Origin: Tissierellales bacterium
GTDB taxonomy: Bacteria > Bacillota > Clostridia > Tissierellales > Tissierellaceae
Length of the DNA stretch: 64,000 bases
Direction: 5' to 3'
NCBI GenBank assembly: GCA_014360205.1
Contig: JACIXZ010000008.1
Span: forward strand, 1 to 64,000
Below, in pieces: positions 1 to 64,000 of this stretch. Numbering within the stretch: position 1 is the stretch's first letter; every line of letters starts with the position of its first letter. Made by a program: the position numbers and the translations under genes. Below the pieces are notes generated by a model, which did no database searches, had not been told where the DNA came from, and worked only from the letters and a program-made list of their open reading frames with translations.

Positions 1-713
1 CCAGATATTAAAGCAGAAGAAGATTGGGCATAAACATTTACCTTTGATTGTGCCTTGTATATTTCTTCTAAGTTAAGATCTATAATCTTATTTATATGTT
101 GATAATCTCCCAATTGTTTTATATAGTCCGTTTGATTTAATATTGATAAAATATCCCTCCATCTAGTGGAAGAAATTTCTTGAAGTTCTTTTGATCTTTC
201 TGAAAGTTCTTTATTTAAGTGTTTATATCCAAAATAGTGCAATGGTATCAATAAAAATAAAATCAAAAAAATTACTTTGTTTTGTAAAAATACAATCGTT
301 AGAATTCCTAATAAAATAAGAATGTTAGAGTAAATTTGGATTGCATCTCCGGTTAAATATTGGTATATACTATTTACACCTATAATCATCCTTTCCATGA
401 GTGTCATAGGTCCTTGTTCAGTTATGTAATCATAATCTAATTTATAGTATTTGTTTAAATAATTTTTAAAATTCTTCTTGTTGAATTCTTTTGCAAATTT
501 TTCTCTAAAATAGGTCAATACTATTTTAGTTCCGGTTGCTAGTATCATGACACCTAATAGAATGAGTATTTCTTCATTAGTTATCTCTTGACCGATATTT
601 GACCAATAATTGATTAAAATTGGGCTTATTAGAGAAAACACACTGCTAATTAAAACTATAGCTACCATTAAAATCGTAAATTTTTTATATCCTTCTATAT
701 GTATTTTTGACAT
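1..713 (-). CDS. ABC exporter, N-terminal transmembrane domain (cut by window edge)
   Basis: The minus frame opens with ATG at 713 and stays open for 237 codons to the left edge, so the gene continues outside the window. The start follows a purine-rich stretch (GAAGGGAATGGTAGG). The visible protein begins MSKIHIEGYKKFTILMVAIV and contains about four hydrophobic segments (near residues 12-32, 48-62, 120-140 and 142-160) separated by charged loops, with the phrase TEQGPMTLMERM typical of type-1 ABC exporter membrane domains. The ATP-binding domain would lie beyond the edge and is not seen. Substrate unknown. It could also be a membrane-only subunit. Confidence 0.65.
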   Translation of the reverse strand, partial: MSKIHIEGYKKFTILMVAIVLISSVFSLISPILINYWSNIGQEITNEEILILLGVMILATGTKIVLTYFREKFAKEFNKKNFKNYLNKYYKLDYDYITEQGPMTLMERMIIGVNSIYQYLTGDAIQIYSNILILLGILTIVFLQNKVIFLILFLLIPLHYFGYKHLNKELSERSKELQEISSTRWRDILSILNQTDYIKQLGDYQHINKIIDLNLEEIYKAQSKVNVYAQSSSALIS

Positions 714-870
714 CCTACCATTCCCTTCTTTTATATTTTTGTAGTATTCTGAAAAATTGTATTTACTATAAGTTTAACAAAGCTCTTTTGGAAAAGCAAT
801 CCCAAATTTTCGTTGTTAGAAATACTAGAAAAATAAATAATTTTCACCACTTTTTAGTTTTATGTCTATA

Positions 871-924
871 AAAAGTGCCTCTACTATATGTCATGTGGTA
901 AATGATCATACATTAGAGGCATTT
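871..924 (-). terminator. Terminator of the tungstate/cofactor operon
   Basis: Arms 873-883 and 914-924 pair over 11 bp with one G-U, and the minus-strand transcript then runs into a U tract (A run at 870-874). It lies 30 bases after the moaC/MOSC stop. The 714-870 stretch beyond it holds no gene that I can support. Confidence 0.7.
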
Positions 925-953
925 CTTATTTTTTATTTTCACAATTATATTTT

Positions 954-1853
954 TTACATTATTTCTATGTCATCTCCAGCTTTTATCACTCCGCCTTTTA
1001 AAACTCTAGCAAATATACCCTCTCGTGGCATGACACAGTCGCCGACCTTTTTTTTAATCGCACAGCCTTCATGACATTTTTTGCCAATTTGGGTAACTTC
1101 AAGTTCACATTCTCCTACCTTTAGTTTTGTTCCTATTGGGAGTTCATATAAGAGTATGCCAGATGTTGTTATGTTTTCTGCAAAATCTCCTAATTGTAAA
1201 TCATCAAGCCCTTCTCGTTTCATCTTGTCTATGCTTTCCACTCCAAGTAAGCTTACTTGCCTGTGCCACTTCCCAGCATGTGCATCGTCTTTAAGTCCAA
1301 AACCTTCTATGAATTCTCCTTTATCAATCGGAACTTTTACAACTCCTTTGGTTTCGGAAATGTTTACAGAAACTACTTTGCCTTTGATTTTTCTTAAAAA
1401 TACTCCTGATTTCCCGCCTGTTTTTTTAATCAGTTTCACATCTTCTATTACCATAGCTCTGTCTACGGCTTTGGCCATGTCATATATGGTTAGCAATGCT
1501 GTGGTTACAGAATTTAAAGCTTCTATTTCAACCCCTGTACTTGATGTAGTCTTTACCTTTGAGTAAACCTCAATGAAGTCTTCTCCATAGTTAAAAGTCA
1601 TATCGACAGAAGTTAAAAATATATTATGAGTCATTGGGATAAGGTCACTTGTCTTTTTAGCAGCCATTATTCCTGCTACTTGAGCGACTGACAAGACATC
1701 TCCTTTTTTAATCTTACCATCTCTTATCAAATTGATAGTTTCTTTCTTAGCCGTTATTTTTCCATAAGCTATAGCAACTCTTTCGGTTTCTTCTTTATCT
1801 CCAACATCAACCATCTTAGGTAAACCCTCAGCATTAAAATGTGTAAATTCCAT
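954..1853 (-). CDS. moaC: MoaC-MOSC fusion protein
   Basis: Two-domain protein of 299 residues. Residues about 1-155 are MoaC, cyclic pyranopterin monophosphate synthase, which converts the MoaA product into cPMP (begins MEFTHFNAEGLPKMVDVGDK, with VEIEALNSVTTALLTIYDM in the core). Residues about 160-299 form a MOSC domain (KGVVKVPIDKG, AHAGKWHRQVSLL, GDFAENITTSG, KKCHEGCAIKK), a family linked to sulfur transfer onto the molybdenum or tungsten cofactor. I chose the ATG at 1853 because GGGGGAT sits 5 bases upstream; an ATG six codons earlier exists but overlaps the end of moaA. Last gene of the tup-moe-moa operon. The fusion suggests coupling of an early cofactor step with late sulfur handling, which is inference. 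Confidence 0.9.
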   Translation of the reverse strand: MEFTHFNAEGLPKMVDVGDKEETERVAIAYGKITAKKETINLIRDGKIKKGDVLSVAQVAGIMAAKKTSDLIPMTHNIFLTSVDMTFNYGEDFIEVYSKVKTTSSTGVEIEALNSVTTALLTIYDMAKAVDRAMVIEDVKLIKKTGGKSGVFLRKIKGKVVSVNISETKGVVKVPIDKGEFIEGFGLKDDAHAGKWHRQVSLLGVESIDKMKREGLDDLQLGDFAENITTSGILLYELPIGTKLKVGECELEVTQIGKKCHEGCAIKKKVGDCVMPREGIFARVLKGGVIKAGDDIEIM

Positions 1854-1854
1854 A

Positions 1855-2814
1855 TTATCCCCCGATTTCATTCATATTTCTATTTATAGTGATATCCTTT
1901 TCTAGTTCATGTTCTTTTTCTTTAGACAAAATAGCCTCTCTAATCACTTCTTCTAAATTTTCACCTTCATAAAGGTATTTTTTTAAATCTATCTCTCTAT
2001 TCGAGTGTAAACACAATTTTAATTTCCCCGTAGAAGTTAGCCTTACTCTATTGCAGTCTTTGCAGAATTTGCAACTTATAGGATTTATAAGTCCAACTTT
2101 GCCAATCGCATTTGGAAGCTTATAGTATTGTGCAGGTGAGTGAATGTCGTCATTTTCGATTTTTTCTAATGCACTCACTCTAGAAAGCACTGTAGTGTTT
2201 GGGATAAATTTAGCTTTAGCAAAGTTTTTAGCCTCTCCAATAGGCATAAGTTCAATAAATCTAACATCTATAGGATGATTTATAGTTAAATTTACAAAAT
2301 CTTCTATTTCATCATCATTGAATCCGCCAATCAATACTGTATTTATTTTTACAGGGTTTAAATCGTATTCAATTGCTTTCTTTATAGCCCTTTTTACCCT
2401 CTGTATATCTCCACCTCTTGTGATTTCTTTGTACTTTTCTGCGTCTAAACTATCAAGGCTTATGTTTACTCGATTAAGTCCTGCTTTTTTAAGGGGTTCA
2501 ATATAATCCTCAAGTAATATACCATTTGTAGTCATCGTGATTTCTTTAACGCCTTCTAATTTGCTTACTCTTTCTATCAGGTTAACAGCTCCGAGCCTTA
2601 CTAATGGTTCTCCACCTGTAAATCTTATCTTTTTTACCCCAGTATTTACAAAAACTTTTATTATCTCATACATTTCCTCTAGAGTAAGCATTTCTTCATG
2701 GGGTAGTTTATTTGCTATTCCCTTTTCAGGCATGCAGTAAACACATCTTAAATTACATCTATCAGTAAGTGAAACTCTCAAATAATCTATCTCTCTTCCA
2801 AACGCATCTTTCAT
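1855..2814 (-). CDS. moaA: GTP 3',8-cyclase MoaA
   Basis: Radical SAM enzyme of 319 residues that converts GTP to (8S)-3',8-cyclo-7,8-dihydro-GTP, the first step of molybdopterin synthesis. The N-terminal cluster motif is CNLRCVYC (residues 20-27, CxxxCxxC). The second [4Fe-4S] site uses the C-terminal cysteines in SCKFCKDCNRVR and KLCLHS. The family's essential C-terminal Gly-Gly is present (MNEIGG). Length is normal. The stop lies one base before the preferred moaC/MOSC start, so the two are probably translationally coupled. Confidence 0.96.
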   Translation of the reverse strand: MKDAFGREIDYLRVSLTDRCNLRCVYCMPEKGIANKLPHEEMLTLEEMYEIIKVFVNTGVKKIRFTGGEPLVRLGAVNLIERVSKLEGVKEITMTTNGILLEDYIEPLKKAGLNRVNISLDSLDAEKYKEITRGGDIQRVKRAIKKAIEYDLNPVKINTVLIGGFNDDEIEDFVNLTINHPIDVRFIELMPIGEAKNFAKAKFIPNTTVLSRVSALEKIENDDIHSPAQYYKLPNAIGKVGLINPISCKFCKDCNRVRLTSTGKLKLCLHSNREIDLKKYLYEGENLEEVIREAILSKEKEHELEKDITINRNMNEIGG

Positions 2815-2824
2815 ATAATCACCG

Positions 2825-4711
2825 TCATTCTATTATTATTATTTCGCCAGTGTTATCAAAGCCATATCCTCCTAAGGCGTCAACTCTGTTTTTAAACTCT
2901 TCGCTTTTTAGTATTTCTATGAACTCTTTTATACTGTCAAGCTCTAAGTTCTTAGCATAAGTTAAAAAGTCGTACTCCTCAGGTTTTAAAGGATAAAAAT
3001 CCAAATCTAAAGCTTTGCTTGCAGAATATACACCTAAGCCTACATTTGCGCTCTTGTTCTTAACAGCTGCAGCAACAGCCATATGAGTAGAAAATTCTCT
3101 TTGATATCCCTTTATTTTCTCTGGGTTCACATTGTTTTTAGCTAACTCGTAATCTAATAGCACTCTTGTTCCAGAGCCCCTTTGTCTGTTTGCAAATACC
3201 ACATCTTCCCTTACTAAGTCGTTGACCGATTGTATGTTTAAAGGATTTCCCTTTTCCACTATAAAGCCTTGTATTCTATTTAAGCCTTTTATGAGTGCCA
3301 TCTTCTCTCCATTAAAATACTTTCTTACATAGCTGATATTGTATTCTCCGGTATCGGCATCTAATAAATGAATTGGTGCTAAATGGCATTCTCTACGTCT
3401 TAAAGATAGTATACCTCCCATGCTACCTACATGAGTGGATTTAAGTTTCATCATGTCGGCTACTATGTCCATGCATATATCATGGCTTCCTATGGAAACA
3501 AGACTTTCTTTTATCTGATTAAGTGGTCTTAGTAGTTTCACATCTACTGTATCTGAAACGTCATAACCTTCTACATTCCTTGGTATTTTGCATAGTCCGT
3601 CTGCTTTTACTAAGCTCATTATAACTCCAGCTCCAGATTGTAGGGGTGTTGCAATGAGTTTATCATCAACAAACCCTAGAGTTACTCTGATTATTTCTTC
3701 ATTTTTGAGAGATGAAACTACTCTTTTAGTAAGGGTGGCCTTTGCTATTTCATCCTTGTCATCTTCAAGTCCTAAAAATTTTAATATAACTGGTTTTACA
3801 AAAACATCAAACACTAAATAACTAGAAACAGGATATCCTGGTATTCCTATGACAGGTTTTCCCTTTACTATTCCTAAAATAGTTGGTTTCCCAGGTTTCA
3901 TGGCTACTCCATGCACTACCACTTCTCCAATTTCATCGATTACATCTACTGTATAGTCCATTGTACCTGCTGATGAACCTGCATTTACTAATACTATGTC
4001 GTTTTTTTCAACAGCTTCTAAAACCATCGCTTTTATTCTTTCGTAATCATCTACTGCTATCGAACCCTTGTTGGGAATCCCACCTAATTCTAAAACTAGA
4101 TTTTCGAATACATATGAATTTGAATCAATGATCTTTCCTTCTACTACTTCCTCCACATTTTCAACTATTTCACTCCCAGTAGGGATAAGGGCAACTTTTG
4201 GCTTTTCATAAACACTTATCTCATCAATCCCACCTGAGATAAGGGCTCCAATATCTACTGGCCTTATTTTGTGTTTCGAAGGCAAAATCATCTCCGTTGC
4301 AACGATATCTTCCCCAATTTGCCTTATGTGCTGATAAGGATAAGCTGGAGACAAAATCTCGATAGTCTCTTCATCGATAATTATGCAATCCTCTATCATT
4401 ATCACCGCATCAAAGGGATCTTTGACTGGATTTCCAGTGTTTATATAAATGAAATCACTGTTTAGTTTCAATGTCTTAGGTTCACTTTCTGTTGCTCCTA
4501 TAGTGTTAGCAGATATTACAGCTATGCCATCCATGGCAGCAGAATTGTAACTAGGAGAAGAAAGCTTTGCATATATTGCTTTTGAAGTTACTCTGTTTAA
4601 AGCATCTCTTACCTTAATCAATTCTTCTTTGGGCTTTATCTCTAATTTATTGAAGTACTTATCAATTGCTATATTTACATCTATATTGTCAATATAAGTT
4701 TTTCTACTCAT
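2825..4711 (-). CDS. moeA: MoeA fused to a periplasmic-binding-like domain
   Basis: Long MoeA-type molybdopterin molybdotransferase (628 residues; ordinary MoeA has about 400). Residues 1-400 carry MoeA signatures: SSPSYNSAAMDGIAV, NTGNPVKDPFDAVIMIED, PTGSEIV, VNAGSSAGTMDYT, KPGKPTILG and GIPGYPVSS. Residues about 405-628 match the substrate-binding (PBP-like) domain found at the C-terminus of some MoeA proteins of anaerobes and archaea (IGSHDICMDIVADMM, GSMGGILSLRRRECHLAPIHLLD, RGSGTRVLLDYEL). The start has AGGAGGAG 5 bases upstream. A second, normal-length MoeA lies directly upstream. The extra domain may sense molybdate, tungstate or the cofactor, which is inference. In this MoeA the usual SGGSS motif reads AGSSAG. 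Confidence 0.9.
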   Translation of the reverse strand: MSRKTYIDNIDVNIAIDKYFNKLEIKPKEELIKVRDALNRVTSKAIYAKLSSPSYNSAAMDGIAVISANTIGATESEPKTLKLNSDFIYINTGNPVKDPFDAVIMIEDCIIIDEETIEILSPAYPYQHIRQIGEDIVATEMILPSKHKIRPVDIGALISGGIDEISVYEKPKVALIPTGSEIVENVEEVVEGKIIDSNSYVFENLVLELGGIPNKGSIAVDDYERIKAMVLEAVEKNDIVLVNAGSSAGTMDYTVDVIDEIGEVVVHGVAMKPGKPTILGIVKGKPVIGIPGYPVSSYLVFDVFVKPVILKFLGLEDDKDEIAKATLTKRVVSSLKNEEIIRVTLGFVDDKLIATPLQSGAGVIMSLVKADGLCKIPRNVEGYDVSDTVDVKLLRPLNQIKESLVSIGSHDICMDIVADMMKLKSTHVGSMGGILSLRRRECHLAPIHLLDADTGEYNISYVRKYFNGEKMALIKGLNRIQGFIVEKGNPLNIQSVNDLVREDVVFANRQRGSGTRVLLDYELAKNNVNPEKIKGYQREFSTHMAVAAAVKNKSANVGLGVYSASKALDLDFYPLKPEEYDFLTYAKNLELDSIKEFIEILKSEEFKNRVDALGGYGFDNTGEIIIIE

Positions 4712-4722
4712 CGCTTCTCCTC

Positions 4723-5949
4723 CTACAATAGATATACCTCTCTTAAATCACCTTTATTTACGCCTTCTTCATGAATTTTAATAATAATATATCCGTCGGC
4801 TTTTGAAAGATTTGTTATCATTCCTGATTTCCCAAATTTAGGCGTAGCATAGTATTCTCCATTTTCTTTTTTTATGTTCACAAAAACATAGTTGTCTTTA
4901 CCTGGGGCAGATGGAAAATTTGCAGTCATCTTTGCAAATATAGCAGGTTTTAAGGTTTTTAAGCTGTATAGCTGTTCTATAAATGGCTCTACAACTGCCA
5001 TAAATACAGTGATTGCAGATACTGGATGCCCTGGAAGCCCAACTACAAGCTTGCCTCTAGCATTAGCTATTAGCGTAGGTTTTCCAGGCTTTATTGAAAT
5101 CCCATGGGCAAGTATTCCTTTTCCCCCTAGAGATGTTATTGCTTCTTTCGTAAAATCTCTTTCCCCGACTGAACTTCCTCCAGAAAGTAAAACGATGTCA
5201 CTCATCTCTAAACCTTTTTCTATTGCAGCCTTTAATTGATTGAAATCATCTTTTACTATAGTGTTGCCGACTACTTCCAAACCACTTTTTTGTGCCTGCG
5301 CTCTTAGGCTATATGAGTTGATATCTCTAATTTTCCCAAACTCTAATTTTTCTTCAATCCCTCTTATTTCATCTCCTGTTGATATGATATATACTTTAGG
5401 TTTTTTAAACACTTTTACTTTTGATATTCCAAGACTAGCTAAAGCGCCAATATGAGCGGGATTTAATTTTCTTCCTCTCTCTATCACTATCTCATTTTCT
5501 TTTATGTCTTCTCCGCGTTTTATTATATTTTCTTGTATTCTAACTGGTTTTTGTACTAATAGAGTTTCATCATCCATCTTCTCTGTGTTTTCTATCATTA
5601 TCACAGCATTAGCTCCTCTAGGTATCATTCCCCCAGTTGGAACATAGGCACATTTCCCTGAGCTAATGACTATATCAGTCATCTCTCCCATCTTTACTTC
5701 GCCAATTATATCCAAAATAGTTGGTATCGTATCTGATGCTCCATAGCTGTCTTCTGCTATGATCGCATATCCATCAACTGTTGATCTATCAAACTCTGGT
5801 ACAGATTGATTAGAAACTAGATCTTCATAAAGCACTCTCTCATAAGCATCATTTAAATCAACTATTTCATATCCCAATTTATAGTCTTTAAACTCCTTTT
5901 TTATGATATTCACAGCCTCTTCAACTAATATCGTATTAAAAAAATCCAC
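4723..5949 (-). CDS. moeA: Molybdopterin molybdenumtransferase MoeA
   Basis: Standard-length MoeA (408 residues), which inserts molybdate or tungstate into adenylylated molybdopterin. Motifs: VPEFDRSTVDGYAI, YVPTGGMIPRGANAVIMIE, STGDEI, LLSGGSSVGERDFT, KPGKPTLIA and GLPGHPVSA. The start is GTG at 5949, whose G is shared with the TAG stop of tupC, preceded by GGGAGGATC. With tungstate uptake genes just upstream and a tungsten enzyme 7 kb away, tungsten is a plausible metal. Two MoeA genes in tandem suggest division of labour (metal choice or enzyme choice), unproven. Confidence 0.94.
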   Translation of the reverse strand: MDFFNTILVEEAVNIIKKEFKDYKLGYEIVDLNDAYERVLYEDLVSNQSVPEFDRSTVDGYAIIAEDSYGASDTIPTILDIIGEVKMGEMTDIVISSGKCAYVPTGGMIPRGANAVIMIENTEKMDDETLLVQKPVRIQENIIKRGEDIKENEIVIERGRKLNPAHIGALASLGISKVKVFKKPKVYIISTGDEIRGIEEKLEFGKIRDINSYSLRAQAQKSGLEVVGNTIVKDDFNQLKAAIEKGLEMSDIVLLSGGSSVGERDFTKEAITSLGGKGILAHGISIKPGKPTLIANARGKLVVGLPGHPVSAITVFMAVVEPFIEQLYSLKTLKPAIFAKMTANFPSAPGKDNYVFVNIKKENGEYYATPKFGKSGMITNLSKADGYIIIKIHEEGVNKGDLREVYLL

Positions 5950-6578
5950 TAGCTGATCCTCCCTCGTTCTAAAAATACTATCTCATCACATAGTCTATCT
6001 GATTGAATAGCATCGTGTGTCACAATTATTATCGTTGCTTTTGTCTCTGAATGGTACTTATGTAAACAGTTTTCAATTGTTATCATAGCCTTTTCATCAA
6101 TGCTAGATGTAGGTTCATCTAACAATAACAGCTTAGGTTTTATTGCAAGTGCCCTTGCTAAAGCTACTTTCTGTGCTTCACCACCTGACAATTGATTTCC
6201 CTTTTTTTCTAATAAATCTTCTATTTCAAGCAATTTAGCTAGTTCTAATATTGTCCTCTTGATTTCCTCTTTATTTATCTTTCTTATAATAAGGGGGTAT
6301 GCAATATTATCTTTTACTTTTCGCTTGAACAATAATGGCTTTTGAAAAACTTGAGTGATTTGTTTTTGCTTTTTTTCGTCTAAGGGCTCTCCATCATAGA
6401 ATACATTCCCTTGAAAATCTAAATCCAAACCAGAAATGATGTTTAACAATGTGGTTTTTCCTGCTCCATTTGACCCTCTTATCCCTGTGATTACACCTTT
6501 TTTAAATGTGTATTCAGCAATATCCAAAGCCAAATAGTCTTTGTAAAATTTCTTTAAACTTTTTAGCTTAACTTCCAT
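5949..6578 (-). CDS. tupC: Tungstate ABC transporter, ATP-binding protein
   Basis: ABC ATPase of 209 residues. Walker A GSNGAGKTT (about residues 35-43), signature LSGGEAQKVALARAL, Walker B LLLLDEPTSS and the switch histidine in IIIVTHD are all intact. The start ATG directly follows the tupB stop (TAAATG). With the permease and binding protein upstream it forms a complete importer; substrate assignment comes from TupA. Confidence 0.92.
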   Translation of the reverse strand: MEVKLKSLKKFYKDYLALDIAEYTFKKGVITGIRGSNGAGKTTLLNIISGLDLDFQGNVFYDGEPLDEKKQKQITQVFQKPLLFKRKVKDNIAYPLIIRKINKEEIKRTILELAKLLEIEDLLEKKGNQLSGGEAQKVALARALAIKPKLLLLDEPTSSIDEKAMITIENCLHKYHSETKATIIIVTHDAIQSDRLCDEIVFLERGRIS

Positions 6579-7268
6579 TTAATCCTCCGTATTGAAAGAG
6601 TATATAATGCTATGTATTCCAAAAGATATAATGAGTAGTATTATTCCTAAAGCTATTGCCATTGGATAATCTCCTCTTGAATTCATCATTGATATCGTGG
6701 TAGTCATTACTCTAGTTTGCCCTTTTATATTTCCCCCGACAATCATGACAGCTCCAACTTCAGAGATCGCCCTTGAAAAGGCTGTAGCAACATTTGCTAT
6801 TATGTCTGAATTTAATTCCCTAATTATAAGTATGGTGGAGTGAAAATCCCCTCCACCTAATGTCTTGACGACTTTTTTATATTCCATTCCTCTGTGTTTA
6901 CCTAGATTGTAAGTAAGCCCAAATATCAATGGCACTACCAGAAGTGACTGTGCCAATATCATGGCTTTAGGTGTATACATTATCCCTAAAAATCCCAAAG
7001 GGCCATTTCTTGAAAATAAAAGAGCAACTACTAACCCTACTATTACTGATGGAATGCTCATAAAGGTGTAAACTAATCTGGAAAAACCTCTCTTGAATCT
7101 GAATTCTTTTATTCCAAAGTAGCAGCCTAAAGGTGCAAATATGAAAGAGGCAATCAATGTCGCAGTTGTTGAAACAAAGAGTGAAAGTCCAATTATCTCA
7201 TAAATCTCTTTGTCGAAACTAATTAATAATTCTATTGCCTTTAAAAACCCATCCCAAATATAATTCAT
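6579..7268 (-). CDS. tupB: Tungstate ABC transporter, permease
   Basis: Integral membrane protein of 229 residues with about five hydrophobic segments. The cytoplasmic coupling loop is seen as REL-DIIANVATAFSRAISEVGAVM-IVGGNI (about residues 150-180), a conserved TupB/WtpB/ModB-type permease signature. The start has GAGGTG upstream. It lies between tupA and tupC with no gap to tupC. Confidence 0.92.
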   Translation of the reverse strand: MNYIWDGFLKAIELLISFDKEIYEIIGLSLFVSTTATLIASFIFAPLGCYFGIKEFRFKRGFSRLVYTFMSIPSVIVGLVVALLFSRNGPLGFLGIMYTPKAMILAQSLLVVPLIFGLTYNLGKHRGMEYKKVVKTLGGGDFHSTILIIRELNSDIIANVATAFSRAISEVGAVMIVGGNIKGQTRVMTTTISMMNSRGDYPMAIALGIILLIISFGIHSIIYSFNTED

Positions 7269-7292
7269 GCTGCACCTCTTAGCATTTATTTG

Positions 7293-8156
7293 CTATTTAT
7301 AATTAGGAATAAACAATGGTTGACCATATTCCTCTATGCCGTATTCTCCGATTAGCTGTTGAATGTCTTCTCTTGTAATCCATTCCATAAATTTAACAGC
7401 GCCTTCGTAATTTATCGTTTCAAACTTCTCAGGATTAACTGGTAAAACTCCATATTGGTTGAATAAGTTCTCGTCCCCTTCGACGATAATGTCTAAATCC
7501 AATGTGTCTTTTAAACTCAAATAAGTACCTCTATCCGCAATTGTATATGCTCTCTTTTCATCAGCAACTTTAAGTGTATCTCCCATACCACTGCCAGTTT
7601 CGATATACCATTCTCCAGTTGGTTCTATCCCAACTAGCTTCCAAAGAGCTAATTCTTTTTTATGTGTGCCTGAGTCATCGCCTCTAGATACAAAGGTATA
7701 CTCGTTGTCATTTATTTCCTTTAAAGCTGTTAAAATATCATTTCCTTTTTGCAATTTGCCATCAGCTGGACCTACTAAAATGAAGTCATTGTACATTACG
7801 TCTCTTCTTTCAGTCGCAAAACCTTCTTCCACGAGTTTTAATTCATCTGGTTTTGCATGGACTAGTAGCACATCTGCTTCTCCATCTCTAGCCATTTGGA
7901 TTGCCTTTCCTGAGCCAACTGCAATTGTTTTGACCTCGATATTAGTCTCCTCAGTAAATAATGGAAGTAAATAATCTAATAATCCTGTGTCCTGTGTGCT
8001 CGTTGTTGTAGCTAAGATAATGCTACCAATAGGAGTAGTTGTTTCATTTTTAGTATTGTTCTCACTTATATTTTCTTCAGTAGGTGTTGAAGTACAAGCA
8101 CTTAAAACAAGAATCAATGACAAAAAAATTAAGAAAAACGTTTTTTTACTTTTCAA
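7293..8156 (-). CDS. tupA: Tungstate-binding lipoprotein TupA
   Basis: Substrate-binding protein of 287 residues with a lipoprotein signal peptide: positively charged start, hydrophobic stretch and lipobox LSAC with Cys21 as the lipidated residue. The mature part begins after a Thr/Glu/Asn-rich linker with ILATTTSTQDTGLLDYLLPL; the TTTS motif is typical of TupA, which binds tungstate much better than molybdate. Further family phrases are VGSGKAIQMARDGEADVLLVH, FVSRGDDSGTHKKE and GMGDTLKVADEK. First gene of the seven-gene operon, behind a good sigma-A promoter at 8180-8209 and an AGGAGG site 6 bases before the ATG. Confidence 0.94.
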   Translation of the reverse strand: MKSKKTFFLIFLSLILVLSACTSTPTEENISENNTKNETTTPIGSIILATTTSTQDTGLLDYLLPLFTEETNIEVKTIAVGSGKAIQMARDGEADVLLVHAKPDELKLVEEGFATERRDVMYNDFILVGPADGKLQKGNDILTALKEINDNEYTFVSRGDDSGTHKKELALWKLVGIEPTGEWYIETGSGMGDTLKVADEKRAYTIADRGTYLSLKDTLDLDIIVEGDENLFNQYGVLPVNPEKFETINYEGAVKFMEWITREDIQQLIGEYGIEEYGQPLFIPNYK

Positions 8157-8179
8157 AATATTCCTCCTTTTATATTTTT

Positions 8180-8209
8180 ATAGTATCACTCTAAATCAGA
8201 TGATGTCAA
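8180..8209 (-). promoter_or_regulatory. Sigma-A promoter of the tup-moe-moa operon
   Basis: On the minus strand, TTGACA (8204-8209), an 18-base spacer, then TACTAT (8180-8185); transcription would start near 8173, just ahead of the AGGAGG site at 8163-8168. GATACT two bases earlier is an alternative -10 with 16-base spacing. Confidence 0.75.
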
Positions 8210-8228
8210 GCTTTGAGATTGACAGAAA

Positions 8229-8279
8229 AATAACCATCCTTTTAAGATATTAATGTTATCTCTTAAAAGGATGGTTATT
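8229..8279 (-). terminator. Long hairpin with minus-strand U tract
   Basis: Perfect 19-bp stem (8229-8247 with 8261-8279) and a 13-base loop. Reading the minus strand, the stem is followed by TTTTT (A run at 8226-8230), so it looks like the terminator of the short minus-strand genes above it and insulates the tupA promoter. Confidence 0.7.
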
Positions 8280-8389
8280 CTTACGCTAGTAATTTCAGAT
8301 GCTTAAATTAAAAAATAGGGGAATATAATGATTTATCTAAATGTTTATAAATAAATTTATCACTCAAAACATTTAAATCATTAAAGAGT

Positions 8390-8551
8390 TTATTCTTTTT
8401 CTAATAGTTTATAAAGAAATTCACAAATGAATTTCACCCATACTAAAAGCACAATAGGTAGTAAGTATGTCCAATAAAAACTGTATATATCAATCGCAAG
8501 TTGGCTACCGTTTGAGTCAATGGTGTAGCTTTTTAAATATAGAAACCTCAT
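8390..8551 (-). CDS. Small membrane protein, 53 residues
   Basis: ATG at 8551 to TAA at 8390, giving MRFLYLKSYTIDSNG... followed by one strong hydrophobic helix (WTYLLPIVLLVWVKFICEFL, residues 27-46) and a charged tail ending LLEKE. No convincing ribosome site precedes the ATG, so it may be the C-terminal piece of a longer lost gene. A strong terminator (8229-8279) lies downstream on the same strand. Function not recognised. Confidence 0.4.
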   Translation of the reverse strand: MRFLYLKSYTIDSNGSQLAIDIYSFYWTYLLPIVLLVWVKFICEFLYKLLEKE

Positions 8552-8614
8552 TTTATACTTATACGTTTTGTAAACCTTTATAAATTGTTTAGATAAATAT
8601 TGAATACAAAGGTC

Positions 8615-8722
8615 TTAATTATTTCTATTTTTTTTAATAAACCAATTTACTAAAATAAATAGAATTACTATCAGCCCAATAGCATTAATAATAGGCATAT
8701 AAAATAATATTTTATCTAACAT
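8615..8722 (-). CDS. Small hydrophobic peptide, 35 residues
   Basis: ATG at 8722, with GGGGGAG about 11 bases upstream, to TAA at 8615. The product is MLDKILFYMPIINAIG... with one hydrophobic helix (residues 5-29) and a basic end (IKKNRNN). The first half is repeated, slightly diverged, directly upstream (8737-8781), which argues for a recent local duplication. It resembles small toxin- or bacteriocin-like membrane peptides only in general shape; no family recognised. Confidence 0.45.
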   Translation of the reverse strand: MLDKILFYMPIINAIGLIVILFILVNWFIKKNRNN

Positions 8723-8736
8723 CTAAATTACACTCC

Positions 8737-8781
8737 CCCAATCGCATTAATAGTAGACATATAAAACAATATTTTATCTAA
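8737..8781 (-). pseudogene. Truncated duplicate of the 35-residue peptide gene
   Basis: This 45-base stretch matches 8675-8719 at 41 of 45 positions (repeat period 62 bases). It re-encodes LDKILFYM-TINAIGGV and then meets a stop; the start ATG is changed to TTA. It is therefore a broken tandem copy of the N-terminal half of the peptide gene below it. Confidence 0.6.
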
Positions 8782-8870
8782 TAAATCACACTTGTTATAA
8801 AAATCATATGTTCCATGTTAAAATCATCTGACCAAAGCTTTACTAAACCATCTATAAGGAAATAATAATC

Positions 8871-8972
8871 AATCGTACATGTGCCTGTTGTCGTAATACT
8901 ACTTCCTCGAGACGATATTGTAGATAAACAAGAAATATCTCTGCCGTAACTACAATCGGCTAAATGCAACTT
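8871..8972 (+). pseudogene. Remnant of a zinc-ribbon DDE transposase
   Basis: Positions about 8933-8955 (AAGAAATATCTCTGCCGTAA) repeat the intact transposase sequence near 10994-11016 almost exactly. Conceptually it reads CACCRNTTSS...KKYLCRNYN, matching the first zinc ribbon (CPKCNNNHSF...QKYLCRNCN) of the transposase at 10909-11940, with a stop between. A short decayed relict of the same IS family. Confidence 0.6.
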
Positions 8973-9047
8973 AAAATGAAACACTTTTATATCTGTTAAT
9001 ATGTCATTGTTTATATATCTTGTGAACTCTTTTATATTAGTTGATAT

Positions 9048-9068
9048 TCTTCTCCCCTAGGGAGAAGA
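9048..9068 (+). terminator. Short hairpin with plus-strand U tract
   Basis: 9-bp stem (9048-9056 with 9060-9068), 3-base loop, then TTTTT. It may be part of the degraded insertion sequence next to it. Confidence 0.45.
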
Positions 9069-9345
9069 TTTTTGCTTTTGCTCTATGAATATTTTTTAAT
9101 TCTTCTTTAAACACTTCTCTTGAGCTTTTTCCATTTAATTTTTCTCTCGGAATAATATGGGTACGTAATACTCTACTGCTGCTTACACATGATTGCTCTT
9201 AGCTTCTTCAGCCCAAAAACTCGCTGCCGTTATCTACCGATATCGATTTAAACACCTTATTAAAACTTTTAGTTCCGATTCTTTTTTCTAATTGATCTAA
9301 TTGTCTTTTAACCTATTTTTGTTTATTGTCATTGATAACATTATA
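9060..9345 (-). pseudogene. IS30-family transposase remnant
   Basis: Reading the minus strand, fragments of an IS30-type DDE domain are visible: LINQLEKRIGTKSFNKVFKS, then ISVDNGSEFLG (the DNGSEF motif around the second catalytic Asp), and after several stops and frame changes REKLNGKSSREVF-KEEL (C-terminal end of the family). Both frameshifts and stops are present, so it is not functional. Confidence 0.7.
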
Positions 9346-9430
9346 ACAGAGAAGCTCTCATGAGCCTTGTTTTTTTAGTTGTGTTTCATTTAATTATATA
9401 ATTTGCCTTTTTTTATGAAAAGTTGAAAGG

Positions 9431-9595
9431 ATGAGCATATTTATGAAATTAACACACATCGGGTTTTTAATTTGTTTGATTTGTATGTATTTATTGGTTG
9501 TATGGAAAGGTTCATTTCTTTATACCGTTGGTGGGTGGGTATTTTTTATTGGTGTTATAGTTGCTGTTATTGGATTGTTTAAAAAGTGGAATTAA
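9431..9595 (+). CDS. Small membrane protein, 54 residues
   Basis: ATG at 9431 (or ATG at 9443, better spaced from GAAAGG at 9425-9430) to TAA at 9593. The product MSIFMKLTHIGFLICLICMY... has two hydrophobic helices (about residues 8-24 and 34-48) and a basic end (LFKKWN). It is an isolated gene between IS30 and IS3 remnants. Function unknown; small two-helix proteins in such strips are often bacteriocin immunity or toxin-related, but nothing specific is seen. Confidence 0.45.
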   Translation: MSIFMKLTHIGFLICLICMYLLVVWKGSFLYTVGGWVFFIGVIVAVIGLFKKWN

Positions 9596-9630
9596 AAAAA
9601 GCCTGTCGTAAGTAAAGAACGATTTAAAAG

Positions 9631-9873
9631 GTTTGATATTTCACTCAGATCAGGTGTGGCAATATCAAATTAAGAATTACCAAAGACAACTTATGAAAAA
9701 GGTATAATTCAAAGTATGCCCAGAAATGGTAATCGCCTGGATAATAAAGTTATGGAAAACCTCTTTGGATTGTTAAGATTAAAGCTGCTATATTTACAGG
9801 ATTTTGAGAGTGTGGAACACTTTAAGCAAGAATTTGAATATTTTTTTATAATAAATAGAATTTTTAAGGTAGT
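9631..9873 (+). pseudogene. IS3-family (IS150-like) transposase OrfB remnant
   Basis: Conceptual translation gives FHSDQVWQYQIKNYQRQLMKK, then after a one-base frameshift near 9705 GIIQSMPRNGNRLDNKVMEN and LFGLLRLKLLYLQDFESVEH. These are the conserved HSD-Q and MSR-GN-DNA-E motifs of IS3 OrfB, including the second catalytic Asp and the Glu. The N-terminal two thirds are missing and the C-terminus is degraded. Confidence 0.75.
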
Positions 9874-10005
9874 CTATATTTTATGGCTATTACTATATTA
9901 AGATCCTAATTATAACCGATTTACCATTTGATTCTATAAATTAACCTAAATACACTAATATAAATAATAATAAATTATTAGATCCTTTACTAATCCTATC
10001 AAAAA

Positions 10006-10041
10006 AACATGAAATTTGCTATGTTTAGCAAATTTCATGTT
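10006..10041 (-). terminator. Hairpin after the 115-residue membrane protein gene
   Basis: 15-bp perfect stem (10006-10020 with 10027-10041), 6-base loop, followed on the minus strand by a U run (A run 10000-10006). It may act in both directions because CTTTTC follows on the plus strand. Confidence 0.65.
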
Positions 10042-10092
10042 CTTTTCGTAAAACTAAAGTCAAATTCTATTTAAGATTAAAACATTTTAACC

Positions 10093-10440
10093 CTATAGAT
10101 TTAATTCCCAAATGTCTCTATATATAGTTTTAGTATATATATATATTAAAACTAAACTAGTGATAATGTTTATTACTCCTCCTAGCTTTGAGGAAACAAG
10201 AATAGAGATAAAATGGTAAAACATGAAAAAAGTGAGAGTTTCTATATAAATCTTCTTAGGTGGCTTAGACCTAATTATTAAGATAAATGCTATTGTCGTG
10301 GATATAAGTATTATTGATGCATAAATCAATAATAAATTCTTATCAATGCTATCTCGCAAGGAATATCCAAACATACTTGTAATTAAAGATAATAATATTA
10401 ATATATTTACTTTATTTGTGTTATTCTTCAAATAAATCAC
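10093..10440 (-). CDS. Membrane protein of unknown function, 115 residues
   Basis: GTG start at 10440 (weak GGTAG site before it) to a stop at 10093. The protein has four hydrophobic segments (about residues 12-25, 36-54, 68-84 and 88-105) with short basic loops (RSKPPKK) and no recognised motif. Sequence upstream (10441-10610) looks like the ruined N-terminal part of a related small membrane protein, so this gene may itself be a remnant. It has its own terminator. Confidence 0.45.
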   Translation of the reverse strand: MIYLKNNTNKVNILILLSLITSMFGYSLRDSIDKNLLLIYASIILISTTIAFILIIRSKPPKKIYIETLTFFMFYHFISILVSSKLGGVINIITSLVLIYIYTKTIYRDIWELNL

Positions 10441-10610
10441 CTACCAACTCATTGTTTACCATAATCCTATAGCCGGATTAGGAAATGGGCCATTACAATT
10501 GTATTGGATTACCTGTTTCAAAGCATGTAAAACTTAAAAACCCAATAAATCCTAACCAACTAGCATTAAACTTTTTTCAATTTTGATTGTATCCTTCATA
10601 TATAATCACC
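10441..10610 (-). other. Probable decayed coding sequence
   Basis: After GGTGGTGA a minus-strand ATG begins MKDTIKIEKS and stops after 15 codons. A neighbouring frame reads NASWLGFIGFLSFTCFETGN before stopping, reminiscent of the GF-rich starts of some small clostridial membrane proteins (DUF3796-like). The stops in each frame argue for decay. Weak evidence. Confidence 0.25.
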
Positions 10611-10638
10611 ACCCTATAATAAATGATAATTATCGTTT

Positions 10639-10890
10639 TGTAAACTTAAATGAAAATTGAGGACTCCAAACTCTCTATGGTACAATGTTTTTGCAACAAA
10701 CAAATACCTCCCAGAAAGGATGAAGTCCTCATGCAAAAAGTGGACTAACGCCACTTCAAATTGCTAGTTTAAGCTTAACTGATAAGGAGAAGGTTTATAT
10801 TTATCAATTATCATCATGAAGGTGAAATTAAATCTAAATTCAATGCAATTTCATAAAACATTGTTCTATTTTTTCATGTTTAGTTTACAG
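10639..10890 (+). mobile_element. Internally deleted copy of the zinc-ribbon DDE insertion sequence
   Basis: The left terminal repeat (TGTAAACTTAAATGAAAA, from 10639) and leader lead to the transposase start (GGATGAAGTCCTCATGCAAAAA, 10718-10739 area). The sequence then jumps directly to the 3' end of the transposase (GTGGACTAACGCC..., matching 11871 onward) and the right end, which closes with AGTTTACAG at 10890. About 1 kb of transposase is missing, so this is a MITE-like derivative that cannot move alone. Confidence 0.75.
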
Positions 10891-10908
10891 AGTCAGGATG
10901 AAGTCCTC

Positions 10909-11940
10909 ATGCAAAAAATTGTATCAATAAAATGTCCAAAGTGCAACAATAATCATTCATTTTATCGTTATGGCAAAGATAAATATGGTCATCAGAAATA
11001 TCTCTGCCGTAACTGCAATCATCAATTTGCACCTGATAATCCAGTTTCTAAACAGATGCAAAATTACCCTCGTTGCCCTGTTTGTGGTAAAGCTACTTTT
11101 CTTCACCATGATTATGATTTTTACTCTAATTTTAGATGTTGTGACAAAAAGTGTAATCATTCATTGTTCATAGCTAAGCCAAATTCTATTCTACCTGCAT
11201 CTATGTCTAAGCTCATTGGTAAAACTGACTTTAAACGTATGCGTTATCCTTTGCATATTATCATTACTGCTCTTTCTATGTTTTATCTTGGCAAGAATTC
11301 TTTTAGAAATATTGCTTTGATTCTTAGAGTTGTGAATAATGTTAAAGTTTCTCACACTACTATAAGCAATTGGTGTAAAAAGTTTGCACCTTTGTTTAAT
11401 AACTTTACTCTAGAGCTTATGCCAATGATGAATTTCAATTCTGATGAATGGCATGCTGATGAAACAGTTGTTAAGATCGCAGGTAAAAAATATTACATTT
11501 GGTTTGTTATTGATTCTGAAACTCGCTTTGTCTTAGGCTTTCATTTATCGCCTTATAGAGATTCTGAGCAGGCTTTCACTATCTTTAATTCTGTAAAAAA
11601 TTTAGGTACAGTAAATTCTATTGTTAGTGATCGTTATAGTGCTTACAAAATGCCTATTAAGTCTGTATTAGGTGAAAATGTTAAGCATATTCGTGTTGAA
11701 AGTTTTAAAGATGATATCTCTAATAATCTAATTGAGTCTTTTCATCATCAATTTAAGGCTTGGTATAAAACTAAGCAGGGTTTCAATTCTTATGACTCTG
11801 CAAATAATTTAATTAGTATGTTTGTTTTCTTTTATAATTTTGTTAGACCTCATTCATCTCTTAGTGGACTAACGCCAGCTCAAGTTGCTGGTCTAAGCTT
11901 AACGGATAAAGAGAAGAAAAAATATCTTCTTATAGCTTAG
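10909..11940 (+). CDS. DDE transposase with N-terminal zinc ribbons (IS6-like)
   Basis: 343 residues from ATG 10909 (start of MQKIVSIKCPKC). An in-frame ATG at 10816 lies inside the right end of the neighbouring deleted copy, so the 31 extra residues are an artefact of the junction. Two zinc ribbons come first (CPKC...CRNC and CPVC...CDKKC). The DDE core follows: first Asp in EWHADETVVKI, second in VSDRYSAY, Glu in NNLIESFHHQFKAW, then the C-terminal RPHSSLSGLTPAQ. The frame is intact and probably active if ends are supplied. Decayed pieces of the same family occur at 8871-8972 and 12158-12232. Confidence 0.85.
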   Translation: MQKIVSIKCPKCNNNHSFYRYGKDKYGHQKYLCRNCNHQFAPDNPVSKQMQNYPRCPVCGKATFLHHDYDFYSNFRCCDKKCNHSLFIAKPNSILPASMSKLIGKTDFKRMRYPLHIIITALSMFYLGKNSFRNIALILRVVNNVKVSHTTISNWCKKFAPLFNNFTLELMPMMNFNSDEWHADETVVKIAGKKYYIWFVIDSETRFVLGFHLSPYRDSEQAFTIFNSVKNLGTVNSIVSDRYSAYKMPIKSVLGENVKHIRVESFKDDISNNLIESFHHQFKAWYKTKQGFNSYDSANNLISMFVFFYNFVRPHSSLSGLTPAQVAGLSLTDKEKKKYLLIA

Positions 11941-11975
11941 TTTTGTTTTAATTTAGCCTAAATATTTTTTGAAAT

Positions 11976-12045
11976 GTTCATCCTTGAAATTGTAAAGGGT
12001 GTGCGTTAGCACGTTCATTTTCTCCTTGACAATTTCAAGGTGAAC
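11976..12045 (+). repeat. Subterminal hairpin of the insertion sequence
   Basis: About 17 bp of stem (11976-11993 with 12029-12045, one bulge) just after the transposase stop, enclosing a smaller hairpin TGCGTTAGCA. It is likely the element's own terminator or insulator. The deleted copy lacks this part. Confidence 0.55.
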
Positions 12046-12157
12046 ATTTATCATCTCAAGTATCATCAAGAAGGTGAAATTATATCTAATTCAATAAAAT
12101 TTAATAGAACATTGTGCTGTTTTTTCATGTTTAGTTTACAGAGTCTATTATACCGTT

Positions 12158-12232
12158 TTGTAAACTTAAATGAAAATTGAGGAATCCAAACTCTCTATGT
12201 ACAATGTTTTCGCTTCGATTGTATAACTCTGG
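12158..12232 (+). mobile_element. Truncated left end of a third IS copy
   Basis: TGTAAACTTAAATGAAAATTG and the following leader repeat the sequence at 10639-10690 with one substitution and one base missing, then diverge near 12210. Only the left end remains. Confidence 0.7.
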
Positions 12233-12240
12233 ATTCCGAA

Positions 12241-12540
12241 CGCCAATAATTTATATTTTTAAATTATATAGCGCATTCATATTCTTTACAAATTCAATAA
12301 TAACCATATTCCCCTAATAGATTTTTACTAGAAATATATTTATTAGAATATTCAGTATAAATCTTAACATAGGTATATCATAGTAAATTTTCCATGTCAA
12401 ATTTTTGTAAATAATAATACAGTATAAATTGTTTTTAAAAAAATGATTAATTAATACTATCTTATCCATATACAAATAGACAGTTTTATTAAAATTGTTT
12501 ATACTAAAGTAGATAATAATTAAATTTGGTGGTGGTTGAA
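12241..12540. other. AT-rich gap, nothing recognised
   Basis: Very AT-rich sequence between the IS relicts and the TetR gene. It presumably contains the tetR promoter, but no clear -35/-10 pair stands out. An open minus-strand frame here has no ribosome site and overlaps tetR. Confidence 0.5.
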
Positions 12541-13209
12541 ATGGATCGTGCGACAATCCAAAGAGATAATATATTAAAAAATTCATATAGATTATTTAAA
12601 GAAAAGGGTTTTAAAAATACCACTACTAGAGAGATTGCAAATCAATCTCAAATTAATAAAGGTCTTTTGCATTATTATTACAATCAAAAAGAAGACATTG
12701 TAATAGAAATGTATGAAGATATTTTAGATGCATTATATAACTATGTTGAAAAAAACTATAAAGATAAAATAAAAGGCTACACTTATTTAGCACTCTTAAA
12801 TATACTCTTTTACAAGGTTATGACATCAACTAATGAGAGTTTGAATTTTTTGTCAGAAATGATATCTAGTAGAGAATTAACAAAAGTAAAAATCGAAAAG
12901 TATATTGATTCTTATTATAAAATAATCGAAAATGATGATATCCCTATAACAAAATATCAGATGTTGCTAGCTTTGACTGTCGCAGTTGGAGCAGAATCTG
13001 AGTTGCTCCTAAGCATAAGAGAAGGAAAAATTAAAATGACTTATGATAAATTAGCGACGACTGTAAATAAAATTATGTTCACTATGCTAAAAGTACGAGA
13101 AAAAGATATCAAAAAAATTAATGATAAAGCTAAAGAGATAGCTGATACTGTTGAATTAAAAGAAATTACATCATTTTTGATAGAAAGCTGTAAATGGGCA
13201 AGGGACTGA
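12541..13209 (+). CDS. TetR/AcrR-family transcriptional regulator
   Basis: 222 residues from ATG 12541, preceded by GGTGGTGG; a TTG five codons earlier is in frame but lacks spacing. The N-terminal helix-turn-helix is typical: ILKNSYRLFKEKGFKNTTTR, then EIANQSQINKGLLHYYYNQK (about residues 10-50). The C-terminal ligand domain is not assignable. It lies 136 bases upstream of the tungsten enzyme gene aor on the same strand but is separated by a terminator and a separate promoter, so control of aor is possible but unproven. The TGA stop lies inside the terminator loop. Confidence 0.85.
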   Translation: MDRATIQRDNILKNSYRLFKEKGFKNTTTREIANQSQINKGLLHYYYNQKEDIVIEMYEDILDALYNYVEKNYKDKIKGYTYLALLNILFYKVMTSTNESLNFLSEMISSRELTKVKIEKYIDSYYKIIENDDIPITKYQMLLALTVAVGAESELLLSIREGKIKMTYDKLATTVNKIMFTMLKVREKDIKKINDKAKEIADTVELKEITSFLIESCKWARD

Positions 13210-13223
13210 CCTTGCTTTTTTTT
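13198..13223 (+). terminator. Terminator of the tetR gene
   Basis: GCAAGG (13198-13203) pairs with CCTTGC (13210-13215), the 6-base loop contains the stop codon, and eight T follow. Confidence 0.8.
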
Positions 13224-13254
13224 AAATTATTTTTAGGCTTGCCCAAATTTATGA

Positions 13255-13283
13255 TTGATAAAGTTCTATTGTAGTAGTATAAT
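13255..13283 (+). promoter_or_regulatory. Sigma-A promoter of aor-moaD-moeB
   Basis: TTGATA (13255-13260), a 17-base spacer, then TATAAT (13278-13283), about 60 bases upstream of the aor start. Strong match, so aor is probably transcribed independently of tetR. Confidence 0.85.
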
Positions 13284-13344
13284 AAAGTTAACAGATTAGG
13301 CGTGACCAATTTTAAGTATTAAAACCTGAAAGGAGAGATAAAAA

Positions 13345-15210
13345 ATGCTCTATGGATATGCAGGGAAAATGTTATTTATTGACCTATCGACCGGAGATAT
13401 CGAGGAAAAGGAAACTCCAAAGGAACTCGCAGAAAACTTTATTGGCGGATATGGATTTGGAGCAAAGATACTCTATGATATGATGAAACCAGGCACTGAC
13501 CCACTAGGTCCCGACAGTGTAATAGGTTTTATCACTGGACCTACAAGTGCAACAAAAGCTTGGTTTGGCGGCAGATACACAGTAGTAAATAAATCCCCTA
13601 TAACAGGAGGATGGAATGATGCAAATTCAGGTGGTTTCTTTGGTCCAGAGCTAAAAAAAGCAGGATATGACGCTCTCTTTATCAAAGGAATATCTCCAAA
13701 GCCTGTATACATCTACATCAATAATGGAAAAGTTGAGATAAGAGATGCATCTCATCTATGGGGTATGGATGCAAAAGAAGTTTGGGAAGCATTAAAAGAA
13801 GAAACAGGAGAGCCAAGAATAAGAGTAAGTGCAATTGGCCCTGCTGGTGAAAGAGTTTCACTGATTTCATGTCCTATTAACGATGGGCACCGTGCTCCTG
13901 CAAGAGGTGGTACAGGACCAATAATGGGTTCTAAAAAATTAAAAGCAATAGCTGTTAGAGGAACTCAAGATATCCCAGTAGCTCACCCAGATAAAGTATT
14001 GGAAATCAACAAAAAAGTAACTGAGGCAATGAAAAACAGTCAAATGGCCCAAGCATTTGGCACTTATGGAACAGGTGTAGGTACTCCTGCTTCTGCACTA
14101 AGTGGAGATTCTCCTGTTAAAAACTGGGCTGGTGTAGGTGTGATTGACTTTGGAGAAGAAAAGGCAGAAAAATTAGGTTCAATTGCTCTTGATCGCTACA
14201 AAACAAAGAAATATAACTGTGCTAGTTGTCCACTTGGATGTGGTGCAGAATATGAAGTAAATGATGGAAGATGGCCTTTAGGCCCAACTGAAAGACCTGA
14301 ATACGAAACAGCAGCTGCCTTTGGAAGCACCCTACTATGTGGTGATCCTGATGTTATACTAAAATGCAATGAAATCTGCAACAGATATGGATTTGACACG
14401 ATTTCTGCAGGTATGACTATCGCATGGGCAATGGAATGCTATGAAAGAGGTATACTATCAAAAGAGGACTTAGATGGCATTGAATTGACATGGGGAAATG
14501 GAGAGGCAATAGTAAAAATAATGGAGAAAATGGCTAATGGTGATGGTTGTGGCATGATATTGTCTCACGGCTCTCAATATGCTGCAAATTACTGGAACAA
14601 GGGAAAAGAATATTTGCAAACTGCTTCAGGTATTGAACTTCCAATGCATGACCCAAGACACTCACCTGGTTTAGCTAGAACATATAAATATGACCCAACC
14701 CCAGGTAGACATGTAAAAGGTGGTATTGGTTCAGCTCAAATGCTAGAGCCTATCAAAGAAGAAAATTTCATCTTTGAAGGCACTGGTCCAATGGATTTAG
14801 GTATGACATTGTTTACAGAAGTATTAAATGCATCTAGTATGTGCTATTTTTCTATACTATGTGCACCTCAGGAGGCAGTTTACGAATATATTGCTGCTAC
14901 AACAGGTATGAACTTTGATCAGCAAGCAGCATTCAATGCAGGACTTAGAATATTCATGATGAGATATGCATTTAATTTAAGAGAAGGTATAAAACCAAAA
15001 GATATGACTATTTCAAAAAGAGCAATCGGAGATCCTCCACTTGAGGCTGGCCCATTAAAAGGATATAGTGTAGATGTTGATAAGTTAGGTCGAAACTTCT
15101 TCAAAGAAGCAGGAATCGATTTTGATACTGGTTTACCAGATAAAGCTGTCTTAGAAAGACTTGGGCATTTAGACGAAGTAATAAAAGATATTTATGGAGA
15201 AGATAAATAG
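13345..15210 (+). CDS. aor: Aldehyde ferredoxin oxidoreductase (tungsten enzyme)
   Basis: 621 residues, full length for the AOR family, which oxidises aldehydes to acids (or reduces acids) with ferredoxin, using a tungsten bis-pterin and one [4Fe-4S] cluster. The N-terminal domain is evident: MLYGYAGKMLFIDLSTGDIE, IGGYGFGAKIL, GPTSATKAWFGGRYTVVNKS and PARGGTGPIMGSKKLKAI. The cluster cysteines C292, C295 and C299 are seen in NCASCPLGCG, and C500 (SSMCYF) is the likely fourth. The ribosome site GGAGAG is 7-8 bases upstream. A MoaD-like and a MoeB-like gene follow directly, which ties this enzyme to dedicated pterin sulfuration. Cytoplasmic; probably detoxifies or uses aldehydes from amino-acid fermentation. 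Confidence 0.95.
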   Translation: MLYGYAGKMLFIDLSTGDIEEKETPKELAENFIGGYGFGAKILYDMMKPGTDPLGPDSVIGFITGPTSATKAWFGGRYTVVNKSPITGGWNDANSGGFFGPELKKAGYDALFIKGISPKPVYIYINNGKVEIRDASHLWGMDAKEVWEALKEETGEPRIRVSAIGPAGERVSLISCPINDGHRAPARGGTGPIMGSKKLKAIAVRGTQDIPVAHPDKVLEINKKVTEAMKNSQMAQAFGTYGTGVGTPASALSGDSPVKNWAGVGVIDFGEEKAEKLGSIALDRYKTKKYNCASCPLGCGAEYEVNDGRWPLGPTERPEYETAAAFGSTLLCGDPDVILKCNEICNRYGFDTISAGMTIAWAMECYERGILSKEDLDGIELTWGNGEAIVKIMEKMANGDGCGMILSHGSQYAANYWNKGKEYLQTASGIELPMHDPRHSPGLARTYKYDPTPGRHVKGGIGSAQMLEPIKEENFIFEGTGPMDLGMTLFTEVLNASSMCYFSILCAPQEAVYEYIAATTGMNFDQQAAFNAGLRIFMMRYAFNLREGIKPKDMTISKRAIGDPPLEAGPLKGYSVDVDKLGRNFFKEAGIDFDTGLPDKAVLERLGHLDEVIKDIYGEDK

Positions 15211-15450
15211 ATGATAGTAAAACTAAAATATATGGGTGTAATTCATGATAATATGCCTGATATGTTAGAGTTAGAAGAAGGTTCAGATCTAAATCAACTT
15301 AAGTCCACTCTAATAGAACTTTCTAGTGAAGATTTGAAACCGATTATTCAAAATGCTACATTTATAGTGAATGACTCAAGTGCAAAGGATGACACAATTT
15401 TAAACGAAAATGATAAAATAATAGTGTTGACTCCATTAGGTGGAGGCTAA
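15211..15450 (+). CDS. MoaD/ThiS-family sulfur carrier protein
   Basis: 79 residues with a beta-grasp profile and the C-terminal Gly-Gly required for adenylation and thiocarboxylation (LTPLGGG). The ATG directly follows the aor stop (TAGATG), so translation is coupled. With the adjacent E1-like protein it should supply sulfur for the dithiolene of the tungsten pterin. No moaE is seen in this window. It could also serve another sulfur pathway. Confidence 0.85.
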   Translation: MIVKLKYMGVIHDNMPDMLELEEGSDLNQLKSTLIELSSEDLKPIIQNATFIVNDSSAKDDTILNENDKIIVLTPLGGG

Positions 15451-15453
15451 AAA

Positions 15454-15487
15454 ATATATAAGCTCATCGTAAGATGAGCTTATATAT
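15454..15487 (+). terminator. 15-bp hairpin between moaD-like and moeB-like genes
   Basis: Perfect stem 15454-15468 with 15473-15487 and a GTAA loop. No T run follows, so it is more likely a transcript-stabilising or attenuating hairpin than a strong terminator. It lies 20 bases before the moeB-like start. Confidence 0.5.
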
Positions 15488-15507
15488 GATTTAATAGGGG
15501 TGTATTT

Positions 15508-16191
15508 ATGGAAAGATACCTTAGAAATATGCAAATGCTATCAATGGAAGAGAATGAAAGCTTGAGTAAATATAAAGTCTGTGTAATTGGTTGTGGTGGT
15601 TTAGGCGGTTATATAATAGAAATGCTAGCTCGCCTTGGTATAGGTACAATAAGTGCTGTAGATGGTGAAACCTTTGAAGAAACAAACCTAAACAGACAAC
15701 TTTTTTCAACAATGAATAATTTAGGACAAAATAAAGCTCTGGCAGCTAAACTCAGAGTAAATGAAATAAACCCTTTAGTCAAAGTGAATAGCATTAGTAC
15801 AAATATCACAGAAGATAATTATAAAGATATCTTAAAAGGACATGATGTGGTTGTTGATGCAGTTGATGACATAAAGACGAGGTTTTTAATACAAGATTTT
15901 GCAAGAGAATTAAATATTCCTATGGTACATGGTGCTATATCTGGCTGGTATGGGCAAGTTTCAACTATTATGCCAAATGACAATACTTTAAATCTAATCT
16001 ACAAAAGAGCTGAAAGTGTAGAAAACAAGTTAGGTAACCCTTCATTTACGCCAGCTTTGATTGCAGCAATTGAGGTGAGTGAAGTTTTAAAGATATTAAT
16101 AAAAAGAGGTGAATTGCTTAGGCATAAGCTCCTATTAATCGACACTTATACTCAATCCTACACTGTTGTTGATTTAAGAAACAATCAATAA
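15508..16191 (+). CDS. moeB: MoeB/ThiF/HesA-family adenylyltransferase
   Basis: 227 residues. The ATP-binding motif VIGCGGLGGYIIEML (about residues 29-43), the NLNRQLF motif with the conserved Arg, and DAVDDIKTRFLI are typical of E1-like enzymes that adenylate the C-terminal glycine of MoaD or ThiS. No CxxC zinc motifs are seen, as in many short HesA/MoeB forms. The site AGGGGTG precedes the ATG. The MoaD-like gene next door is the obvious partner. The gene ends one base before the convergent fdhD gene. Confidence 0.88.
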   Translation: MERYLRNMQMLSMEENESLSKYKVCVIGCGGLGGYIIEMLARLGIGTISAVDGETFEETNLNRQLFSTMNNLGQNKALAAKLRVNEINPLVKVNSISTNITEDNYKDILKGHDVVVDAVDDIKTRFLIQDFARELNIPMVHGAISGWYGQVSTIMPNDNTLNLIYKRAESVENKLGNPSFTPALIAAIEVSEVLKILIKRGELLRHKLLLIDTYTQSYTVVDLRNNQ

Positions 16192-16998
16192 TTATTGTAT
16201 TATATTGTCAAAATTTGTGTACACATTTAATCTTTTACCTCTCACAAAACCGACTAATGTTATATTTAAAGCTTTAGCCAATTCTATAGAATAAGATGTA
16301 GGAGCTGAATGAGATATGACAGCAGGAATACCTCTCTTAGAGGTCTTTGAGATTATTTCATGAGAAATTCTTCCAGATGTTAAGATGATTTTATCGCTGT
16401 AGTCAAATTTCTCCATGTCAGCTCTGCCAAGCACTTTGTCAATAGCATTGTGTCTTCCTATATCTTCATAGAAGTATAAAATATTGGTATGATTTGCTAA
16501 TGCTGCAGAATGAACACCGCCAGTTTCTATAAAAAGCTTGGAATTTTTATTGAATTTTTCCATTAGTGCTAGCAATTCTATATCTTTAATCGTAAAATCA
16601 GTTGTTATTTTTTTGCTCTTTATAGAGTCAATAACATTGTAAAATATGGGGGCATTTCCGCAGCCTGAGCTAATCAACCTCTTATTTAAAAGAGATTGTT
16701 TTAATGCCTTGTCTTCATAAGTTATCGCTCTAGCCTCAAGAGTTGTTTCGTAGATTTTTAAGTCTTTTATTTCATCTACTGTGTTTATTATCCCTTCAGA
16801 AATTAAAAACCCAACCGTAAGCTCATATAGCGACTCTGGTGTGATCATCAAAGTCGCTATTTCTATGTCATTTAGAAAAATTGTAAAGGGTTTTTCGACA
16901 GCTACAAAGTCATCTTCTTCTGAAATATTTTTGCCGTTCACTTTAATTATTTTTACTCTTTGCTTTGTTTTAAAGTCATCGCGATCTAAAGCTTTCAT
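16192..16998 (-). CDS. fdhD: Formate dehydrogenase sulfurtransferase FdhD
   Basis: 268 residues. FdhD passes sulfur from a cysteine desulfurase to the bis-pterin cofactor of formate dehydrogenases. Family phrases: EKPFTIFLNDIEIATLM, TPESLYELTVGFLISEGI, DIGRHNAIDKVLG, TSGRISHEIISKTSKRGIPA and LVGFVRGKRLNVYTN. The usual CxxC of the sulfur-relay loop is reduced here to a single Cys113 (ISSGCGNAPIF). Overlaps mobA by 23 bases. Last gene of the operon that begins with nuoE and contains fdhA. Confidence 0.93.
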   Translation of the reverse strand: MKALDRDDFKTKQRVKIIKVNGKNISEEDDFVAVEKPFTIFLNDIEIATLMITPESLYELTVGFLISEGIINTVDEIKDLKIYETTLEARAITYEDKALKQSLLNKRLISSGCGNAPIFYNVIDSIKSKKITTDFTIKDIELLALMEKFNKNSKLFIETGGVHSAALANHTNILYFYEDIGRHNAIDKVLGRADMEKFDYSDKIILTSGRISHEIISKTSKRGIPAVISHSAPTSYSIELAKALNITLVGFVRGKRLNVYTNFDNIIQ

Positions 16999-17596
16999 AT
17001 ACTTCTAAATCCTCTCTAGTATTCAAGTTTAAAAACATACTCCAATCAGGACTGAAACTAAGTGCTTTTCTATATGAGATATAGCTGGTTTTAACTTTCT
17101 CTAAAAGAGACTTTACATCTCTTTTTTCCTCCATTAAATGTCTTTCTATATCATCTACTAAGTCTTTAGAATAAAAAGCATTAAAAGGCTCAATGCCAAC
17201 TAAAGCTCTTGTGACTATTGCTAAATTGCTTTCCCTATCTAGAATTTCCATCATATGTTTAATATAACCGAGATTCACTATCGGCATGTCACAAGCTATA
17301 CAGTATACATATTTAGACCTAGCAGTTTTTAAACCAATGTAGATTCCTGACAGAGGACCCTTATCTTTTATTTCATCGCTTACAATCTTTAGATTCTCTT
17401 TATCATATAAATCCTGTTTGTTTGTTACAATGATGAACTCATCAAATATTGGGCTAAGTTTTTCTATGAGTGATTCTATATTTGATTTATTCTCTAGCTT
17501 TAAGAATTGTTTGTCAAAGCCCATTCTCGAGCTTTTACCACCTGCTAAAATCATTGCAGATCCAAATTTATTTACATTATTCTCTAGCACACTCAC
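16976..17596 (-). CDS. mobA: Molybdenum cofactor guanylyltransferase MobA
   Basis: 206 residues. The nucleotidyltransferase signature LAGGKSSRMGFDKQFL (about residues 17-32) and CDMPIVN are seen. MobA attaches GMP to the pterin, making the bis-guanine dinucleotide cofactor that formate dehydrogenase needs. The start is GTG, with AGGAAGGG just upstream, inside the end of mogA (20-base overlap). A small C-terminal extension overlaps fdhD. Confidence 0.9.
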   Translation of the reverse strand: MSVLENNVNKFGSAMILAGGKSSRMGFDKQFLKLENKSNIESLIEKLSPIFDEFIIVTNKQDLYDKENLKIVSDEIKDKGPLSGIYIGLKTARSKYVYCIACDMPIVNLGYIKHMMEILDRESNLAIVTRALVGIEPFNAFYSKDLVDDIERHLMEEKRDVKSLLEKVKTSYISYRKALSFSPDWSMFLNLNTREDLEVYESFRSR

Positions 17597-18068
17597 TCGC
17601 CCTTCCTGTCAAAATCTCCAGTCCATGTGGCAAAGCACTCAAAATAACATCTAATGATTCTTCAACAGCTTTTGGACTTCCCGGTAGATTTATTATCAAA
17701 GTTTCATTTCTTATTCCGCTTACAGCCCGTGATAGCATTGCATGTGGAGTCTTTTCAAGGCTTTTATTTAAAATAGCATAGCTTATTCCCATAGCCAGTC
17801 TATCCACCACTTCTAAAGTGGCTTCTGGTGTTATATCTCTTTTGCTAAATCCAGTGCCACCAGTGGTTAATATCAAATCTACTTTGAGTTCATCAGCCAT
17901 ATACAATAGTTCAGCTTTTATGTCTTCCTTGTCATCTTGGACAATAACAGTCCTCACTACTTCATATCCATTTTTCTCCATTATTTCCTTTATGAGTTTG
18001 CCTGATAAATCTTCTCTTAAACCTTTTGAACCTTTGTCGCTGGCTGTCAATATCCCTACTTTAAACAT
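17577..18068 (-). CDS. mogA: Molybdopterin adenylyltransferase MogA/MoaB
   Basis: 163 residues. It opens KVGILTASDKGSKGLREDLS and carries LILTTGGTGFSKRDITPEAT (about residues 68-87), the substrate-binding loop of the MogA/MoaB family. It adenylates molybdopterin before MoeA inserts the metal. The start has AGGAGGAGG upstream and overlaps the fdhA stop by 8 bases. Confidence 0.92.
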   Translation of the reverse strand: MFKVGILTASDKGSKGLREDLSGKLIKEIMEKNGYEVVRTVIVQDDKEDIKAELLYMADELKVDLILTTGGTGFSKRDITPEATLEVVDRLAMGISYAILNKSLEKTPHAMLSRAVSGIRNETLIINLPGSPKAVEESLDVILSALPHGLEILTGRASECARE

Positions 18069-20757
18069 AGTCCTCCTCCTCTAACTTTTCTATGCTTACA
18101 GCAGATACTTTTAGCTCTGGTATTTTTGCTATCTCATCTAAAAAAGTATTGGTCAAGTAATTAGCTTGTCCATCTGTGAAATGAAATGGCATAAATAAAA
18201 CATCTCTGTCTATCGTATCCACAACTTTTGCCCTCGTTATGATCTCGCCTCTTCTCGATTTAACTCTTACTTTATCCCCGTTTTGTATGGTCAATCTGTT
18301 GGCAGTTTCTTCGTTTATTTCTATATATGAACTTCCTGCTATCTCATTTAGTCCTTCTTCCTTACCAGTCATAGTCCTAGTGTGATAATGATAAAGAATT
18401 CTACCAGTAGTCAAAATAAACGGATATTCATCATCTGGAGTTTCTCTGCTTTGAACATATTCAACAGGCATAAACAAACCCTTGCCTCTTGAAATTTTGT
18501 CTTTGTGCAAGAATTTTGTTCCTATATCATTTAAATCCTTGCATGGCCATTGTATGCCATTTGCCTCTATCTTTTCATAGTTGATTCCACTGTACTGAGG
18601 AGTTAGCAAACTTATTTCTTCCATTATCTCTTTAGGATGAGAATATTCCTTTTCATAGCCTAAAGTGTTCATTATCTCCATGATTATTTGCCAGTCTGGC
18701 TTTGCAAGTCCATTTTCTTTTACCGCTTTTCTTACTCTTTGAACTCTTCTTTCAGTATTAGTAAAAGTGCCGTCTTTCTGTGCAAAAGAAACCGCTGGCA
18801 GCACTAAATCTGCATATTCGCAAGTTTCAGTAAAAAATATATCTTGAACTATCAAAAAGTCAACTTTTTTTAGCGCACTGATCACATGATTTGTGTCAGG
18901 GTCGGATACAACTGGATTTTCTCCCATGATGTATAAAAATTTTATTTTTTCTTCCTCTATAAGTTTGAACATCTCTGTGATGGTTGCCCCGACTCTATCA
19001 GAAAGTTTTGTGTTCCATGCTCTTTCGAATTTTTCGAGACTTTCTCTATGAAAAATCTTCTGATATCCTGTCAAATCTGCAGGTGTTGCCCCCATATCAC
19101 TTGCACCTTGAACATTGTTCTGCCCTCTCAATGGGTTTATTCCAGCGTTTTCCTTACCAACATTTCCACATAAAAGCGCTAAATTAGACAAACTCATCAC
19201 TGCATGTGTTCCAGTAGTATGCTGAGTAACCCCCATAGTATAGTAAATCCCTGCATTTGGAGAATTTGCATAGATTAAAGCAGCTTTTATTATCAAGTCT
19301 TTATCGACTCCACAAATCTCAGCACTTTTTTCAGGTGGATAGTTTTTAACAAGTCTTACTAATTCATCGAAATTCTCACAATTCTTCTTAATATATTCTT
19401 CATCATAGAGTTTGTTTTCTATGATAACATTCATCATACCATTTATTAGGGCTATATTTGTGCCAGGTTTAAGCTGAATATGGACATCTGCAAATTTTGA
19501 AAGCTCAATCTTCCTTGGATCTGCGACAATCAATTTTGCTCCCTTTTTAACTGCTTGCTTTATAAAAGCACCTATGACAGGGTGCGTTTCAGTAGTATTT
19601 GAACCTATCACAAATATAGTATCATTGTCCTTTATCTCTGCGATGCTATTTGTCATAGCACCTGTTCCTAGTGTAGTTGCAAGCCCTGCAACTGTTGAAG
19701 AATGTCAGAGCCTTGCGCAGTGGTCTATATTATTCGTCTTTAGTACAGCTCTGAAAAGCTTTTGAAATAAGTAATTCTCTTCATTTGTACATCTTGCTGA
19801 TGCAAGTCCCGCGAAAGAATCAGGCCCACTTTCTTCCATGTAAGCTTCTACTTTTTCTTTGATTATTTCATATGCTCTATCCCACGATATTTCTTTAAAT
19901 TCCCCATTCTCTTTTAGCAATGGTGTATTTAATCTATCTGGATGATTTATGAAATTAAATGAAAACTTTCCTTTAACACACAATAACCCCTCATTAACAG
20001 CATCTTTGACAGGTTCTACCCCTACTACTTTATCTTCTTTGACGAGTAGGTTTATCTGGCAACCTACTCCACAAAATGTGCAAGTAGTCTTAACTTTTTT
20101 TACTTCCCATGTTCTAAACTTCTCTTTAGATTTTGGCAACAATGCTCCAGTGGGACATACTGAAACGCAATTTCCACATGATACGCAGTTTGAATTGATC
20201 AAACCATCATTAAATGGAGTCCCGATTATCGTATCAAACCCGCGATTTACAAAATCTATTGCCCCTGTAACTTGAAGCCTTGAACAAACTCTAACGCAAA
20301 GACCACATAAGATGCATTTTTGCGCGTCATATATGTAAAATGGATTTGTGTCGTCTATATATCTTTCTCTTATTTTCCCGCGATGAGTCCTAAATTTAAC
20401 ATCGTATTCATAGGCATAATCTTGAAGCAGACAGTTCCCTGCCTTTTCACAAGTTAGGCAGTCATTTGGATGATTGTCAAGAAGTAACCTCAATATGTCT
20501 TTTCTAGCTTCTATCACTCTATCAGTCTTAGTATGTACGACCATTCCCTCTTTTACTTTAGTTGAACAAGAAGTTTGAAGCTTTTTATTACCTTCAATTT
20601 CTACAATGCACATTCTGCATGCACCAAATATATCAAGCCTTTCATCATAGCAGAGCTTTGGTATTTCTATGCCAGCTAATTCTGCCGCTTGTATGACAGT
20701 TAATGAACTGTCGACCTCAATTTCTTTATTATCTATAGTAAGCTTTACTGTTTTCAT
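18061..20757 (-). CDS. fdhA: Selenocysteine formate dehydrogenase catalytic subunit
   Basis: Read through an in-frame TGA at 19705-19707 this gives 898 residues with selenocysteine at 351, in the context NIDHCARL-U-HSSTVAGL, the same place as Sec140 of E. coli FdhF. N-terminal [2Fe-2S] cysteines are C36, C47, C50 and C64. A second Fe-S site follows (CLTCEKAGNC), then two [4Fe-4S] ferredoxin motifs (CILCGLCVRVC, CVSCGNCVSVC) and the catalytic-domain cluster CTFCGVGC (C226, C229, C233). The C-terminal pterin-binding part is complete (HYHTRTMTG, VKSRRGEI). The NuoG-like front plus NuoF and NuoE neighbours indicate a soluble NAD-dependent, possibly bifurcating, formate dehydrogenase. The metal may be tungsten. 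GGAGGG precedes the ATG. Confidence 0.94.
19675..19693 (-). promoter_or_regulatory. Bacterial SECIS hairpin of fdhA
   Basis: On the minus strand, 11 bases after the UGA, AGTTGCA and TGCAACT form a 7-bp stem with loop GGGCT, resembling the E. coli fdhF SECIS loop (GGUCU). It lies in the coding region, as bacterial SECIS elements do, and should recruit SelB with tRNA-Sec. Confidence 0.75.
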
Positions 20758-20766
20758 AATTCCCTC

Positions 20767-22353
20767 CTAGTAAATCTCTACTGCTTTTACTGGCTTTACT
20801 GGACAAACCTCGTAGCAACTTCCACATTTGATACATTTTTCATTATCTATGCTATATTTTTTCTTAAGTTCACCATCAATCGCATCTACTGGGCAATTTT
20901 TTTTGCATATAGAGCAACCTATGCATCTATCTGATATAGTGTAAGTTATCAAAGCTTTGCAGCTCTTTGCAGGACATTTTTTATCAACTATATGTGCAAG
21001 ATATTCATCTTTATAGTATTTTAAAGTAGTTACAACTGGATTTGGAGCTGTTTGCCCTAGCCCACATAAAGACGTATTGCTCACCACATGTGAAAGTTTT
21101 TCTAGTTCTTCTAAATCGTTCATTTCAGCTTTGCCTTCAGTTATCAGCTCTAATATTTCATACATCCTTCGAGTGCCCTCTCTACAAGGAATGCACTTTC
21201 CACATGATTCATCTACACTAAACTCCAAAAAATATTTAGCTATGTCTATCATACAGGTGTTTTCATCCATGACAACCATGCCACCAGAACCCATGATAGA
21301 TCCAATGCTATCTAATGATTCAAAATCAACCGAAACATCTAAATACTCCTTGGGTATGCAACCTCCTGATGGTCCGCCTGTCTGCACAGCCTTGTACTCT
21401 TTGTTGTTCTGGCATCCACCGCCTATGTCAAACACTATATCTCTCAATTTAGTCCCCATAGGCACTTCAACCAATCCTGCATTTTCTATTTTACCCACTA
21501 GAGAAAACACTTTTGTTCCTGGAGATTTCTCTGTTCCTATGCTTCTAAACCATTCTGCACCATTTAATATAATCGGTGCTACATTTGCAAAAGTCTCAAC
21601 ATTGTTTATAATTGTAGGTTTTCCCCACAACCCTACATGAGCAGTCCTCTGTAATTTAGGTCTGGGCATCCCCCTATGGCCTTCAATAGACTCTATAAGA
21701 GCTGTGCCTTCTCCACAAACGAATGCACCTGAACCAAGCCTTAGTTCAATGTCAAAATTAAAGCCCATCCCAAATATATCTTCACCTAAAAGACCATTTT
21801 CTTTAGCTTGAGCTATTGCATGTCTCAAAGTCTTTACTGCTTGAGGATACTCGGCTCTTACATATATAAAGCCTTTGTTAGCTCCTATTGCATAGCCACC
21901 TATTGCCATGCCTTCCAATACGCTGTGTGGGTCTTTTTCCAAAATAGATCTATCCATAAACGCCCCGGGATCTCCCTCATCAGCATTGCAAATTATGTAT
22001 TTTTGATCTGCATCAAACGAAAAAGCCTCTTCCCATTTCTTTCCTGTTGGAAATCCAGCTCCTCCTCTTCCTCGAAGTAGAGAATTTTTCATAATATCAA
22101 CCACTTCTCTTTGAGAAAGGTCATTTAAAGCTTTGTATAAGGCAAAATAACCATCAAATGCTATGTATTCTTCTATATCAAAGGGGTTTATGATGTCACA
22201 ATTTCTAAGTGCAATGCGAAGTTGATTTTTGTAATAATCTCCCTTTAATACAACTCTTTCTGCTCTTATTTCAACAACATCATCTCTAATAAGTTTTTCT
22301 ACAATCTCAGGCTTTTTCTCATTTCTAATGTTTAAAAGTCTATCTCTATCCAT
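20767..22353 (-). CDS. NuoF-like NADH/flavin subunit of the formate dehydrogenase complex
   Basis: 528 residues. NADH/FMN-binding core: GRGGAGFPTGKKWEEAF, YIICNADEGDPGAFMDRSIL and GSGAFVCGEGTALIESIEG. The N3-type [4Fe-4S] site is seen as ESCGKCIPCREGTRRM. A C-terminal two-cluster ferredoxin domain follows (CIGCSICKKNCP, CIKCGSCYEVCP). The thioredoxin-like [2Fe-2S] domain found at the front of many HydB-type proteins is missing; the chain begins about 100 residues before GRGGAGF. It transfers electrons between NAD and the Fe-S chain. Comparable to HylB of clostridial bifurcating formate dehydrogenase. Confidence 0.92.
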   Translation of the reverse strand: MDRDRLLNIRNEKKPEIVEKLIRDDVVEIRAERVVLKGDYYKNQLRIALRNCDIINPFDIEEYIAFDGYFALYKALNDLSQREVVDIMKNSLLRGRGGAGFPTGKKWEEAFSFDADQKYIICNADEGDPGAFMDRSILEKDPHSVLEGMAIGGYAIGANKGFIYVRAEYPQAVKTLRHAIAQAKENGLLGEDIFGMGFNFDIELRLGSGAFVCGEGTALIESIEGHRGMPRPKLQRTAHVGLWGKPTIINNVETFANVAPIILNGAEWFRSIGTEKSPGTKVFSLVGKIENAGLVEVPMGTKLRDIVFDIGGGCQNNKEYKAVQTGGPSGGCIPKEYLDVSVDFESLDSIGSIMGSGGMVVMDENTCMIDIAKYFLEFSVDESCGKCIPCREGTRRMYEILELITEGKAEMNDLEELEKLSHVVSNTSLCGLGQTAPNPVVTTLKYYKDEYLAHIVDKKCPAKSCKALITYTISDRCIGCSICKKNCPVDAIDGELKKKYSIDNEKCIKCGSCYEVCPVKPVKAVEIY

Positions 22354-22362
22354 AAAACACCT

Positions 22363-22848
22363 CTATCTATAATTATCGAGTATTTTCTTAACATCTTTCT
22401 TTTTTACTAAAGGAAATATGTCTGAATTAATCATAACCACAGGTGCCTTTGAACAATCTCCCAGGCATCTTGCCTGACCAATCGAAAATTTTAAATCACT
22501 TGTAGTTTCTCCTTGTTTTATGCCTAGCTCTTTTTCAAATTCCTCCAATATGCTTTGTGCACCTTTCACATAGCAAGCGGTACCTAGGCATACGTTTATT
22601 TGATTTTCACCCTTTGGTATAAATGAGAATTGAGAATAGAAGGTTGCCACACCATATATCTCTGCTAAGGGTATGTTTAACTCATCGCTAATTAGTTTTA
22701 AAACTTCCTTCGGAAGATAGTTGAAAAGCTCTTGTGCTTTCTGAAGTGCCGGCATAAGTGCACCATTGTTTTTTTTAATTTCCGATAGAAAAGCTTTAAA
22801 TTCTTTTAATAAAACTTCATTTTTCTCTAAATCGAATTTATATTCCAT
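22363..22848 (-). CDS. NuoE-like [2Fe-2S] subunit of the formate dehydrogenase complex
   Basis: 161 residues. Thioredoxin-like [2Fe-2S] protein with the four ligands in CLGTACYVKGA and ARCLGDC, plus the N-terminal helical part (ALQKAQELFNYLPKEVLKL, YGVATFYSQFSF). I prefer the ATG at 22848, with AGGTGG 5 bases upstream, over a GTG three codons earlier. First gene of the operon nuoE-nuoF-fdhA-mogA-mobA-fdhD; corresponds to HylC of bifurcating formate dehydrogenases. Confidence 0.92.
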   Translation of the reverse strand: MEYKFDLEKNEVLLKEFKAFLSEIKKNNGALMPALQKAQELFNYLPKEVLKLISDELNIPLAEIYGVATFYSQFSFIPKGENQINVCLGTACYVKGAQSILEEFEKELGIKQGETTSDLKFSIGQARCLGDCSKAPVVMINSDIFPLVKKKDVKKILDNYR

Positions 22849-22884
22849 TGCACCCACCTAAATTTGCTAATATTTTAAATTTAC

Positions 22885-22911
22885 ACTATAATAATTTTTG
22901 ATACTTGTCAA
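22885..22911 (-). promoter_or_regulatory. Promoter of the formate dehydrogenase operon
   Basis: Minus strand TTGACA (22906-22911) with TATAGT 15 bases downstream (22885-22890), or TAGTGT at 17 bases. The -35 is perfect and the -10 imperfect, suggesting help from an activator. About 35 bases separate it from the nuoE start. Confidence 0.55.
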
Positions 22912-22958
22912 TGTAAAAACACAACAATTGATTAAATTTTTATAAAATTCTGTGGAGT

Positions 22959-23240
22959 GTGAACAATTTGTCAAATTATTTTTATGCTTTAATAGTCTAT
23001 ATTGTAATTGTTAATACATATACTTTCTATCTATTTGGCAAAGATAAAAAACTATCAAAAACTAACAAATGGAGAATAAGTGAAAATAGGCTTTTATTTG
23101 TAAGCCTTATTGGTGGTTCAATAGGCGGGATTTTAGGGATGAAGTATTTTTCTCATAAAACAAAAAAGAGGAAGTTTACAATTCTCATTCCTCTTTTTTT
23201 ATTATTGCATTTTTTTTTAGTTTATAAATTCATTTTATAG
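22959..23240 (+). CDS. DUF1294 family membrane protein
   Basis: 93 residues, GTG start at 22959; TTG at 22968 is better spaced from GGAG at 22954. Family hallmarks are the early helix followed by FYLFGKDKKLSKTNKWRISE, then LLFVSLIGGSIGGILGMKYF and the KTKK motif before the last helix. Three hydrophobic segments. Function of the family is unknown. Single gene, reading away from the formate dehydrogenase operon and convergent with the next gene. Confidence 0.8.
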   Translation: MNNLSNYFYALIVYIVIVNTYTFYLFGKDKKLSKTNKWRISENRLLFVSLIGGSIGGILGMKYFSHKTKKRKFTILIPLFLLLHFFLVYKFIL

Positions 23241-23993
23241 GTATTTTCCGAGCCATTCTGCTGATTTCTCGAGCATATTAACTGTGAAATGATGATTAAG
23301 CCTAGGGTAGTTTACAAATTTTATTAACTCTTTATCTTTATAAATAGTTTTTGCCTTTTCATAAAAGCTATTTTGAGGGTTTATATCTACCACAGTATCT
23401 GATTCCCCATGAAGCAACAGTAAAGGTCTATCAACAATTTTATCAAGATTTTGAAATGGGTCGACCTTTAATACATCTCTTTCTAATTCAACAAATTTTT
23501 CTTGGTCTTCTATTCCCAAAATTTTCTTAAATATTTGATTGCTTTCTTTGTAATTGCATGAGCCATTTACAATTATAGCTGTCTTTAAATCTTTATCTTT
23601 TGCAAATATTCCTCCTGATGTAAATCCTCCCATAGAATGTCCCATGACTGCCAGTCTATTTGGATCTGTATCCAATTGATTTATTGCATATTCTTTAATA
23701 ATGTAATATTCTTCAATATTTTTTAAGACTATTCTCCAAAAAACCCCTTCATAAATTTCCTTTTCATAATCAACACTTCCTCTTTCGCCATGATATATGC
23801 TGTCAGGAACTATGACTTGATATCCTAGGGAAGCTAGGACTTGAGCTCTTAAACTCTGTTTTTCTTTATTAGAGCTAAATCCATGATAAAAAATTATTGT
23901 TGGAAAATCACTTTTCCTATATTCTGCTCTATAAACAAGTACTGGTATTTCCTGTATAAACATCTTTTCTTCTCTTACTCCAAATAAATTCAT
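23235..23993 (-). CDS. Alpha/beta hydrolase (dienelactone hydrolase/peptidase type)
   Basis: 252 residues. Oxyanion region FYHGFSSNKEKQSL, nucleophile elbow GHSMGG (Ser in VMGHSMGGFTSG), Asp in LHGESDTVVDINPQ and a C-terminal His in RLNHHFTVNM complete the triad. No signal peptide, so cytoplasmic; substrate unknown. GGAGGAAG precedes the ATG. The gene overlaps the convergent DUF1294 gene by 6 bases and follows ung. Confidence 0.85.
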   Translation of the reverse strand: MNLFGVREEKMFIQEIPVLVYRAEYRKSDFPTIIFYHGFSSNKEKQSLRAQVLASLGYQVIVPDSIYHGERGSVDYEKEIYEGVFWRIVLKNIEEYYIIKEYAINQLDTDPNRLAVMGHSMGGFTSGGIFAKDKDLKTAIIVNGSCNYKESNQIFKKILGIEDQEKFVELERDVLKVDPFQNLDKIVDRPLLLLHGESDTVVDINPQNSFYEKAKTIYKDKELIKFVNYPRLNHHFTVNMLEKSAEWLGKYL

Positions 23994-24002
23994 ATCTTCC
24001 TC

Positions 24003-24680
24003 CTATATATAGTCTATTTTCCAGTCTATTGGTTCTAAGCCATTTTTTATTAAAAAATCATTTGTCTTTGAAAAAGGTCTAGATCCAAAGAATCCTCTTG
24101 CTGCCGAAAATGGACTTGGGTGTGGTGATTTCAAAATTAGATGATTTTTATTTGTGATAAGATCCTGTTTTGATATGGCATTGTTACCCCAGAGCAAAAA
24201 CACAACTGGTGTTTGCTTTTGATTTACAAGTTCAATTACCCTATCCGTGAATATTTCCCAGCCTAAACCTTTATGTGAATTAGGCTGTCCTTTTCGCACA
24301 GTTAAGACAGTATTTAATAATAGGACACCCTCTTTTGCCCATTTTTCAAGATTTCCATGATTAGGTATTTCATATCCTAAGTCATCTTTTAATTCTTTAT
24401 ATATATTCAATAAAGATGGCGGTATGGGAACTCCCTTTTTGACACTAAAGCTTAGACCATGTGCTTGGTTTTCGCCGTGATAAGGGTCTTGCCCTAAAAT
24501 GACAACTTTGACGTCTTTGTAGGCCGTATAGTGTAGTGCGTTGAAAATGCTGTACATATCGGGGTATACTGTGTAATTTCGGTATTCTTCTATTAAGATT
24601 TTTCTCAGTTTAATATAATAATCTTTTTCAAACTCTTCCTCTAATAAATTCTGCCAATCATTTTTAAATATTTGTTTCAT
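24003..24680 (-). CDS. ung: Uracil-DNA glycosylase
   Basis: 225 residues. Family-1 UDG that removes uracil from DNA. Catalytic GQDPYHG (water-activating Asp), the SFSV motif and the [13 protein letters not shown] loop with the catalytic His are present. I chose ATG 24680, which has AAGGTGAG 5 bases upstream; a GTG three codons earlier overlaps that site. It follows the ATP-grasp gene almost without gap. Confidence 0.96.
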
Positions 24681-24681
24681 T

Positions 24682-26010
24682 CTACTCACCTTGTTTTTTT
24701 GCGATTATATTAGCTGCGGTGTAATAGTCTTTTACGCCTGAAATTAAATTGTTCTCACTCACTCTTGTATACATTCCTGCGTATTTTCTATTGTATAAAA
24801 AAACACCTACTAAATACTTTAAAATTTTTCTTTTCAATCCACCTTCATATACTAAAAATTCTCTTTCGTAAGGAGATACAAATTCCTGATAGATATAATT
24901 TTTATTAAAGGTTTTTTCTAAATTTCTCTTCCAAGAGAGTTCTTCCATATCCCTGCCTATACTAACACCTTGTGATGCATTCATATCCATTGGTTTAATG
25001 ACATAGTTGTCTTTATTTCTTAACACTTCCTTAAATACATCCTCATCTCCACCAAATATGTTAGTATAAGGTATATGTTTTTTAACAAATTCCAATTCAT
25101 CGTCATTTAGTAAAAATTTTATGTCTATATCATGCAAGACCTTAAAAAATATCTTATTGTGTACAACTTGACTTCTTAATGAGCCTATTGTCACTACGTT
25201 TCCATCTCTATAAGCCTTTATGAATTCTTCTGCTTCATTGAATTTTTCAATCAATTCAAATGTGACAATTCTTCTGTATATTAAATCTATCCTAGTATTT
25301 TCATAGTAAAGTTTATTATCTTTATAGACTAAATCTCTAGGGTCTACTATTAGAGTCTTTAATCCTTTTTTTTCATAAGCTTTTTTAAACTCTAAAAATT
25401 CATAAGTAGTGGCGCTCTCTTTAAAATCTACTATTGCCACATTTGGATTCCCTTCACGAAATTTAGCTTTTTCGTATAATTCCAAACTTACCTCTACCCA
25501 TTTTTCTATGAGCTCTCGATTGTATAATTCAAATCCTTCCTTAAAATCTTTCAAAGCTTTTGATTCAAGCAAAATCCTTGCTATTGTATTGTCTTCGTTC
25601 ATTGCAGAGGATCCGTCAGTATTTAATTCACAAAATTTGAAATTATCCTTGTCCTTGTAAAACATATCGAATCTAGCTATTGGTATATTTACATCATAGG
25701 GGTTTTCTAAAAGAATTAGCTCTTCGATCTCTTTTGGGAACAAAAATCTCTTTCTAAATTCAGGATTTTTGATGTATTCGTCAGTTACTTTATCACAAAT
25801 TTGCATCATGTATTCCATGATTTTTTTTATTTCAATTTCTTCTGATGTTGAATAGAACATCGGATTATATGTGAAAGGAACAGGTTTACCCTTGTATATT
25901 GCTGACGAATTTTTAACTCTTTCAGCTGTCAGATGGTAATCCTTTTCATAAGAGTCCTTATCTCTAAATACCATTTCAATGAAATTTTTATTTATATCTT
26001 CTCCAGTCAT
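24682..26010 (-). CDS. ATP-grasp ligase, glutathionylspermidine-synthase-like
   Basis: 442 residues. Overall pattern of the glutathionylspermidine synthase/circularly permuted ATP-grasp group: [19 protein letters not shown] (substrate loop, about residues 125-143), [34 protein letters not shown] (ATP-grasp lysine and nucleotide loop) and [13 protein letters not shown] near the end. It overlaps the upstream gshA-like gene by 4 bases (ATGA), which implies joint function. It may add a second building block to gamma-glutamylcysteine, in place of a normal glutathione synthetase; the acceptor cannot be told from sequence. The amidase domain of true E. coli GspS is absent. Confidence 0.7.
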
Positions 26011-27305
26011 ACTGTATCATCCTTTGCAATTGCCCAATTTAATGCTTTTAATCTGTCTAAGTCAATGTAAAGTCTTTTAGTTCTCTCATGTAAATTTATC
26101 TCTTCATTAATTAAGTTTTCAAGTGGAATCAAATAGTTTTTTTCACTATCCTCAAGTCCATCATAGGCTAAATTCAATAATTCCTTTGATATATCTATGA
26201 TTTTATATTCACCATATTTGCTGAAAAGTCCATTTTTTATGATTTCTTTTTTAGCCATTTTAACTTCTTTTTCATCAATTTTCTTGGTCTTTTCAAACAA
26301 ATAATTCAAATTTTTTTCGTTATATAACAATCCTTTTATCAAAGCAACTGAACTCAAAGCATATTCAAATGGAACAGAGTCCATCATCCTTATCTCAATA
26401 TAGGTCTTCGTTCTAACATCTGGAAAAAACATGCTAAAGATATGCCTTATTTCATCATATGTTAAGTTGTCTTCATCTATTATCTCAATAGTATTTTTAT
26501 CATAAGTTTTTATGATTTCTCCATTTCGCACTGTAAATATGGGAGGTCTATTTAATATATACCTTGCATAATCCTCATATTTAAAGTTATCCCTTAGAGT
26601 TCCAGGTATTATGCCTGTTCTATCATCATCGCAATTTTCCCAAATCAAAGCACGAGTACAATGGTTTTCTGATGGTTTTCCGTCAAAAAAATATGCATTC
26701 TCATATAAAGCAAACAATACAGGAGATAGTGCATTGCTAACTCTTATTTTTTTAGCATAATCAACTTCATCTGTGTAATCTATTGAAACTTGAGTTGCTG
26801 CTGTGCCTTTCATCATATTGTGTGCGTATTTTCCTTTTGAGTTGAAGTATTCATACATTATATTGTATCTTTCTTTTGGTGTTAGCCTTATTTCATCAAT
26901 CCTAGTTACTGGATGATATCCTAAATTTATCAGGGTTTGTTCTTTTTTCTTAAGTATAGGCAAAAATTCTTTTAAAAATTTTTGATATATTTCATTAATC
27001 TTTTCTATAGAACTGGTCTTTTCAATGCTTATTTCAAGCTGGCTACCTGGCTCTAAGGTAATATAATAATCATCTTTATCCACTTCTATTATGTGTCCAT
27101 TTTCTTTAATTACATTTTTGGCATTTTTAGAGAATTCTTCTAAACTTGATTCAACACCATCTATACCAAAGTACGAAACAGAATTTAAATTCTTTTCATA
27201 TACAACAAAATGTTCTAATTCCAAACCTAATTTTAAATCATCTGGATTTTTCTCACCAGACTCTATAAACTCAGCAAACCTCCTAACCAGATTTGTTTCT
27301 GACAC
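26007..27305 (-). CDS. gshA: Glutamate-cysteine ligase-like protein
   Basis: 432 residues. Plant/alphaproteobacterial-type glutamate-cysteine ligase family: LKLGLELEHFVV (metal-binding glutamates), LEPGSQLEISIEK, MMKGTAATQVSIDY and TYIEIRMMDSVPFEYAL. It should join glutamate to cysteine through the gamma-carboxyl using ATP. It starts a three-gene set with the ATP-grasp gene (4-base overlap) and ung. Gamma-glutamylcysteine synthesis is uncommon in strict anaerobic clostridia, so this pair looks acquired or specialised. Confidence 0.8.
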   Translation of the reverse strand: MSETNLVRRFAEFIESGEKNPDDLKLGLELEHFVVYEKNLNSVSYFGIDGVESSLEEFSKNAKNVIKENGHIIEVDKDDYYITLEPGSQLEISIEKTSSIEKINEIYQKFLKEFLPILKKKEQTLINLGYHPVTRIDEIRLTPKERYNIMYEYFNSKGKYAHNMMKGTAATQVSIDYTDEVDYAKKIRVSNALSPVLFALYENAYFFDGKPSENHCTRALIWENCDDDRTGIIPGTLRDNFKYEDYARYILNRPPIFTVRNGEIIKTYDKNTIEIIDEDNLTYDEIRHIFSMFFPDVRTKTYIEIRMMDSVPFEYALSSVALIKGLLYNEKNLNYLFEKTKKIDEKEVKMAKKEIIKNGLFSKYGEYKIIDISKELLNLAYDGLEDSEKNYLIPLENLINEEINLHERTKRLYIDLDRLKALNWAIAKDDTV

Positions 27306-27307
27306 AT

Positions 27308-28495
27308 TTATCCCCTCGTTCCGTTAAAGTCAATATCTATTATAACTTTTGCCCTTAGACCATTTGATACGGTTTCTATGCTTTCTTCAATTTCCTCTTT
27401 AATTTTTTCGGCTATTTCTTCCTTGTCAATTTTATCTCCATTAATCACAACATGAAGTTCAATATACTTTCCATCTTCATCTTCCAAGACTCTAAAGTCA
27501 TGCATGGATTCAACTCTATCGTCTTTTTTGATTATATCTTTTACATTTCGCCTCAGCTCATATCTTTCTTTAGTTTCTTTTTCAAGTGGATCCATGTGAA
27601 TAACTAAAGAAATATTGTACTTTTCTCCTAATTCTCTTTCTGCTTTGTCGATTACGTTGTGTATTGTTATTACATCAATATCTGCTGGAAATTCAACATC
27701 TACTGTACCCATGTATTTTCCTTCCCCATATGAATGGATCAAAAGATCATGTGCTCCTGTAATGTAATCATATTTTTTTAAATCTTCATATATGCTCTCA
27801 ACCATTTCTTTAGATGGTGCCTCACCAATTAATGGACCTATTGTGTATTTTATAAGCCCAATCCCTTGGTAAATAATAAAGAAAGAAACTACTAGCCCAA
27901 CAACTCCATCTATTGGAAATGTGGTCACTTGAGAAAATAAAATGGATAACACAACAACACTTGTAATAAGCACATCTCCAAATGCGTCAGTTGCTGTAGC
28001 TTTAAGTCCTGTTGAGTTTATTTTATCTCCTAATTTTTTATTAAATATTGATAACCATACCTTTGTTAATATAGATAATATAAGAATGCTAAATGAAATA
28101 ATTTCAAAATCTACAGGTTTTGGATTTCGAATTCTATCAATTGAAGAAGATGTGAATTGAAGCCCCACTAAAATAACCATAAAAGATACTATCAAAGCTG
28201 CTATGTATTCTACTCTGCCATGTCCATATGGGTGTTCTTTATCTGCTGGGGAATTTGATATTTTAAAACCTATCAATGTGGTTATAGAAGATGCAGAATC
28301 GGCAAGATTATTTACTCCATCTGCAAGCACACTTATAGATGAAATTAAAAGTCCTATTATTATCTTAATAACCGATAGTAAAACATTTGTTATTACTCCT
28401 ACTATACCAGCTAAATATCCTACTCTTTGTCTTACTATTGGGTCTTGATAATTAGGATTATCTTTTAGTACTTTCTTTAAAAGCCAATCTGTCAA
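27308..28495 (-). CDS. Cation diffusion facilitator transporter
   Basis: 395 residues, TTG start with GGGGGAAA 8 bases upstream. Six hydrophobic segments in the first 210 residues. The metal-site motifs are SVLADGVNNLADSAS (helix II, DxxxD type) and KATATDAFGDVLITS (helix V). The C-terminal cytoplasmic domain (about 210-395) is longer than usual and contains the HNVIDKAE and VIHMDPLE motifs of metal-sensing ends. It exports divalent metal (Zn, Mn, Fe or similar) by proton exchange. Confidence 0.9.
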   Translation of the reverse strand: MTDWLLKKVLKDNPNYQDPIVRQRVGYLAGIVGVITNVLLSVIKIIIGLLISSISVLADGVNNLADSASSITTLIGFKISNSPADKEHPYGHGRVEYIAALIVSFMVILVGLQFTSSSIDRIRNPKPVDFEIISFSILILSILTKVWLSIFNKKLGDKINSTGLKATATDAFGDVLITSVVVLSILFSQVTTFPIDGVVGLVVSFFIIYQGIGLIKYTIGPLIGEAPSKEMVESIYEDLKKYDYITGAHDLLIHSYGEGKYMGTVDVEFPADIDVITIHNVIDKAERELGEKYNISLVIHMDPLEKETKERYELRRNVKDIIKKDDRVESMHDFRVLEDEDGKYIELHVVINGDKIDKEEIAEKIKEEIEESIETVSNGLRAKVIIDIDFNGTRG

Positions 28496-28549
28496 TTCAG
28501 TTTCCCCCTAAATATAAATTCATCTTGGTATTATACCCAGTTAATGCAA

Positions 28550-28654
28550 AATAAAACCCCTGATTGTGAACTGATGCTTCCATAGCAGAAATCTAATTTT
28601 AATTGATCAGACCATCTACTTTAGAAGTATCATATCATTTATAGGGGTTTTATT
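28550..28654. repeat. 105-bp imperfect inverted repeat
   Basis: The outer 12 bp pair perfectly (28550-28561 with 28643-28654), and pairing continues imperfectly to about 31 bp per arm. The minus-strand copy ends in GGGGTTTTATTTT. It lies between the 5'-nucleotidase gene and the cation transporter, so it can end the former, but its length and shape also suit a MITE or a folded leader. Confidence 0.6.
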
Positions 28655-28689
28655 CTATCTATTATATCACATTGAGATGTGATGAGTAT

Positions 28690-30852
28690 TTATTTTTTTA
28701 TTAATATCTTTTGATTAGGATAAATTAGGTTTGGATTAGTAAAATTATTATACTCCGCTAAGTCTCTCCAATCCACCCCATGTTTAGCTGCTATACCTGA
28801 TAAAGTCTCTCCACTTTTTACAATATGTTCTATTACGACCGGTTTACTTATGCTATTTTCAGGTATCATCAATTTTTGACTCGGATAAATCAAATTAGGA
28901 TTTTTAAATTCATTGAGTTCAGCTATCTCTTTCCAATCCACACCAAATTTTTGTCCAATTCTATAGAGTGTATCACCTGATTTAACCGTATAGATTGTAA
29001 GTTTTGGTTGTTCTGGTTCTGTAGGTTGTTCTGGTTCATAAGGCTCTACTTCAATGCCGTGTTCTTTTAATACTTCATCTGGGATTAAGCCTTGTTTTAT
29101 CATATCATCTGCATTTATAGCTGCTGAATTAAAGCTCCTCCCATCTTCTGATACTGGTAGAGCCAGTCTGCCTGCTTTGATTTCTTCAATTAAATAAGGT
29201 CTAAGAGGATGATTTAAGTCTGCACCTATGATTTCCCAATTGTTATCTACTTGTGGTGAAAGAGGTGAGTTTTCCCTTATATAGTCTGCAATATAACTTC
29301 TAAGTGATTTTGGATCTGATTCAAAGTATGGTTCACCACTTATGATTCCCATGCTTTTAAGTCCACCATATCTGTAATTATTTATTGCCAATTTAAATGT
29401 ATCTGTGTCTTTTACTTCTTGTCCATTGAATTTTAAATCAACGATTCTTTCACCTGCTGGTTTGCTTATGTCTATTTTGTAGTCAACCCCTTGGAACATG
29501 TCATAATTATATCCTCTTATGTTTGGATTGAAGCTGATATTTATGTCTCCAGGTTTAAAGGTATTATAATAAGAAGCTGACCATTCCATATAGTCTTTTA
29601 ATTCCTTGCCTGTTATTTCTATTCCTACCAAAGTATTAGGATACTTGTATATTTCAAATATATTAGCGTATGTTACATCACCTTTTCTTAAATTTGAATT
29701 TTGACTGAACAATGCAGCAGCTGCAATATCAGCTCCTGTTGCTTCTAATTGAACATTGTTTATCAAGTCTATAACTGCAGTATCTCTAATTTGAGCTTCA
29801 GGTATGCCTGGAATTTCTGACGGAGGTGCGAAATCATCAGTTACAGTTCCTATTACCTCCTCCAAAAATTCTAAAGTTCTTTCATGATAAGGTTTGGCGT
29901 ATTCTTTAAGTTCTTCATCAGCTTTGTAGTCTTTAACACTTATTACATCTACTTTCTTATCTGCTATTACAAATTCGCCATTTTCTTCCTTTACTTCAAA
30001 ATCAAATCTCACTACTTCTGCTCCTGCATTTTTAGCAGCTCCAACTAAAGTATCATTTATCTTGGTAGCGTGAGTTACATGAGCATGCCCTGTTAATACT
30101 GCATCTATTTCTGGAAATTTCTCAATTAATTCCATAGCTCCATCACCGGTTGATGCATATTCCTCTTCTAATCCAGTATGTGTTGAAACGATTATTATGT
30201 CTACACCTTGTTGTTTCATTTCTTCAATATATTTCCCAGCTACTTCTACTGGTTTAGAAAACTCTAAGCTAGTTACCTTAGGTCCATCCCACTTAGGTAT
30301 ATTTGGATTAGTAAAACCAAGTATGCCGATTTTTACCCCATCAACTTCTTTAATTACATATGGAGTTGCGTAATTGCTAGAATCTGATTTGTTGGTAATG
30401 TTTGCAGCTAATAATGGAAATTGTGCTTCATCTTTGAGTTTATCAATCAATTCCAAGCCAAAATTAAACTCATGGTTGCCTAATACCATGGCATCGTATC
30501 CCATGAAGTTCATCACATCAATTACCGGGTTTTTTAGGCTGAGGTCATTATTGTATAAGTCATCAGATAAAATAGTACCTTGAATAGTATCACCATTGTC
30601 GATTAACAAAGTGTTTGGATTTTCTTTCCTTACTTCTTTAACTACTGAATACACTTTAGTCATACCAAGATTTTCTAATTCTTTTCCATCTTCATAAGAA
30701 TAATTGTAGATGTTTGCATGTAAATCTGTGGTACCTAATACTGTGATTTTTATTGTTTCTTCTGCTGCAATTGAACTAGTTGGAAACGGAAAAATCGATA
30801 AGACAAGAGCTAAAGCAGACAAAAATGCAACTAATCTTTTACTTTTATACAT
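28690..30852 (-). CDS. Secreted 5'-nucleotidase/metallophosphatase with two LysM domains
   Basis: 720 residues from ATG 30852, which has AAAGGAGGT upstream; an in-frame ATG 32 codons earlier lacks this. A signal peptide is present (MYKSKRLVAFLSALALVLSI to about residue 30, cleaved near AAE). The metallophosphatase domain shows GTTDLHANIY, GNHEFNFG and TGHAHV; the 5'-nucleotidase C-terminal domain follows (about 330-560). Two LysM repeats end the protein (YTVKSGDTLYRIGQKFGVDW and HIVKSGETLSGIAAKHGVDW, about 625-720), anchoring it to peptidoglycan. It hydrolyses extracellular nucleotides, 2',3'-cyclic nucleotides or related phosphoesters for scavenging. Confidence 0.92.
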   Translation of the reverse strand: MYKSKRLVAFLSALALVLSIFPFPTSSIAAEETIKITVLGTTDLHANIYNYSYEDGKELENLGMTKVYSVVKEVRKENPNTLLIDNGDTIQGTILSDDLYNNDLSLKNPVIDVMNFMGYDAMVLGNHEFNFGLELIDKLKDEAQFPLLAANITNKSDSSNYATPYVIKEVDGVKIGILGFTNPNIPKWDGPKVTSLEFSKPVEVAGKYIEEMKQQGVDIIIVSTHTGLEEEYASTGDGAMELIEKFPEIDAVLTGHAHVTHATKINDTLVGAAKNAGAEVVRFDFEVKEENGEFVIADKKVDVISVKDYKADEELKEYAKPYHERTLEFLEEVIGTVTDDFAPPSEIPGIPEAQIRDTAVIDLINNVQLEATGADIAAAALFSQNSNLRKGDVTYANIFEIYKYPNTLVGIEITGKELKDYMEWSASYYNTFKPGDINISFNPNIRGYNYDMFQGVDYKIDISKPAGERIVDLKFNGQEVKDTDTFKLAINNYRYGGLKSMGIISGEPYFESDPKSLRSYIADYIRENSPLSPQVDNNWEIIGADLNHPLRPYLIEEIKAGRLALPVSEDGRSFNSAAINADDMIKQGLIPDEVLKEHGIEVEPYEPEQPTEPEQPKLTIYTVKSGDTLYRIGQKFGVDWKEIAELNEFKNPNLIYPSQKLMIPENSISKPVVIEHIVKSGETLSGIAAKHGVDWRDLAEYNNFTNPNLIYPNQKILIKK

Positions 30853-30914
30853 GAACCTACCTCCTTTAGAATTAAATGCATTTAATATATTCCCATATCG
30901 AAGATAATTAATCA

Positions 30915-30956
30915 AATAATAAATGAACCGACAAATTTGTCGGTTCATTTATTATT
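30915..30956 (-). terminator. Perfect 42-bp palindrome after hcp
   Basis: A perfect 21+21 palindrome with no unpaired spacer (centre AAA|TTT at 30935/30936), overlapping the hcp stop codon. As RNA it forms a long stem followed on the minus strand by TTGATT, so it can act as the hcp terminator. The complete symmetry is also compatible with a protein-binding site. Confidence 0.65.
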
Positions 30957-32604
30957 ATGCTAAAAAGTATTCTAAATCGCTCTCTACATCTTTTATTGTC
31001 CCAATTCCAAAATTATCTACTAATACTTTTGCAACATTTGGTGATAAAAATGCAGGCAAAGTTGGCCCTAGGTGAATATTTTTAACACCTAAACTCAATA
31101 ATGCTAGCAATACTATCACCGCTTTTTGTTCATACCAAGCTATATTGTATGCAATAGGCAATTCATTTATGTCATTTAATTCAAATATTTCCTTTAACTT
31201 AAGTGCTATAAGGGCTAATGAATAGCTGTCATTGCATTGACCTGCATCTAGCACTCTAGGTATTCCATTTATATCTCCTAAGTTTAACTTGTTGTATCTA
31301 TATTTAGCACAGCCCGCAGTAAGTATGACTGTGTCTTTTGGAAGTGCTTGTGCAAAATCAGTGTAGTAGTTTCTGCTCTTCATTCTACCGTCGCAACCTG
31401 CCATTACAAAGAATTTTTTAATATCTCCATTTTTGACTGCTTCTACAATCTTATCTGCAAGAGCAAAGACTTGTGCATGTGCAAAGCCACCCACTATTTT
31501 TCCTGTTTCTATTTCAGTTGGCGCAGGAAGTCTTTTTGCATGTTCTATTATTTCACTAAAGTCTTTTGGGTTTCCATCTTTTCTGTCGGGAATATGTTTA
31601 AATCCAGGGTATCCAGAGCTGCCTGTTGTATATACTCTGTCCTTATATGATTCTTTTGGTGGTATTATGCAATTTGTCGTAAATAGTATAGGCCCATTGA
31701 ATTTTTCAAATTCTTCATTTTGTTTCCACCAAGCATTGCCGTAGTTTCCAACAAAATTATCATATTTTTTAAATGCTGGATAATAGTTTGCTGGAAGCAT
31801 TTCACTATGAGTGTATACATCTACTCCAGTGCCTTGAGTCTGAATTAATAATTCCTCTAAATCTTTCAAATCATGGCCTGATACGAGTATAGCAGGATTG
31901 TTTCTTACGCCTATATTTACTTCTGTTATTTCAGGATTCCCATAGGTAGTTGTATTAGCTTGATCTAATAGAGCCATAGTCTTAACTCCATATTCTCCTG
32001 TTTCTAGAGTTAGTTTAACTAAATCATCTACTGTTAAACTATCATCTGTTATCAGGCTTAATGCTCTTCTAATGAATTTAGGTATTTCTTTGTTTTCAAA
32101 ACCTAAGTTGTGTGCATGTTCATAATATGCTGCCATGCCTTTAACTCCATAAGTCACTAGCTCTCTTAGAGATCTTATATCTTCATCTTTTGTGCTAAGT
32201 ACACCCACTTCGTCTGAAGTTGCTTTGTATATTATGTCTTCATCAGTATTTACTCTAAATTTAGCATAATCTGATAAATTGCTTAAATCAACGCCTTTTT
32301 CCAAAAGTGCTCTCTCAATTTCTTCTCTTTTGATAAGAGCTTCTCTAATCTTACTTAAAAATCTTTCTCGATCAAAGTTAGCATTTGTTATTGTCATAAA
32401 CAATCCATCAACTATAAATCTATCCAGCCCTTCTATTTCTAACCCTACTTCATCTGCTTTAGTTGCTAGTTGAGAAATTCCCTTTAGTGCGTATATCATA
32501 AGGTCTTGAAGGTTTGCGACTTCACTAGTCTTTCCACAAACTCCTACCTTCGTACATCCAGTTCCCTTTGATGCTTCTTGACATTGAAAACAAAACATAT
32601 CCAT
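30955..32604 (-). CDS. hcp: Hydroxylamine reductase (hybrid cluster protein)
   Basis: 549 residues. N-terminal cluster cysteines in MFCFQCQE and [10 protein letters not shown] (class I/II spacing). Hybrid-cluster ligands are seen in [35 protein letters not shown] and [10 protein letters not shown]. The protein reduces hydroxylamine in vitro and acts as an NO reductase in vivo. Single gene behind an activator-type site at 32661-32674. GGAGGG precedes the ATG. Fits a nitrosative-stress role in an anaerobe. Confidence 0.96.
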
Positions 32605-32632
32605 AATATCCCTCCTAATTCTTTATGTTTAT

Positions 32633-32674
32633 ATAATACTTCTTATAAATAAATAATTACGTAACAATTGTTAC
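32633..32674 (-). promoter_or_regulatory. hcp promoter with activator palindrome centred near -41.5
   Basis: Minus-strand -10 TATTAT (32633-32638) predicts a start near 32626. The perfect palindrome GTAACAATTGTTAC (32661-32674) is centred at about -41.5, the class II position for CRP/FNR-family activators, and there is no good -35. A clostridial HcpR-type regulator is the natural candidate (from memory of GTAAC-N4-GTTAC sites; not verified). Confidence 0.6.
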
Positions 32675-32756
32675 TAAACATAAATTTTACTTAAGTTTTA
32701 TAAATTATTATGTTATAGTCATTATAATATTGGTATATATTGATTGGGGTGAATAT

Positions 32757-33869
32757 ATGGAAAATAAAGAATATAATCTTTTATCAAAGAAAGAAAAAAA
32801 CAAAAGGCAATTAGATATAACTAAGACTTTTCTCAAATTGGGTTTCTTAGCCTTTGGAGGACCAGCAGCCCATATTGCAATGCTTGAAGAAGAAGCTGTT
32901 ACTAAAAAAAAGTGGCTTGATAGAGATAAATTTATGGATTTCTTTGGCGCTACTAATTTAATTCCAGGTCCTAATTCAACTGAAATGGTAATTATGGTTG
33001 GATATGAACATGGTGGGGTATTGGGTCTTATAAATGCAGGGGTTTCTTTTATACTCCCAGCTATGCTTATAGTGTTGTTATTTGCTTCTTTTTATGTGAA
33101 TTATGGAACTTTGCCACAAGTTGGCGCAATATTAGATGGGATAAAGCCCGTAATAATGGCAATCATATTAAATGCTCTTTATAGGCTGTTTAGAAGTGTC
33201 ATCGATTCAAAAAAGAAAGTCATATTTGGTCTGATTGCTGCATTGCTTTATTATTCAGGTTTTGCTGAAATTAGTCTAATTTTAACTACTGGGATTCTCA
33301 TGATGTTATATGACAACAGAACAAGACTAAAGGACAAGTTTTTTAGCATATCTTTGCCGATGATATTTTTTGTGTTTTTAAAAATCGGAGCTTTTTTATA
33401 TGGAAGTGGATATGTATTGTTGGCTTTCTTAGAATCAGAGTTTGTTGAAAAGAGAGCATTGCTGACTAATACACAATTGCTTGATGCTATCGCTGTTGGA
33501 CAATTCACTCCAGGCCCAGTTTTTACTACTGCAACTTTTATCGGATATTTATTGGGGAGTTTACCTGGAGCAATACTTGCAACAATAGGGATTTTCTTAC
33601 CTGCTTTTGTGGTGGTTTATTTGATAAAACCACATATTCAAACACTTAGAAATTCAGTTTATTTTTCAAGTGCATTAGATGGTGTCAATATAGCTTCTTT
33701 AGTTATGATGGCTTTTGTTAGCATAAGTCTTGGTATGGCATCTTTATTTAATCCTATTACCGTAACTATATTTTTATTAAGTCTTATCCTGATGATAAGA
33801 TTTAAAGTAAATAGTGCTATATTGATAGTACTGGGTGGATTGACTAATTTTATAATATCAGTTTTATAA
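32757..33869 (+). CDS. chrA: Chromate transporter family protein ChrA
   Basis: 370 residues from ATG 32757 with GGGGTG upstream; a TTG nine codons earlier is in frame but unlikely. Two homologous CHR halves are visible: FLKLGFLAFGGPAAHIAMLE with GATNLIPGPNSTEMV in the first, and FLKIGAFLYGSGYVLLAFLE with AVGQFTPGPVFTTATF in the second. About ten membrane segments. The family exports chromate or related oxyanions, but in an anaerobe the natural substrate may differ. Divergent from hcp; convergent terminator at the end. Confidence 0.88.
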   Translation: MENKEYNLLSKKEKNKRQLDITKTFLKLGFLAFGGPAAHIAMLEEEAVTKKKWLDRDKFMDFFGATNLIPGPNSTEMVIMVGYEHGGVLGLINAGVSFILPAMLIVLLFASFYVNYGTLPQVGAILDGIKPVIMAIILNALYRLFRSVIDSKKKVIFGLIAALLYYSGFAEISLILTTGILMMLYDNRTRLKDKFFSISLPMIFFVFLKIGAFLYGSGYVLLAFLESEFVEKRALLTNTQLLDAIAVGQFTPGPVFTTATFIGYLLGSLPGAILATIGIFLPAFVVVYLIKPHIQTLRNSVYFSSALDGVNIASLVMMAFVSISLGMASLFNPITVTIFLLSLILMIRFKVNSAILIVLGGLTNFIISVL

Positions 33870-33870
33870 C

Positions 33871-33899
33871 ACAAACCTCAGGTTAAACCTGAGGTTTGT
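33871..33899. terminator. Bidirectional terminator between chrA and the subtilase gene
   Basis: 14-bp perfect stem (33871-33884 with 33886-33899) between two converging genes, 2 bases after the chrA stop and 5 bases before the end of the subtilase gene. T-rich on the plus side (TATATTTAA). Confidence 0.75.
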
Positions 33900-33903
33900 A
33901 TAT

Positions 33904-36900
33904 TTAATGCTTATTTATTTTATATTCTCTTATCGTTCTATTCCCTGCATCATCCACTGCTTCAATAACTATATCGTTTTTTCCTTTGTTTAATTTTAGC
34001 TCATATTCTATCAAATACATGGCATTATCTAATTCATCAAAATATGACCAATCTGGAGATATATTTGTTAGTATATTTTGATTTAAATAAACTTTCAAGC
34101 TTGGAAAATTATCACTTACCTTGGCTTTTATTGTAATAGTATTAGCCTTTGTTTGACTAGGAATAGCTTCAATTAGTTCTATAGTAGGAGCAATGGTGTC
34201 TATAAATATCTTGTGAGCAAAGCTAATCATGTTTCCAGCTCCATCAGCGGCTTCTATGTTTATAGAGTGGAATCCATCTTCTAATAAAAGATCTATTTTG
34301 AAGTTCCATTGATTATTAAATTCATCCCATACTAAGTTGACAATTCTATCATTTATTTTTAAATATTCAATGTTAGATTCATCTTTTACATATCCTGATA
34401 GAGTTACTTTATTGCTGTTTAGAAGATCAAAAAAAGCTGGTGTTTGAACCATTACTGTTGGTATAGTTATGTCATTATCAACTGGCATTAAAGGTTCTTT
34501 GTATTTTTCTGCATCTGGTGTTTCTGGTGTCGCAGGCTCTTGTGGTCCTTTAGGATTTGTTTTATCTTTTTTTGGAGGATTTACTCCTTTAAATACTTTT
34601 TCTAATGATCTAAATTCATAGTTGTTTGCAAAATCAACCACAACAACTTCCGATTTCATGCTGTAAGAAACATCAGTTAGATCAAATACTCCATCTAAAG
34701 ATCGACTAACTAGTTTGCCATTTGTATATAGCTCATAGATATATATTTCGTTTCCACTATCATGAGCTTTTACATGCAATTCATTCATGTCTGCATCATA
34801 TAATACATCTTCTATTACTGGTTTAGTGTTGTCCAGTTTCACTGGGAAAGTATAAACTTGCCAATCAGCATTTGGATAGTCCACTTTTGTTTTTATCTCA
34901 TAATAGTATTGCCCATCTTTTGCTAATTTGTTATTTATTTTACCATCCCAGCTCCAGTCTCTATAGGATGTATAATATGGATAACGAGAATCAAAATAAT
35001 TTTTTCGTAAATCGTTTTGTTTAGCTAATTGTCTAACTACATTCATGCCTTCATCTAGAATATTTATTTCAAGTTCTTTCGCGTTTCTTAAAAAACTCAC
35101 TACCGGAACTACCGAGTCGTATACTCCATCGTTATTTGGCGAAAATGAAATAAAGTTCTCATCAACATTCCCTAAGGCATCAAAACCTAAGAAATAGTAG
35201 GTTCTGTTTGCTTCATCCAACCATGCTAAACCAGTGACTCCATAAAATTGATTTCCCTCTGCATCGTATATACTATCATCTAAGATTGGAGCTTTATCCC
35301 ATTCTCCAAAAAATCCCAAATAAGGAATGCTTAAACTTGGATTTTCATCTAACACATCATCTAATGTTATAAATCCTTCAATGAACGTTCCATTTGGGAA
35401 TATATACTCTAGTGGAACATTGTAAAACCAATCTACTGCATTTGTTAAATCAATGCTTACCAATACATCTGTGTATCCATTAGCGGGCACATTTATTGTC
35501 TGTTGACTAAATGTCAATGGAAATTCTCCTGACCAAAAACCATTTGGCCCTTGAGGCTCTATAGTATCTTCTATATAAACGCCTTGTGATTCTAAATAGT
35601 TATATTCAGTATCTGCTAAATCTGTCTGTACTGTTCCTTTAAGGCTATATGATAGTTGCCTATCACTTAAGTTTTGAACTCTTATGGTAAATTCAGTTAA
35701 ATAATCAATTTCTCCTAATTCAACTTTACTTATTCCTGTTGTTGGATCAATTACTATAGCAGGTGTTATACTTGCACTCAATAAGTCCATGGTGCCTGCT
35801 CCCTGTCTTCTAGGAGAAGTATAATTAAATTCAGTCAAACCATAATAAGAGTTATATAATCCTTTGTCTCCTAGTGGTTTTGCTGTGCTCATAATCAAAT
35901 TCTTAACTAGGTTTGCTCTTAATTCTCCTTCTAATCCAAATTCTTTATCTACTCTCTGCAAAATTAAGCTACTACCTCCTGCTACATGAGGAGCTGCCAT
36001 AGATGTTCCACTCATTGATTGATATTTGTTATTCTGTGCAGTAGAGTATATAGCTCCACCAGGTGCTGTAATCTCAGGTTTAAATCCTAAATTAGGAGTT
36101 GTCCCCCAAGATGTAAAATCTGACATTTTACCAGCATTTGGATTTAATGAAATCACTGTCTTATTATTAAATTCAACAAATTTTTCATCTAAAGATAGAA
36201 GTTTAAGCCCCCCACTGTTTCCTATAAACATGGCAGGTATCATTAAATTGTCTGGAGTAGCCATATTTACAAGAGCTTCTCCTCCGGATTGATGATTATA
36301 GACTATTATACCAATAGCTCCTGCATTTTGTGCATTGGTTATCTTATCAACAAAATTTGGTGTTAGACCTCCTCTAACTACAAGAGCGATCTTGCCTTCG
36401 ACATTGGCCATTTCACTTGGATGACCTGATCCAGCATCTACATATTCTACAGGTCCATCATAGAAATCAATAGGATCGAATCTGCCTGCTATTGCCATAG
36501 GAATGTATTTTTCTAGTCCATTTTCTCTATACATCAAAGTTCTAGACATCTGATGAGTGTTTTCTATGGAAGCTACTTGAAGTGAATCATATGCCAATCC
36601 AGGAGAGCCAACAACACCTATGTCTGGATTTGATGTGTATGGATTATCCCATCCGTTTCCAAATCTAGCAGAATTTCCGGCAGATACAGCACAGATTACT
36701 CCATTTTCTACAGCATTTTTTATTGCAACTTGCTCTAAATCTTCTTCATCAACAAATGAAGCTGTCGAGCCTAAACTCATGTTTATTACATCTGCTCCAA
36801 GAGCTACTGAATCATCTATAGCCTTTACAATTATATCCCCATAAGTGGTAGAAAGTGATGGATTGTTACCAAACACTTTCATAGCTAGTATTTGAGCTTC

Positions 36901-37731
36901 TTTTGCTACTCCTTGTACCCCTCCGTCTTCTTCATTGCCATTTGCAGCAGCTATCCCTGCTACATGCATGCCATGTTCTGATGCATCTGGTCCTAAATCG
37001 AGGATTTCTTGGTTTTTATCCATGTAATTGTATCCATAAGGAACTTTTATTGTCCTAAATGTCCCTGGAAAACCAGTTAAATCAACTGCAGACTGGATTT
37101 TAGCCTTGTCAGGATTTGTCAATACCATGTCTTTATGACTAGGGTCAACTCCAGTGTCAATGATTGCAATTACTGTTCCTTCTCCATTATAATCTAAATT
37201 CTCCCAAACTTCTCTTGCATTTATAATGTCTTTGCTTGTAACAAGTTCTGGCTTTGGTCTTTCATATTCGTTTACTAGACTCACATTTTTGACATTTTCT
37301 AATTGATTTATTTTCTTAGCATCTCCAAAAGTTGTTTCGATACTAAACCCATTTACAACATTTGTAAAACTTTCTAATTCTTTAAATTTTATTCCTTTTG
37401 CCTTCATCAATTCTTTAAGTGCTTTCTGCTCTGCTTTGATCTCATCTTTGAGCTGTTTTTTTAGGTTGCTATCAAGTTTCGCAAAATCCTTTTTGTTTAA
37501 AGTTGCAACCTTAATTATAGGATCACTTTCTAGCTCAACTGCTACTCTAACTAAATCTGTGTCCTTTAATTCTTCTTCGTTAAATTGTGTCAATGATTTT
37601 GTAGGTGTAACATTTTTCTCTGCCTGATATCTTAAGTTCTGTAATTCTGTCAAAGATGGTGCTGCTGATGTGAAATTAACACTTGTGAGTAAAAAAATTA
37701 TGGCTACTGCTAATGATATAAATTTTTTCAT
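33904..37731 (-). CDS. Large secreted subtilisin-family (S8) serine protease
   Basis: 1275 residues. Signal peptide at 1-24 (cleavage near SAA), an inhibitor-like propeptide at about 50-155, then the S8 domain with Asp192 (AIIDTGVDPSHKD), His253 (SEHGMHVAGIAAA), Asn353 (AGNSA) and Ser577 (SGTSMAAPHVAGG). A PA domain is inserted before the serine (about 430-530). A lactocepin/C5a-peptidase-like Fn3 region follows, then an acidic-Pro linker (KDKTNPKGPQEP) and two Ig-like modules ending DDAGNRTIREYKI. No LPxTG or S-layer motif is seen, so it is probably released or held non-covalently. It feeds amino-acid fermentation by degrading proteins outside the cell. Its Shine-Dalgarno lies inside a terminator hairpin. 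Confidence 0.93.
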   Translation of the reverse strand: MKKFISLAVAIIFLLTSVNFTSAAPSLTELQNLRYQAEKNVTPTKSLTQFNEEELKDTDLVRVAVELESDPIIKVATLNKKDFAKLDSNLKKQLKDEIKAEQKALKELMKAKGIKFKELESFTNVVNGFSIETTFGDAKKINQLENVKNVSLVNEYERPKPELVTSKDIINAREVWENLDYNGEGTVIAIIDTGVDPSHKDMVLTNPDKAKIQSAVDLTGFPGTFRTIKVPYGYNYMDKNQEILDLGPDASEHGMHVAGIAAANGNEEDGGVQGVAKEAQILAMKVFGNNPSLSTTYGDIIVKAIDDSVALGADVINMSLGSTASFVDEEDLEQVAIKNAVENGVICAVSAGNSARFGNGWDNPYTSNPDIGVVGSPGLAYDSLQVASIENTHQMSRTLMYRENGLEKYIPMAIAGRFDPIDFYDGPVEYVDAGSGHPSEMANVEGKIALVVRGGLTPNFVDKITNAQNAGAIGIIVYNHQSGGEALVNMATPDNLMIPAMFIGNSGGLKLLSLDEKFVEFNNKTVISLNPNAGKMSDFTSWGTTPNLGFKPEITAPGGAIYSTAQNNKYQSMSGTSMAAPHVAGGSSLILQRVDKEFGLEGELRANLVKNLIMSTAKPLGDKGLYNSYYGLTEFNYTSPRRQGAGTMDLLSASITPAIVIDPTTGISKVELGEIDYLTEFTIRVQNLSDRQLSYSLKGTVQTDLADTEYNYLESQGVYIEDTIEPQGPNGFWSGEFPLTFSQQTINVPANGYTDVLVSIDLTNAVDWFYNVPLEYIFPNGTFIEGFITLDDVLDENPSLSIPYLGFFGEWDKAPILDDSIYDAEGNQFYGVTGLAWLDEANRTYYFLGFDALGNVDENFISFSPNNDGVYDSVVPVVSFLRNAKELEINILDEGMNVVRQLAKQNDLRKNYFDSRYPYYTSYRDWSWDGKINNKLAKDGQYYYEIKTKVDYPNADWQVYTFPVKLDNTKPVIEDVLYDADMNELHVKAHDSGNEIYIYELYTNGKLVSRSLDGVFDLTDVSYSMKSEVVVVDFANNYEFRSLEKVFKGVNPPKKDKTNPKGPQEPATPETPDAEKYKEPLMPVDNDITIPTVMVQTPAFFDLLNSNKVTLSGYVKDESNIEYLKINDRIVNLVWDEFNNQWNFKIDLLLEDGFHSINIEAADGAGNMISFAHKIFIDTIAPTIELIEAIPSQTKANTITIKAKVSDNFPSLKVYLNQNILTNISPDWSYFDELDNAMYLIEYELKLNKGKNDIVIEAVDDAGNRTIREYKINKH

Positions 37732-37734
37732 ATG

Positions 37735-37762
37735 AAAAAAATCCCTCCTTTTCGAGGGATTT
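37735..37762 (-). terminator. Terminator of the ABC exporter operon overlapping the subtilase ribosome site
   Basis: 9-bp stem (37739-37747 with 37754-37762) followed on the minus strand by a U run (A 37735-37741). The distal arm contains GGAGGG, the Shine-Dalgarno of the subtilase gene, whose ATG is 11 bases further on. Confidence 0.75.
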
Positions 37763-37827
37763 TACCCTTTATATTGGTTTTCAAACATTTAATTTTATTA
37801 AATTAAAACGCTTAATTATCTCAGCGT

Positions 37828-39684
37828 TTAAGCGGCAAATTGACTGTTGTAAAGGTCAGCATAGAACCCATTTAGTTTCATTAATTCATCATGACTCCCT
37901 TGCTCAATTATTTGCCCATTATTCATTACTAGTATGATATCTGCGTTTCTTATCGTTGAAAGTCTATGTGCTATGACAAAGCTAGTTCTTCCTTTCATTA
38001 GCATATCCATTCCCTTTTGAATTAGAATTTCCGTTCTAGTATCTACACTTGATGTAGCTTCGTCTAGTATAAGTATAGTTGGATTTGCTAATATGGCTCT
38101 GGCTATAGTTAAAAGCTGTTTTTGACCTTGGGAAATATTTGAGGCTTCCTCATTTAATTCAGTGTCATATCCTTTTGGCAAAGTCCTTATAAAGTGGTCT
38201 GCCTGAGCTAGTTTTGCAGCGTGTATTATTTCATCATCCGTTGCATTTTCTTTCCCATAAGCAATATTTTCTTTTATTGTTCCATTAAATAGCCATGTAT
38301 CTTGAAGCACCATGCCAAAGAGCTTTCTTACATCCTCTCTTTTCATATCTTTGGTGTTTACTCCATCAATTAATATTTCTCCATCATCTATCTCATAAAA
38401 TCTCATCAAAAGATTGACTATAGTTGTCTTACCAGCTCCCGTTGGCCCAACTATAGCTACTGTTTCACCAGGTTTGACATGGATGTTCATATTTTTAATA
38501 AGGGGTTTCTCTTTTGAATAGCCAAATGAAACATTCCTAAACTCAACTTCTCCTTTAGGTTCTTTTAGCTTCAATATTTTGTTTTCTTCGTTTTCTTCTT
38601 CCTCTTCATCTAGCAATTCAAATACCCTCTCTGCTGATGCAACTGTTGCTTGTAAAACATTAATTATTTCAGCAGTTTGAACAATAGGTTGGGTAAATTG
38701 TCTTGTATACTGCATGAAAGCTTGTATTGAACCAATTGTGATATTCCCCCTTAAGACGAATATCCCTCCTACTACAGCTACGAACACATATCCTATATTA
38801 TTTACAAATGCCATAAGTGGCATAATTATTCCTGAAATAAACTGAGCTTTCCAAGCATGAGTGTAAAGTCTTTCATTTATTTCATTGAACTCATCTATAA
38901 ACTGTTTTTCTCTGCCATAAGCTTTTACTGTTACATGCCCAGTGTAGCTTTCTTCCACATGCCCATTTAATTCTCCTAAAGCATTAGCCTGCTTTGAAAA
39001 ATATACTTGAGATCTTTTTGCAATGCTTCTTGTTATTATTATGCTTAAAGGTATAGTTACAAAAGTTATCAATGTCAGCACAGGGCTTATTATTAACATC
39101 ATCACTAAAATTCCAATAAATGTTAATGCAGATGTTATTAATTGTGTTATAGACTGTTGCATAGTTGAGATTATAGTGTCAATGTCATTTGTAACTCTGC
39201 TTAATATCTCACCTACTGTCTTTGAGTCAAAATACTTTAATGGTAGTTTGTGGATTTTTTCATTTGCTTGTTTTCTCAAATCATAACCTAATTTTTGAGA
39301 TACTCCTGCCATCAAAAATTGTTGCAGATAGCTAAATGATGCAGCCACTAAATATATTCCAATTAGCATAAATATCGTGTTTCTTATGAAAACAAAGTCT
39401 ATTGGTAAACCAGCCCTAACTGAATTGTATAAAGAAGTAGTGATTCTACCCATTATGATAGGACTTAAAACCGTGAATATTGTAGCTCCTATCGCCATAA
39501 GTACTACTATTATCATTCTAATTCTATATGGTTTTAGATATCCTGCTAATCTTTTTATACTTCCCGAAAAATCTTTTGGTTTTTCTAATGCTGCAAATCT
39601 GGCTCCTTGCCCTTGTCCTCTTTGATTATTATTTACCCTTCTAGCTCTTCTCTTTCTTTCTATATCTTTATTTTCTTCACTCAT
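37828..39684 (-). CDS. ABC exporter, consensus-Walker-B half
   Basis: 618 residues. Type-IV ABC exporter half: six membrane segments (about 50-340) after a basic N-terminus, then the nucleotide-binding domain with Walker A GPTGAGKTT, Walker B ILILDEATSSVDT with the catalytic Glu, and a degenerate signature (ISQGQ in place of LSGGQ). It overlaps the partner gene upstream by 8 bases. Together they form a heterodimeric exporter of the BmrCD/TmrAB kind with one normal and one degenerate ATP site. Likely drug, lipid or peptide export. Confidence 0.93.
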   Translation of the reverse strand: MSEENKDIERKRRARRVNNNQRGQGQGARFAALEKPKDFSGSIKRLAGYLKPYRIRMIIVVLMAIGATIFTVLSPIIMGRITTSLYNSVRAGLPIDFVFIRNTIFMLIGIYLVAASFSYLQQFLMAGVSQKLGYDLRKQANEKIHKLPLKYFDSKTVGEILSRVTNDIDTIISTMQQSITQLITSALTFIGILVMMLIISPVLTLITFVTIPLSIIITRSIAKRSQVYFSKQANALGELNGHVEESYTGHVTVKAYGREKQFIDEFNEINERLYTHAWKAQFISGIIMPLMAFVNNIGYVFVAVVGGIFVLRGNITIGSIQAFMQYTRQFTQPIVQTAEIINVLQATVASAERVFELLDEEEEENEENKILKLKEPKGEVEFRNVSFGYSKEKPLIKNMNIHVKPGETVAIVGPTGAGKTTIVNLLMRFYEIDDGEILIDGVNTKDMKREDVRKLFGMVLQDTWLFNGTIKENIAYGKENATDDEIIHAAKLAQADHFIRTLPKGYDTELNEEASNISQGQKQLLTIARAILANPTILILDEATSSVDTRTEILIQKGMDMLMKGRTSFVIAHRLSTIRNADIILVMNNGQIIEQGSHDELMKLNGFYADLYNSQFAA

Positions 39685-41410
39685 TATTTAGAGCCTCCTC
39701 ACCAATTTGAGATTGAGCTATTTCTCTGTATATTTCACAGCTTTTCAATAGTTCTTTATGGTTTCCTACTCCAACTATTTCTCCATCATCTAATACTATT
39801 ATAGTTTCAGCATCCATAATAGTTGAAATTCTTTGTGCAACTATTAAAACCCCTGATTGTTTTGTTACTTTTTTTAATTCTTCTCTTAATATTCTGTCCG
39901 TTTTAAAGTCAAGTGCAGAAAAGCTATCGTCAAAAAGATAAAAATCAGGTTTTCTAACTATTGCTCTAGCAATAGAAAGCCTTTGTTTTTGACCTCCCGA
40001 AAGGTTTTTGCCTCCTTGAGAAATAATATAATCAAGTCCCTCTTCATTTTTAAACACAAAATCATATGCCTGTGCAATTTTTAGAGCTTCTATTATTTCT
40101 TCATCGGTTGCATCTTCCTTGCCCATTTTTATATTATCCCTGATAGTTCCTGTAAATAGAACTGTCTTTTGTGGAATCAAGGAGAAATGCTTTCTTAATT
40201 CCTCTTGAGTAATATCTTTTATGTTCTTCCCATTTAAGAGTATTTCTCCACTGGTTGGATCAAAAAATCGCATGATTAAATTCAAAATGGTAGACTTTCC
40301 GCTGCCAGTACCTCCAATGATTGCAGTAGTTTCGCCTTTTTTTACTTTAAAGCTTATGTCTTTAACAGCTGGAGTTTCCGAATCAAAATAGTTAAATGTG
40401 ACTTCCTTTAATTCTAGAATGTCTCCTTCTTTATTTTCTGGTAATTTATCTCTTCCATCAATTATTTCTGAATCCAAATCCAATACTTCATTGATTCTAG
40501 CAGCTGAAGCACTTGCCCTTGGAAACATTATAAATACTACGGATACCATAATTAATGAAAACATAATTTGCATTACATATTGAATAAATGCCATCAATTG
40601 CCCTACTTCCATGCTGTTTATGCTTATCAATTTACTTCCAAACCAAATGACAGCAACATTTGTAAAGTTTAACAATATCATTATCAATGGCATAACGAGT
40701 GTCATGATTTTCATAACTCTTAAGAATGTATCTGTTAAGTCTCTGTTTGCCACTTCAAATCTTTTCTTCTCAAAATCAACTTTATTGAATGCCCTTATTA
40801 CTCTTATCCCTGAAAGCTCTTCCCTCATGACTTTATTTATCTTGTCTATTTTCTCCTGAATCATTTTAAAATAAGGGAAAGCTACTCTTCCTATAACTGC
40901 AATTACTATTAATAATAAAGGTCCTGATATTAGAAGAATTCTGGATAGTGTAGAGTTAGTTGAATATGCCATAACAAAACCCCCTATTAGCATTAGAGGG
41001 GCTCTTACCATCATTCTCATTGACATAATTGCTACTTGTTGAATTTGGTTGATATCATTAGTAGTTCTAGTAATTAATGAGGACGTTCCTATTTTCTCCA
41101 TTTCATTAAGAGAATAGCCTTCTACTTTTGTAAAAACCATTCTTCTTAAGTCCCTACCAAATCCTGTAGCTGCCTTAGAAGAAAGATATGCCGATACTAT
41201 CATCGAAGATGTTCCTAATATGGCAAACATAATCATGCGTAAGCCTGTATTAATTATGTAGTCTACATCTCCATTTACGACTCCATTATCGACTATGTTT
41301 CCCATAAGCCTTGGTAAAAATAATTCACAAAGAACTCCTATCATAGTAAATGTTAGTATCCCAAGAATATTTTTCCAATAAGGCTTTAAATTTTTAAAAA
41401 TTTTTATCAT
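39677..41410 (-). CDS. ABC exporter, degenerate-Walker-B half
   Basis: 577 residues. Six membrane segments (1-310), Walker A GGTGSGKST, an intact signature LSGGQKQRLSIARAI and Walker B YLFDDSFSALD, in which the catalytic Glu is Asp. With the partner's ISQGQ this makes the second ATP site degenerate, while the partner's DEATS Glu and this LSGGQ make the first site complete: the expected arrangement for a heterodimer. First gene of a two-gene operon, divergent from the XRE-TPR regulator 116 bases away. Confidence 0.93.
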   Translation of the reverse strand: MIKIFKNLKPYWKNILGILTFTMIGVLCELFLPRLMGNIVDNGVVNGDVDYIINTGLRMIMFAILGTSSMIVSAYLSSKAATGFGRDLRRMVFTKVEGYSLNEMEKIGTSSLITRTTNDINQIQQVAIMSMRMMVRAPLMLIGGFVMAYSTNSTLSRILLISGPLLLIVIAVIGRVAFPYFKMIQEKIDKINKVMREELSGIRVIRAFNKVDFEKKRFEVANRDLTDTFLRVMKIMTLVMPLIMILLNFTNVAVIWFGSKLISINSMEVGQLMAFIQYVMQIMFSLIMVSVVFIMFPRASASAARINEVLDLDSEIIDGRDKLPENKEGDILELKEVTFNYFDSETPAVKDISFKVKKGETTAIIGGTGSGKSTILNLIMRFFDPTSGEILLNGKNIKDITQEELRKHFSLIPQKTVLFTGTIRDNIKMGKEDATDEEIIEALKIAQAYDFVFKNEEGLDYIISQGGKNLSGGQKQRLSIARAIVRKPDFYLFDDSFSALDFKTDRILREELKKVTKQSGVLIVAQRISTIMDAETIIVLDDGEIVGVGNHKELLKSCEIYREIAQSQIGEEALNNE

Positions 41411-41442
41411 TCAAATGCGCTCTCCTTATTTAACAAGTCTGT

Positions 41443-41471
41443 TTGTTTATTCTATCATTTTAGGGTATAAT
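41443..41471 (+). promoter_or_regulatory. Sigma-A promoter of the XRE-TPR/DUF1576 unit
   Basis: TTGTTT (41443-41448), 17 bases, TATAAT (41466-41471), about 55 bases before the regulator start. The divergent exporter promoter must overlap this stretch, so the regulator could bind here and control both. Confidence 0.7.
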
Positions 41472-41525
41472 ATAAAAGTGATTATAGCAAATATTTTTTT
41501 GTTTTTCAAGGTGAGGGGGTTTAAC

Positions 41526-42593
41526 ATGCAATTGTCAATAGGTAGCACTATAAAAAAATTAAGAGAGAATAAAGGTATAAGTGTTGAAGAGTTTGCTCAT
41601 GGACTTGATATTCCTAAAGAAGTAGTAGAAATGTGGGAAAATAATCTAGCATATCCCGATATAACTCTTCTTTCTTCAATAGCTAGATTACTCGGGACAA
41701 CTATAGACTCACTCTTGATGTTTGAAACTGAACTTACACCAGAAGATGTTAATAATATCTACAAGATATGTGCTGAAAAATTTACCACTTCCAATTATTA
41801 TGAAGCTATGGAAATGTGTGAAAAATATTTAAAGGAATACCCAGACAGCCTTTTTCTAAAGTTCAGGATTGGGAGTTTACTTCAAGAGTACATTCAATTA
41901 GCTCATTCTGAAGAAGAGGCCGATAGAATGTTAAATCGCTCAATTGAGTTGTTAGAAGAGGCTTCAAATATTGGAGATCTAGAGGTTAAACAAGCTTCAT
42001 TATATGTACTCTCAAGCCTTTATACAATGAAAGGTGAATATGAAAAAGCTATCGACTTACTAAATACATTGCCCAAAATCAATGTAAACACAGGCTTTAT
42101 GCTTTCGACTATTTATTCTATTACAGGTGATAGCAATAAGGCTAAAAAAATAGAGCAAGAAAGTCTTTTTAACAATATCAATAATTCAATAATTTCTTTA
42201 GCTAGCCTATGGGGTATAGCACTAAAAGATAGAGATTTTGATTATGCTTTGGAATTAGCAAATCTTCAGAGAAAACTAATACAAGATTTTGAACTTGAAG
42301 GATATCTACTTGGTAATAATATCTTGATGTTTGCAGATACTTTTGCAATGTTAAAAGATGAAGAAAAGACATTATCTTATATCGAAAAATATGTTGATTG
42401 GCTTTTAAAAACCGATAAAGAAAGTCTTGATTTATCGAAGAATAAGTATTTTTATTTAGTTGAAAATCTAACTCCAAATATGAGTTATGAATACAATAAG
42501 CAAAATTTCATAGGATCTGTTGTTAAAAATCCAGAATATGATTTTATTAAATATACTGATAAGTACAAAAAAATTATTGGAAGGATATTCTAA
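41526..42593 (+). CDS. XRE-family HTH regulator with TPR domain
   Basis: 355 residues from ATG 41526 with GAGGGGGT upstream. Residues 1-65 are an XRE helix-turn-helix (IGSTIKKLRENKGISVEEFA, LDIPKEVVEMWENN, LSSIARLLGTTIDSLL). The remainder is helical, with TPR-like repeats (YYEAMEMCEKYLKEYPDSLF, YEKAIDLLNTLPKIN, DYALELANLQRKLI). HTH plus TPR is the layout of RRNPP peptide-sensing regulators, but no pheromone gene is obvious here. The next gene starts 10 bases after its stop. Confidence 0.82.
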   Translation: MQLSIGSTIKKLRENKGISVEEFAHGLDIPKEVVEMWENNLAYPDITLLSSIARLLGTTIDSLLMFETELTPEDVNNIYKICAEKFTTSNYYEAMEMCEKYLKEYPDSLFLKFRIGSLLQEYIQLAHSEEEADRMLNRSIELLEEASNIGDLEVKQASLYVLSSLYTMKGEYEKAIDLLNTLPKINVNTGFMLSTIYSITGDSNKAKKIEQESLFNNINNSIISLASLWGIALKDRDFDYALELANLQRKLIQDFELEGYLLGNNILMFADTFAMLKDEEKTLSYIEKYVDWLLKTDKESLDLSKNKYFYLVENLTPNMSYEYNKQNFIGSVVKNPEYDFIKYTDKYKKIIGRIF

Positions 42594-42602
42594 AGATTTA
42601 TT

Positions 42603-43868
42603 ATGCAAAAATTATTATATAAAGATAATGAAAAATATTTAAAGTATCTAATTTTATTTTTTTATAGTATATTGTTGATTCTTAGTTCTTTTTTATTCAA
42701 TTCGCCTTCAGAGATATTTAATGGGCTTAAAGTAATCATAGCCCATCCCGATTTGTTGATAGTAGATTATTTTGAAGTTGCCAACATAGGATCTGCTTTA
42801 TTTAATAGCGGATTAGTCATGATAATGCTATTGGCTATAGTTCTATTTCAAAACATAGACCCGAATGGACCAGTAATATCTGCTATTTTTACAGTTGGTG
42901 GGTTTTCAATGTTTGGAAAGAACATCATAAATGTATTAAGTATAATTTTAGGAGTCTATATTTATAGTAAAATAAAAAAAGAAAAATTCTCAAAATATAC
43001 AGTGATTGCTTTTTTTAGTACAGCGCTTAGCCCTTTGGTAACACATGTTGGTTTCGGAAGTGAGTTGTTAGTTCCTTTTAATTATATATTTGCTATTGTT
43101 TCGGGTTTGTTTGTTGGCTTAATCATGCCTCCATTAGCAAGTAGTTTTGTTCGATTCCACGATGGCTACAGTCTTTATAATATCGGTTTTACTGCTGGAA
43201 TAATAGGTATGGTGGTAGCTTCTTTGTTTAAAATTTTCGACAGGCCATTGGAATCTTTAAGCACTGTTTATGAAGGTCCTGATGGAAAGATAAAAATCAT
43301 TATTTATATCATAATTATAAGCATGATTTTATTTAAATTTATAATCTCAAGGCTGGATTTTCATAGATATAAAAATCTAATAGGTCGTTCAGGTAGGTTA
43401 GTTACTGATTTTGTGAGCTTAGATGGATTTGATTTCGCAATTTTCAATATGGGTATTGTTGGATTAATATGTATGCTTTATCTTGAAATAATTGACGCGA
43501 CCATAAACGGACCAACAATTGCAGCCCTTTTTACAGTAATAGGATTTGGTTCTTTTGGAAAACATCCTAGAAATATTTTACCTGTTATGCTAGGTGCTAT
43601 ATTGATGTTAAAAATAACTGGCAGCGATTTAACTAGTATAGGCTCAGTCTTAACTGTGCTATTTTCAACAACTTTAGCCCCAATAGCTGGTGAATTTGGA
43701 GTGCTGTTTGGTTTGTTGGCAGGTGGTTTGCATGCATCTTTGGTTTCAAACCTGTCATATCTTCATGCTGGACTAAATCTATATAACAATGGTTTCTCTG
43801 GTGGATTTGTTGCAGCATTTTTAGTACCAATCATTACTTCATTTAGAAAGGAAAAAGCAGATGAATAA
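42603..43868 (+). CDS. DUF1576 family membrane protein
   Basis: 421 residues with about ten to twelve hydrophobic segments. There is a clear internal duplication: NGPVISAIFTVGGFSMFGKN (first half) matches NGPTIAALFTVIGFGSFGKH (second half), and SLYNIGFTAGIIG matches NLYNNGFSGGFVA. Two inverted or parallel halves of this kind are typical of transporters, but the DUF1576 substrate is unknown. The weak site AAGGATATTC precedes the ATG. Translationally coupled to the regulator before it and the small gene after it (8-base overlap). Confidence 0.85.
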   Translation: MQKLLYKDNEKYLKYLILFFYSILLILSSFLFNSPSEIFNGLKVIIAHPDLLIVDYFEVANIGSALFNSGLVMIMLLAIVLFQNIDPNGPVISAIFTVGGFSMFGKNIINVLSIILGVYIYSKIKKEKFSKYTVIAFFSTALSPLVTHVGFGSELLVPFNYIFAIVSGLFVGLIMPPLASSFVRFHDGYSLYNIGFTAGIIGMVVASLFKIFDRPLESLSTVYEGPDGKIKIIIYIIIISMILFKFIISRLDFHRYKNLIGRSGRLVTDFVSLDGFDFAIFNMGIVGLICMLYLEIIDATINGPTIAALFTVIGFGSFGKHPRNILPVMLGAILMLKITGSDLTSIGSVLTVLFSTTLAPIAGEFGVLFGLLAGGLHASLVSNLSYLHAGLNLYNNGFSGGFVAAFLVPIITSFRKEKADE

Positions 43869-44199
43869 AAATGAATTGATCATGATAAAAATAATGAATG
43901 AATTAGTCCATATATATTTAAACCATGGTTGCAACAATGTAAATATTAACCTGGTATTTGATGAAAATAAAGGCATGGTGGAATTGCAGGGCGCTGTAAA
44001 AAATATAGATGAATCTGTTTTAAACAAACTTAAAATGTCTTTAAACACACCTCGAAGAGATGATACAGAAGAGTATTATTGGGGTTTACTCGGAAGTGAT
44101 TATTCATCTCAATTGAACTTGCTCGATGCAATGGTTGATGAAGGCCAATTAAATTATGATAATGGTATATTGACTTTAAAAGTCATAAGAAGATTTTAG
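43861..44199 (+). CDS. Conserved-looking hypothetical protein, 112 residues
   Basis: Soluble, no signal or membrane segment. Predicted alpha/beta mix: a helix (NELIMIKIMNELVHIYLNHG), then strands (VNINLVFDENKGMVELQGAV) and a motif RRDDTEEYYWGLLG. Starts inside the end of the DUF1576 gene, with AGGAAAAAGCAG before the ATG. Function not recognised; the overlap suggests it serves the membrane protein, perhaps as a cytoplasmic regulator. Confidence 0.75.
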   Translation: MNKNELIMIKIMNELVHIYLNHGCNNVNINLVFDENKGMVELQGAVKNIDESVLNKLKMSLNTPRRDDTEEYYWGLLGSDYSSQLNLLDAMVDEGQLNYDNGILTLKVIRRF

Positions 44200-44218
44200 A
44201 GAGGCATTGAGCCTCTCT
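44198..44218. terminator. Bidirectional terminator between the unknown gene and pepF
   Basis: 8-bp GC-rich stem (44198-44205 with 44211-44218), 5-base loop, T run following on the plus strand. It spans the stop codons of both converging genes. Confidence 0.8.
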
Positions 44219-46032
44219 TATTTTTCGTTTTCTATTTCATCCGTTAATTTTACTATTTCATCTATTAAGCTTCCAATGTATTCGATTGTATTCAATAAAG
44301 GTTCTTCGGTTGTGATATCTACTTTTGCCATCTGTGCTAATTCTACTGGAGTCTTTGTGCCTCCTGCTTTAAGGACATTCTTCCAATCCTCTACTGCGTT
44401 TTCTCCTTCTTTTAATATCCTTTGGCTTACTTGTGTTGCAATAGTTAGACCAGCAGAGTATGTGTAAGGATATAGCCCCATATAATAATGAGGTTGTCTC
44501 ATCCAAGTTAGTTCTGCTCCTTCATTTATTTTTACATCTTCTCCCCAGAATTTCTCAAGAGTTTCTCTTTTCAATTTATTTAGTGTTTGAGCGTTTACGC
44601 TTCCACCTTCATCTATTATTTTATAAACTTCTCTTTGATAATGAGCCTCTAGTAAGTGTGTTACAAAATTGTGATAATATGTTCTAGCTATTATGCTAGA
44701 TATTACCCATCTCTTCATTCTCTTATCAGTTGTGTTTTTCATCAAATAGTTTGCCATTAGCATTTCGTTCATAGTCGATGGTGCTTCTATGAAATAAAGT
44801 GAAGGCCTTGAGTTAAATATGCTTTGATTTCTATGTGCAAGAGTAAAATGACCTGCATGCCCAAGTTCATGTGCAAGTACAAACACTTCTCTCATTCTCT
44901 CAGTCCATGAGATTAGTATATAAGAATGTGCACCATAAGGTGAAGAACAAAAGGCTCCAGTTGATTTGCCTTCATTTTGTACAAAATCAATCCATCTTTC
45001 ATCAAAAGCTCTGTTTAGCATCTCTGTATAATCTTCGCCTAAAACACCAAGTGCACCTAATATATATTCTCTTGCTTCTTCAACGCTAATTTGCGGTTCG
45101 AAATCTGGGTCTACATCTACTTTTAAATCTGCAAAAGTCATTTCATCCAAGTTATAGATTTTCTTTAAAAGTCTCGCATACTTTCTCATATGGGGTGCTA
45201 GTTTTTCCATTATTAAGTCGATTTGCCTATCATAAAGTTCTCTTTCTACTTCTTGAGGGAAAAGCAAAAAATCTATTACTGAATCAAAACCTCTCAATTC
45301 TGATATGGTCTTTTCTGTCTGCACTTGTGTATTGTAAGTAGCTCCAATAGTATATTGGTAATCTCTGAGTTTATTTGAAAAGGCTTCAAATGCTTTTCTT
45401 CTTATCTTTGTATCTTTTTCATACTCCCATTCGCCTTCAAACAAAACAAAACTTAAAGGATATTTTTTACCATCTACTTCAAACTCTCCAAATTTCATAT
45501 CAGCTAATTTAGCCATATTGTATATGTTTTCTGGCGCTTCCAAAGTATTTCCTAAGCTAATTAAAACTCTTTCTGCTTCTTTATGAAGTCTATGAGGTTT
45601 TCTCCTTAGAATATTTTTAAGGTATCCTGCGTTGTCTTCAGATTTATTTAATGCCTCTTCTATAACTTCTTTTGGCAAATTTGATATTTCCTCTTCTATA
45701 AAATCTATTTGAGCGAATACTTTGATGAAAGAATTCATGACTTTAGAGTATAGTGTTTGATTATCCATGTTTGTTTGATCTTCACTTACTTTTAATGATG
45801 CATAGCTAGCTAGCCAGCTAAACAACATCTCAAATTCTCTAAATATATCAAGACAAGAATTTATATCATCTGCAGTTTTTAGTCTACCTTTGTAGTCTCG
45901 TATCATTGTTTCAGCAATTTTTTTAGCCTTTTCTAATGTTTCATTAAATTCTTTCTCTGATTTAAAAATACCTTTCAAGTCCCAAGTTAAATTTACATCG
46001 ACTTCGCTTCTTTTAGGCAATGCGTTTACCAT
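44218..46032 (-). CDS. pepF: Oligoendopeptidase F
   Basis: 604 residues, normal for the M3B family. The zinc motif HELGHAGHF with the third ligand Glu (IEAPSTMNEMLMAN) is seen at about 390-430; the N-terminal helical domain starts WDLKGIFKSEKEF. Cytoplasmic peptidase that cuts medium-length peptides, which suits a peptide-fermenting lifestyle. AAAAGGGGTG precedes the ATG. Confidence 0.95.
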   Translation of the reverse strand: MVNALPKRSEVDVNLTWDLKGIFKSEKEFNETLEKAKKIAETMIRDYKGRLKTADDINSCLDIFREFEMLFSWLASYASLKVSEDQTNMDNQTLYSKVMNSFIKVFAQIDFIEEEISNLPKEVIEEALNKSEDNAGYLKNILRRKPHRLHKEAERVLISLGNTLEAPENIYNMAKLADMKFGEFEVDGKKYPLSFVLFEGEWEYEKDTKIRRKAFEAFSNKLRDYQYTIGATYNTQVQTEKTISELRGFDSVIDFLLFPQEVERELYDRQIDLIMEKLAPHMRKYARLLKKIYNLDEMTFADLKVDVDPDFEPQISVEEAREYILGALGVLGEDYTEMLNRAFDERWIDFVQNEGKSTGAFCSSPYGAHSYILISWTERMREVFVLAHELGHAGHFTLAHRNQSIFNSRPSLYFIEAPSTMNEMLMANYLMKNTTDKRMKRWVISSIIARTYYHNFVTHLLEAHYQREVYKIIDEGGSVNAQTLNKLKRETLEKFWGEDVKINEGAELTWMRQPHYYMGLYPYTYSAGLTIATQVSQRILKEGENAVEDWKNVLKAGGTKTPVELAQMAKVDITTEEPLLNTIEYIGSLIDEIVKLTDEIENEK

Positions 46033-46100
46033 TTTAACACCCCTTTTGTTTCGTTAATCTAAATATAATTATATCAAATATAAAGATTTATACTAGTAAA

Positions 46101-46132
46101 AAATGTGACTTTTTTAAATAAAAGTCACATTT
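46101..46132 (-). terminator. Terminator of htrA
   Basis: 13-bp perfect stem (46101-46113 with 46120-46132) overlapping the htrA stop codon, followed on the minus strand by TTTTAC. Confidence 0.7.
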
Positions 46133-47418
46133 TATTGTTTTGATGCCTCTAAAATCACTTCTACTTTCTTTATCTCACCACTTCTAATTATCTCTAATAA
46201 CGCTTTATCATTAGGTCTGTATGAATATAAACTATTTTTTAAATCATGCATGTTTTCTATGACATCGTCATCTAATTTTATAATTATATCTCCTACTTGC
46301 AATCCCGCTCTCTTTGCTGGACTATTATCTTGAACTTCTAATATGACTGCACCGCTTTCGGCTTCTAAATCTACACCTAATCCCATCTCATATTCTTCTA
46401 CTGAAACCCCTTTAATTCCAAGATATGCTTTTTGATAAGTTCCTGTCTTAATAACTTCTTCAATGATAGGCTTTGCTGTATTTATAGGTATAGCAAAGCC
46501 GAGTCCTACTGCGGTAGAAATCTTTGCAGTGTTAATTCCTATCACTTCACCTTTTGCATTAAGCAATGGCCCTCCACTATTTCCAGGATTTATAGATGCA
46601 TCAGTTTGTATTAAATTATCTATTACCATATTTTCAGATACCTGCACAGATCTATTTAAGCCAGATATTATCCCGCTTGTTACAGTCCTTTGGAACTCAA
46701 GTCCCAATGGATTCCCTATTGCTATAGCCAATTCTCCTACCACGAGTGAATCTGAATCACCTAATACTGCAACCGGCAAATTCTTCTTGTTTACTTTTAT
46801 GATAGCTAAATCCATATAACTATCTGCCCATACTACTTCAGCTTCTGCTTTTTCTCCATTTTCAAATAGAACATTTATTTCTCTTGCATTTCCATCAGAG
46901 ATAACATGAGAATTCGTCAAAATATATCCATTAGAATCTACGATAATCCCTGAACCAATCCCATTGACTAATTGCTGAGCAAACAAATGATCTTTTACTT
47001 CAACTGTTGTTATCCCTACTACAGAGCTCATGCTCTTTTGCACCACAGCAGATACTGTTGTATAGCTATCGTTTGGATTTATTGTTATCTGTTGTTGATT
47101 GTTTGAATTTGGATAATAGTTTGATGCAAACATTCTAATTCCGATATAAGAGCCTAGTAGACCACTTGTCAATGAGATGATTAAAACAACTACAACCAGT
47201 GTTTTCCACTTAAAGTTTATGTTTGCAATAGTTTCATTTTTACTTGATTTAGTAACATCTCTATCTTTTGAATCCTCTTCTTTGAAATCGTACTCTTCAT
47301 TAATGTTAGCATCTTTAATATTTTCTTCTTCAATTTCTTCTTCAACTTCACCTGTTTCCAAATTCTCTTCTAGATCTTCTTCTTTATATTCTTCATCTTT
47401 CATTTCTTCATCTTTCAT
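46132..47418 (-). CDS. htrA: HtrA/DegP-like membrane-anchored serine protease
   Basis: 428 residues. A very acidic cytoplasmic N-terminus (1-65, Glu/Asp-rich), one membrane helix (about 73-95), then the trypsin-like domain with His171 (LTNSHVISDG), Asp203 (MDLAIIKV) and Ser281 (NPGNSGGPLL), and one C-terminal PDZ domain (about 330-425, AGLQVGDIIIKLDDDVI). Extracytoplasmic quality-control protease. GGGAGGG precedes the ATG. Confidence 0.95.
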   Translation of the reverse strand: MKDEEMKDEEYKEEDLEENLETGEVEEEIEEENIKDANINEEYDFKEEDSKDRDVTKSSKNETIANINFKWKTLVVVVLIISLTSGLLGSYIGIRMFASNYYPNSNNQQQITINPNDSYTTVSAVVQKSMSSVVGITTVEVKDHLFAQQLVNGIGSGIIVDSNGYILTNSHVISDGNAREINVLFENGEKAEAEVVWADSYMDLAIIKVNKKNLPVAVLGDSDSLVVGELAIAIGNPLGLEFQRTVTSGIISGLNRSVQVSENMVIDNLIQTDASINPGNSGGPLLNAKGEVIGINTAKISTAVGLGFAIPINTAKPIIEEVIKTGTYQKAYLGIKGVSVEEYEMGLGVDLEAESGAVILEVQDNSPAKRAGLQVGDIIIKLDDDVIENMHDLKNSLYSYRPNDKALLEIIRSGEIKKVEVILEASKQ

Positions 47419-47496
47419 ATATTATCCCTCCCTTTTGTTACATTATATCTTTGTTTTGTGAAAATTATATGATAATGATGTGGACGGTTTCTAAAA

Positions 47497-48255
47497 TCAT
47501 CTAATCTCAAGTTCAACTGGACAGTGGTCAGAACCATATATATCCGAATGAATCTTAGCATCTACAAGTCTATCTTTTAAACTCTCTGAAACTAAAAAAT
47601 AATCTATTCTCCAACCTGCATTTCTCTCTCTAGCTTTTGTTATATAGCTCCACCAAGTATATGCCCCTTCCTTGTCAGGATAAAAGAATCTAAAAGTATC
47701 TATAAATCCAGCTTCTAAGAGTTCAGTGAATTTGTTTCTTTCTTCATCTGTAAATCCTGCACTCCTTCTATTAGAACTAGGATTTTTCAAATCTATTTCT
47801 TTATGAGCTACATTTAAGTCGCCACAAACTATAACTGGTTTTATCTTTTCTAAATCCTTTAAAAAGTTCCTAAATTCATCTTCCCAAACCATTCTATATT
47901 CAAGTCTTTCTAATTCCGTTTTAGAATTTGGCGTATATACATTCACAAGATAAAAATCGTCATATTCTGCTGTTATTATTCTTCCTTCATTGTCATGTTC
48001 TTCTTTATTCATCCCATAGCTTACACTTATTGGTTTTACTTTAGTAAATATTGCAGTTCCTGAATATCCTTTCTTTTGTGCAGAATTGAAGTATTTTTCG
48101 TATTCTTCGAGGTCTACATCTAAATCTAGTTGGCCTTCTTGCATTTTAGTCTCTTGAAGGCATAATATATCTGGATCTAATTTTTTTACTGATTCAATAA
48201 ATCCTTTTTTCATTATTGCTCTTAATCCATTGACATTCCATGATATAAATCTCAT
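47497..48255 (-). CDS. xthA: Exodeoxyribonuclease III
   Basis: 252 residues. MRFISWNVNGLRA, LCLQETKMQ (metal Glu), CGDLNVAHKEIDL, and the C-terminal GSDHCPVELEI with the catalytic Asp-His are all present. AP endonuclease and 3'-5' exonuclease of base-excision repair. The next upstream gene, ttcA-like, ends 14 bases before the start. Confidence 0.96.
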   Translation of the reverse strand: MRFISWNVNGLRAIMKKGFIESVKKLDPDILCLQETKMQEGQLDLDVDLEEYEKYFNSAQKKGYSGTAIFTKVKPISVSYGMNKEEHDNEGRIITAEYDDFYLVNVYTPNSKTELERLEYRMVWEDEFRNFLKDLEKIKPVIVCGDLNVAHKEIDLKNPSSNRRSAGFTDEERNKFTELLEAGFIDTFRFFYPDKEGAYTWWSYITKARERNAGWRIDYFLVSESLKDRLVDAKIHSDIYGSDHCPVELEIR

Positions 48256-48269
48256 TTAATCATCTCCTT

Positions 48270-49127
48270 CTAGTACTCATCTAAAAAAGATGTTTTTATT
48301 CCGTTTTTCTCATACCCTAAAACTTGGTCCAAATTTACATTTTGAGCTGCTCTGAAAATTGACATCTCTACATTTTCATTGGTTTGTTTTAATTCATCAA
48401 TCAAATTTTTTATTTCGTATCTCTTATTCCCAATTTTCTTAGCTGCCACCATACACGCACAGTTTAATGGCCATATTCCGCTTGATTTTATAAATCTTTC
48501 TATATATTTTTCTTCCACTAAATACAAAGGTCTTATGAGTTCTAATCCTTCAAAGTTTTGGGATTTTAGCTTTGGCATCATAGTCTTAAAGCTTCCAGCA
48601 TACAATAAATTGAGCATTGTAGTCTCTATGACATCATTAAAATGGTGACCTAAAGCTAACTTATTACATCCTAGCTCTTTAGCCTTACCATAAAGAGCTC
48701 CTCTTCTCATTCTAGCGCACATATAGCAGGGATACTCTCCTGCAATTCTATCAGCGACTTCAAACACATTTGCGTCAAATATATGTGCAGGTATATCTAA
48801 AAATTTAAGGTTTTCTTCAAGCAATGCCCTTATGTCCTTATGATACCCCGGATCCATTACTATGAATTCAACTTCAAAATTTTGTTTTCCATATTTCTTA
48901 AGTTCTTGGAATAACTTCGCCATTAAAAGACTGTCTTTCCCTCCAGATATCGCAACTGCTATTTTATCGTTGTCTTCTATGAGTTCGTATTCCTTGATTG
49001 CCTTAATAAACTTTGACCAGATTGGTTTTCTGTATTTCTTTATGATGCTTCTTTCGATTTCCTGCAATGTTTTTCTTTCGTTTTCAACAACAACTGGCTC
49101 GCAGTAGTTGATCCTTTCACTTGTCAT
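48270..49127 (-). CDS. TtcA-like tRNA thiolation protein
   Basis: 285 residues. PP-loop ATPase AISGGKDSLLMAKLF (about 58-72), the central CxxC in CYMCARMRRGALY, the GHHFNDVIETTMLNLLY motif and a further cysteine pair (LNCACMVAAKK) characterise the TtcA/Ncs6 group, which makes 2-thiocytidine or related thio-bases with an Fe-S cluster. The C32-specific TtcA assignment is likely but not certain. Confidence 0.85.
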   Translation of the reverse strand: MTSERINYCEPVVVENERKTLQEIERSIIKKYRKPIWSKFIKAIKEYELIEDNDKIAVAISGGKDSLLMAKLFQELKKYGKQNFEVEFIVMDPGYHKDIRALLEENLKFLDIPAHIFDANVFEVADRIAGEYPCYMCARMRRGALYGKAKELGCNKLALGHHFNDVIETTMLNLLYAGSFKTMMPKLKSQNFEGLELIRPLYLVEEKYIERFIKSSGIWPLNCACMVAAKKIGNKRYEIKNLIDELKQTNENVEMSIFRAAQNVNLDQVLGYEKNGIKTSFLDEY

Positions 49128-49155
49128 CTTTAACTACCCCTCTATCATATTTAAA

Positions 49156-49175
49156 AGGAGAGTTAAAACTCTCCT
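49156..49175 (-). terminator. Hairpin after the ychF-like gene
   Basis: 9-bp stem (49156-49164 with 49167-49175) and a 2-base loop at the gene end. The minus-strand tail is TTTTAAAT. Confidence 0.55.
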
Positions 49176-50262
49176 ATACATTAAATCTAAAATTGATTAT
49201 ATCTCCATCTTGTACTATATAGTCTTTTCCTTCTAATGTCAGTAACCCCAATTCTTTTAATTTGACCATGCTCTTATGTTCTTTTAAATCGTTGAATTTA
49301 CATACCTCAGCTCTGATAAATCCTTTTTCAATGTCAGAGTGAATTTTGCCAGCAGCTTCTTTAGCTGTGATTCCTTTTCTAATAGGCCATGCCCTTACTT
49401 CATCTTCTCCTGCTGTCAAGAATGATATAAGCCCTAGGTAATCATAAGCTGTCTTTGATAATAGATCTATGCCAGATTCTTTTATGTTCAAATCTTCCAT
49501 GAAAATTTTTCTATCTTCATCGTCTAATTCCCTTAGTTCTAGTTCAGTTTTTACGGAGATTTCGATCATCGGCGTGTTCGATGCTTTAGAGTATTCATAT
49601 AGCTCATCTTTTTTCGGATAATTTTTGTTAGCCAATTGATTTTCATCTATATTTACCACTAGTATCATAGGTTGCTGTGATAAAAATGAGAAAGTCTTTA
49701 ACACATCTTTTTCTTCATCTGTTAACTCTAGATTGTTTAATAATAGACCATTTTCTAGACACTCTCTACATTTCTTAAGAACTTCTAATTCCAATAGATT
49801 CTCTTTTGTCACTTTTTTAGAAGTTTCAATTCTTTGAATTCTATTTTCTATAACTTGTAAATCGGAAAATAACAACTCTAAATTTAATGTCTCTACATCT
49901 CTCATAGGGTCTATGTCCCCTTCTACATGTATAACATTTTCATCTTCAAATGCTCTGACTACATGCACTAGTAAATCTGTCTTTCTTACATTATCTAAAA
50001 ATAAGTTTCCAGCTCCTTTTCCACTTGATGATCCCTTTACCAATCCAGGCACATCTACTACCTCTATTGTGGCATAAGTGGTTTTTTTAGGTTTGTAAAG
50101 CTCAGTTAAAAATTGAAGTCTTTCATCTGGGATTTTTGCAATTCCAATATTTGCATTGATCTTTCCTGTAGCATATCCAGAAACTTCTATATTTGAACCT
50201 GTCAATAGGTTAAAAAGTGATGTCTTTCCAACAGAAGTTAATCCTACTAATCCTATCTTCAT
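49174..50262 (-). CDS. YchF/OLA1-like ATPase/GTPase
   Basis: 362 residues, the family's usual length. The P-loop is GLTSVGKTS instead of the almost universal GLPNVGKST. The switch region VDVPGLVKGSSSGKGAGN and the base-specificity motif NIDE (NxxE, which favours ATP in YchF) are kept, as is the C-terminal TGS-like domain ending GKDYIVQDGDIINFRFNV. It may be a second, diverged copy next to a standard ychF elsewhere in the genome. Ribosome-associated stress ATPase by family. Confidence 0.85.
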   Translation of the reverse strand: MKIGLVGLTSVGKTSLFNLLTGSNIEVSGYATGKINANIGIAKIPDERLQFLTELYKPKKTTYATIEVVDVPGLVKGSSSGKGAGNLFLDNVRKTDLLVHVVRAFEDENVIHVEGDIDPMRDVETLNLELLFSDLQVIENRIQRIETSKKVTKENLLELEVLKKCRECLENGLLLNNLELTDEEKDVLKTFSFLSQQPMILVVNIDENQLANKNYPKKDELYEYSKASNTPMIEISVKTELELRELDDEDRKIFMEDLNIKESGIDLLSKTAYDYLGLISFLTAGEDEVRAWPIRKGITAKEAAGKIHSDIEKGFIRAEVCKFNDLKEHKSMVKLKELGLLTLEGKDYIVQDGDIINFRFNV

Positions 50263-50294
50263 ATTTTTTCCCCTTTTCTATATATTATGTAAAA

Positions 50295-50323
50295 ATTGTA
50301 TCAGTAAATTGAATAGAATTCAA
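50295..50323 (-). promoter_or_regulatory. Sigma-A promoter of the ychF-like gene
   Basis: Minus strand TTGAAT (50318-50323), 17 bases, TACAAT (50295-50300), about 33 bases upstream of the start codon. Confidence 0.7.
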
Positions 50324-50338
50324 CATAATAACACTTAA

Positions 50339-50367
50339 GAAAAAAATCGGGGTGATAAACCCCGATT
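50339..50367 (-). terminator. Terminator of the arc operon
   Basis: 8-bp GC-rich stem (50345-50352 with 50360-50367) beginning directly after the arcC stop, followed on the minus strand by a long U run (A 50339-50346). Confidence 0.85.
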
Positions 50368-51312
50368 CTACATTTCAATTACAGTCCCTGATAACCCATC
50401 TAAAGCTTCTTTAGCTTTATATAGAGAAGTGATGATTGCTTTTCTTCCTGGTTTTGATTTTGCAAAGTTTACAGCTGCTTTTACTTTAGGAAGCATGCTT
50501 CCTGGTGCGAAATGTCCCTCTTCCATGTATTTGAGAGCTTCTTCAACACTCATATGATCCAAATTCTTTTGATCAGGTTTATTGAAGTTTATTGCTACTT
50601 TTTCAACTTCTGTCAATATCAAAAGAATATCTGCTTCCATATCCTCTGCAAGTCTTTGTGCTGCTAGATCTTTATCTATTACTGCAGCAACTCCTTCTAA
50701 AGATCCATCTTCTTTTTCTATTACAGGAATTCCTCCACCGCCACATGTGACAGCGATTGTGGTATCCCAAAGTGTTTTAATTGTGTCTATCTCAACTATT
50801 TTCTTTGGTAGTGGTGAAGGTACAACTCTTCTATATCCTCTTCCTGCGTCTTCTTTAACTATATAACCCTTTTCTTGAGCTAATTTTTTTGCTTCTTCTT
50901 CTGTGTAGAAAGGACCGATTGGTTTTGTTGGGTTTTTGAATGCTTCGTCGTCTTTATCTACGACAACTTGTGTAATAACAGTTACTACCGGTATATCTCT
51001 GCCTCTTTTCTTTAGTGCAAATCTCAAAGCTTGTTGAATATGATATCCAATATATCCTTGGCTCATTGCTCCACATACATCAAATGGCATTGGTGGGGTA
51101 ACATCTTTTGCAGCTTCTGTGGCAAGTAAAATCCTGCCTACTTGTGGTCCATTTCCATGAACTACTGCAATTTCATATCCTGCTGTTGATATATCAGCTA
51201 TATATTCACTTGTTCTTTTAACTACTTCTAGCTGAGCCTCTGCTGTTGAAGGCATTGACTTGTCTTCTAATGCGTTTCCTCCTAATGCTACTACAACTCT
51301 TGTTGGTCTCAC
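50368..51312 (-). CDS. arcC: Carbamate kinase
   Basis: 314 residues, GTG start with GAGGGGGA upstream. VVVALGGNALEDK at the N-terminus, VVHGNGPQVG, AVTCGGGGIPV and APGSMLPKVKAA mark carbamate kinase, which makes ATP from carbamoyl phosphate in the last step of the arginine deiminase pathway. Follows arcB by 13 bases. Confidence 0.96.
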   Translation of the reverse strand: MRPTRVVVALGGNALEDKSMPSTAEAQLEVVKRTSEYIADISTAGYEIAVVHGNGPQVGRILLATEAAKDVTPPMPFDVCGAMSQGYIGYHIQQALRFALKKRGRDIPVVTVITQVVVDKDDEAFKNPTKPIGPFYTEEEAKKLAQEKGYIVKEDAGRGYRRVVPSPLPKKIVEIDTIKTLWDTTIAVTCGGGGIPVIEKEDGSLEGVAAVIDKDLAAQRLAEDMEADILLILTEVEKVAINFNKPDQKNLDHMSVEEALKYMEEGHFAPGSMLPKVKAAVNFAKSKPGRKAIITSLYKAKEALDGLSGTVIEM

Positions 51313-51325
51313 ATTAAATCCCCCT

Positions 51326-52321
51326 CTAACCTATAGTCGCTACGATAACTGCTTTTATTGTATGCATTCTATTTTCTGCTTCATCAAATACAACTGAGTG
51401 TCTGCTTCTGAATACCTCATCAGTTACTTCTCTTATATCATAACCCTTTTCCATTTGTTCTTTTGCCATCTTTGTCTCAAAATCATGGAAGCTTGGCAAG
51501 CAGTGCATGAATATGCAATCTTCATTTTCTGTCATCTTAATCATTTCCATAGTGACTTTATATGGAGTTAATAGTTTTACTCTTTCTGGTATCTGATCTT
51601 CTTCTCCCATAGATGCCCATACATCTGTATAAATTACATCTGCGCCTTTTACAGCATTTATATCATCGGAAAGCTCTATTTTTGCTCCTGTTTCTTTTGC
51701 TACTTCCAATGCTCTATTCATAGCTTCTTTATCTATTTGATCGATTAGCTCTTTTGGTCCAAGAGCTACATAATGCATGCCCATCTTAGCACAACCATAC
51801 ATCCATGCATAGCTCATGTTGTTTCTGACATCACCAGCAAATACTAATTTAACTTTGTTTAAAGGCTTAGCAACATGCTCTTCTATGGTCAATAAATCTG
51901 CTAATATCTGAGTTGGATGGTCTACATCTGTTAGTCCATTCCAAACAGGAACTCCTGAATATTTTGCTAAATCCTCAACAACTTCTTGTTTGAATCCTCT
52001 GTACTCTATTCCATCGTAAAATCTTCCCAAAACTTTTGCAGTGTCTTCAAGTGATTCTTTTTTGCCCATTTGTGAACTTGCTGAATCTAGGAATGTAACA
52101 TGTGCTCCCTCTTCTAATGCTGCGACTTCAAAAGCACATCTTGTCCTTGTTGATGATTTTTCAAATAGCAGTACTATATTTTTGCCTCTTAGTACATAGT
52201 TGTAAATTCCTGCTCTTTTTTTGGCTTTCAAATCATGAGATAGATCCAATAAATATCTAATTTCTTCAGGTGTGAAATCCATTAGTGTTAAAAAACTTCT
52301 TCCTTTTAAATTAACTGCCAT
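51326..52321 (-). CDS. arcB: Ornithine carbamoyltransferase (catabolic)
   Basis: 331 residues. The carbamoyl phosphate site [25 protein letters not shown] and MHCLPSFHD are seen. In this operon it works in the catabolic direction, splitting citrulline into ornithine and carbamoyl phosphate. Ribosome site AGGAGGAG. Confidence 0.96.
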
Positions 52322-52334
52322 ATTTTTCTCCTCC

Positions 52335-53555
52335 TTATATTTTTTCTCTAATAAAAGGCATACTCATGCATCTAGGGCCACCTCTGCCCCTTGACAGCTC
52401 TGAACTAGATATTATATTTAACTTAATGCCTTCTCTATCTAATATTTCATTTGTAACATAGTTCCTAGAATATACTACCACTTCTCCTGGGGCTATGCAA
52501 AGGGTATTTGATCCATCATTCCATTGTTCTCTTGCAGCATCTACAACGCTATCTCCACCGCATTTAATAAACTTTATACCCTTTATATTTAAATTCGTTT
52601 CCAATATTTCATTTAAACTGCCAATTTGAGGAGTTATTTTTACGCTGTTTTTATCCTTTTTTTCTAATACAAATGATTTCATTGTTTGTTCTACATTTGG
52701 ATGTATGACAAATTTATCATAATCTACCATTGTAAATACTGTGTCTAAATGCATAAAGGTCCTTTGTTTTGGGATATCTATTGCTATTATTCTATCAAAT
52801 GTATTTTCACCTTTAAATATGTTAAGTGCAATTTTTTCAATAGCATTTGGATTAGTTCTTTCTGAAACGCCTATAGCTAACACTTTATCACTTAAAACTA
52901 AAATATCTCCACCTTCGATAGAAAACTCTTCTTGTCTTTCATAGAGGTGCTGTACTTTTTTATATTTTGGGTGATAGTTAAAAATATATTTTGCAAACAA
53001 AGTCTCTCTATTTCTAGTATGCGTATTCATTTTATGAATTGAAACTTTGTCTCCAATACATGCAAATGGATCTCTAGTGAAATAAAGATTTGGCATAGGG
53101 TCTATTAAAAACGGGTAATCGTTTTCTAAATATTCTGCTAAATGTACTTTTACTGTGTTTTTGATCTCTGATTTTCTAACGCCTGCCATCATCTTTAAAA
53201 CCATTTCTTTTTTGTCTAAAGATAAGAAATACTCTTTTAGCGAAATGATATTGAAATCTTCCTTTATTCCTGCTTCATAAAGAAATTCTTCAATAAATGA
53301 ATTTAATACTTCCCTTTCTAAAAGGGACTCTACAACTAAGTCTTCTAGGTATACGACTTCTACATCCTTTGATTTTAAAGTCTCTGCGAATTCATCATGT
53401 TCTTTCTGTGCGATTTTTAGATATGGTATATCGTCGAATAGTAGCCGATCCAAATACTCCGGCATCAAATTTTCTATTTCTTTTCCAGGCCTATGAAGCA
53501 TGACCTGCCTAAGCCTGCCTATCTCTGAATTAACTTCAATCACAGGATTTTTCAA
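52335..53555 (-). CDS. arcA: Arginine deiminase
   Basis: 406 residues from TTG 53555, which has GGTGGAG 5 bases upstream; the in-frame ATG at 53630 lies upstream of the -35 box and cannot be used. Family motifs: [49 protein letters not shown] and the catalytic cysteine in [12 protein letters not shown]. Converts arginine to citrulline and ammonia. First gene of arcA-arcB-arcC. Confidence 0.96.
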
Positions 53556-53597
53556 AATAACTCCACCCTTCAAATATTGTATGAAATCGTTAACCTT

Positions 53598-53626
53598 ATT
53601 ATATAAATAAGATAAAATCTTGTCAA
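53598..53626 (-). promoter_or_regulatory. Consensus sigma-A promoter of arcABC
   Basis: Minus strand TTGACA (53621-53626), exactly 17 bases, TATAAT (53598-53603): a perfect consensus on all counts. Transcription should start near 53591, giving a leader of about 36 bases to the TTG start. Such a strong promoter implies heavy expression or repressor control. Confidence 0.9.
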
Positions 53627-53632
53627 ACAATT

Positions 53633-54220
53633 CTAATATTTTCTAGTTTCATTAGAAAACTCAAGCATCATGTTATATGTCATCATTCCGGGATATCTTC
53701 CATAAATAATACCATCTTCATCTATGAAATAAGTGGTTGGAAGCCCTGATACTAGATATTCGCTAGCAATATCTGCTTCAGAATCTAATGCTACAGGAAA
53801 AGTCAAATTGTTTTCTTCAACATATTCTCTTACTAGATCTAAATCTTCTCCAACATTAACTCCGATTACAACAATATCATCAAATGTCGTATATAATCTC
53901 TCTAAATCAGGCATTTCTTGGTCACAATAGACACACCAACTTGCCCAAAAGTTTAATAGGACTACTTTGCCTCTAAAATCACTCAAGCTTATATCATTAC
54001 CATCTAAATCTTTTAAAACGAAATCTGGAGCTTCTTTCCCTTTTTCTATCTTTGGCTCTTCTACAATTCTAGGTGGCCCTACCTGTCCTCTATCTGTTAC
54101 TTCATTTGAACTATCAAAACTCTCTTCTTCTGTATCAGCAACCATTATTGAGGTAGCTGCTAGAGCAATTATTGCCACCACTAGTAAACCTAATATCAAA
54201 AATATAGTCTTTCTATTCAT
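53633..54220 (-). CDS. TlpA/ResA-like membrane-anchored thioredoxin
   Basis: 195 residues. An N-terminal anchor (residues 4-25) and an acidic linker precede a thioredoxin fold with the active site WASWCVYCDQEMPD (CxxC, about 92-100) and cis-Pro loop SGLPTTYFID. It is extracytoplasmic and should receive electrons from the CcdA protein encoded directly upstream (11-base gap). Likely reduces exported disulfides. Confidence 0.9.
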   Translation of the reverse strand: MNRKTIFLILGLLVVAIIALAATSIMVADTEEESFDSSNEVTDRGQVGPPRIVEEPKIEKGKEAPDFVLKDLDGNDISLSDFRGKVVLLNFWASWCVYCDQEMPDLERLYTTFDDIVVIGVNVGEDLDLVREYVEENNLTFPVALDSEADIASEYLVSGLPTTYFIDEDGIIYGRYPGMMTYNMMLEFSNETRKY

Positions 54221-54231
54221 TCTATTCCCTC

Positions 54232-54921
54232 CTAAGTAAGCAAATTTGAAACTATTACTAATTTATCAAAAAATATCAACAATCCGAAGACCATCAATAT
54301 AATTCCACCAATATAGGGTATGATATTGAGTACCTTTTCATATTTTGTCATAAAAAATGTGAGTTTATTTATGAAAATCGCTGTAATTATAAAAGGTATC
54401 GCCATACCAAGTGAATATATAAATAATAAAACCCCTCCTTGAATCATTGATTCCTCTAATGATGCCATGAAAAGTATAGTACCAAGTATAGGCCCAAAAC
54501 AAGGAGTCCATCCACCAGCAAAAGCCATTCCCATTAGTCCTGAGCTCAATATCCCATTTACTTTTCTTGGAGATTTAAACCTCTTTTCTCTGCTTAAAGA
54601 TTTTAAATTTACTATACCCATCAAATTTAGTCCAAACACTATAACTATAAATCCACTGAGTTTTAAAAATACATTTCTGTAGCTAATAAATATTCTGCCT
54701 ATATATGAAGCGCTTAAACCCATTATTATGAAAACAAATGTAAACCCTATGATAAATCCTAAAGTCCTCTTTAATACCTTGCTCTTATTTTCTTTTATTG
54801 CTTCAACATCATCTATTCCAGAAATATAAAAAATATATGCTGGTATCATAGGCAACAGACAAGGTGAAAAAAACGATGCTATTCCAGCAGTAAAAGCACT
54901 AAAAGCGATAAATTCTGTCAT
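54232..54921 (-). CDS. ccdA: CcdA-like thiol-disulfide electron transporter
   Basis: 229 residues from ATG 54921 (TGGAGGT upstream; an earlier ATG overlaps that site). Six membrane segments with two conserved cysteine positions, FFSPCLLPMIPAY and GGWTPCFGPILGT, the redox pair that moves electrons across the membrane. Paired with the TlpA-like gene. Confidence 0.92.
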   Translation of the reverse strand: MTEFIAFSAFTAGIASFFSPCLLPMIPAYIFYISGIDDVEAIKENKSKVLKRTLGFIIGFTFVFIIMGLSASYIGRIFISYRNVFLKLSGFIVIVFGLNLMGIVNLKSLSREKRFKSPRKVNGILSSGLMGMAFAGGWTPCFGPILGTILFMASLEESMIQGGVLLFIYSLGMAIPFIITAIFINKLTFFMTKYEKVLNIIPYIGGIILMVFGLLIFFDKLVIVSNLLT

Positions 54922-54954
54922 ATTTTTACCTCCAAACATTTACATAAAAAAATT

Positions 54955-54986
54955 ATACCCTATACGAGTATCTCTGTATAGGGTAT
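54955..54986 (-). terminator. Terminator of the encapsulin operon
   Basis: 11-bp perfect stem (54955-54965 with 54976-54986) followed on the minus strand by AATTTTTTT, between the encapsulin stop and ccdA. Confidence 0.85.
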
Positions 54987-54996
54987 AAACAAAATT

Positions 54997-55776
54997 TTAT
55001 GCAAATTTAACAACTATATCTGGATTTAAAACTCTGAATGTGAAAGATTCTATTGCGAATAATTTAATTTTTTCTTCATTAGCTTCTACGAATCCTATCG
55101 CAAAATCTTGTCCAATTGTAAGTTCTAGGTCTTCTGAATTAAATGGTACTAAAAAAGCTCCGTTTACTGCTTTTGAAACTATTATTTCTCCACCAATTAA
55201 TTTAGCTATCTTCTTTTCTAGAGGATATCCATTGTCACTTAATATAATGTCTTTGAATTGTTCTTCTCCTACCACTAAAACATAAGGTGGATTTGTATAA
55301 GCTTCTTTTAATTCCATCAAACCTTTTCCAATGGCATTTAAAATTGATTCTCTGTCTTTTCCAAAAGGAATGGCTTTTTTACCAACTTTATCTAGTCCAA
55401 CAATTCCTATATCCTCAAGTCCATAGTAAACAGCCTTTTCTTCAAATAAAGCTAATTTCTTCAATGCATCTTCAAGGGGTTCTAAATCAGGATCTTTTGC
55501 CCCCCTTACTATATCGTCCAACTCTTTTCTATCTAGTTCAAATTCAACTCTTACTTCAGTAAGTGGTTTTACATCATAGTTAGAATAATGTATTGAATCT
55601 GCCTTTTTTATCTCTGAAAGTCTACCTTCTCCTATTGCATTAAATTCTAAACCCATAGGCCCATTTACTCTAACTACTCTTCTTGCTGTTAGATAACTAG
55701 TAAGAACTTCTCTGGCTCTATTATCTATTTCTTCCCAAACTTTATCTGATATTGGAGCCATTTTTCTATTTAGCAT
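54997..55776 (-). CDS. Encapsulin shell protein (family 1)
   Basis: 259 residues, the usual size for the HK97-fold family-1 shell protein (linocin M18 type). Family phrases: MAPISDKVWEEIDNRAREVL, VRVNGPMGLEFNAIGEGRL, IPFGKDRESILNAIGKGL and QDFAIGFVEANEEKIKLFAI. It assembles into a nanocompartment; the ferritin-like protein just upstream carries the docking peptide. GGAGGGATAAC precedes the ATG. Confidence 0.96.
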   Translation of the reverse strand: MLNRKMAPISDKVWEEIDNRAREVLTSYLTARRVVRVNGPMGLEFNAIGEGRLSEIKKADSIHYSNYDVKPLTEVRVEFELDRKELDDIVRGAKDPDLEPLEDALKKLALFEEKAVYYGLEDIGIVGLDKVGKKAIPFGKDRESILNAIGKGLMELKEAYTNPPYVLVVGEEQFKDIILSDNGYPLEKKIAKLIGGEIIVSKAVNGAFLVPFNSEDLELTIGQDFAIGFVEANEEKIKLFAIESFTFRVLNPDIVVKFA

Positions 55777-55788
55777 ATGTTATCCCTC

Positions 55789-56127
55789 CTATTTCAAATC
55801 TCCTAAACCTAAATCTTTATCTTCTTTATCTTCTGTAACGCTTTCTTCTACTTCAAGTAAATTTTCTGTGGTAAAGAGATATTTCTTCAGATTTTCATCC
55901 CATACATCCATATTTCTTCTAAGCCATTCTAATGTCATTACAGCATGTTCAATTTCTTCGTCTCTATTATGAGCTAATACTTCTTTCAATGTCTCATCAT
56001 CAGATGCTGCGACTCTTTGGTTATACCAATCAACAGCCTCTATTTCTTCTTTTAAACTCATAAGAGCTCTTGTAATATCTTTTGTTTTTTCATCTAATTT
56101 ATCAATTGGTTCATGATATTGCGTCAT
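55789..56127 (-). CDS. Encapsulated ferritin-like protein
   Basis: 112 residues. Two-helix ferritin-like fold with the ligand pattern EEIEAVDWYNQR and HNRDEEIEHAVMTLEWLRR (Glu, Glu and His of the ferroxidase site). An acidic linker leads to the C-terminal encapsulin-targeting peptide DLGLGDLK. It oxidises and deposits iron inside the shell. First gene of the two-gene operon; an IS110 element lies directly upstream. Confidence 0.95.
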   Translation of the reverse strand: MTQYHEPIDKLDEKTKDITRALMSLKEEIEAVDWYNQRVAASDDETLKEVLAHNRDEEIEHAVMTLEWLRRNMDVWDENLKKYLFTTENLLEVEESVTEDKEDKDLGLGDLK

Positions 56128-56153
56128 ATATATACCCCCTCGTATAATAATGT

Positions 56154-56171
56154 TATAGTTTAATAACTATA
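56154..56171. promoter_or_regulatory. Operator-like inverted repeat upstream of the encapsulin operon
   Basis: TATAGTT-TAAT-AACTATA, a 7-4-7 inverted repeat about 30 bases before the cargo gene, close to a TATTAT-like -10. It does not fit the PerR or Fur box spacing that I know. Low confidence. Confidence 0.35.
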
Positions 56172-56202
56172 TATCTTTTCCATCTCACTAATGTTGTGAG
56201 AT

Positions 56203-56400
56203 AATAATTGTACAGATAGAGGTCGTAGTTCACCCCCTTGAAGCGTTGTTTTCCTTATTTAGAGTTACGCCTCTTCTTTACATCCATATGCGAATGAGCT
56301 GGATAGTACAAATGTTACTGAATGTCTAACGAGGTTGCATTGGTGTAAAGTAGAGAGGTCCTAGACTTTATCTGTTAATATTTTAAAAGCTGGTGATTTT
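56203..56400 (+). ncRNA. Candidate IS110 bridge RNA region
   Basis: IS110-group elements transcribe a bispecific guide (bridge) RNA from the non-coding left end, just upstream of the transposase. This stretch is the right length and place and has GC-richer patches (TCACCCCCTTGAAGCG, AGAGGTCCTAG) unlike the surrounding AT-rich DNA. I cannot fold it reliably by eye; the assignment rests on position and family knowledge. Confidence 0.4.
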
Positions 56401-57579
56401 ATGTTTTATGTTGGTATTGATATTGCTAAGAAAAACCACGAAGCTTCTATTATTGATTCTAATGGTAAGCTTCTTGATAAAAGCATTTCCTTTTCAAATT
56501 CTCAAGCTGGTTGTGCTAAATTAGTCTCTATGCTTGATAAATTCGAAACCGATTCCTCCAATGTTATTATTGGAATGGAAGCAACTGGTCATTACTGGGT
56601 TAGCCTTTATTCTTATCTGATTGATCTTGGTTTTACTGTTTATGTTATTAATCCTATCCAATCAGATGCTTTTAGAAAAATGTATATTAGACAAACCAAG
56701 AATGATTCTAAGGATTCTTTTGTAATAGCTCAAATTATGCGTTTTGGTCAATTTTCATCTACTTCTTTAGCCGATGAAGATATTATGGCTTTACGTCAAC
56801 TATCTCGTTATCGACTTGCTTTAGTAGATGAATGTTCTGATTGGAAACGCAAGTGTATTGCTCTTTTAGATCAAGTTTTCCCTGAATACTCTAAGCTTTT
56901 TTCTGATACCTTTGGGGTTACTTCGAGAGAGCTTCTATCTAAATATCCTACTCCCGAAGACATGTTGTCTATCGATACAAATACTCTTGCTGAACTTTTA
57001 TCTAAAGCAAGTAAAGGTCGATTTGGTGTTTCAAAAGCTTCTGAAATACAAGAATATGCTTCTAATACCTTTGGAGTAAATTTTGCGAAAGATGCCTTTG
57101 CATTCCAAATCAAACAAATTATTGCCCAGATTAATTTTATCGAAGAACAGCTGAAAGAACTTGAAACTGAAATTTCTACACTTCTTCACCAAACTAATTC
57201 AGTTATCACTACTATTACAGGAATTGGTGATGTGCTAGGTGCAATTATTATTGGAGAAATTGGTGATATTTCTCGTTTTGAATCAGCTTCACAACTGGTT
57301 GCTTATGCAGGACTGGATGTAGCTGTAAAACAATCTGGAGATTTCATTGGAACACAGACTAAAATTTCAAAACGTGGTTCTCCATATCTTCGTAGAGCAA
57401 TTTGGCTAGCTGCGACTGTTGCAGCTTTTAAAGATCCAGCATTATCTGTATATTATCAATCACTTAGGGCAAGAGGGAAACACCATTTAACAGCTGTAGG
57501 CGCAGTTGCTAGAAAAATGTGCAACATTATATTTGCTGTATTACGTGATAACAAACCTTATGTGCCTGATATCAAATAA
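56401..57579 (+). CDS. IS110-family transposase
   Basis: 392 residues, intact. The N-terminal RuvC-like DEDD domain shows GIDIAKKNHEASIID, then GMEATGHYWVSLYSYL and RQTKNDSKDSFVIA with the acidic residues. A coiled middle leads to the C-terminal Tnp2 domain with the catalytic-serine region: TGIGDVLGAIIIGEIGDI, LVAYAGLDV, SKRGSPYLRRAIW. The length suits the IS110 subgroup rather than the shorter IS1111. No frameshift, so potentially active. Confidence 0.95.
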   Translation: MFYVGIDIAKKNHEASIIDSNGKLLDKSISFSNSQAGCAKLVSMLDKFETDSSNVIIGMEATGHYWVSLYSYLIDLGFTVYVINPIQSDAFRKMYIRQTKNDSKDSFVIAQIMRFGQFSSTSLADEDIMALRQLSRYRLALVDECSDWKRKCIALLDQVFPEYSKLFSDTFGVTSRELLSKYPTPEDMLSIDTNTLAELLSKASKGRFGVSKASEIQEYASNTFGVNFAKDAFAFQIKQIIAQINFIEEQLKELETEISTLLHQTNSVITTITGIGDVLGAIIIGEIGDISRFESASQLVAYAGLDVAVKQSGDFIGTQTKISKRGSPYLRRAIWLAATVAAFKDPALSVYYQSLRARGKHHLTAVGAVARKMCNIIFAVLRDNKPYVPDIK

Positions 57580-57640
57580 TAACAACTCACATAGCTTAAT
57601 CTTCATCCTAAATTTTGTATCTTCAGTTTAGGTTTATTTG

Positions 57641-57740
57641 TTTTGCCTAATTATACATAAGAATTTGTGACAGGTTCTGTCAAGGGATGCTTTTATCCTT
57701 GACGGGTTCTGACAGAAATTCTATTATCACAAAGGCAAAA
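57641..57740. repeat. Nested inverted-repeat region downstream of the IS110 transposase
   Basis: Three nested pairings are seen: TTTTGCC (57641-57647) with GGCAAAA (57734-57740), TTTGTGA (57664-57670) with TCACAAA (57727-57733), and TTCTGTC (57675-57681) with GACAGAA (57711-57717), around a core hairpin GTCAAGGGA/TCCTTGAC (57679-57703). It could be the element's right end, a structured RNA, or the terminator of the minus-strand peroxiredoxin gene. Confidence 0.6.
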
Positions 57741-57828
57741 TAAATTAAATTACTTCTTGACTTTTAATAGCTGGTCTAACATTTATTATCACATATTGAA
57801 TTTACCCAACTAATTATTATTTAAACAA

Positions 57829-58284
57829 TCAATAGGCCAAGTTTTCCTTTATGAATTCAAGAACTTCTTGTGGATGTGGTCCTGGTTTAACATTTCTAAA
57901 CTCCTTTACAAGCTCTCCAAATTTGTTGAATACAAATGTGCTTCTCTCTATCCCTAAGACTTCTTTTCCAAACATTTTCTTGTTTTTAAGTACCCCATAT
58001 TTCTCTAAAACTTCACCTGTATCATCAGTCAAAAGTATAAAATTCAATTCATTTTTTCTTTTAAATTTTTGATGTGATTCTTGAGAATCCTTACTTATCC
58101 CAATTATCACTGTGTTTAACTTTTCAAATTCCTGATTTAGATCCCTAAACCCATTAGCCTCAATTGTTCAACCAGAGGTGTTGTCTTTTGGATAGAAATA
58201 AACTACTACATTTTTACCTTTAAAATCCGCCAAAGATACCATTTTCCCTTCATCAGATATTAATTTGAAATCATATTTACCCAA
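57829..58284 (-). CDS. Selenocysteine peroxiredoxin (BCP/PrxQ type)
   Basis: Read through an in-frame TGA at 58168-58170 this gives 151 residues with selenocysteine at 39, in YPKDNTSG-U-TIEANGFRDL, exactly where the BCP family has the peroxidatic cysteine (PGCTxEACxFRD). The start is TTG 58284 with GGAGGG 6 bases upstream. The second, resolving cysteine of the family is Asn here, so it would be a one-Sec enzyme needing an outside reductant. The rest is normal (VIIGISKDSQESHQKF, ERSTFVFNKFGELVKEF). Follows the acetyltransferase gene by 11 bases. It reduces peroxides. An ordinary gene finder would report only the last 93 residues. Confidence 0.88.
58134..58151 (-). promoter_or_regulatory. Candidate SECIS hairpin of the peroxiredoxin gene
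   Basis: On the minus strand, 16 bases after the UGA, GGTTTAG pairs with CTAAATC (7 bp, one G-U), leaving a 4-base loop GGAT. Position and G-containing loop fit bacterial SECIS elements. Confidence 0.6.
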
Positions 58285-58295
58285 TTTTCTCCCTC

Positions 58296-58748
58296 CTAAG
58301 AAACTACCATTTTCATTTTATTGACTCTTCTATCGCTTTCTACAATTGATTTTGTTTCTCCCACTTTTATTGCACCCATTTTTTCATAAAATGGCACTGC
58401 TTCATCAGATGCTACAAAATCAAATTCTAAAATTCCTCTATTTTTGCAAAACTCGATTAAATGATCCCACAGTGTTTTACCATATCCTTTTCTTATATAT
58501 GATGGATCTATATAAAAATATTCTAAAATAACACCTTCACTGCTTTCAACAATGCTATAAAACCCAATAATTTTATCATCATCTTCTAAGACAAATGTTG
58601 GATTGTTGATAATGTAGTCTTCGCTCAATCTGTATATAATTCTAAATGCATCTAAAAATTTTTTGTCATAACCCCAATAAGCTTCTGATTCAACTGCTAA
58701 ATCAGTTAAAAATTCAGCTTCGATTGGATAAGCTCTCCTTATATTCAT
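58296..58748 (-). CDS. GNAT-family N-acetyltransferase
   Basis: 150 residues from ATG 58748 (AAGGAGGGGG upstream; an earlier in-frame start lacks it). GNAT fold: MNIRRAYPIEAEFLTDLAV, IIGFYSIVESS, the acetyl-CoA loop YIRKGYGKTLWDHLIEF and the C-terminal FYEKMGAIKVGETKS. Substrate unknown. First gene of a two-gene unit with the selenoperoxiredoxin. Confidence 0.88.
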   Translation of the reverse strand: MNIRRAYPIEAEFLTDLAVESEAYWGYDKKFLDAFRIIYRLSEDYIINNPTFVLEDDDKIIGFYSIVESSEGVILEYFYIDPSYIRKGYGKTLWDHLIEFCKNRGILEFDFVASDEAVPFYEKMGAIKVGETKSIVESDRRVNKMKMVVS

Positions 58749-58786
58749 ACATTCCCCCTCCTTTAGATAATCTATACCCAAAGTAA

Positions 58787-58817
58787 AAAAATATAGACCT
58801 AAAAGGTCTATATTTTT
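58787..58817 (-). terminator. Terminator of the symporter gene
   Basis: 14-bp perfect stem (58787-58800 with 58804-58817), 3-base loop, T-rich tail on the minus strand (A 58785-58790). Confidence 0.85.
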
Positions 58818-58824
58818 AATTAAA

Positions 58825-60027
58825 TTAATTTATATCTATGTCTACTAATTTTTCTTTTGGTTCCAATTTAAATCCTGAAATCTTGTTAACTATTACAGCT
58901 ATAGCTCCATCGCCTGTTACATTGCAAGCAGTACCAAAGCTATCTTGTGCAAGATAAAGGGCTATCATTAGAGAAAGCATTGTCTGATCAAATCCTAATA
59001 TACTCTCCAAGATTCCTAAAGCTGCCATAACAGCTCCTCCTGGAACTCCAGGTGCTGCAACCATTGTAACCCCTAATACAAGTATAAATCCAAAATAAGT
59101 TCCAAAACTTATCGGTATATTATTTAACATCATGATTGCCATAGAGCAGCTAACAAGTGTAATTGTGCTTCCTGAAAGATGTATAGTTGCACAAAGAGGT
59201 ACAACAAATTCTGCAACTCCTTCGTTTACTCCATTTTTCTTAGTTTGAACTAATGTAACTGGTATGGTAGCCGCAGATGATTGAGTACCAATTGCAGTGA
59301 AATAAGCTGGCAACATTCCCTTAATCAATTTAAAAGGATTAGCATTTGCCATTGAACCAGCAATAGTATATTGAATTATGATTATTAAAATGTGTAGAGC
59401 TATTACAAGGATGAACACTCTAGAGAATACACTTAATATCATGGCTGTCTGCCCTGAAAAGGTTAAATTAGCAAATATCCCCATGATATGAATTGGTAAC
59501 AGTGGAATTATGATTTCAGATATCACTTTGCTTATGATGTTTTGAAATTCATTCATAAATCCTTTAATGTGTTTTGAATCTATCGCAGCCATCCCAATCC
59601 CTAAAGTAAATGCAATGATAAGAGCTGTCATTACAGGCATTAGAGGTGGTATGCTCATATCAATATATGTGGCTGCCATTGCTTCTTCTCCGACAATGTC
59701 CATATTGATATTGCTACTATTTAAAAATGTTGGTAATATCAACGAATTAGCAAAATAAGCTACTGAGCCTGAAAATACAGTTGAAAGATATGCAATACCT
59801 GCTGTTAAAGCAAGAATTCTGCCTGCTCCTTTTCCTAATTCACCAATTCCTGGAGCAATAAATCCAATGATAATCAATGGAATAGCAAATCCTAAGAACT
59901 GTCCAAAAATAGTGTTAAAAGTAGAAAAAACTCTGATTAATGCTTCTGGTAAAACGTTACCAAAGATAATACCTAAAATAATTGCGATGATAAGTCTCGG
60001 AAGTAAGCCTATCTTTTTCATTTTCAA
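58825..60027 (-). CDS. Dicarboxylate/amino acid:cation symporter (DAACS family)
   Basis: 400 residues with about eight membrane helices and two re-entrant loops. Family signatures: AIILGIIFGNVLPEAL, FIAPGIGELGKGAGRI, the serine-rich loop TAIGTQSSAATIPVT, and the C-terminal APGVPGGAVMA and CNVTGDGAIAVIV (the NxxxD cation/substrate motif appears as NVTGD). Imports glutamate, aspartate, serine/threonine or dicarboxylates with Na+ or H+; the exact substrate is not decided. AAGGAGGATTG precedes the ATG. Confidence 0.92.
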   Translation of the reverse strand: MKMKKIGLLPRLIIAIILGIIFGNVLPEALIRVFSTFNTIFGQFLGFAIPLIIIGFIAPGIGELGKGAGRILALTAGIAYLSTVFSGSVAYFANSLILPTFLNSSNINMDIVGEEAMAATYIDMSIPPLMPVMTALIIAFTLGIGMAAIDSKHIKGFMNEFQNIISKVISEIIIPLLPIHIMGIFANLTFSGQTAMILSVFSRVFILVIALHILIIIIQYTIAGSMANANPFKLIKGMLPAYFTAIGTQSSAATIPVTLVQTKKNGVNEGVAEFVVPLCATIHLSGSTITLVSCSMAIMMLNNIPISFGTYFGFILVLGVTMVAAPGVPGGAVMAALGILESILGFDQTMLSLMIALYLAQDSFGTACNVTGDGAIAVIVNKISGFKLEPKEKLVDIDIN

Positions 60028-60240
60028 TCCTCCTTTATATTTTCTTAATTGTTTAATTTATCACAATTTTTGTCATAAATCAAGCCTCTTCATGATTTTT
60101 ATATATTTCATAAATCGGGTGATGCTTTAAATTAACCACAAATCAATAGCTACCGCTTAACAATACTATAAAAAGCCATTTTATTCGCAGGGAATTTATG
60201 AATTTTGAAAAGCTTAGATTTACACGTTTCAAGAGGCAAT

Positions 60241-60270
60241 AAAAAAGAAGCCTATGACAAAGCTTCCCTT
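60241..60270 (-). terminator. Terminator of the 28-residue peptide gene
   Basis: GAAGC (60247-60251) pairs with GCTTC (60262-60266), with A/T outer pairs and a small bulge. The minus-strand tail is TTTTTT. Confidence 0.6.
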
Positions 60271-60340
60271 TTTATTAGTCTTCAATTTTGATGCACATAA
60301 TATAAAGTATGTGTCATACCTATATAACCTATTGCATTTA

Positions 60341-60427
60341 TTACTTTTTGATCCCCTTGTGTTTTAGGATATCTATGATTGCTTTAACTGTAAAACCCGA
60401 TACTACTCCTAAAATAAAAAGATCCAT
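60341..60427 (-). CDS. Very small membrane peptide, 28 residues
   Basis: ATG 60427 with a strong AAGGAGGG site 6 bases upstream, stop at 60341. The peptide is MDLFILGVVSGFTVKAIID... plus a basic tail (LKHKGIKK), one amphipathic/hydrophobic helix. It has its own terminator (60241-60270). No family recognised; strong ribosome site plus terminator argue for a real gene. Confidence 0.55.
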   Translation of the reverse strand: MDLFILGVVSGFTVKAIIDILKHKGIKK

Positions 60428-60692
60428 ATTTAACCCTCCTTATATTCAAATTTGCTGTACATGATTTTACTTATGCGAGTTGTTAAATCTATTGATATAG
60501 TTTATCACAGAAATGGATAAAATATTCCATATAAATCTACTTATCCATTGAATCAGTATTTTTTTGATGATTTCTCAACAAGAATCATAAAAAATAGCAT
60601 CAAAAATGTTGTTTAAACACATTCTATAATCACCCTCTGAATGGAATATAAAAATGATTTTCAAACTAATTTACTATGTAGCATATTTTTAG
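60428..60692. other. AT-rich gap, nothing firm
   Basis: AT-rich sequence without coding potential in any frame. It presumably holds the promoter of the 28-residue peptide gene on the minus strand, but I find no convincing boxes. Confidence 0.4.
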
Positions 60693-60887
60693 TTATAAGT
60701 TTTTAAATTCTTCAAAATCGACATATTTTATACGTCGTCCTTGTTCAGTATCTATCATATCTATGAAAATAAATATTTCTTTCTCATCGTTTTTGTTCTC
60801 TACATTAAATATGATATTATTTTCATTTTTCTCATAGCAATCTCCCTTATCTATAAAGAATAAGTTATATTTTTGTTTATTAATTAT
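60693..60887 (-). pseudogene. Open stretch without start codon, probable gene remnant
   Basis: A minus-strand frame of about 64 codons reads ...LFFIDKGDCYEKNENNII and ends RRIKYVDFEEFKNL. The composition looks like a real acidic protein C-terminus, but no ATG, GTG or TTG with a ribosome site begins it, and an in-frame stop lies at 60888-60890. Possibly the tail of a deleted gene. Weak. Confidence 0.3.
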
Positions 60888-60958
60888 TTAATTAACACAA
60901 TTTTTGTTCTATTTCAAGTTTGATAATTAGTAAAAATATAACAAATTAAATTATCATA

Positions 60959-60985
60959 TTTAATTTTTCTTAAATATGCCGATAA
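60959..60985 (+). promoter_or_regulatory. Sigma-28 (FliA/SigD)-like promoter of the chemoreceptor gene
   Basis: GCCGATAA (60978-60985) is an exact match to the sigma-28 -10 box. The -35 at the 11-base spacing (60959-60966, TTTAATTT) matches TAAAGTTT at 5 of 8. It lies about 45 bases upstream of a chemotaxis receptor start, the expected client of this sigma factor. Confidence 0.6.
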
Positions 60986-61029
60986 GCTTAGGTAGATAAA
61001 AATAAACTTCCATTTAGAGGATGGTGCAT

Positions 61030-62844
61030 ATGAAAGGTACAGTAGTTAATATATGGTTTAATACTATCGAGAAAATAATGGGCAAGGAAAAAAGAAATGA
61101 AGTAATGAGAAAAAATGGCTGGAATCCAGATAAGCTAATAACTCCTTTAGAAGAAATCGAGGATCAAAAGATTCTTAGCCTAATGAATGCATTTGCAAAA
61201 GAAAACAACATGACTTCAAATGAGATGTGGAGAATTTTAGGTCAAAATAACATCAATTCCTTTTATAACTGGTTCCCTTCTTATTTTGAAAAGAATTCAG
61301 CCAAAAGTTTCTTAGCACTTATGGACAAAGTACATACTCAGTTGACTAAAATGATACCCGGTGCTAAGCCCCCTAGACTGATTCCTGAAGATATTGATGA
61401 CAATACCTTGATAATTACTTACAAATCAAAAAGAGGGTTAATTGATTATTTCCTTGGTCTGATAGAAGGAACAGGAGAATTTTTCAACGAAAAAATTGAA
61501 TCCGAAATAATTGAAAAAGAAGTTGATAGCGATGGTGTTCATACAGTAAGAGTAAAAATACATTTTGAAAAAGGTGACAAGAAACATAAAACCTATAAAG
61601 CTTCAAAATTGCTTTCTTTATCTTTTATAAAATATGCACCTCTTAAGATTGCTATCTACCCAACTATCTTAAGTTTCGCTCTTATTGCAATTTTAAATGG
61701 GTTTACAGACTATATCCTATTGATAGGAGCTCCTTTAATAGTTCTTATCTCCACAATGCTTGTTTCAAAAACAATCATAAAGCCTACATTGGATTTGCCT
61801 GAAGAGATTAAAAAACTCGGAGAAATTCATTTAGATGAGGATTTGATTGTACACACTAATGACTACAATGAAATGCTTTTTAATTCTGTAAATGAATCAA
61901 AAAATAGATTGAGAGAAGAAATAACATATTTTAAAGGTGGAATGGATGATTTATATTCATTCATAGAAAAATTTTCTAAAGTAGCAGATAATTTAGGAGA
62001 TGTTTCCGATTCAATCTCTAAAGCTGTCCAAGAAGTTGCAGATGGTGCTGTACATCAAGCAAACGAGGCTGAAAACTCTGTAAGCATTTTGTCAGATAAT
62101 ATCGAAATGATTGATAAAATAAGCAAAATGCAATTAGATGGTAAAGAAAGTTTAGGAAAAGCTGTCGAGCAAATAGAAACTTCCTTCAATAATCTTGAAA
62201 GAGTTTCATCAAACTTAGAAGATGTTAAAAACAATTTTTCATATGTAAACAATCAAGGTCAGGAACTCAGCAAAAAAATCAAAAGTACTATAGAAATAGT
62301 AAATACAGTTGAGAGTATAGCAGAGCAAACAAATCTCTTAGCTTTGAATGCCTCAATAGAAGCTGCTAGGGCAGGAGAAATGGGCAGAGGGTTTAGTGTT
62401 GTCGCTGAAGAAATTAGAAAATTAGCAGAAAACTCAAAAGAAGCTGTAAATACTATTAATTCAAGCTTAAATGAATTCACAAAGAGTGTAAACAGCATGG
62501 TTGGACAGATTAACGACCAGTTTTTACAACTAGAATCAGGTACTCAGACTGTAGCAGATGTGGTTAAAGATAGCAAATTAGCTTCAAATATGATAAACGA
62601 TGTAAAAGATATGATATCCGAAATATCTGAAAGACTTATAGCAGAAACTAAAAAAATAGATAAAGTATTTGAAAACATAAATAACCTAGCTGCAATCACT
62701 GAAGAAAATAGTGCTACATCAGAAGAAATGAGTGCTAATGTTACTAATTTCTCTTCTGAAATCATAAAATTAACCGAAAATATACAAGAACTAGAAAAAG
62801 TTGTATTATTCCTAAAAAAAGAACTCAGCAGATATACTCTATAA
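61030..62844 (+). CDS. H-NOX methyl-accepting chemotaxis protein
   Basis: 604 residues from ATG 61030 (AGAGG nine bases upstream; ATG 61021 has no room for a ribosome site). Residues 1-185 are an H-NOX heme domain starting [10 protein letters not shown], with proximal heme ligand His102 ([10 protein letters not shown]) and the heme-propionate motif Tyr131-Ser133-Arg135 (YKSKR). Two membrane helices (about 203-223 and 226-247), a HAMP-like stretch and the MCP signalling domain follow, with the hairpin tip [21 protein letters not shown]. Distal pocket residues Trp9, Asn74 and Tyr140 agree with oxygen-binding H-NOX proteins. It should sense O2 (or NO) and steer motility through CheA/CheW. Confidence 0.95.
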
Positions 62845-62869
62845 GAAAAGCCAATGGCTTTTCTTTTTA
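62844..62869 (+). terminator. Terminator of the chemoreceptor gene
   Basis: 9-bp stem (62844-62852 with 62856-62864), 3-base loop, then TTTTT. Confidence 0.85.
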
Positions 62870-62936
62870 TTTGTTGAAAGTACAAGCTTTTTAATATACT
62901 ATAAGAATGTGACTATCTAATAATGGAGGTTAATTT

Positions 62937-64000
62937 ATGGGAAAATTTGCGTTTAAAGGTGGTTTGTTGATAGATGGTAGCGGGAAAAATCCACTAGAAA
63001 ATTCTCTAGTTCTTGTTGAAGATAAAAAAATTATCTATGCTGGCAAACTGGTAGAATTTGCTGATGATTACGAGATCATAGACATAGAGAATAAGGTGAT
63101 CATGCCAGGGCTTATAGATTCTCATCTGCATTTTAGTGGAAATCTCTCCGACAACGACAGTGAATGGGTATTGGAGCCAGTTGAACAAAAGGCTGTGGTT
63201 GCAGTAAGTCAGGCTAGAGAAGCTCTATTACATGGATTGACTTCAGTAGGTGAAATATCCCGTTTTGGAATACATATCAGAAATATGATCGAACAGGGGA
63301 TAATTGAGGGACCTAGGGTCGTGGCAACAGGCCTCGGTTTTTGCAGAACTGCAGGTCATGGAGATAGTCATAGATTGCCCTTAGAATACAACAATATTTC
63401 TCACCCTTGGGCAGAAAGAGTCGATGGGCCATGGGAATTGAGGAAGGCTGTTAGAAATAGACTTAGAGAAAATCCTGATGCCATAAAAATCTGGTCTACA
63501 GGTGGAGGTATTTGGAGATACGATGCTAAAGCTTACACACACTATACAATGGAAGAAATCCAAGCAGTAGTTGATGAGTGCAAAATGGTTGACATTCCAG
63601 TATGGTCTCATGCTGAAGGATATGAGGGAGCATTGTTTTCTGTAAAAGCAGGTGTAGATGTAATTATCCACGGTCAAGAGTTAAACGAGGAATGCTTAGA
63701 GATAATGAAAGATAAGGATATAACTTTCTGTCCCACACTTCAATTTTTCTATGAATGGTTTAGTGTTTATGAACCTCCATATAGAAAGATACTAGATAAC
63801 TATCCAGGAAATACAACTGCAGAAAAGGAATTAAACCGCATAATCGACAATTTAAGAAATGCCAAAGAAAAAGGGATTAGGATAACTATAGGCTCTGACT
63901 CATTTTGCTCTAGTCTGACTCCATACGGAAAATATGCAATAACTGAAATGTACGCCCTTAAAAATGCAGGACTCAGCGAAATGGAAGTAATAGTCGCCGC
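62937..64000 (+). CDS. Amidohydrolase family protein (cut by window edge)
   Basis: ATG 62937 with GGAGGT about 7 bases upstream; open for 354 codons to the right edge. Metal-dependent amidohydrolase: VIMPGLIDSHLHFSG (HxH), AIKIWSTGGG (Lys probably carboxylated), WSHAEG and IIHGQE (metal histidines), TIGSDSF (Asp). The pattern suits the imidazolonepropionase-like/Xaa-Pro dipeptidase group of cytoplasmic amidohydrolases. The exact substrate cannot be told, and the last part is missing. Confidence 0.88.
   Translation, partial: MGKFAFKGGLLIDGSGKNPLENSLVLVEDKKIIYAGKLVEFADDYEIIDIENKVIMPGLIDSHLHFSGNLSDNDSEWVLEPVEQKAVVAVSQAREALLHGLTSVGEISRFGIHIRNMIEQGIIEGPRVVATGLGFCRTAGHGDSHRLPLEYNNISHPWAERVDGPWELRKAVRNRLRENPDAIKIWSTGGGIWRYDAKAYTHYTMEEIQAVVDECKMVDIPVWSHAEGYEGALFSVKAGVDVIIHGQELNEECLEIMKDKDITFCPTLQFFYEWFSVYEPPYRKILDNYPGNTTAEKELNRIIDNLRNAKEKGIRITIGSDSFCSSLTPYGKYAITEMYALKNAGLSEMEVIVA

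What the first reader, a model, noticed from the sequence alone, without database searches (positions are those of the whole stretch)
61030..61449. H-NOX chemoreceptor with the residues of the oxygen-binding subclass
Counting from MKGTVVN, His102, Tyr131/Ser133/Arg135, Trp9, Asn74, Tyr140 and Pro115 fall on the numbers known for the Caldanaerobacter (Thermoanaerobacter) tengcongensis H-NOX. The Trp9-Asn74-Tyr140 hydrogen-bond network is what allows stable O2 binding there; most facultative-bacterial H-NOX proteins lack Tyr140 and bind only NO/CO. The receptor would thus be an O2 sensor for avoidance in an anaerobe.
Basis: partly seen in the sequence, partly recalled or inferred. Interest (0 to 1): 0.65.

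Follow-up and report, generated by a model that had tools for sequence, protein, structure and literature searches.

The report
Oxygen-type H-NOX chemoreceptor lacking homemade heme
This gene encodes a known type of heme-based oxygen-sensing chemotaxis receptor in a strictly anaerobic, flagellated bacterium; the odd part is that this genome, like most genomes carrying the receptor that were checked, shows no recognised way to make the heme the receptor needs.

Summary
The alignment to 1U4H is gapless to residue 163; an AlphaFold2 model (pLDDT 93) superposes on Tt H-NOX at about 2 A. The Trp9/Asn74/Tyr140 triad is not special to this gene: 119 of 120 full-length MCP-fused homologues have it, none of nine stand-alone H-NOX of the same phylum does. 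So this is a new member of a known class, the O2-binding H-NOX chemoreceptors of obligate anaerobes. "O2 sensor" is likely. "Avoidance" is not shown, and the triad does not fix affinity (C. botulinum H-NOX has the same closest residues and about 1000-fold weaker O2 binding). Of 48 carriers given all heme searches, 35 lack both known final heme-making enzymes, including a Caldanaerobacter subterraneus strain. Heme must then be scavenged; in vivo heme loading is an open question.

The parts
61030..62844 (+). H-NOX-MCP chemoreceptor gene, 604 aa from ATG 61030 (607 aa from the upstream ATG 61021)
   Evidence: ORF; AGAGG 9 nt before ATG 61030; Pfam HNOB and MCPsignal
61030..61584 (+). H-NOX heme domain, residues 1-185
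   Evidence: Pfam HNOB; gapless to 163 with 1U4H; model pLDDT 93.3, VIA Z 22-26 to Tt H-NOX
61054..61056 (+). codon Trp9 (distal H-bond triad)
61249..61251 (+). codon Asn74 (distal H-bond triad)
61333..61335 (+). codon His102 (proximal heme ligand)
61372..61374 (+). codon Pro115 (heme distortion residue)
61420..61434 (+). YxSxR motif, Tyr131-Ser133-Arg135 (heme propionate contacts)
61447..61449 (+). codon Tyr140 (distal H-bond donor to bound O2)
61636..61779 (+). two hydrophobic stretches, probable two-helix membrane hairpin between sensor and signalling domains
   Evidence: Kyte-Doolittle windows over 1.6 starting at residues 206-235 of the 607-aa form; topology inferred
62239..62697 (+). MCP signalling domain
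   Evidence: Pfam MCPsignal 119.7 bits, residues 407-559 of the 607-aa form; same place in the genome scan

Best explanation
This is an H-NOX chemoreceptor of the O2-binding (obligate-anaerobe) subclass in a Soehngenia species (Tissierellaceae). The N-terminal H-NOX domain holds a ferrous b-type heme on His102, with Pro115 and YxSxR setting the heme. O2 binds the iron and is held by Tyr140, positioned by Trp9 and Asn74. Binding changes the domain shape, and this passes through a two-helix membrane anchor to a cytoplasmic MCP signalling tail that controls CheA/CheW and so the flagella. The most likely behavioural result is moving away from O2. Shown: the domain, the residues in register, the fold, the fusion, and che and flagellar genes in the genome. 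Inferred: heme binding, O2 as the physiological ligand, signal transfer and the sign of the response. As the genome has no recognised heme pathway, the heme is inferred to be scavenged, so O2 sensing may depend on external heme.
For: Pfam HNOB 152 bits plus MCPsignal 120 bits. Ungapped alignment to Tt H-NOX. Model pLDDT 93.3; TM 0.86-0.92 to Tt H-NOX against about 0.7-0.86 to NO-type H-NOX and sGC beta; Z 22.4-25.7 against 14-22 for bacterial NO-type H-NOX. Triad WNY in 119 of 120 full-length MCP-fused homologues and 0 of 9 stand-alone H-NOX. Strong purifying selection on the domain within the genus, dN/dS 0.02-0.06 (dS near saturation). CheA, CheR, CheB, CheD, CheW x2, flagellin-family protein, FliM and FliY-type switch protein present. 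Soehngenia longivitae is an anaerobe, motile by peritrichous flagella, catalase- and oxidase-negative (PMC7763609). A review assigns Tyr-bearing, MCP-fused H-NOX of obligate anaerobes to likely O2 sensing (PMC8738867).
Against: No measurement of ligand binding. The same closest residues give about 1000-fold different O2 affinity in C. botulinum and Tt (PMC7356049), and this domain is only 42% identical to Tt. H-NOX of this class also bind NO and CO. No known heme biosynthesis in this genome, so the holo state in vivo is unproven. No gene next to it names O2 as the cue.
Confidence: 0.68

Rival explanations
1. NO receptor: the domain binds O2 in the test tube, but the cue in vivo is NO (or other reactive nitrogen), met in anoxic sites with nitrate reducers.
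For: Ferrous hemes prefer NO by the sliding-scale rule (PMC7356049); the C. botulinum homologue was described as a femtomolar NO sensor (title cited in PMC9814294); a hybrid cluster protein (Hcp, linked to NO removal) lies in the window at 30955-32604.
Against: The Trp9/Asn74/Tyr140 triad, which lets O2 bind, is conserved across MCP-fused members and absent from the stand-alone proteins. Hcp is common in anaerobes and 29 kb away. S. longivitae does not reduce nitrate.
Confidence: 0.18
2. Heme-availability or redox receptor: in a cell that cannot make heme, the receptor mainly reports whether heme is present (apo versus holo) or its iron state, steering cells to heme or lysed biomass.
For: No ALAD, PBGD, ferrochelatase, AhbD or cytochrome bd in the genome. 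Of 48 carriers fully searched, 35 lack both ferrochelatase and AhbD, yet all keep the heme ligands HPYSR. Apo H-NOX signalling has precedent in Vibrio cholerae (PMC7108781 abstract).
Against: Conservation of the O2-binding triad has no evident use in a pure heme sensor. The Vibrio mechanism uses cysteines and this domain has none. Heme in H-NOX is normally buried. Receptors with the same pocket occur in heme makers too (16 of 58 carriers with ALAD and AhbD).
Confidence: 0.09
3. Relic: a transferred receptor that is no longer used because heme is missing.
For: Tree placement outside its own family's H-NOX suggests transfer; no heme pathway.
Against: Intact in all three Soehngenia genomes with dN/dS 0.02-0.06 in the H-NOX domain and full conservation of heme and pocket residues.
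Confidence: 0.03

Closest known systems
Caldanaerobacter subterraneus (Thermoanaerobacter tengcongensis) H-NOX chemoreceptor, PDB 1U4H/1U55/1XBN
   Same: MCP-fused H-NOX; all heme-ligand and distal triad residues in register; 42-43% identity over the domain; superposes at about 2 A; the C. subterraneus strain tested (DSM 13054) also lacks ALAD, PBGD, ferrochelatase and AhbD
   Different: I5V and Y138I; mesophilic genus; 57% of domain residues differ; separate clade in the tree
Fusibacter H-NOX-MCP (Fusibacter sp. 3D3, F. paucivorans, F. ferrireducens)
   Same: Closest outside the genus: 66-71% identity over the domain, 63-67% over the full length; they share a fully supported side of the tree
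   Different: Different genus and gene neighbourhood; the two Fusibacter genomes tested (3D3, F. paucivorans) do have ALAD and PBGD, though neither has AhbD
Soehngenia longivitae 1933P and MAG SM1-B8.1 orthologues
   Same: 91% and 94% over the domain, about 90% full length, same amidohydrolase downstream
   Different: The segment just upstream of the receptor differs
Clostridium botulinum H-NOX (SONO)
   Same: H-NOX with distal Tyr and the same residues closest to the ligand (PMC7356049)
   Different: About 1000-fold weaker O2 binding than Tt; its sequence was not compared here
Stand-alone NO-type H-NOX (Shewanella, Nostoc, and the short H-NOX of the same phylum)
   Same: Fold; of the nine short ones seen here His102 in all, Pro115 in eight, YxSxR in seven
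   Different: No MCP; triad positions 9/74/140 are L/I/F, W/F, L/I/F; 18-22% identity for the solved ones

Membership tests
O2-binding H-NOX of obligate anaerobes | H-NOX (HNOB) fold and profile | tested here: met
   Pfam 152.3 bits against cut-off 25.5; Foldseek TM 0.86-0.92 to Tt H-NOX
O2-binding H-NOX of obligate anaerobes | Proximal His102, Pro115 and YxSxR | tested here: met
   All present in register
O2-binding H-NOX of obligate anaerobes | Distal Tyr140 with Trp9 and Asn74 | tested here: met
   All three present; 119 of 120 full-length MCP-fused homologues share them
O2-binding H-NOX of obligate anaerobes | Fusion to a membrane-bound methyl-accepting chemotaxis domain | tested here: met
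   MCPsignal 119.7 bits; hydrophobic hairpin
O2-binding H-NOX of obligate anaerobes | Stable six-coordinate ferrous-oxy complex | not testable with these tools
   Needs spectra of purified protein
O2-binding H-NOX of obligate anaerobes | Host is an obligate anaerobe | tested here: inconclusive
   Same-genus S. longivitae is anaerobic, catalase- and oxidase-negative (PMC7763609); no cytochrome bd found in this genome; the strain itself is not named
Functional chemoreceptor | CheA/CheW/CheR/CheB and flagella in the same genome | tested here: met
   Pfam hits on contig C23 loci; seven MCP signalling matches in the genome
Functional chemoreceptor | O2-dependent change in swimming | not testable with these tools
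   Needs aerotaxis assay
Heme-synthesising host | ALAD and PBGD plus ferrochelatase or AhbD | tested here: not met
   PF00490, PF01379, PF00762 absent; TIGR04545 only generic radical-SAM matches (best 70 bits, cut-off 500); genome 100% complete

The most novel reading that the evidence does not exclude
In heme auxotrophic anaerobes the MCP-fused H-NOX works as a conditional receptor whose output depends on scavenged heme. It would report heme supply (apo/holo) and O2 together, so that these anaerobes gain O2 sensing only where heme is available. The textbook O2-sensing H-NOX of Caldanaerobacter, studied after expression in heme-making E. coli (my recollection), would itself be such a protein.
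Probability: 0.15. Interest if true: 0.68.

Novelty: new member of a known kind. Interest (0 to 1): 0.34.

Why it matters
The receptor itself adds one more mesophilic, cultivable-genus member to a known class, useful for testing whether MCP-fused H-NOX really drive O2 responses, which is described as undemonstrated even for the type protein (PMC9814294). The wider point is that 35 of 48 carriers tested with every heme search show no known final step of heme synthesis, including a C. subterraneus strain. If right, the accepted picture of these proteins as always-loaded O2 sensors needs a heme supply, and a simple test (heme-free versus heme-fed cells) would tell whether their signalling is conditional on scavenged heme.

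Tried and rejected
I did not use repeat or RNA tools because nothing pointed to repeats or RNA. A conserved operon partner for the receptor was looked for in Soehngenia, Fusibacter and Caldanaerobacter loci and not found. The triad as a mark of something unusual in this gene was rejected: it is class-wide. The Vibrio-type cysteine redox mechanism was rejected because the domain has no cysteine. AhbD matches at 70-171 bits were rejected as generic radical-SAM proteins, since such matches ring in all 14 control genomes; I took 316 bits and above as AhbD, with a paralogue band (AhbC-like, 176-277 bits) found only beside it; no match reaches the curated cut-off of 500, so these calls are by gap, not by the curated line. 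Literature on H-NOX together with heme biosynthesis or auxotrophy gave nothing; three key older papers are not held.

Full report
WHAT IS THERE. The frame 61021-62844 (+) is open. Pfam finds HNOB (152 bits) and MCPsignal (120 bits). Hydropathy shows two adjoining hydrophobic stretches at residues 206-253 of the 607-aa form. The layout is H-NOX, two-helix anchor, signalling tail, with both functional domains inferred to be cytoplasmic.

RESIDUES AND FOLD. The best solved relative is the Caldanaerobacter (Tt) H-NOX 1U4H, E 7e-48, gapless through residue 163. Trp9, Asp45, Trp67, Asn74, Ile75, Phe78, His102, Pro115, Tyr131, Ser133, Arg135, Tyr140 and Leu144 are identical; position 5 is Val (Ile in Tt) and 138 is Ile (Tyr in Tt). 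AlphaFold2 on an alignment of 40 homologues gives pLDDT 93.3 and pTM 0.88. Foldseek ranks 18 Tt H-NOX chains first (TM 0.86-0.92, 40-43% identity), above the NO-type H-NOX and soluble guanylate cyclase. VIA-align gives Z 22.4-25.7 for Tt (rmsd 1.7-2.5 A), and 14-22 for the bacterial NO-type proteins. I could not measure side-chain distances, so the triad's geometry is inferred from the ungapped superposition.

IS THE TRIAD SPECIAL? Within the phylum the triad follows the MCP fusion. WNY is found in 119 of 120 full-length MCP-fused homologues (the exception, L018, has Phe140) and in all five MCP-type sequences whose open frame is short in their loci. It is found in none of nine stand-alone H-NOX. 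Among 398 genomes sampled from the phylum 40 carry an H-NOX match, and 18 of 28 in the family do.

WHAT THE RESIDUES DO NOT SAY. Published values for C. botulinum and Caldanaerobacter H-NOX, which have the same residues closest to the ligand, are KD(O2) 5.3e-5 M and 4.4e-8 M (PMC7356049). Affinity cannot be read off the triad. One paper on the type protein states that its O2-sensor function is not yet demonstrated in relation to living conditions, and offers metabolic adaptation or avoidance as possibilities (PMC9814294). A review considers O2 chemotaxis likely for the MCP-fused class (PMC8738867). The sign of the response cannot be inferred from sequence.

THE HOST. The nearest named relatives are Soehngenia longivitae (91% over the domain) and MAG SM1-B8.1 (94%), both Tissierellaceae; the genomes G015 and G016, given as same genus, are these two (identical coordinates). 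S. longivitae is an anaerobe, motile by peritrichous flagella, catalase- and oxidase-negative, and does not use nitrate (PMC7763609). The window's own genome holds CheA, CheR, CheB, CheD, two CheW, FliM, a FliN/FliY-type switch protein and a flagellin-family protein on contig C23, and seven MCP signalling matches. A working chemotaxis pathway is therefore credible.

HISTORY. In a maximum-likelihood tree of 132 H-NOX domains, the five Soehngenia rows sit with Fusibacter and allied sequences, and 16 sequences from other genera of the same family form a separate, fully supported group (100/99, with one unplaced MAG sequence) elsewhere. Identity is 71% to Fusibacter sp. 3D3 against about 36% to the family's own type. 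Horizontal exchange is the simplest reading; old paralogues with unequal loss is the alternative. I did not build a species tree here.

THE HEME PROBLEM. The own genome (100% complete) has no ferrochelatase, no ALA dehydratase, no porphobilinogen deaminase, no AhbD (only generic radical-SAM matches) and no cytochrome bd. The two other Soehngenia genomes agree. Ferrochelatase was absent from all 66 genomes tested, with positive controls ringing. Taking AhbD as 316 bits or more, 17 of 58 MCP-fused carriers have it, and 16 of these also have ALAD; 22 lack ALAD. ALAD and PBGD agree in every carrier. Of the 48 carriers searched for all markers, 35 have neither ferrochelatase nor AhbD, by my count; ten further carriers (G430-G439) were not searched for ferrochelatase. 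The Caldanaerobacter subterraneus genome tested (strain DSM 13054) is among those lacking everything. Heme ligands are intact in every carrier whatever its pathway status, and dN/dS in the genus is 0.02-0.06 (dS is high, so only roughly known), which argues that heme is still bound and so taken up. I did not identify an importer. No base rate for non-carriers was measured, so I do not claim that carriers are richer in heme auxotrophs than their relatives; the point is that presence of the receptor does not imply a heme pathway. An unrecognised pathway remains possible.

VERDICT. A new member of the known O2-binding, MCP-fused H-NOX class; O2 is the most likely cue. The direction of response and the heme supply are open. 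Interest is modest for the receptor and raised by the heme question.

Noticed in passing
window 57829-58284 (-): Bcp-type peroxiredoxin with an in-frame TGA at the place of the catalytic cysteine (KDNTSG*TIEA): probable selenocysteine peroxiredoxin.
   Followed up: partly
window 18061-20757 (-): Formate dehydrogenase alpha subunit with an in-frame TGA (DHCARL*HSSTV): probable selenocysteine enzyme, split in two by ordinary ORF calling.
   Followed up: partly
window 54997-56127 (-): Encapsulin shell gene next to an EncFtn-like encapsulated ferritin, 5 kb from the H-NOX gene.
   Followed up: partly
window 30955-32604 (-): Hybrid cluster protein (Prismane, 599 bits), a candidate for NO or hydroxylamine removal.
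   Followed up: no
window 56401-57579 (+) and 10816-11940 (+): IS110-type and IS240/IS6-type transposases; the IS110 element lies between the encapsulin pair and the peroxiredoxin, near the receptor.
   Followed up: no
L018 (G013, same family): H-NOX-MCP with natural Phe140 but Trp9, Asn74 and Tyr78 kept: a natural test of whether Tyr78 can replace Tyr140.
   Followed up: no
L002-L019 (same family, other genera): Many family H-NOX carry tyrosine at both 78 and 140, that is, two possible distal H-bond donors.
   Followed up: no
L139 (G072): H-NOX-MCP reading frame broken within the H-NOX domain into two frames: frameshift, pseudogene or sequencing error.
   Followed up: no
L052 1121-1684 and 3167-3730 (-): S. 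longivitae carries two frames with the same start, coding a small lipoprotein-like 188-aa protein, on either side of a 180-aa frame just upstream of the receptor.
   Followed up: no
G027 (same family): AhbD-like gene (342 bits) without ALAD or PBGD: perhaps uses a scavenged siroheme-type precursor.
   Followed up: no
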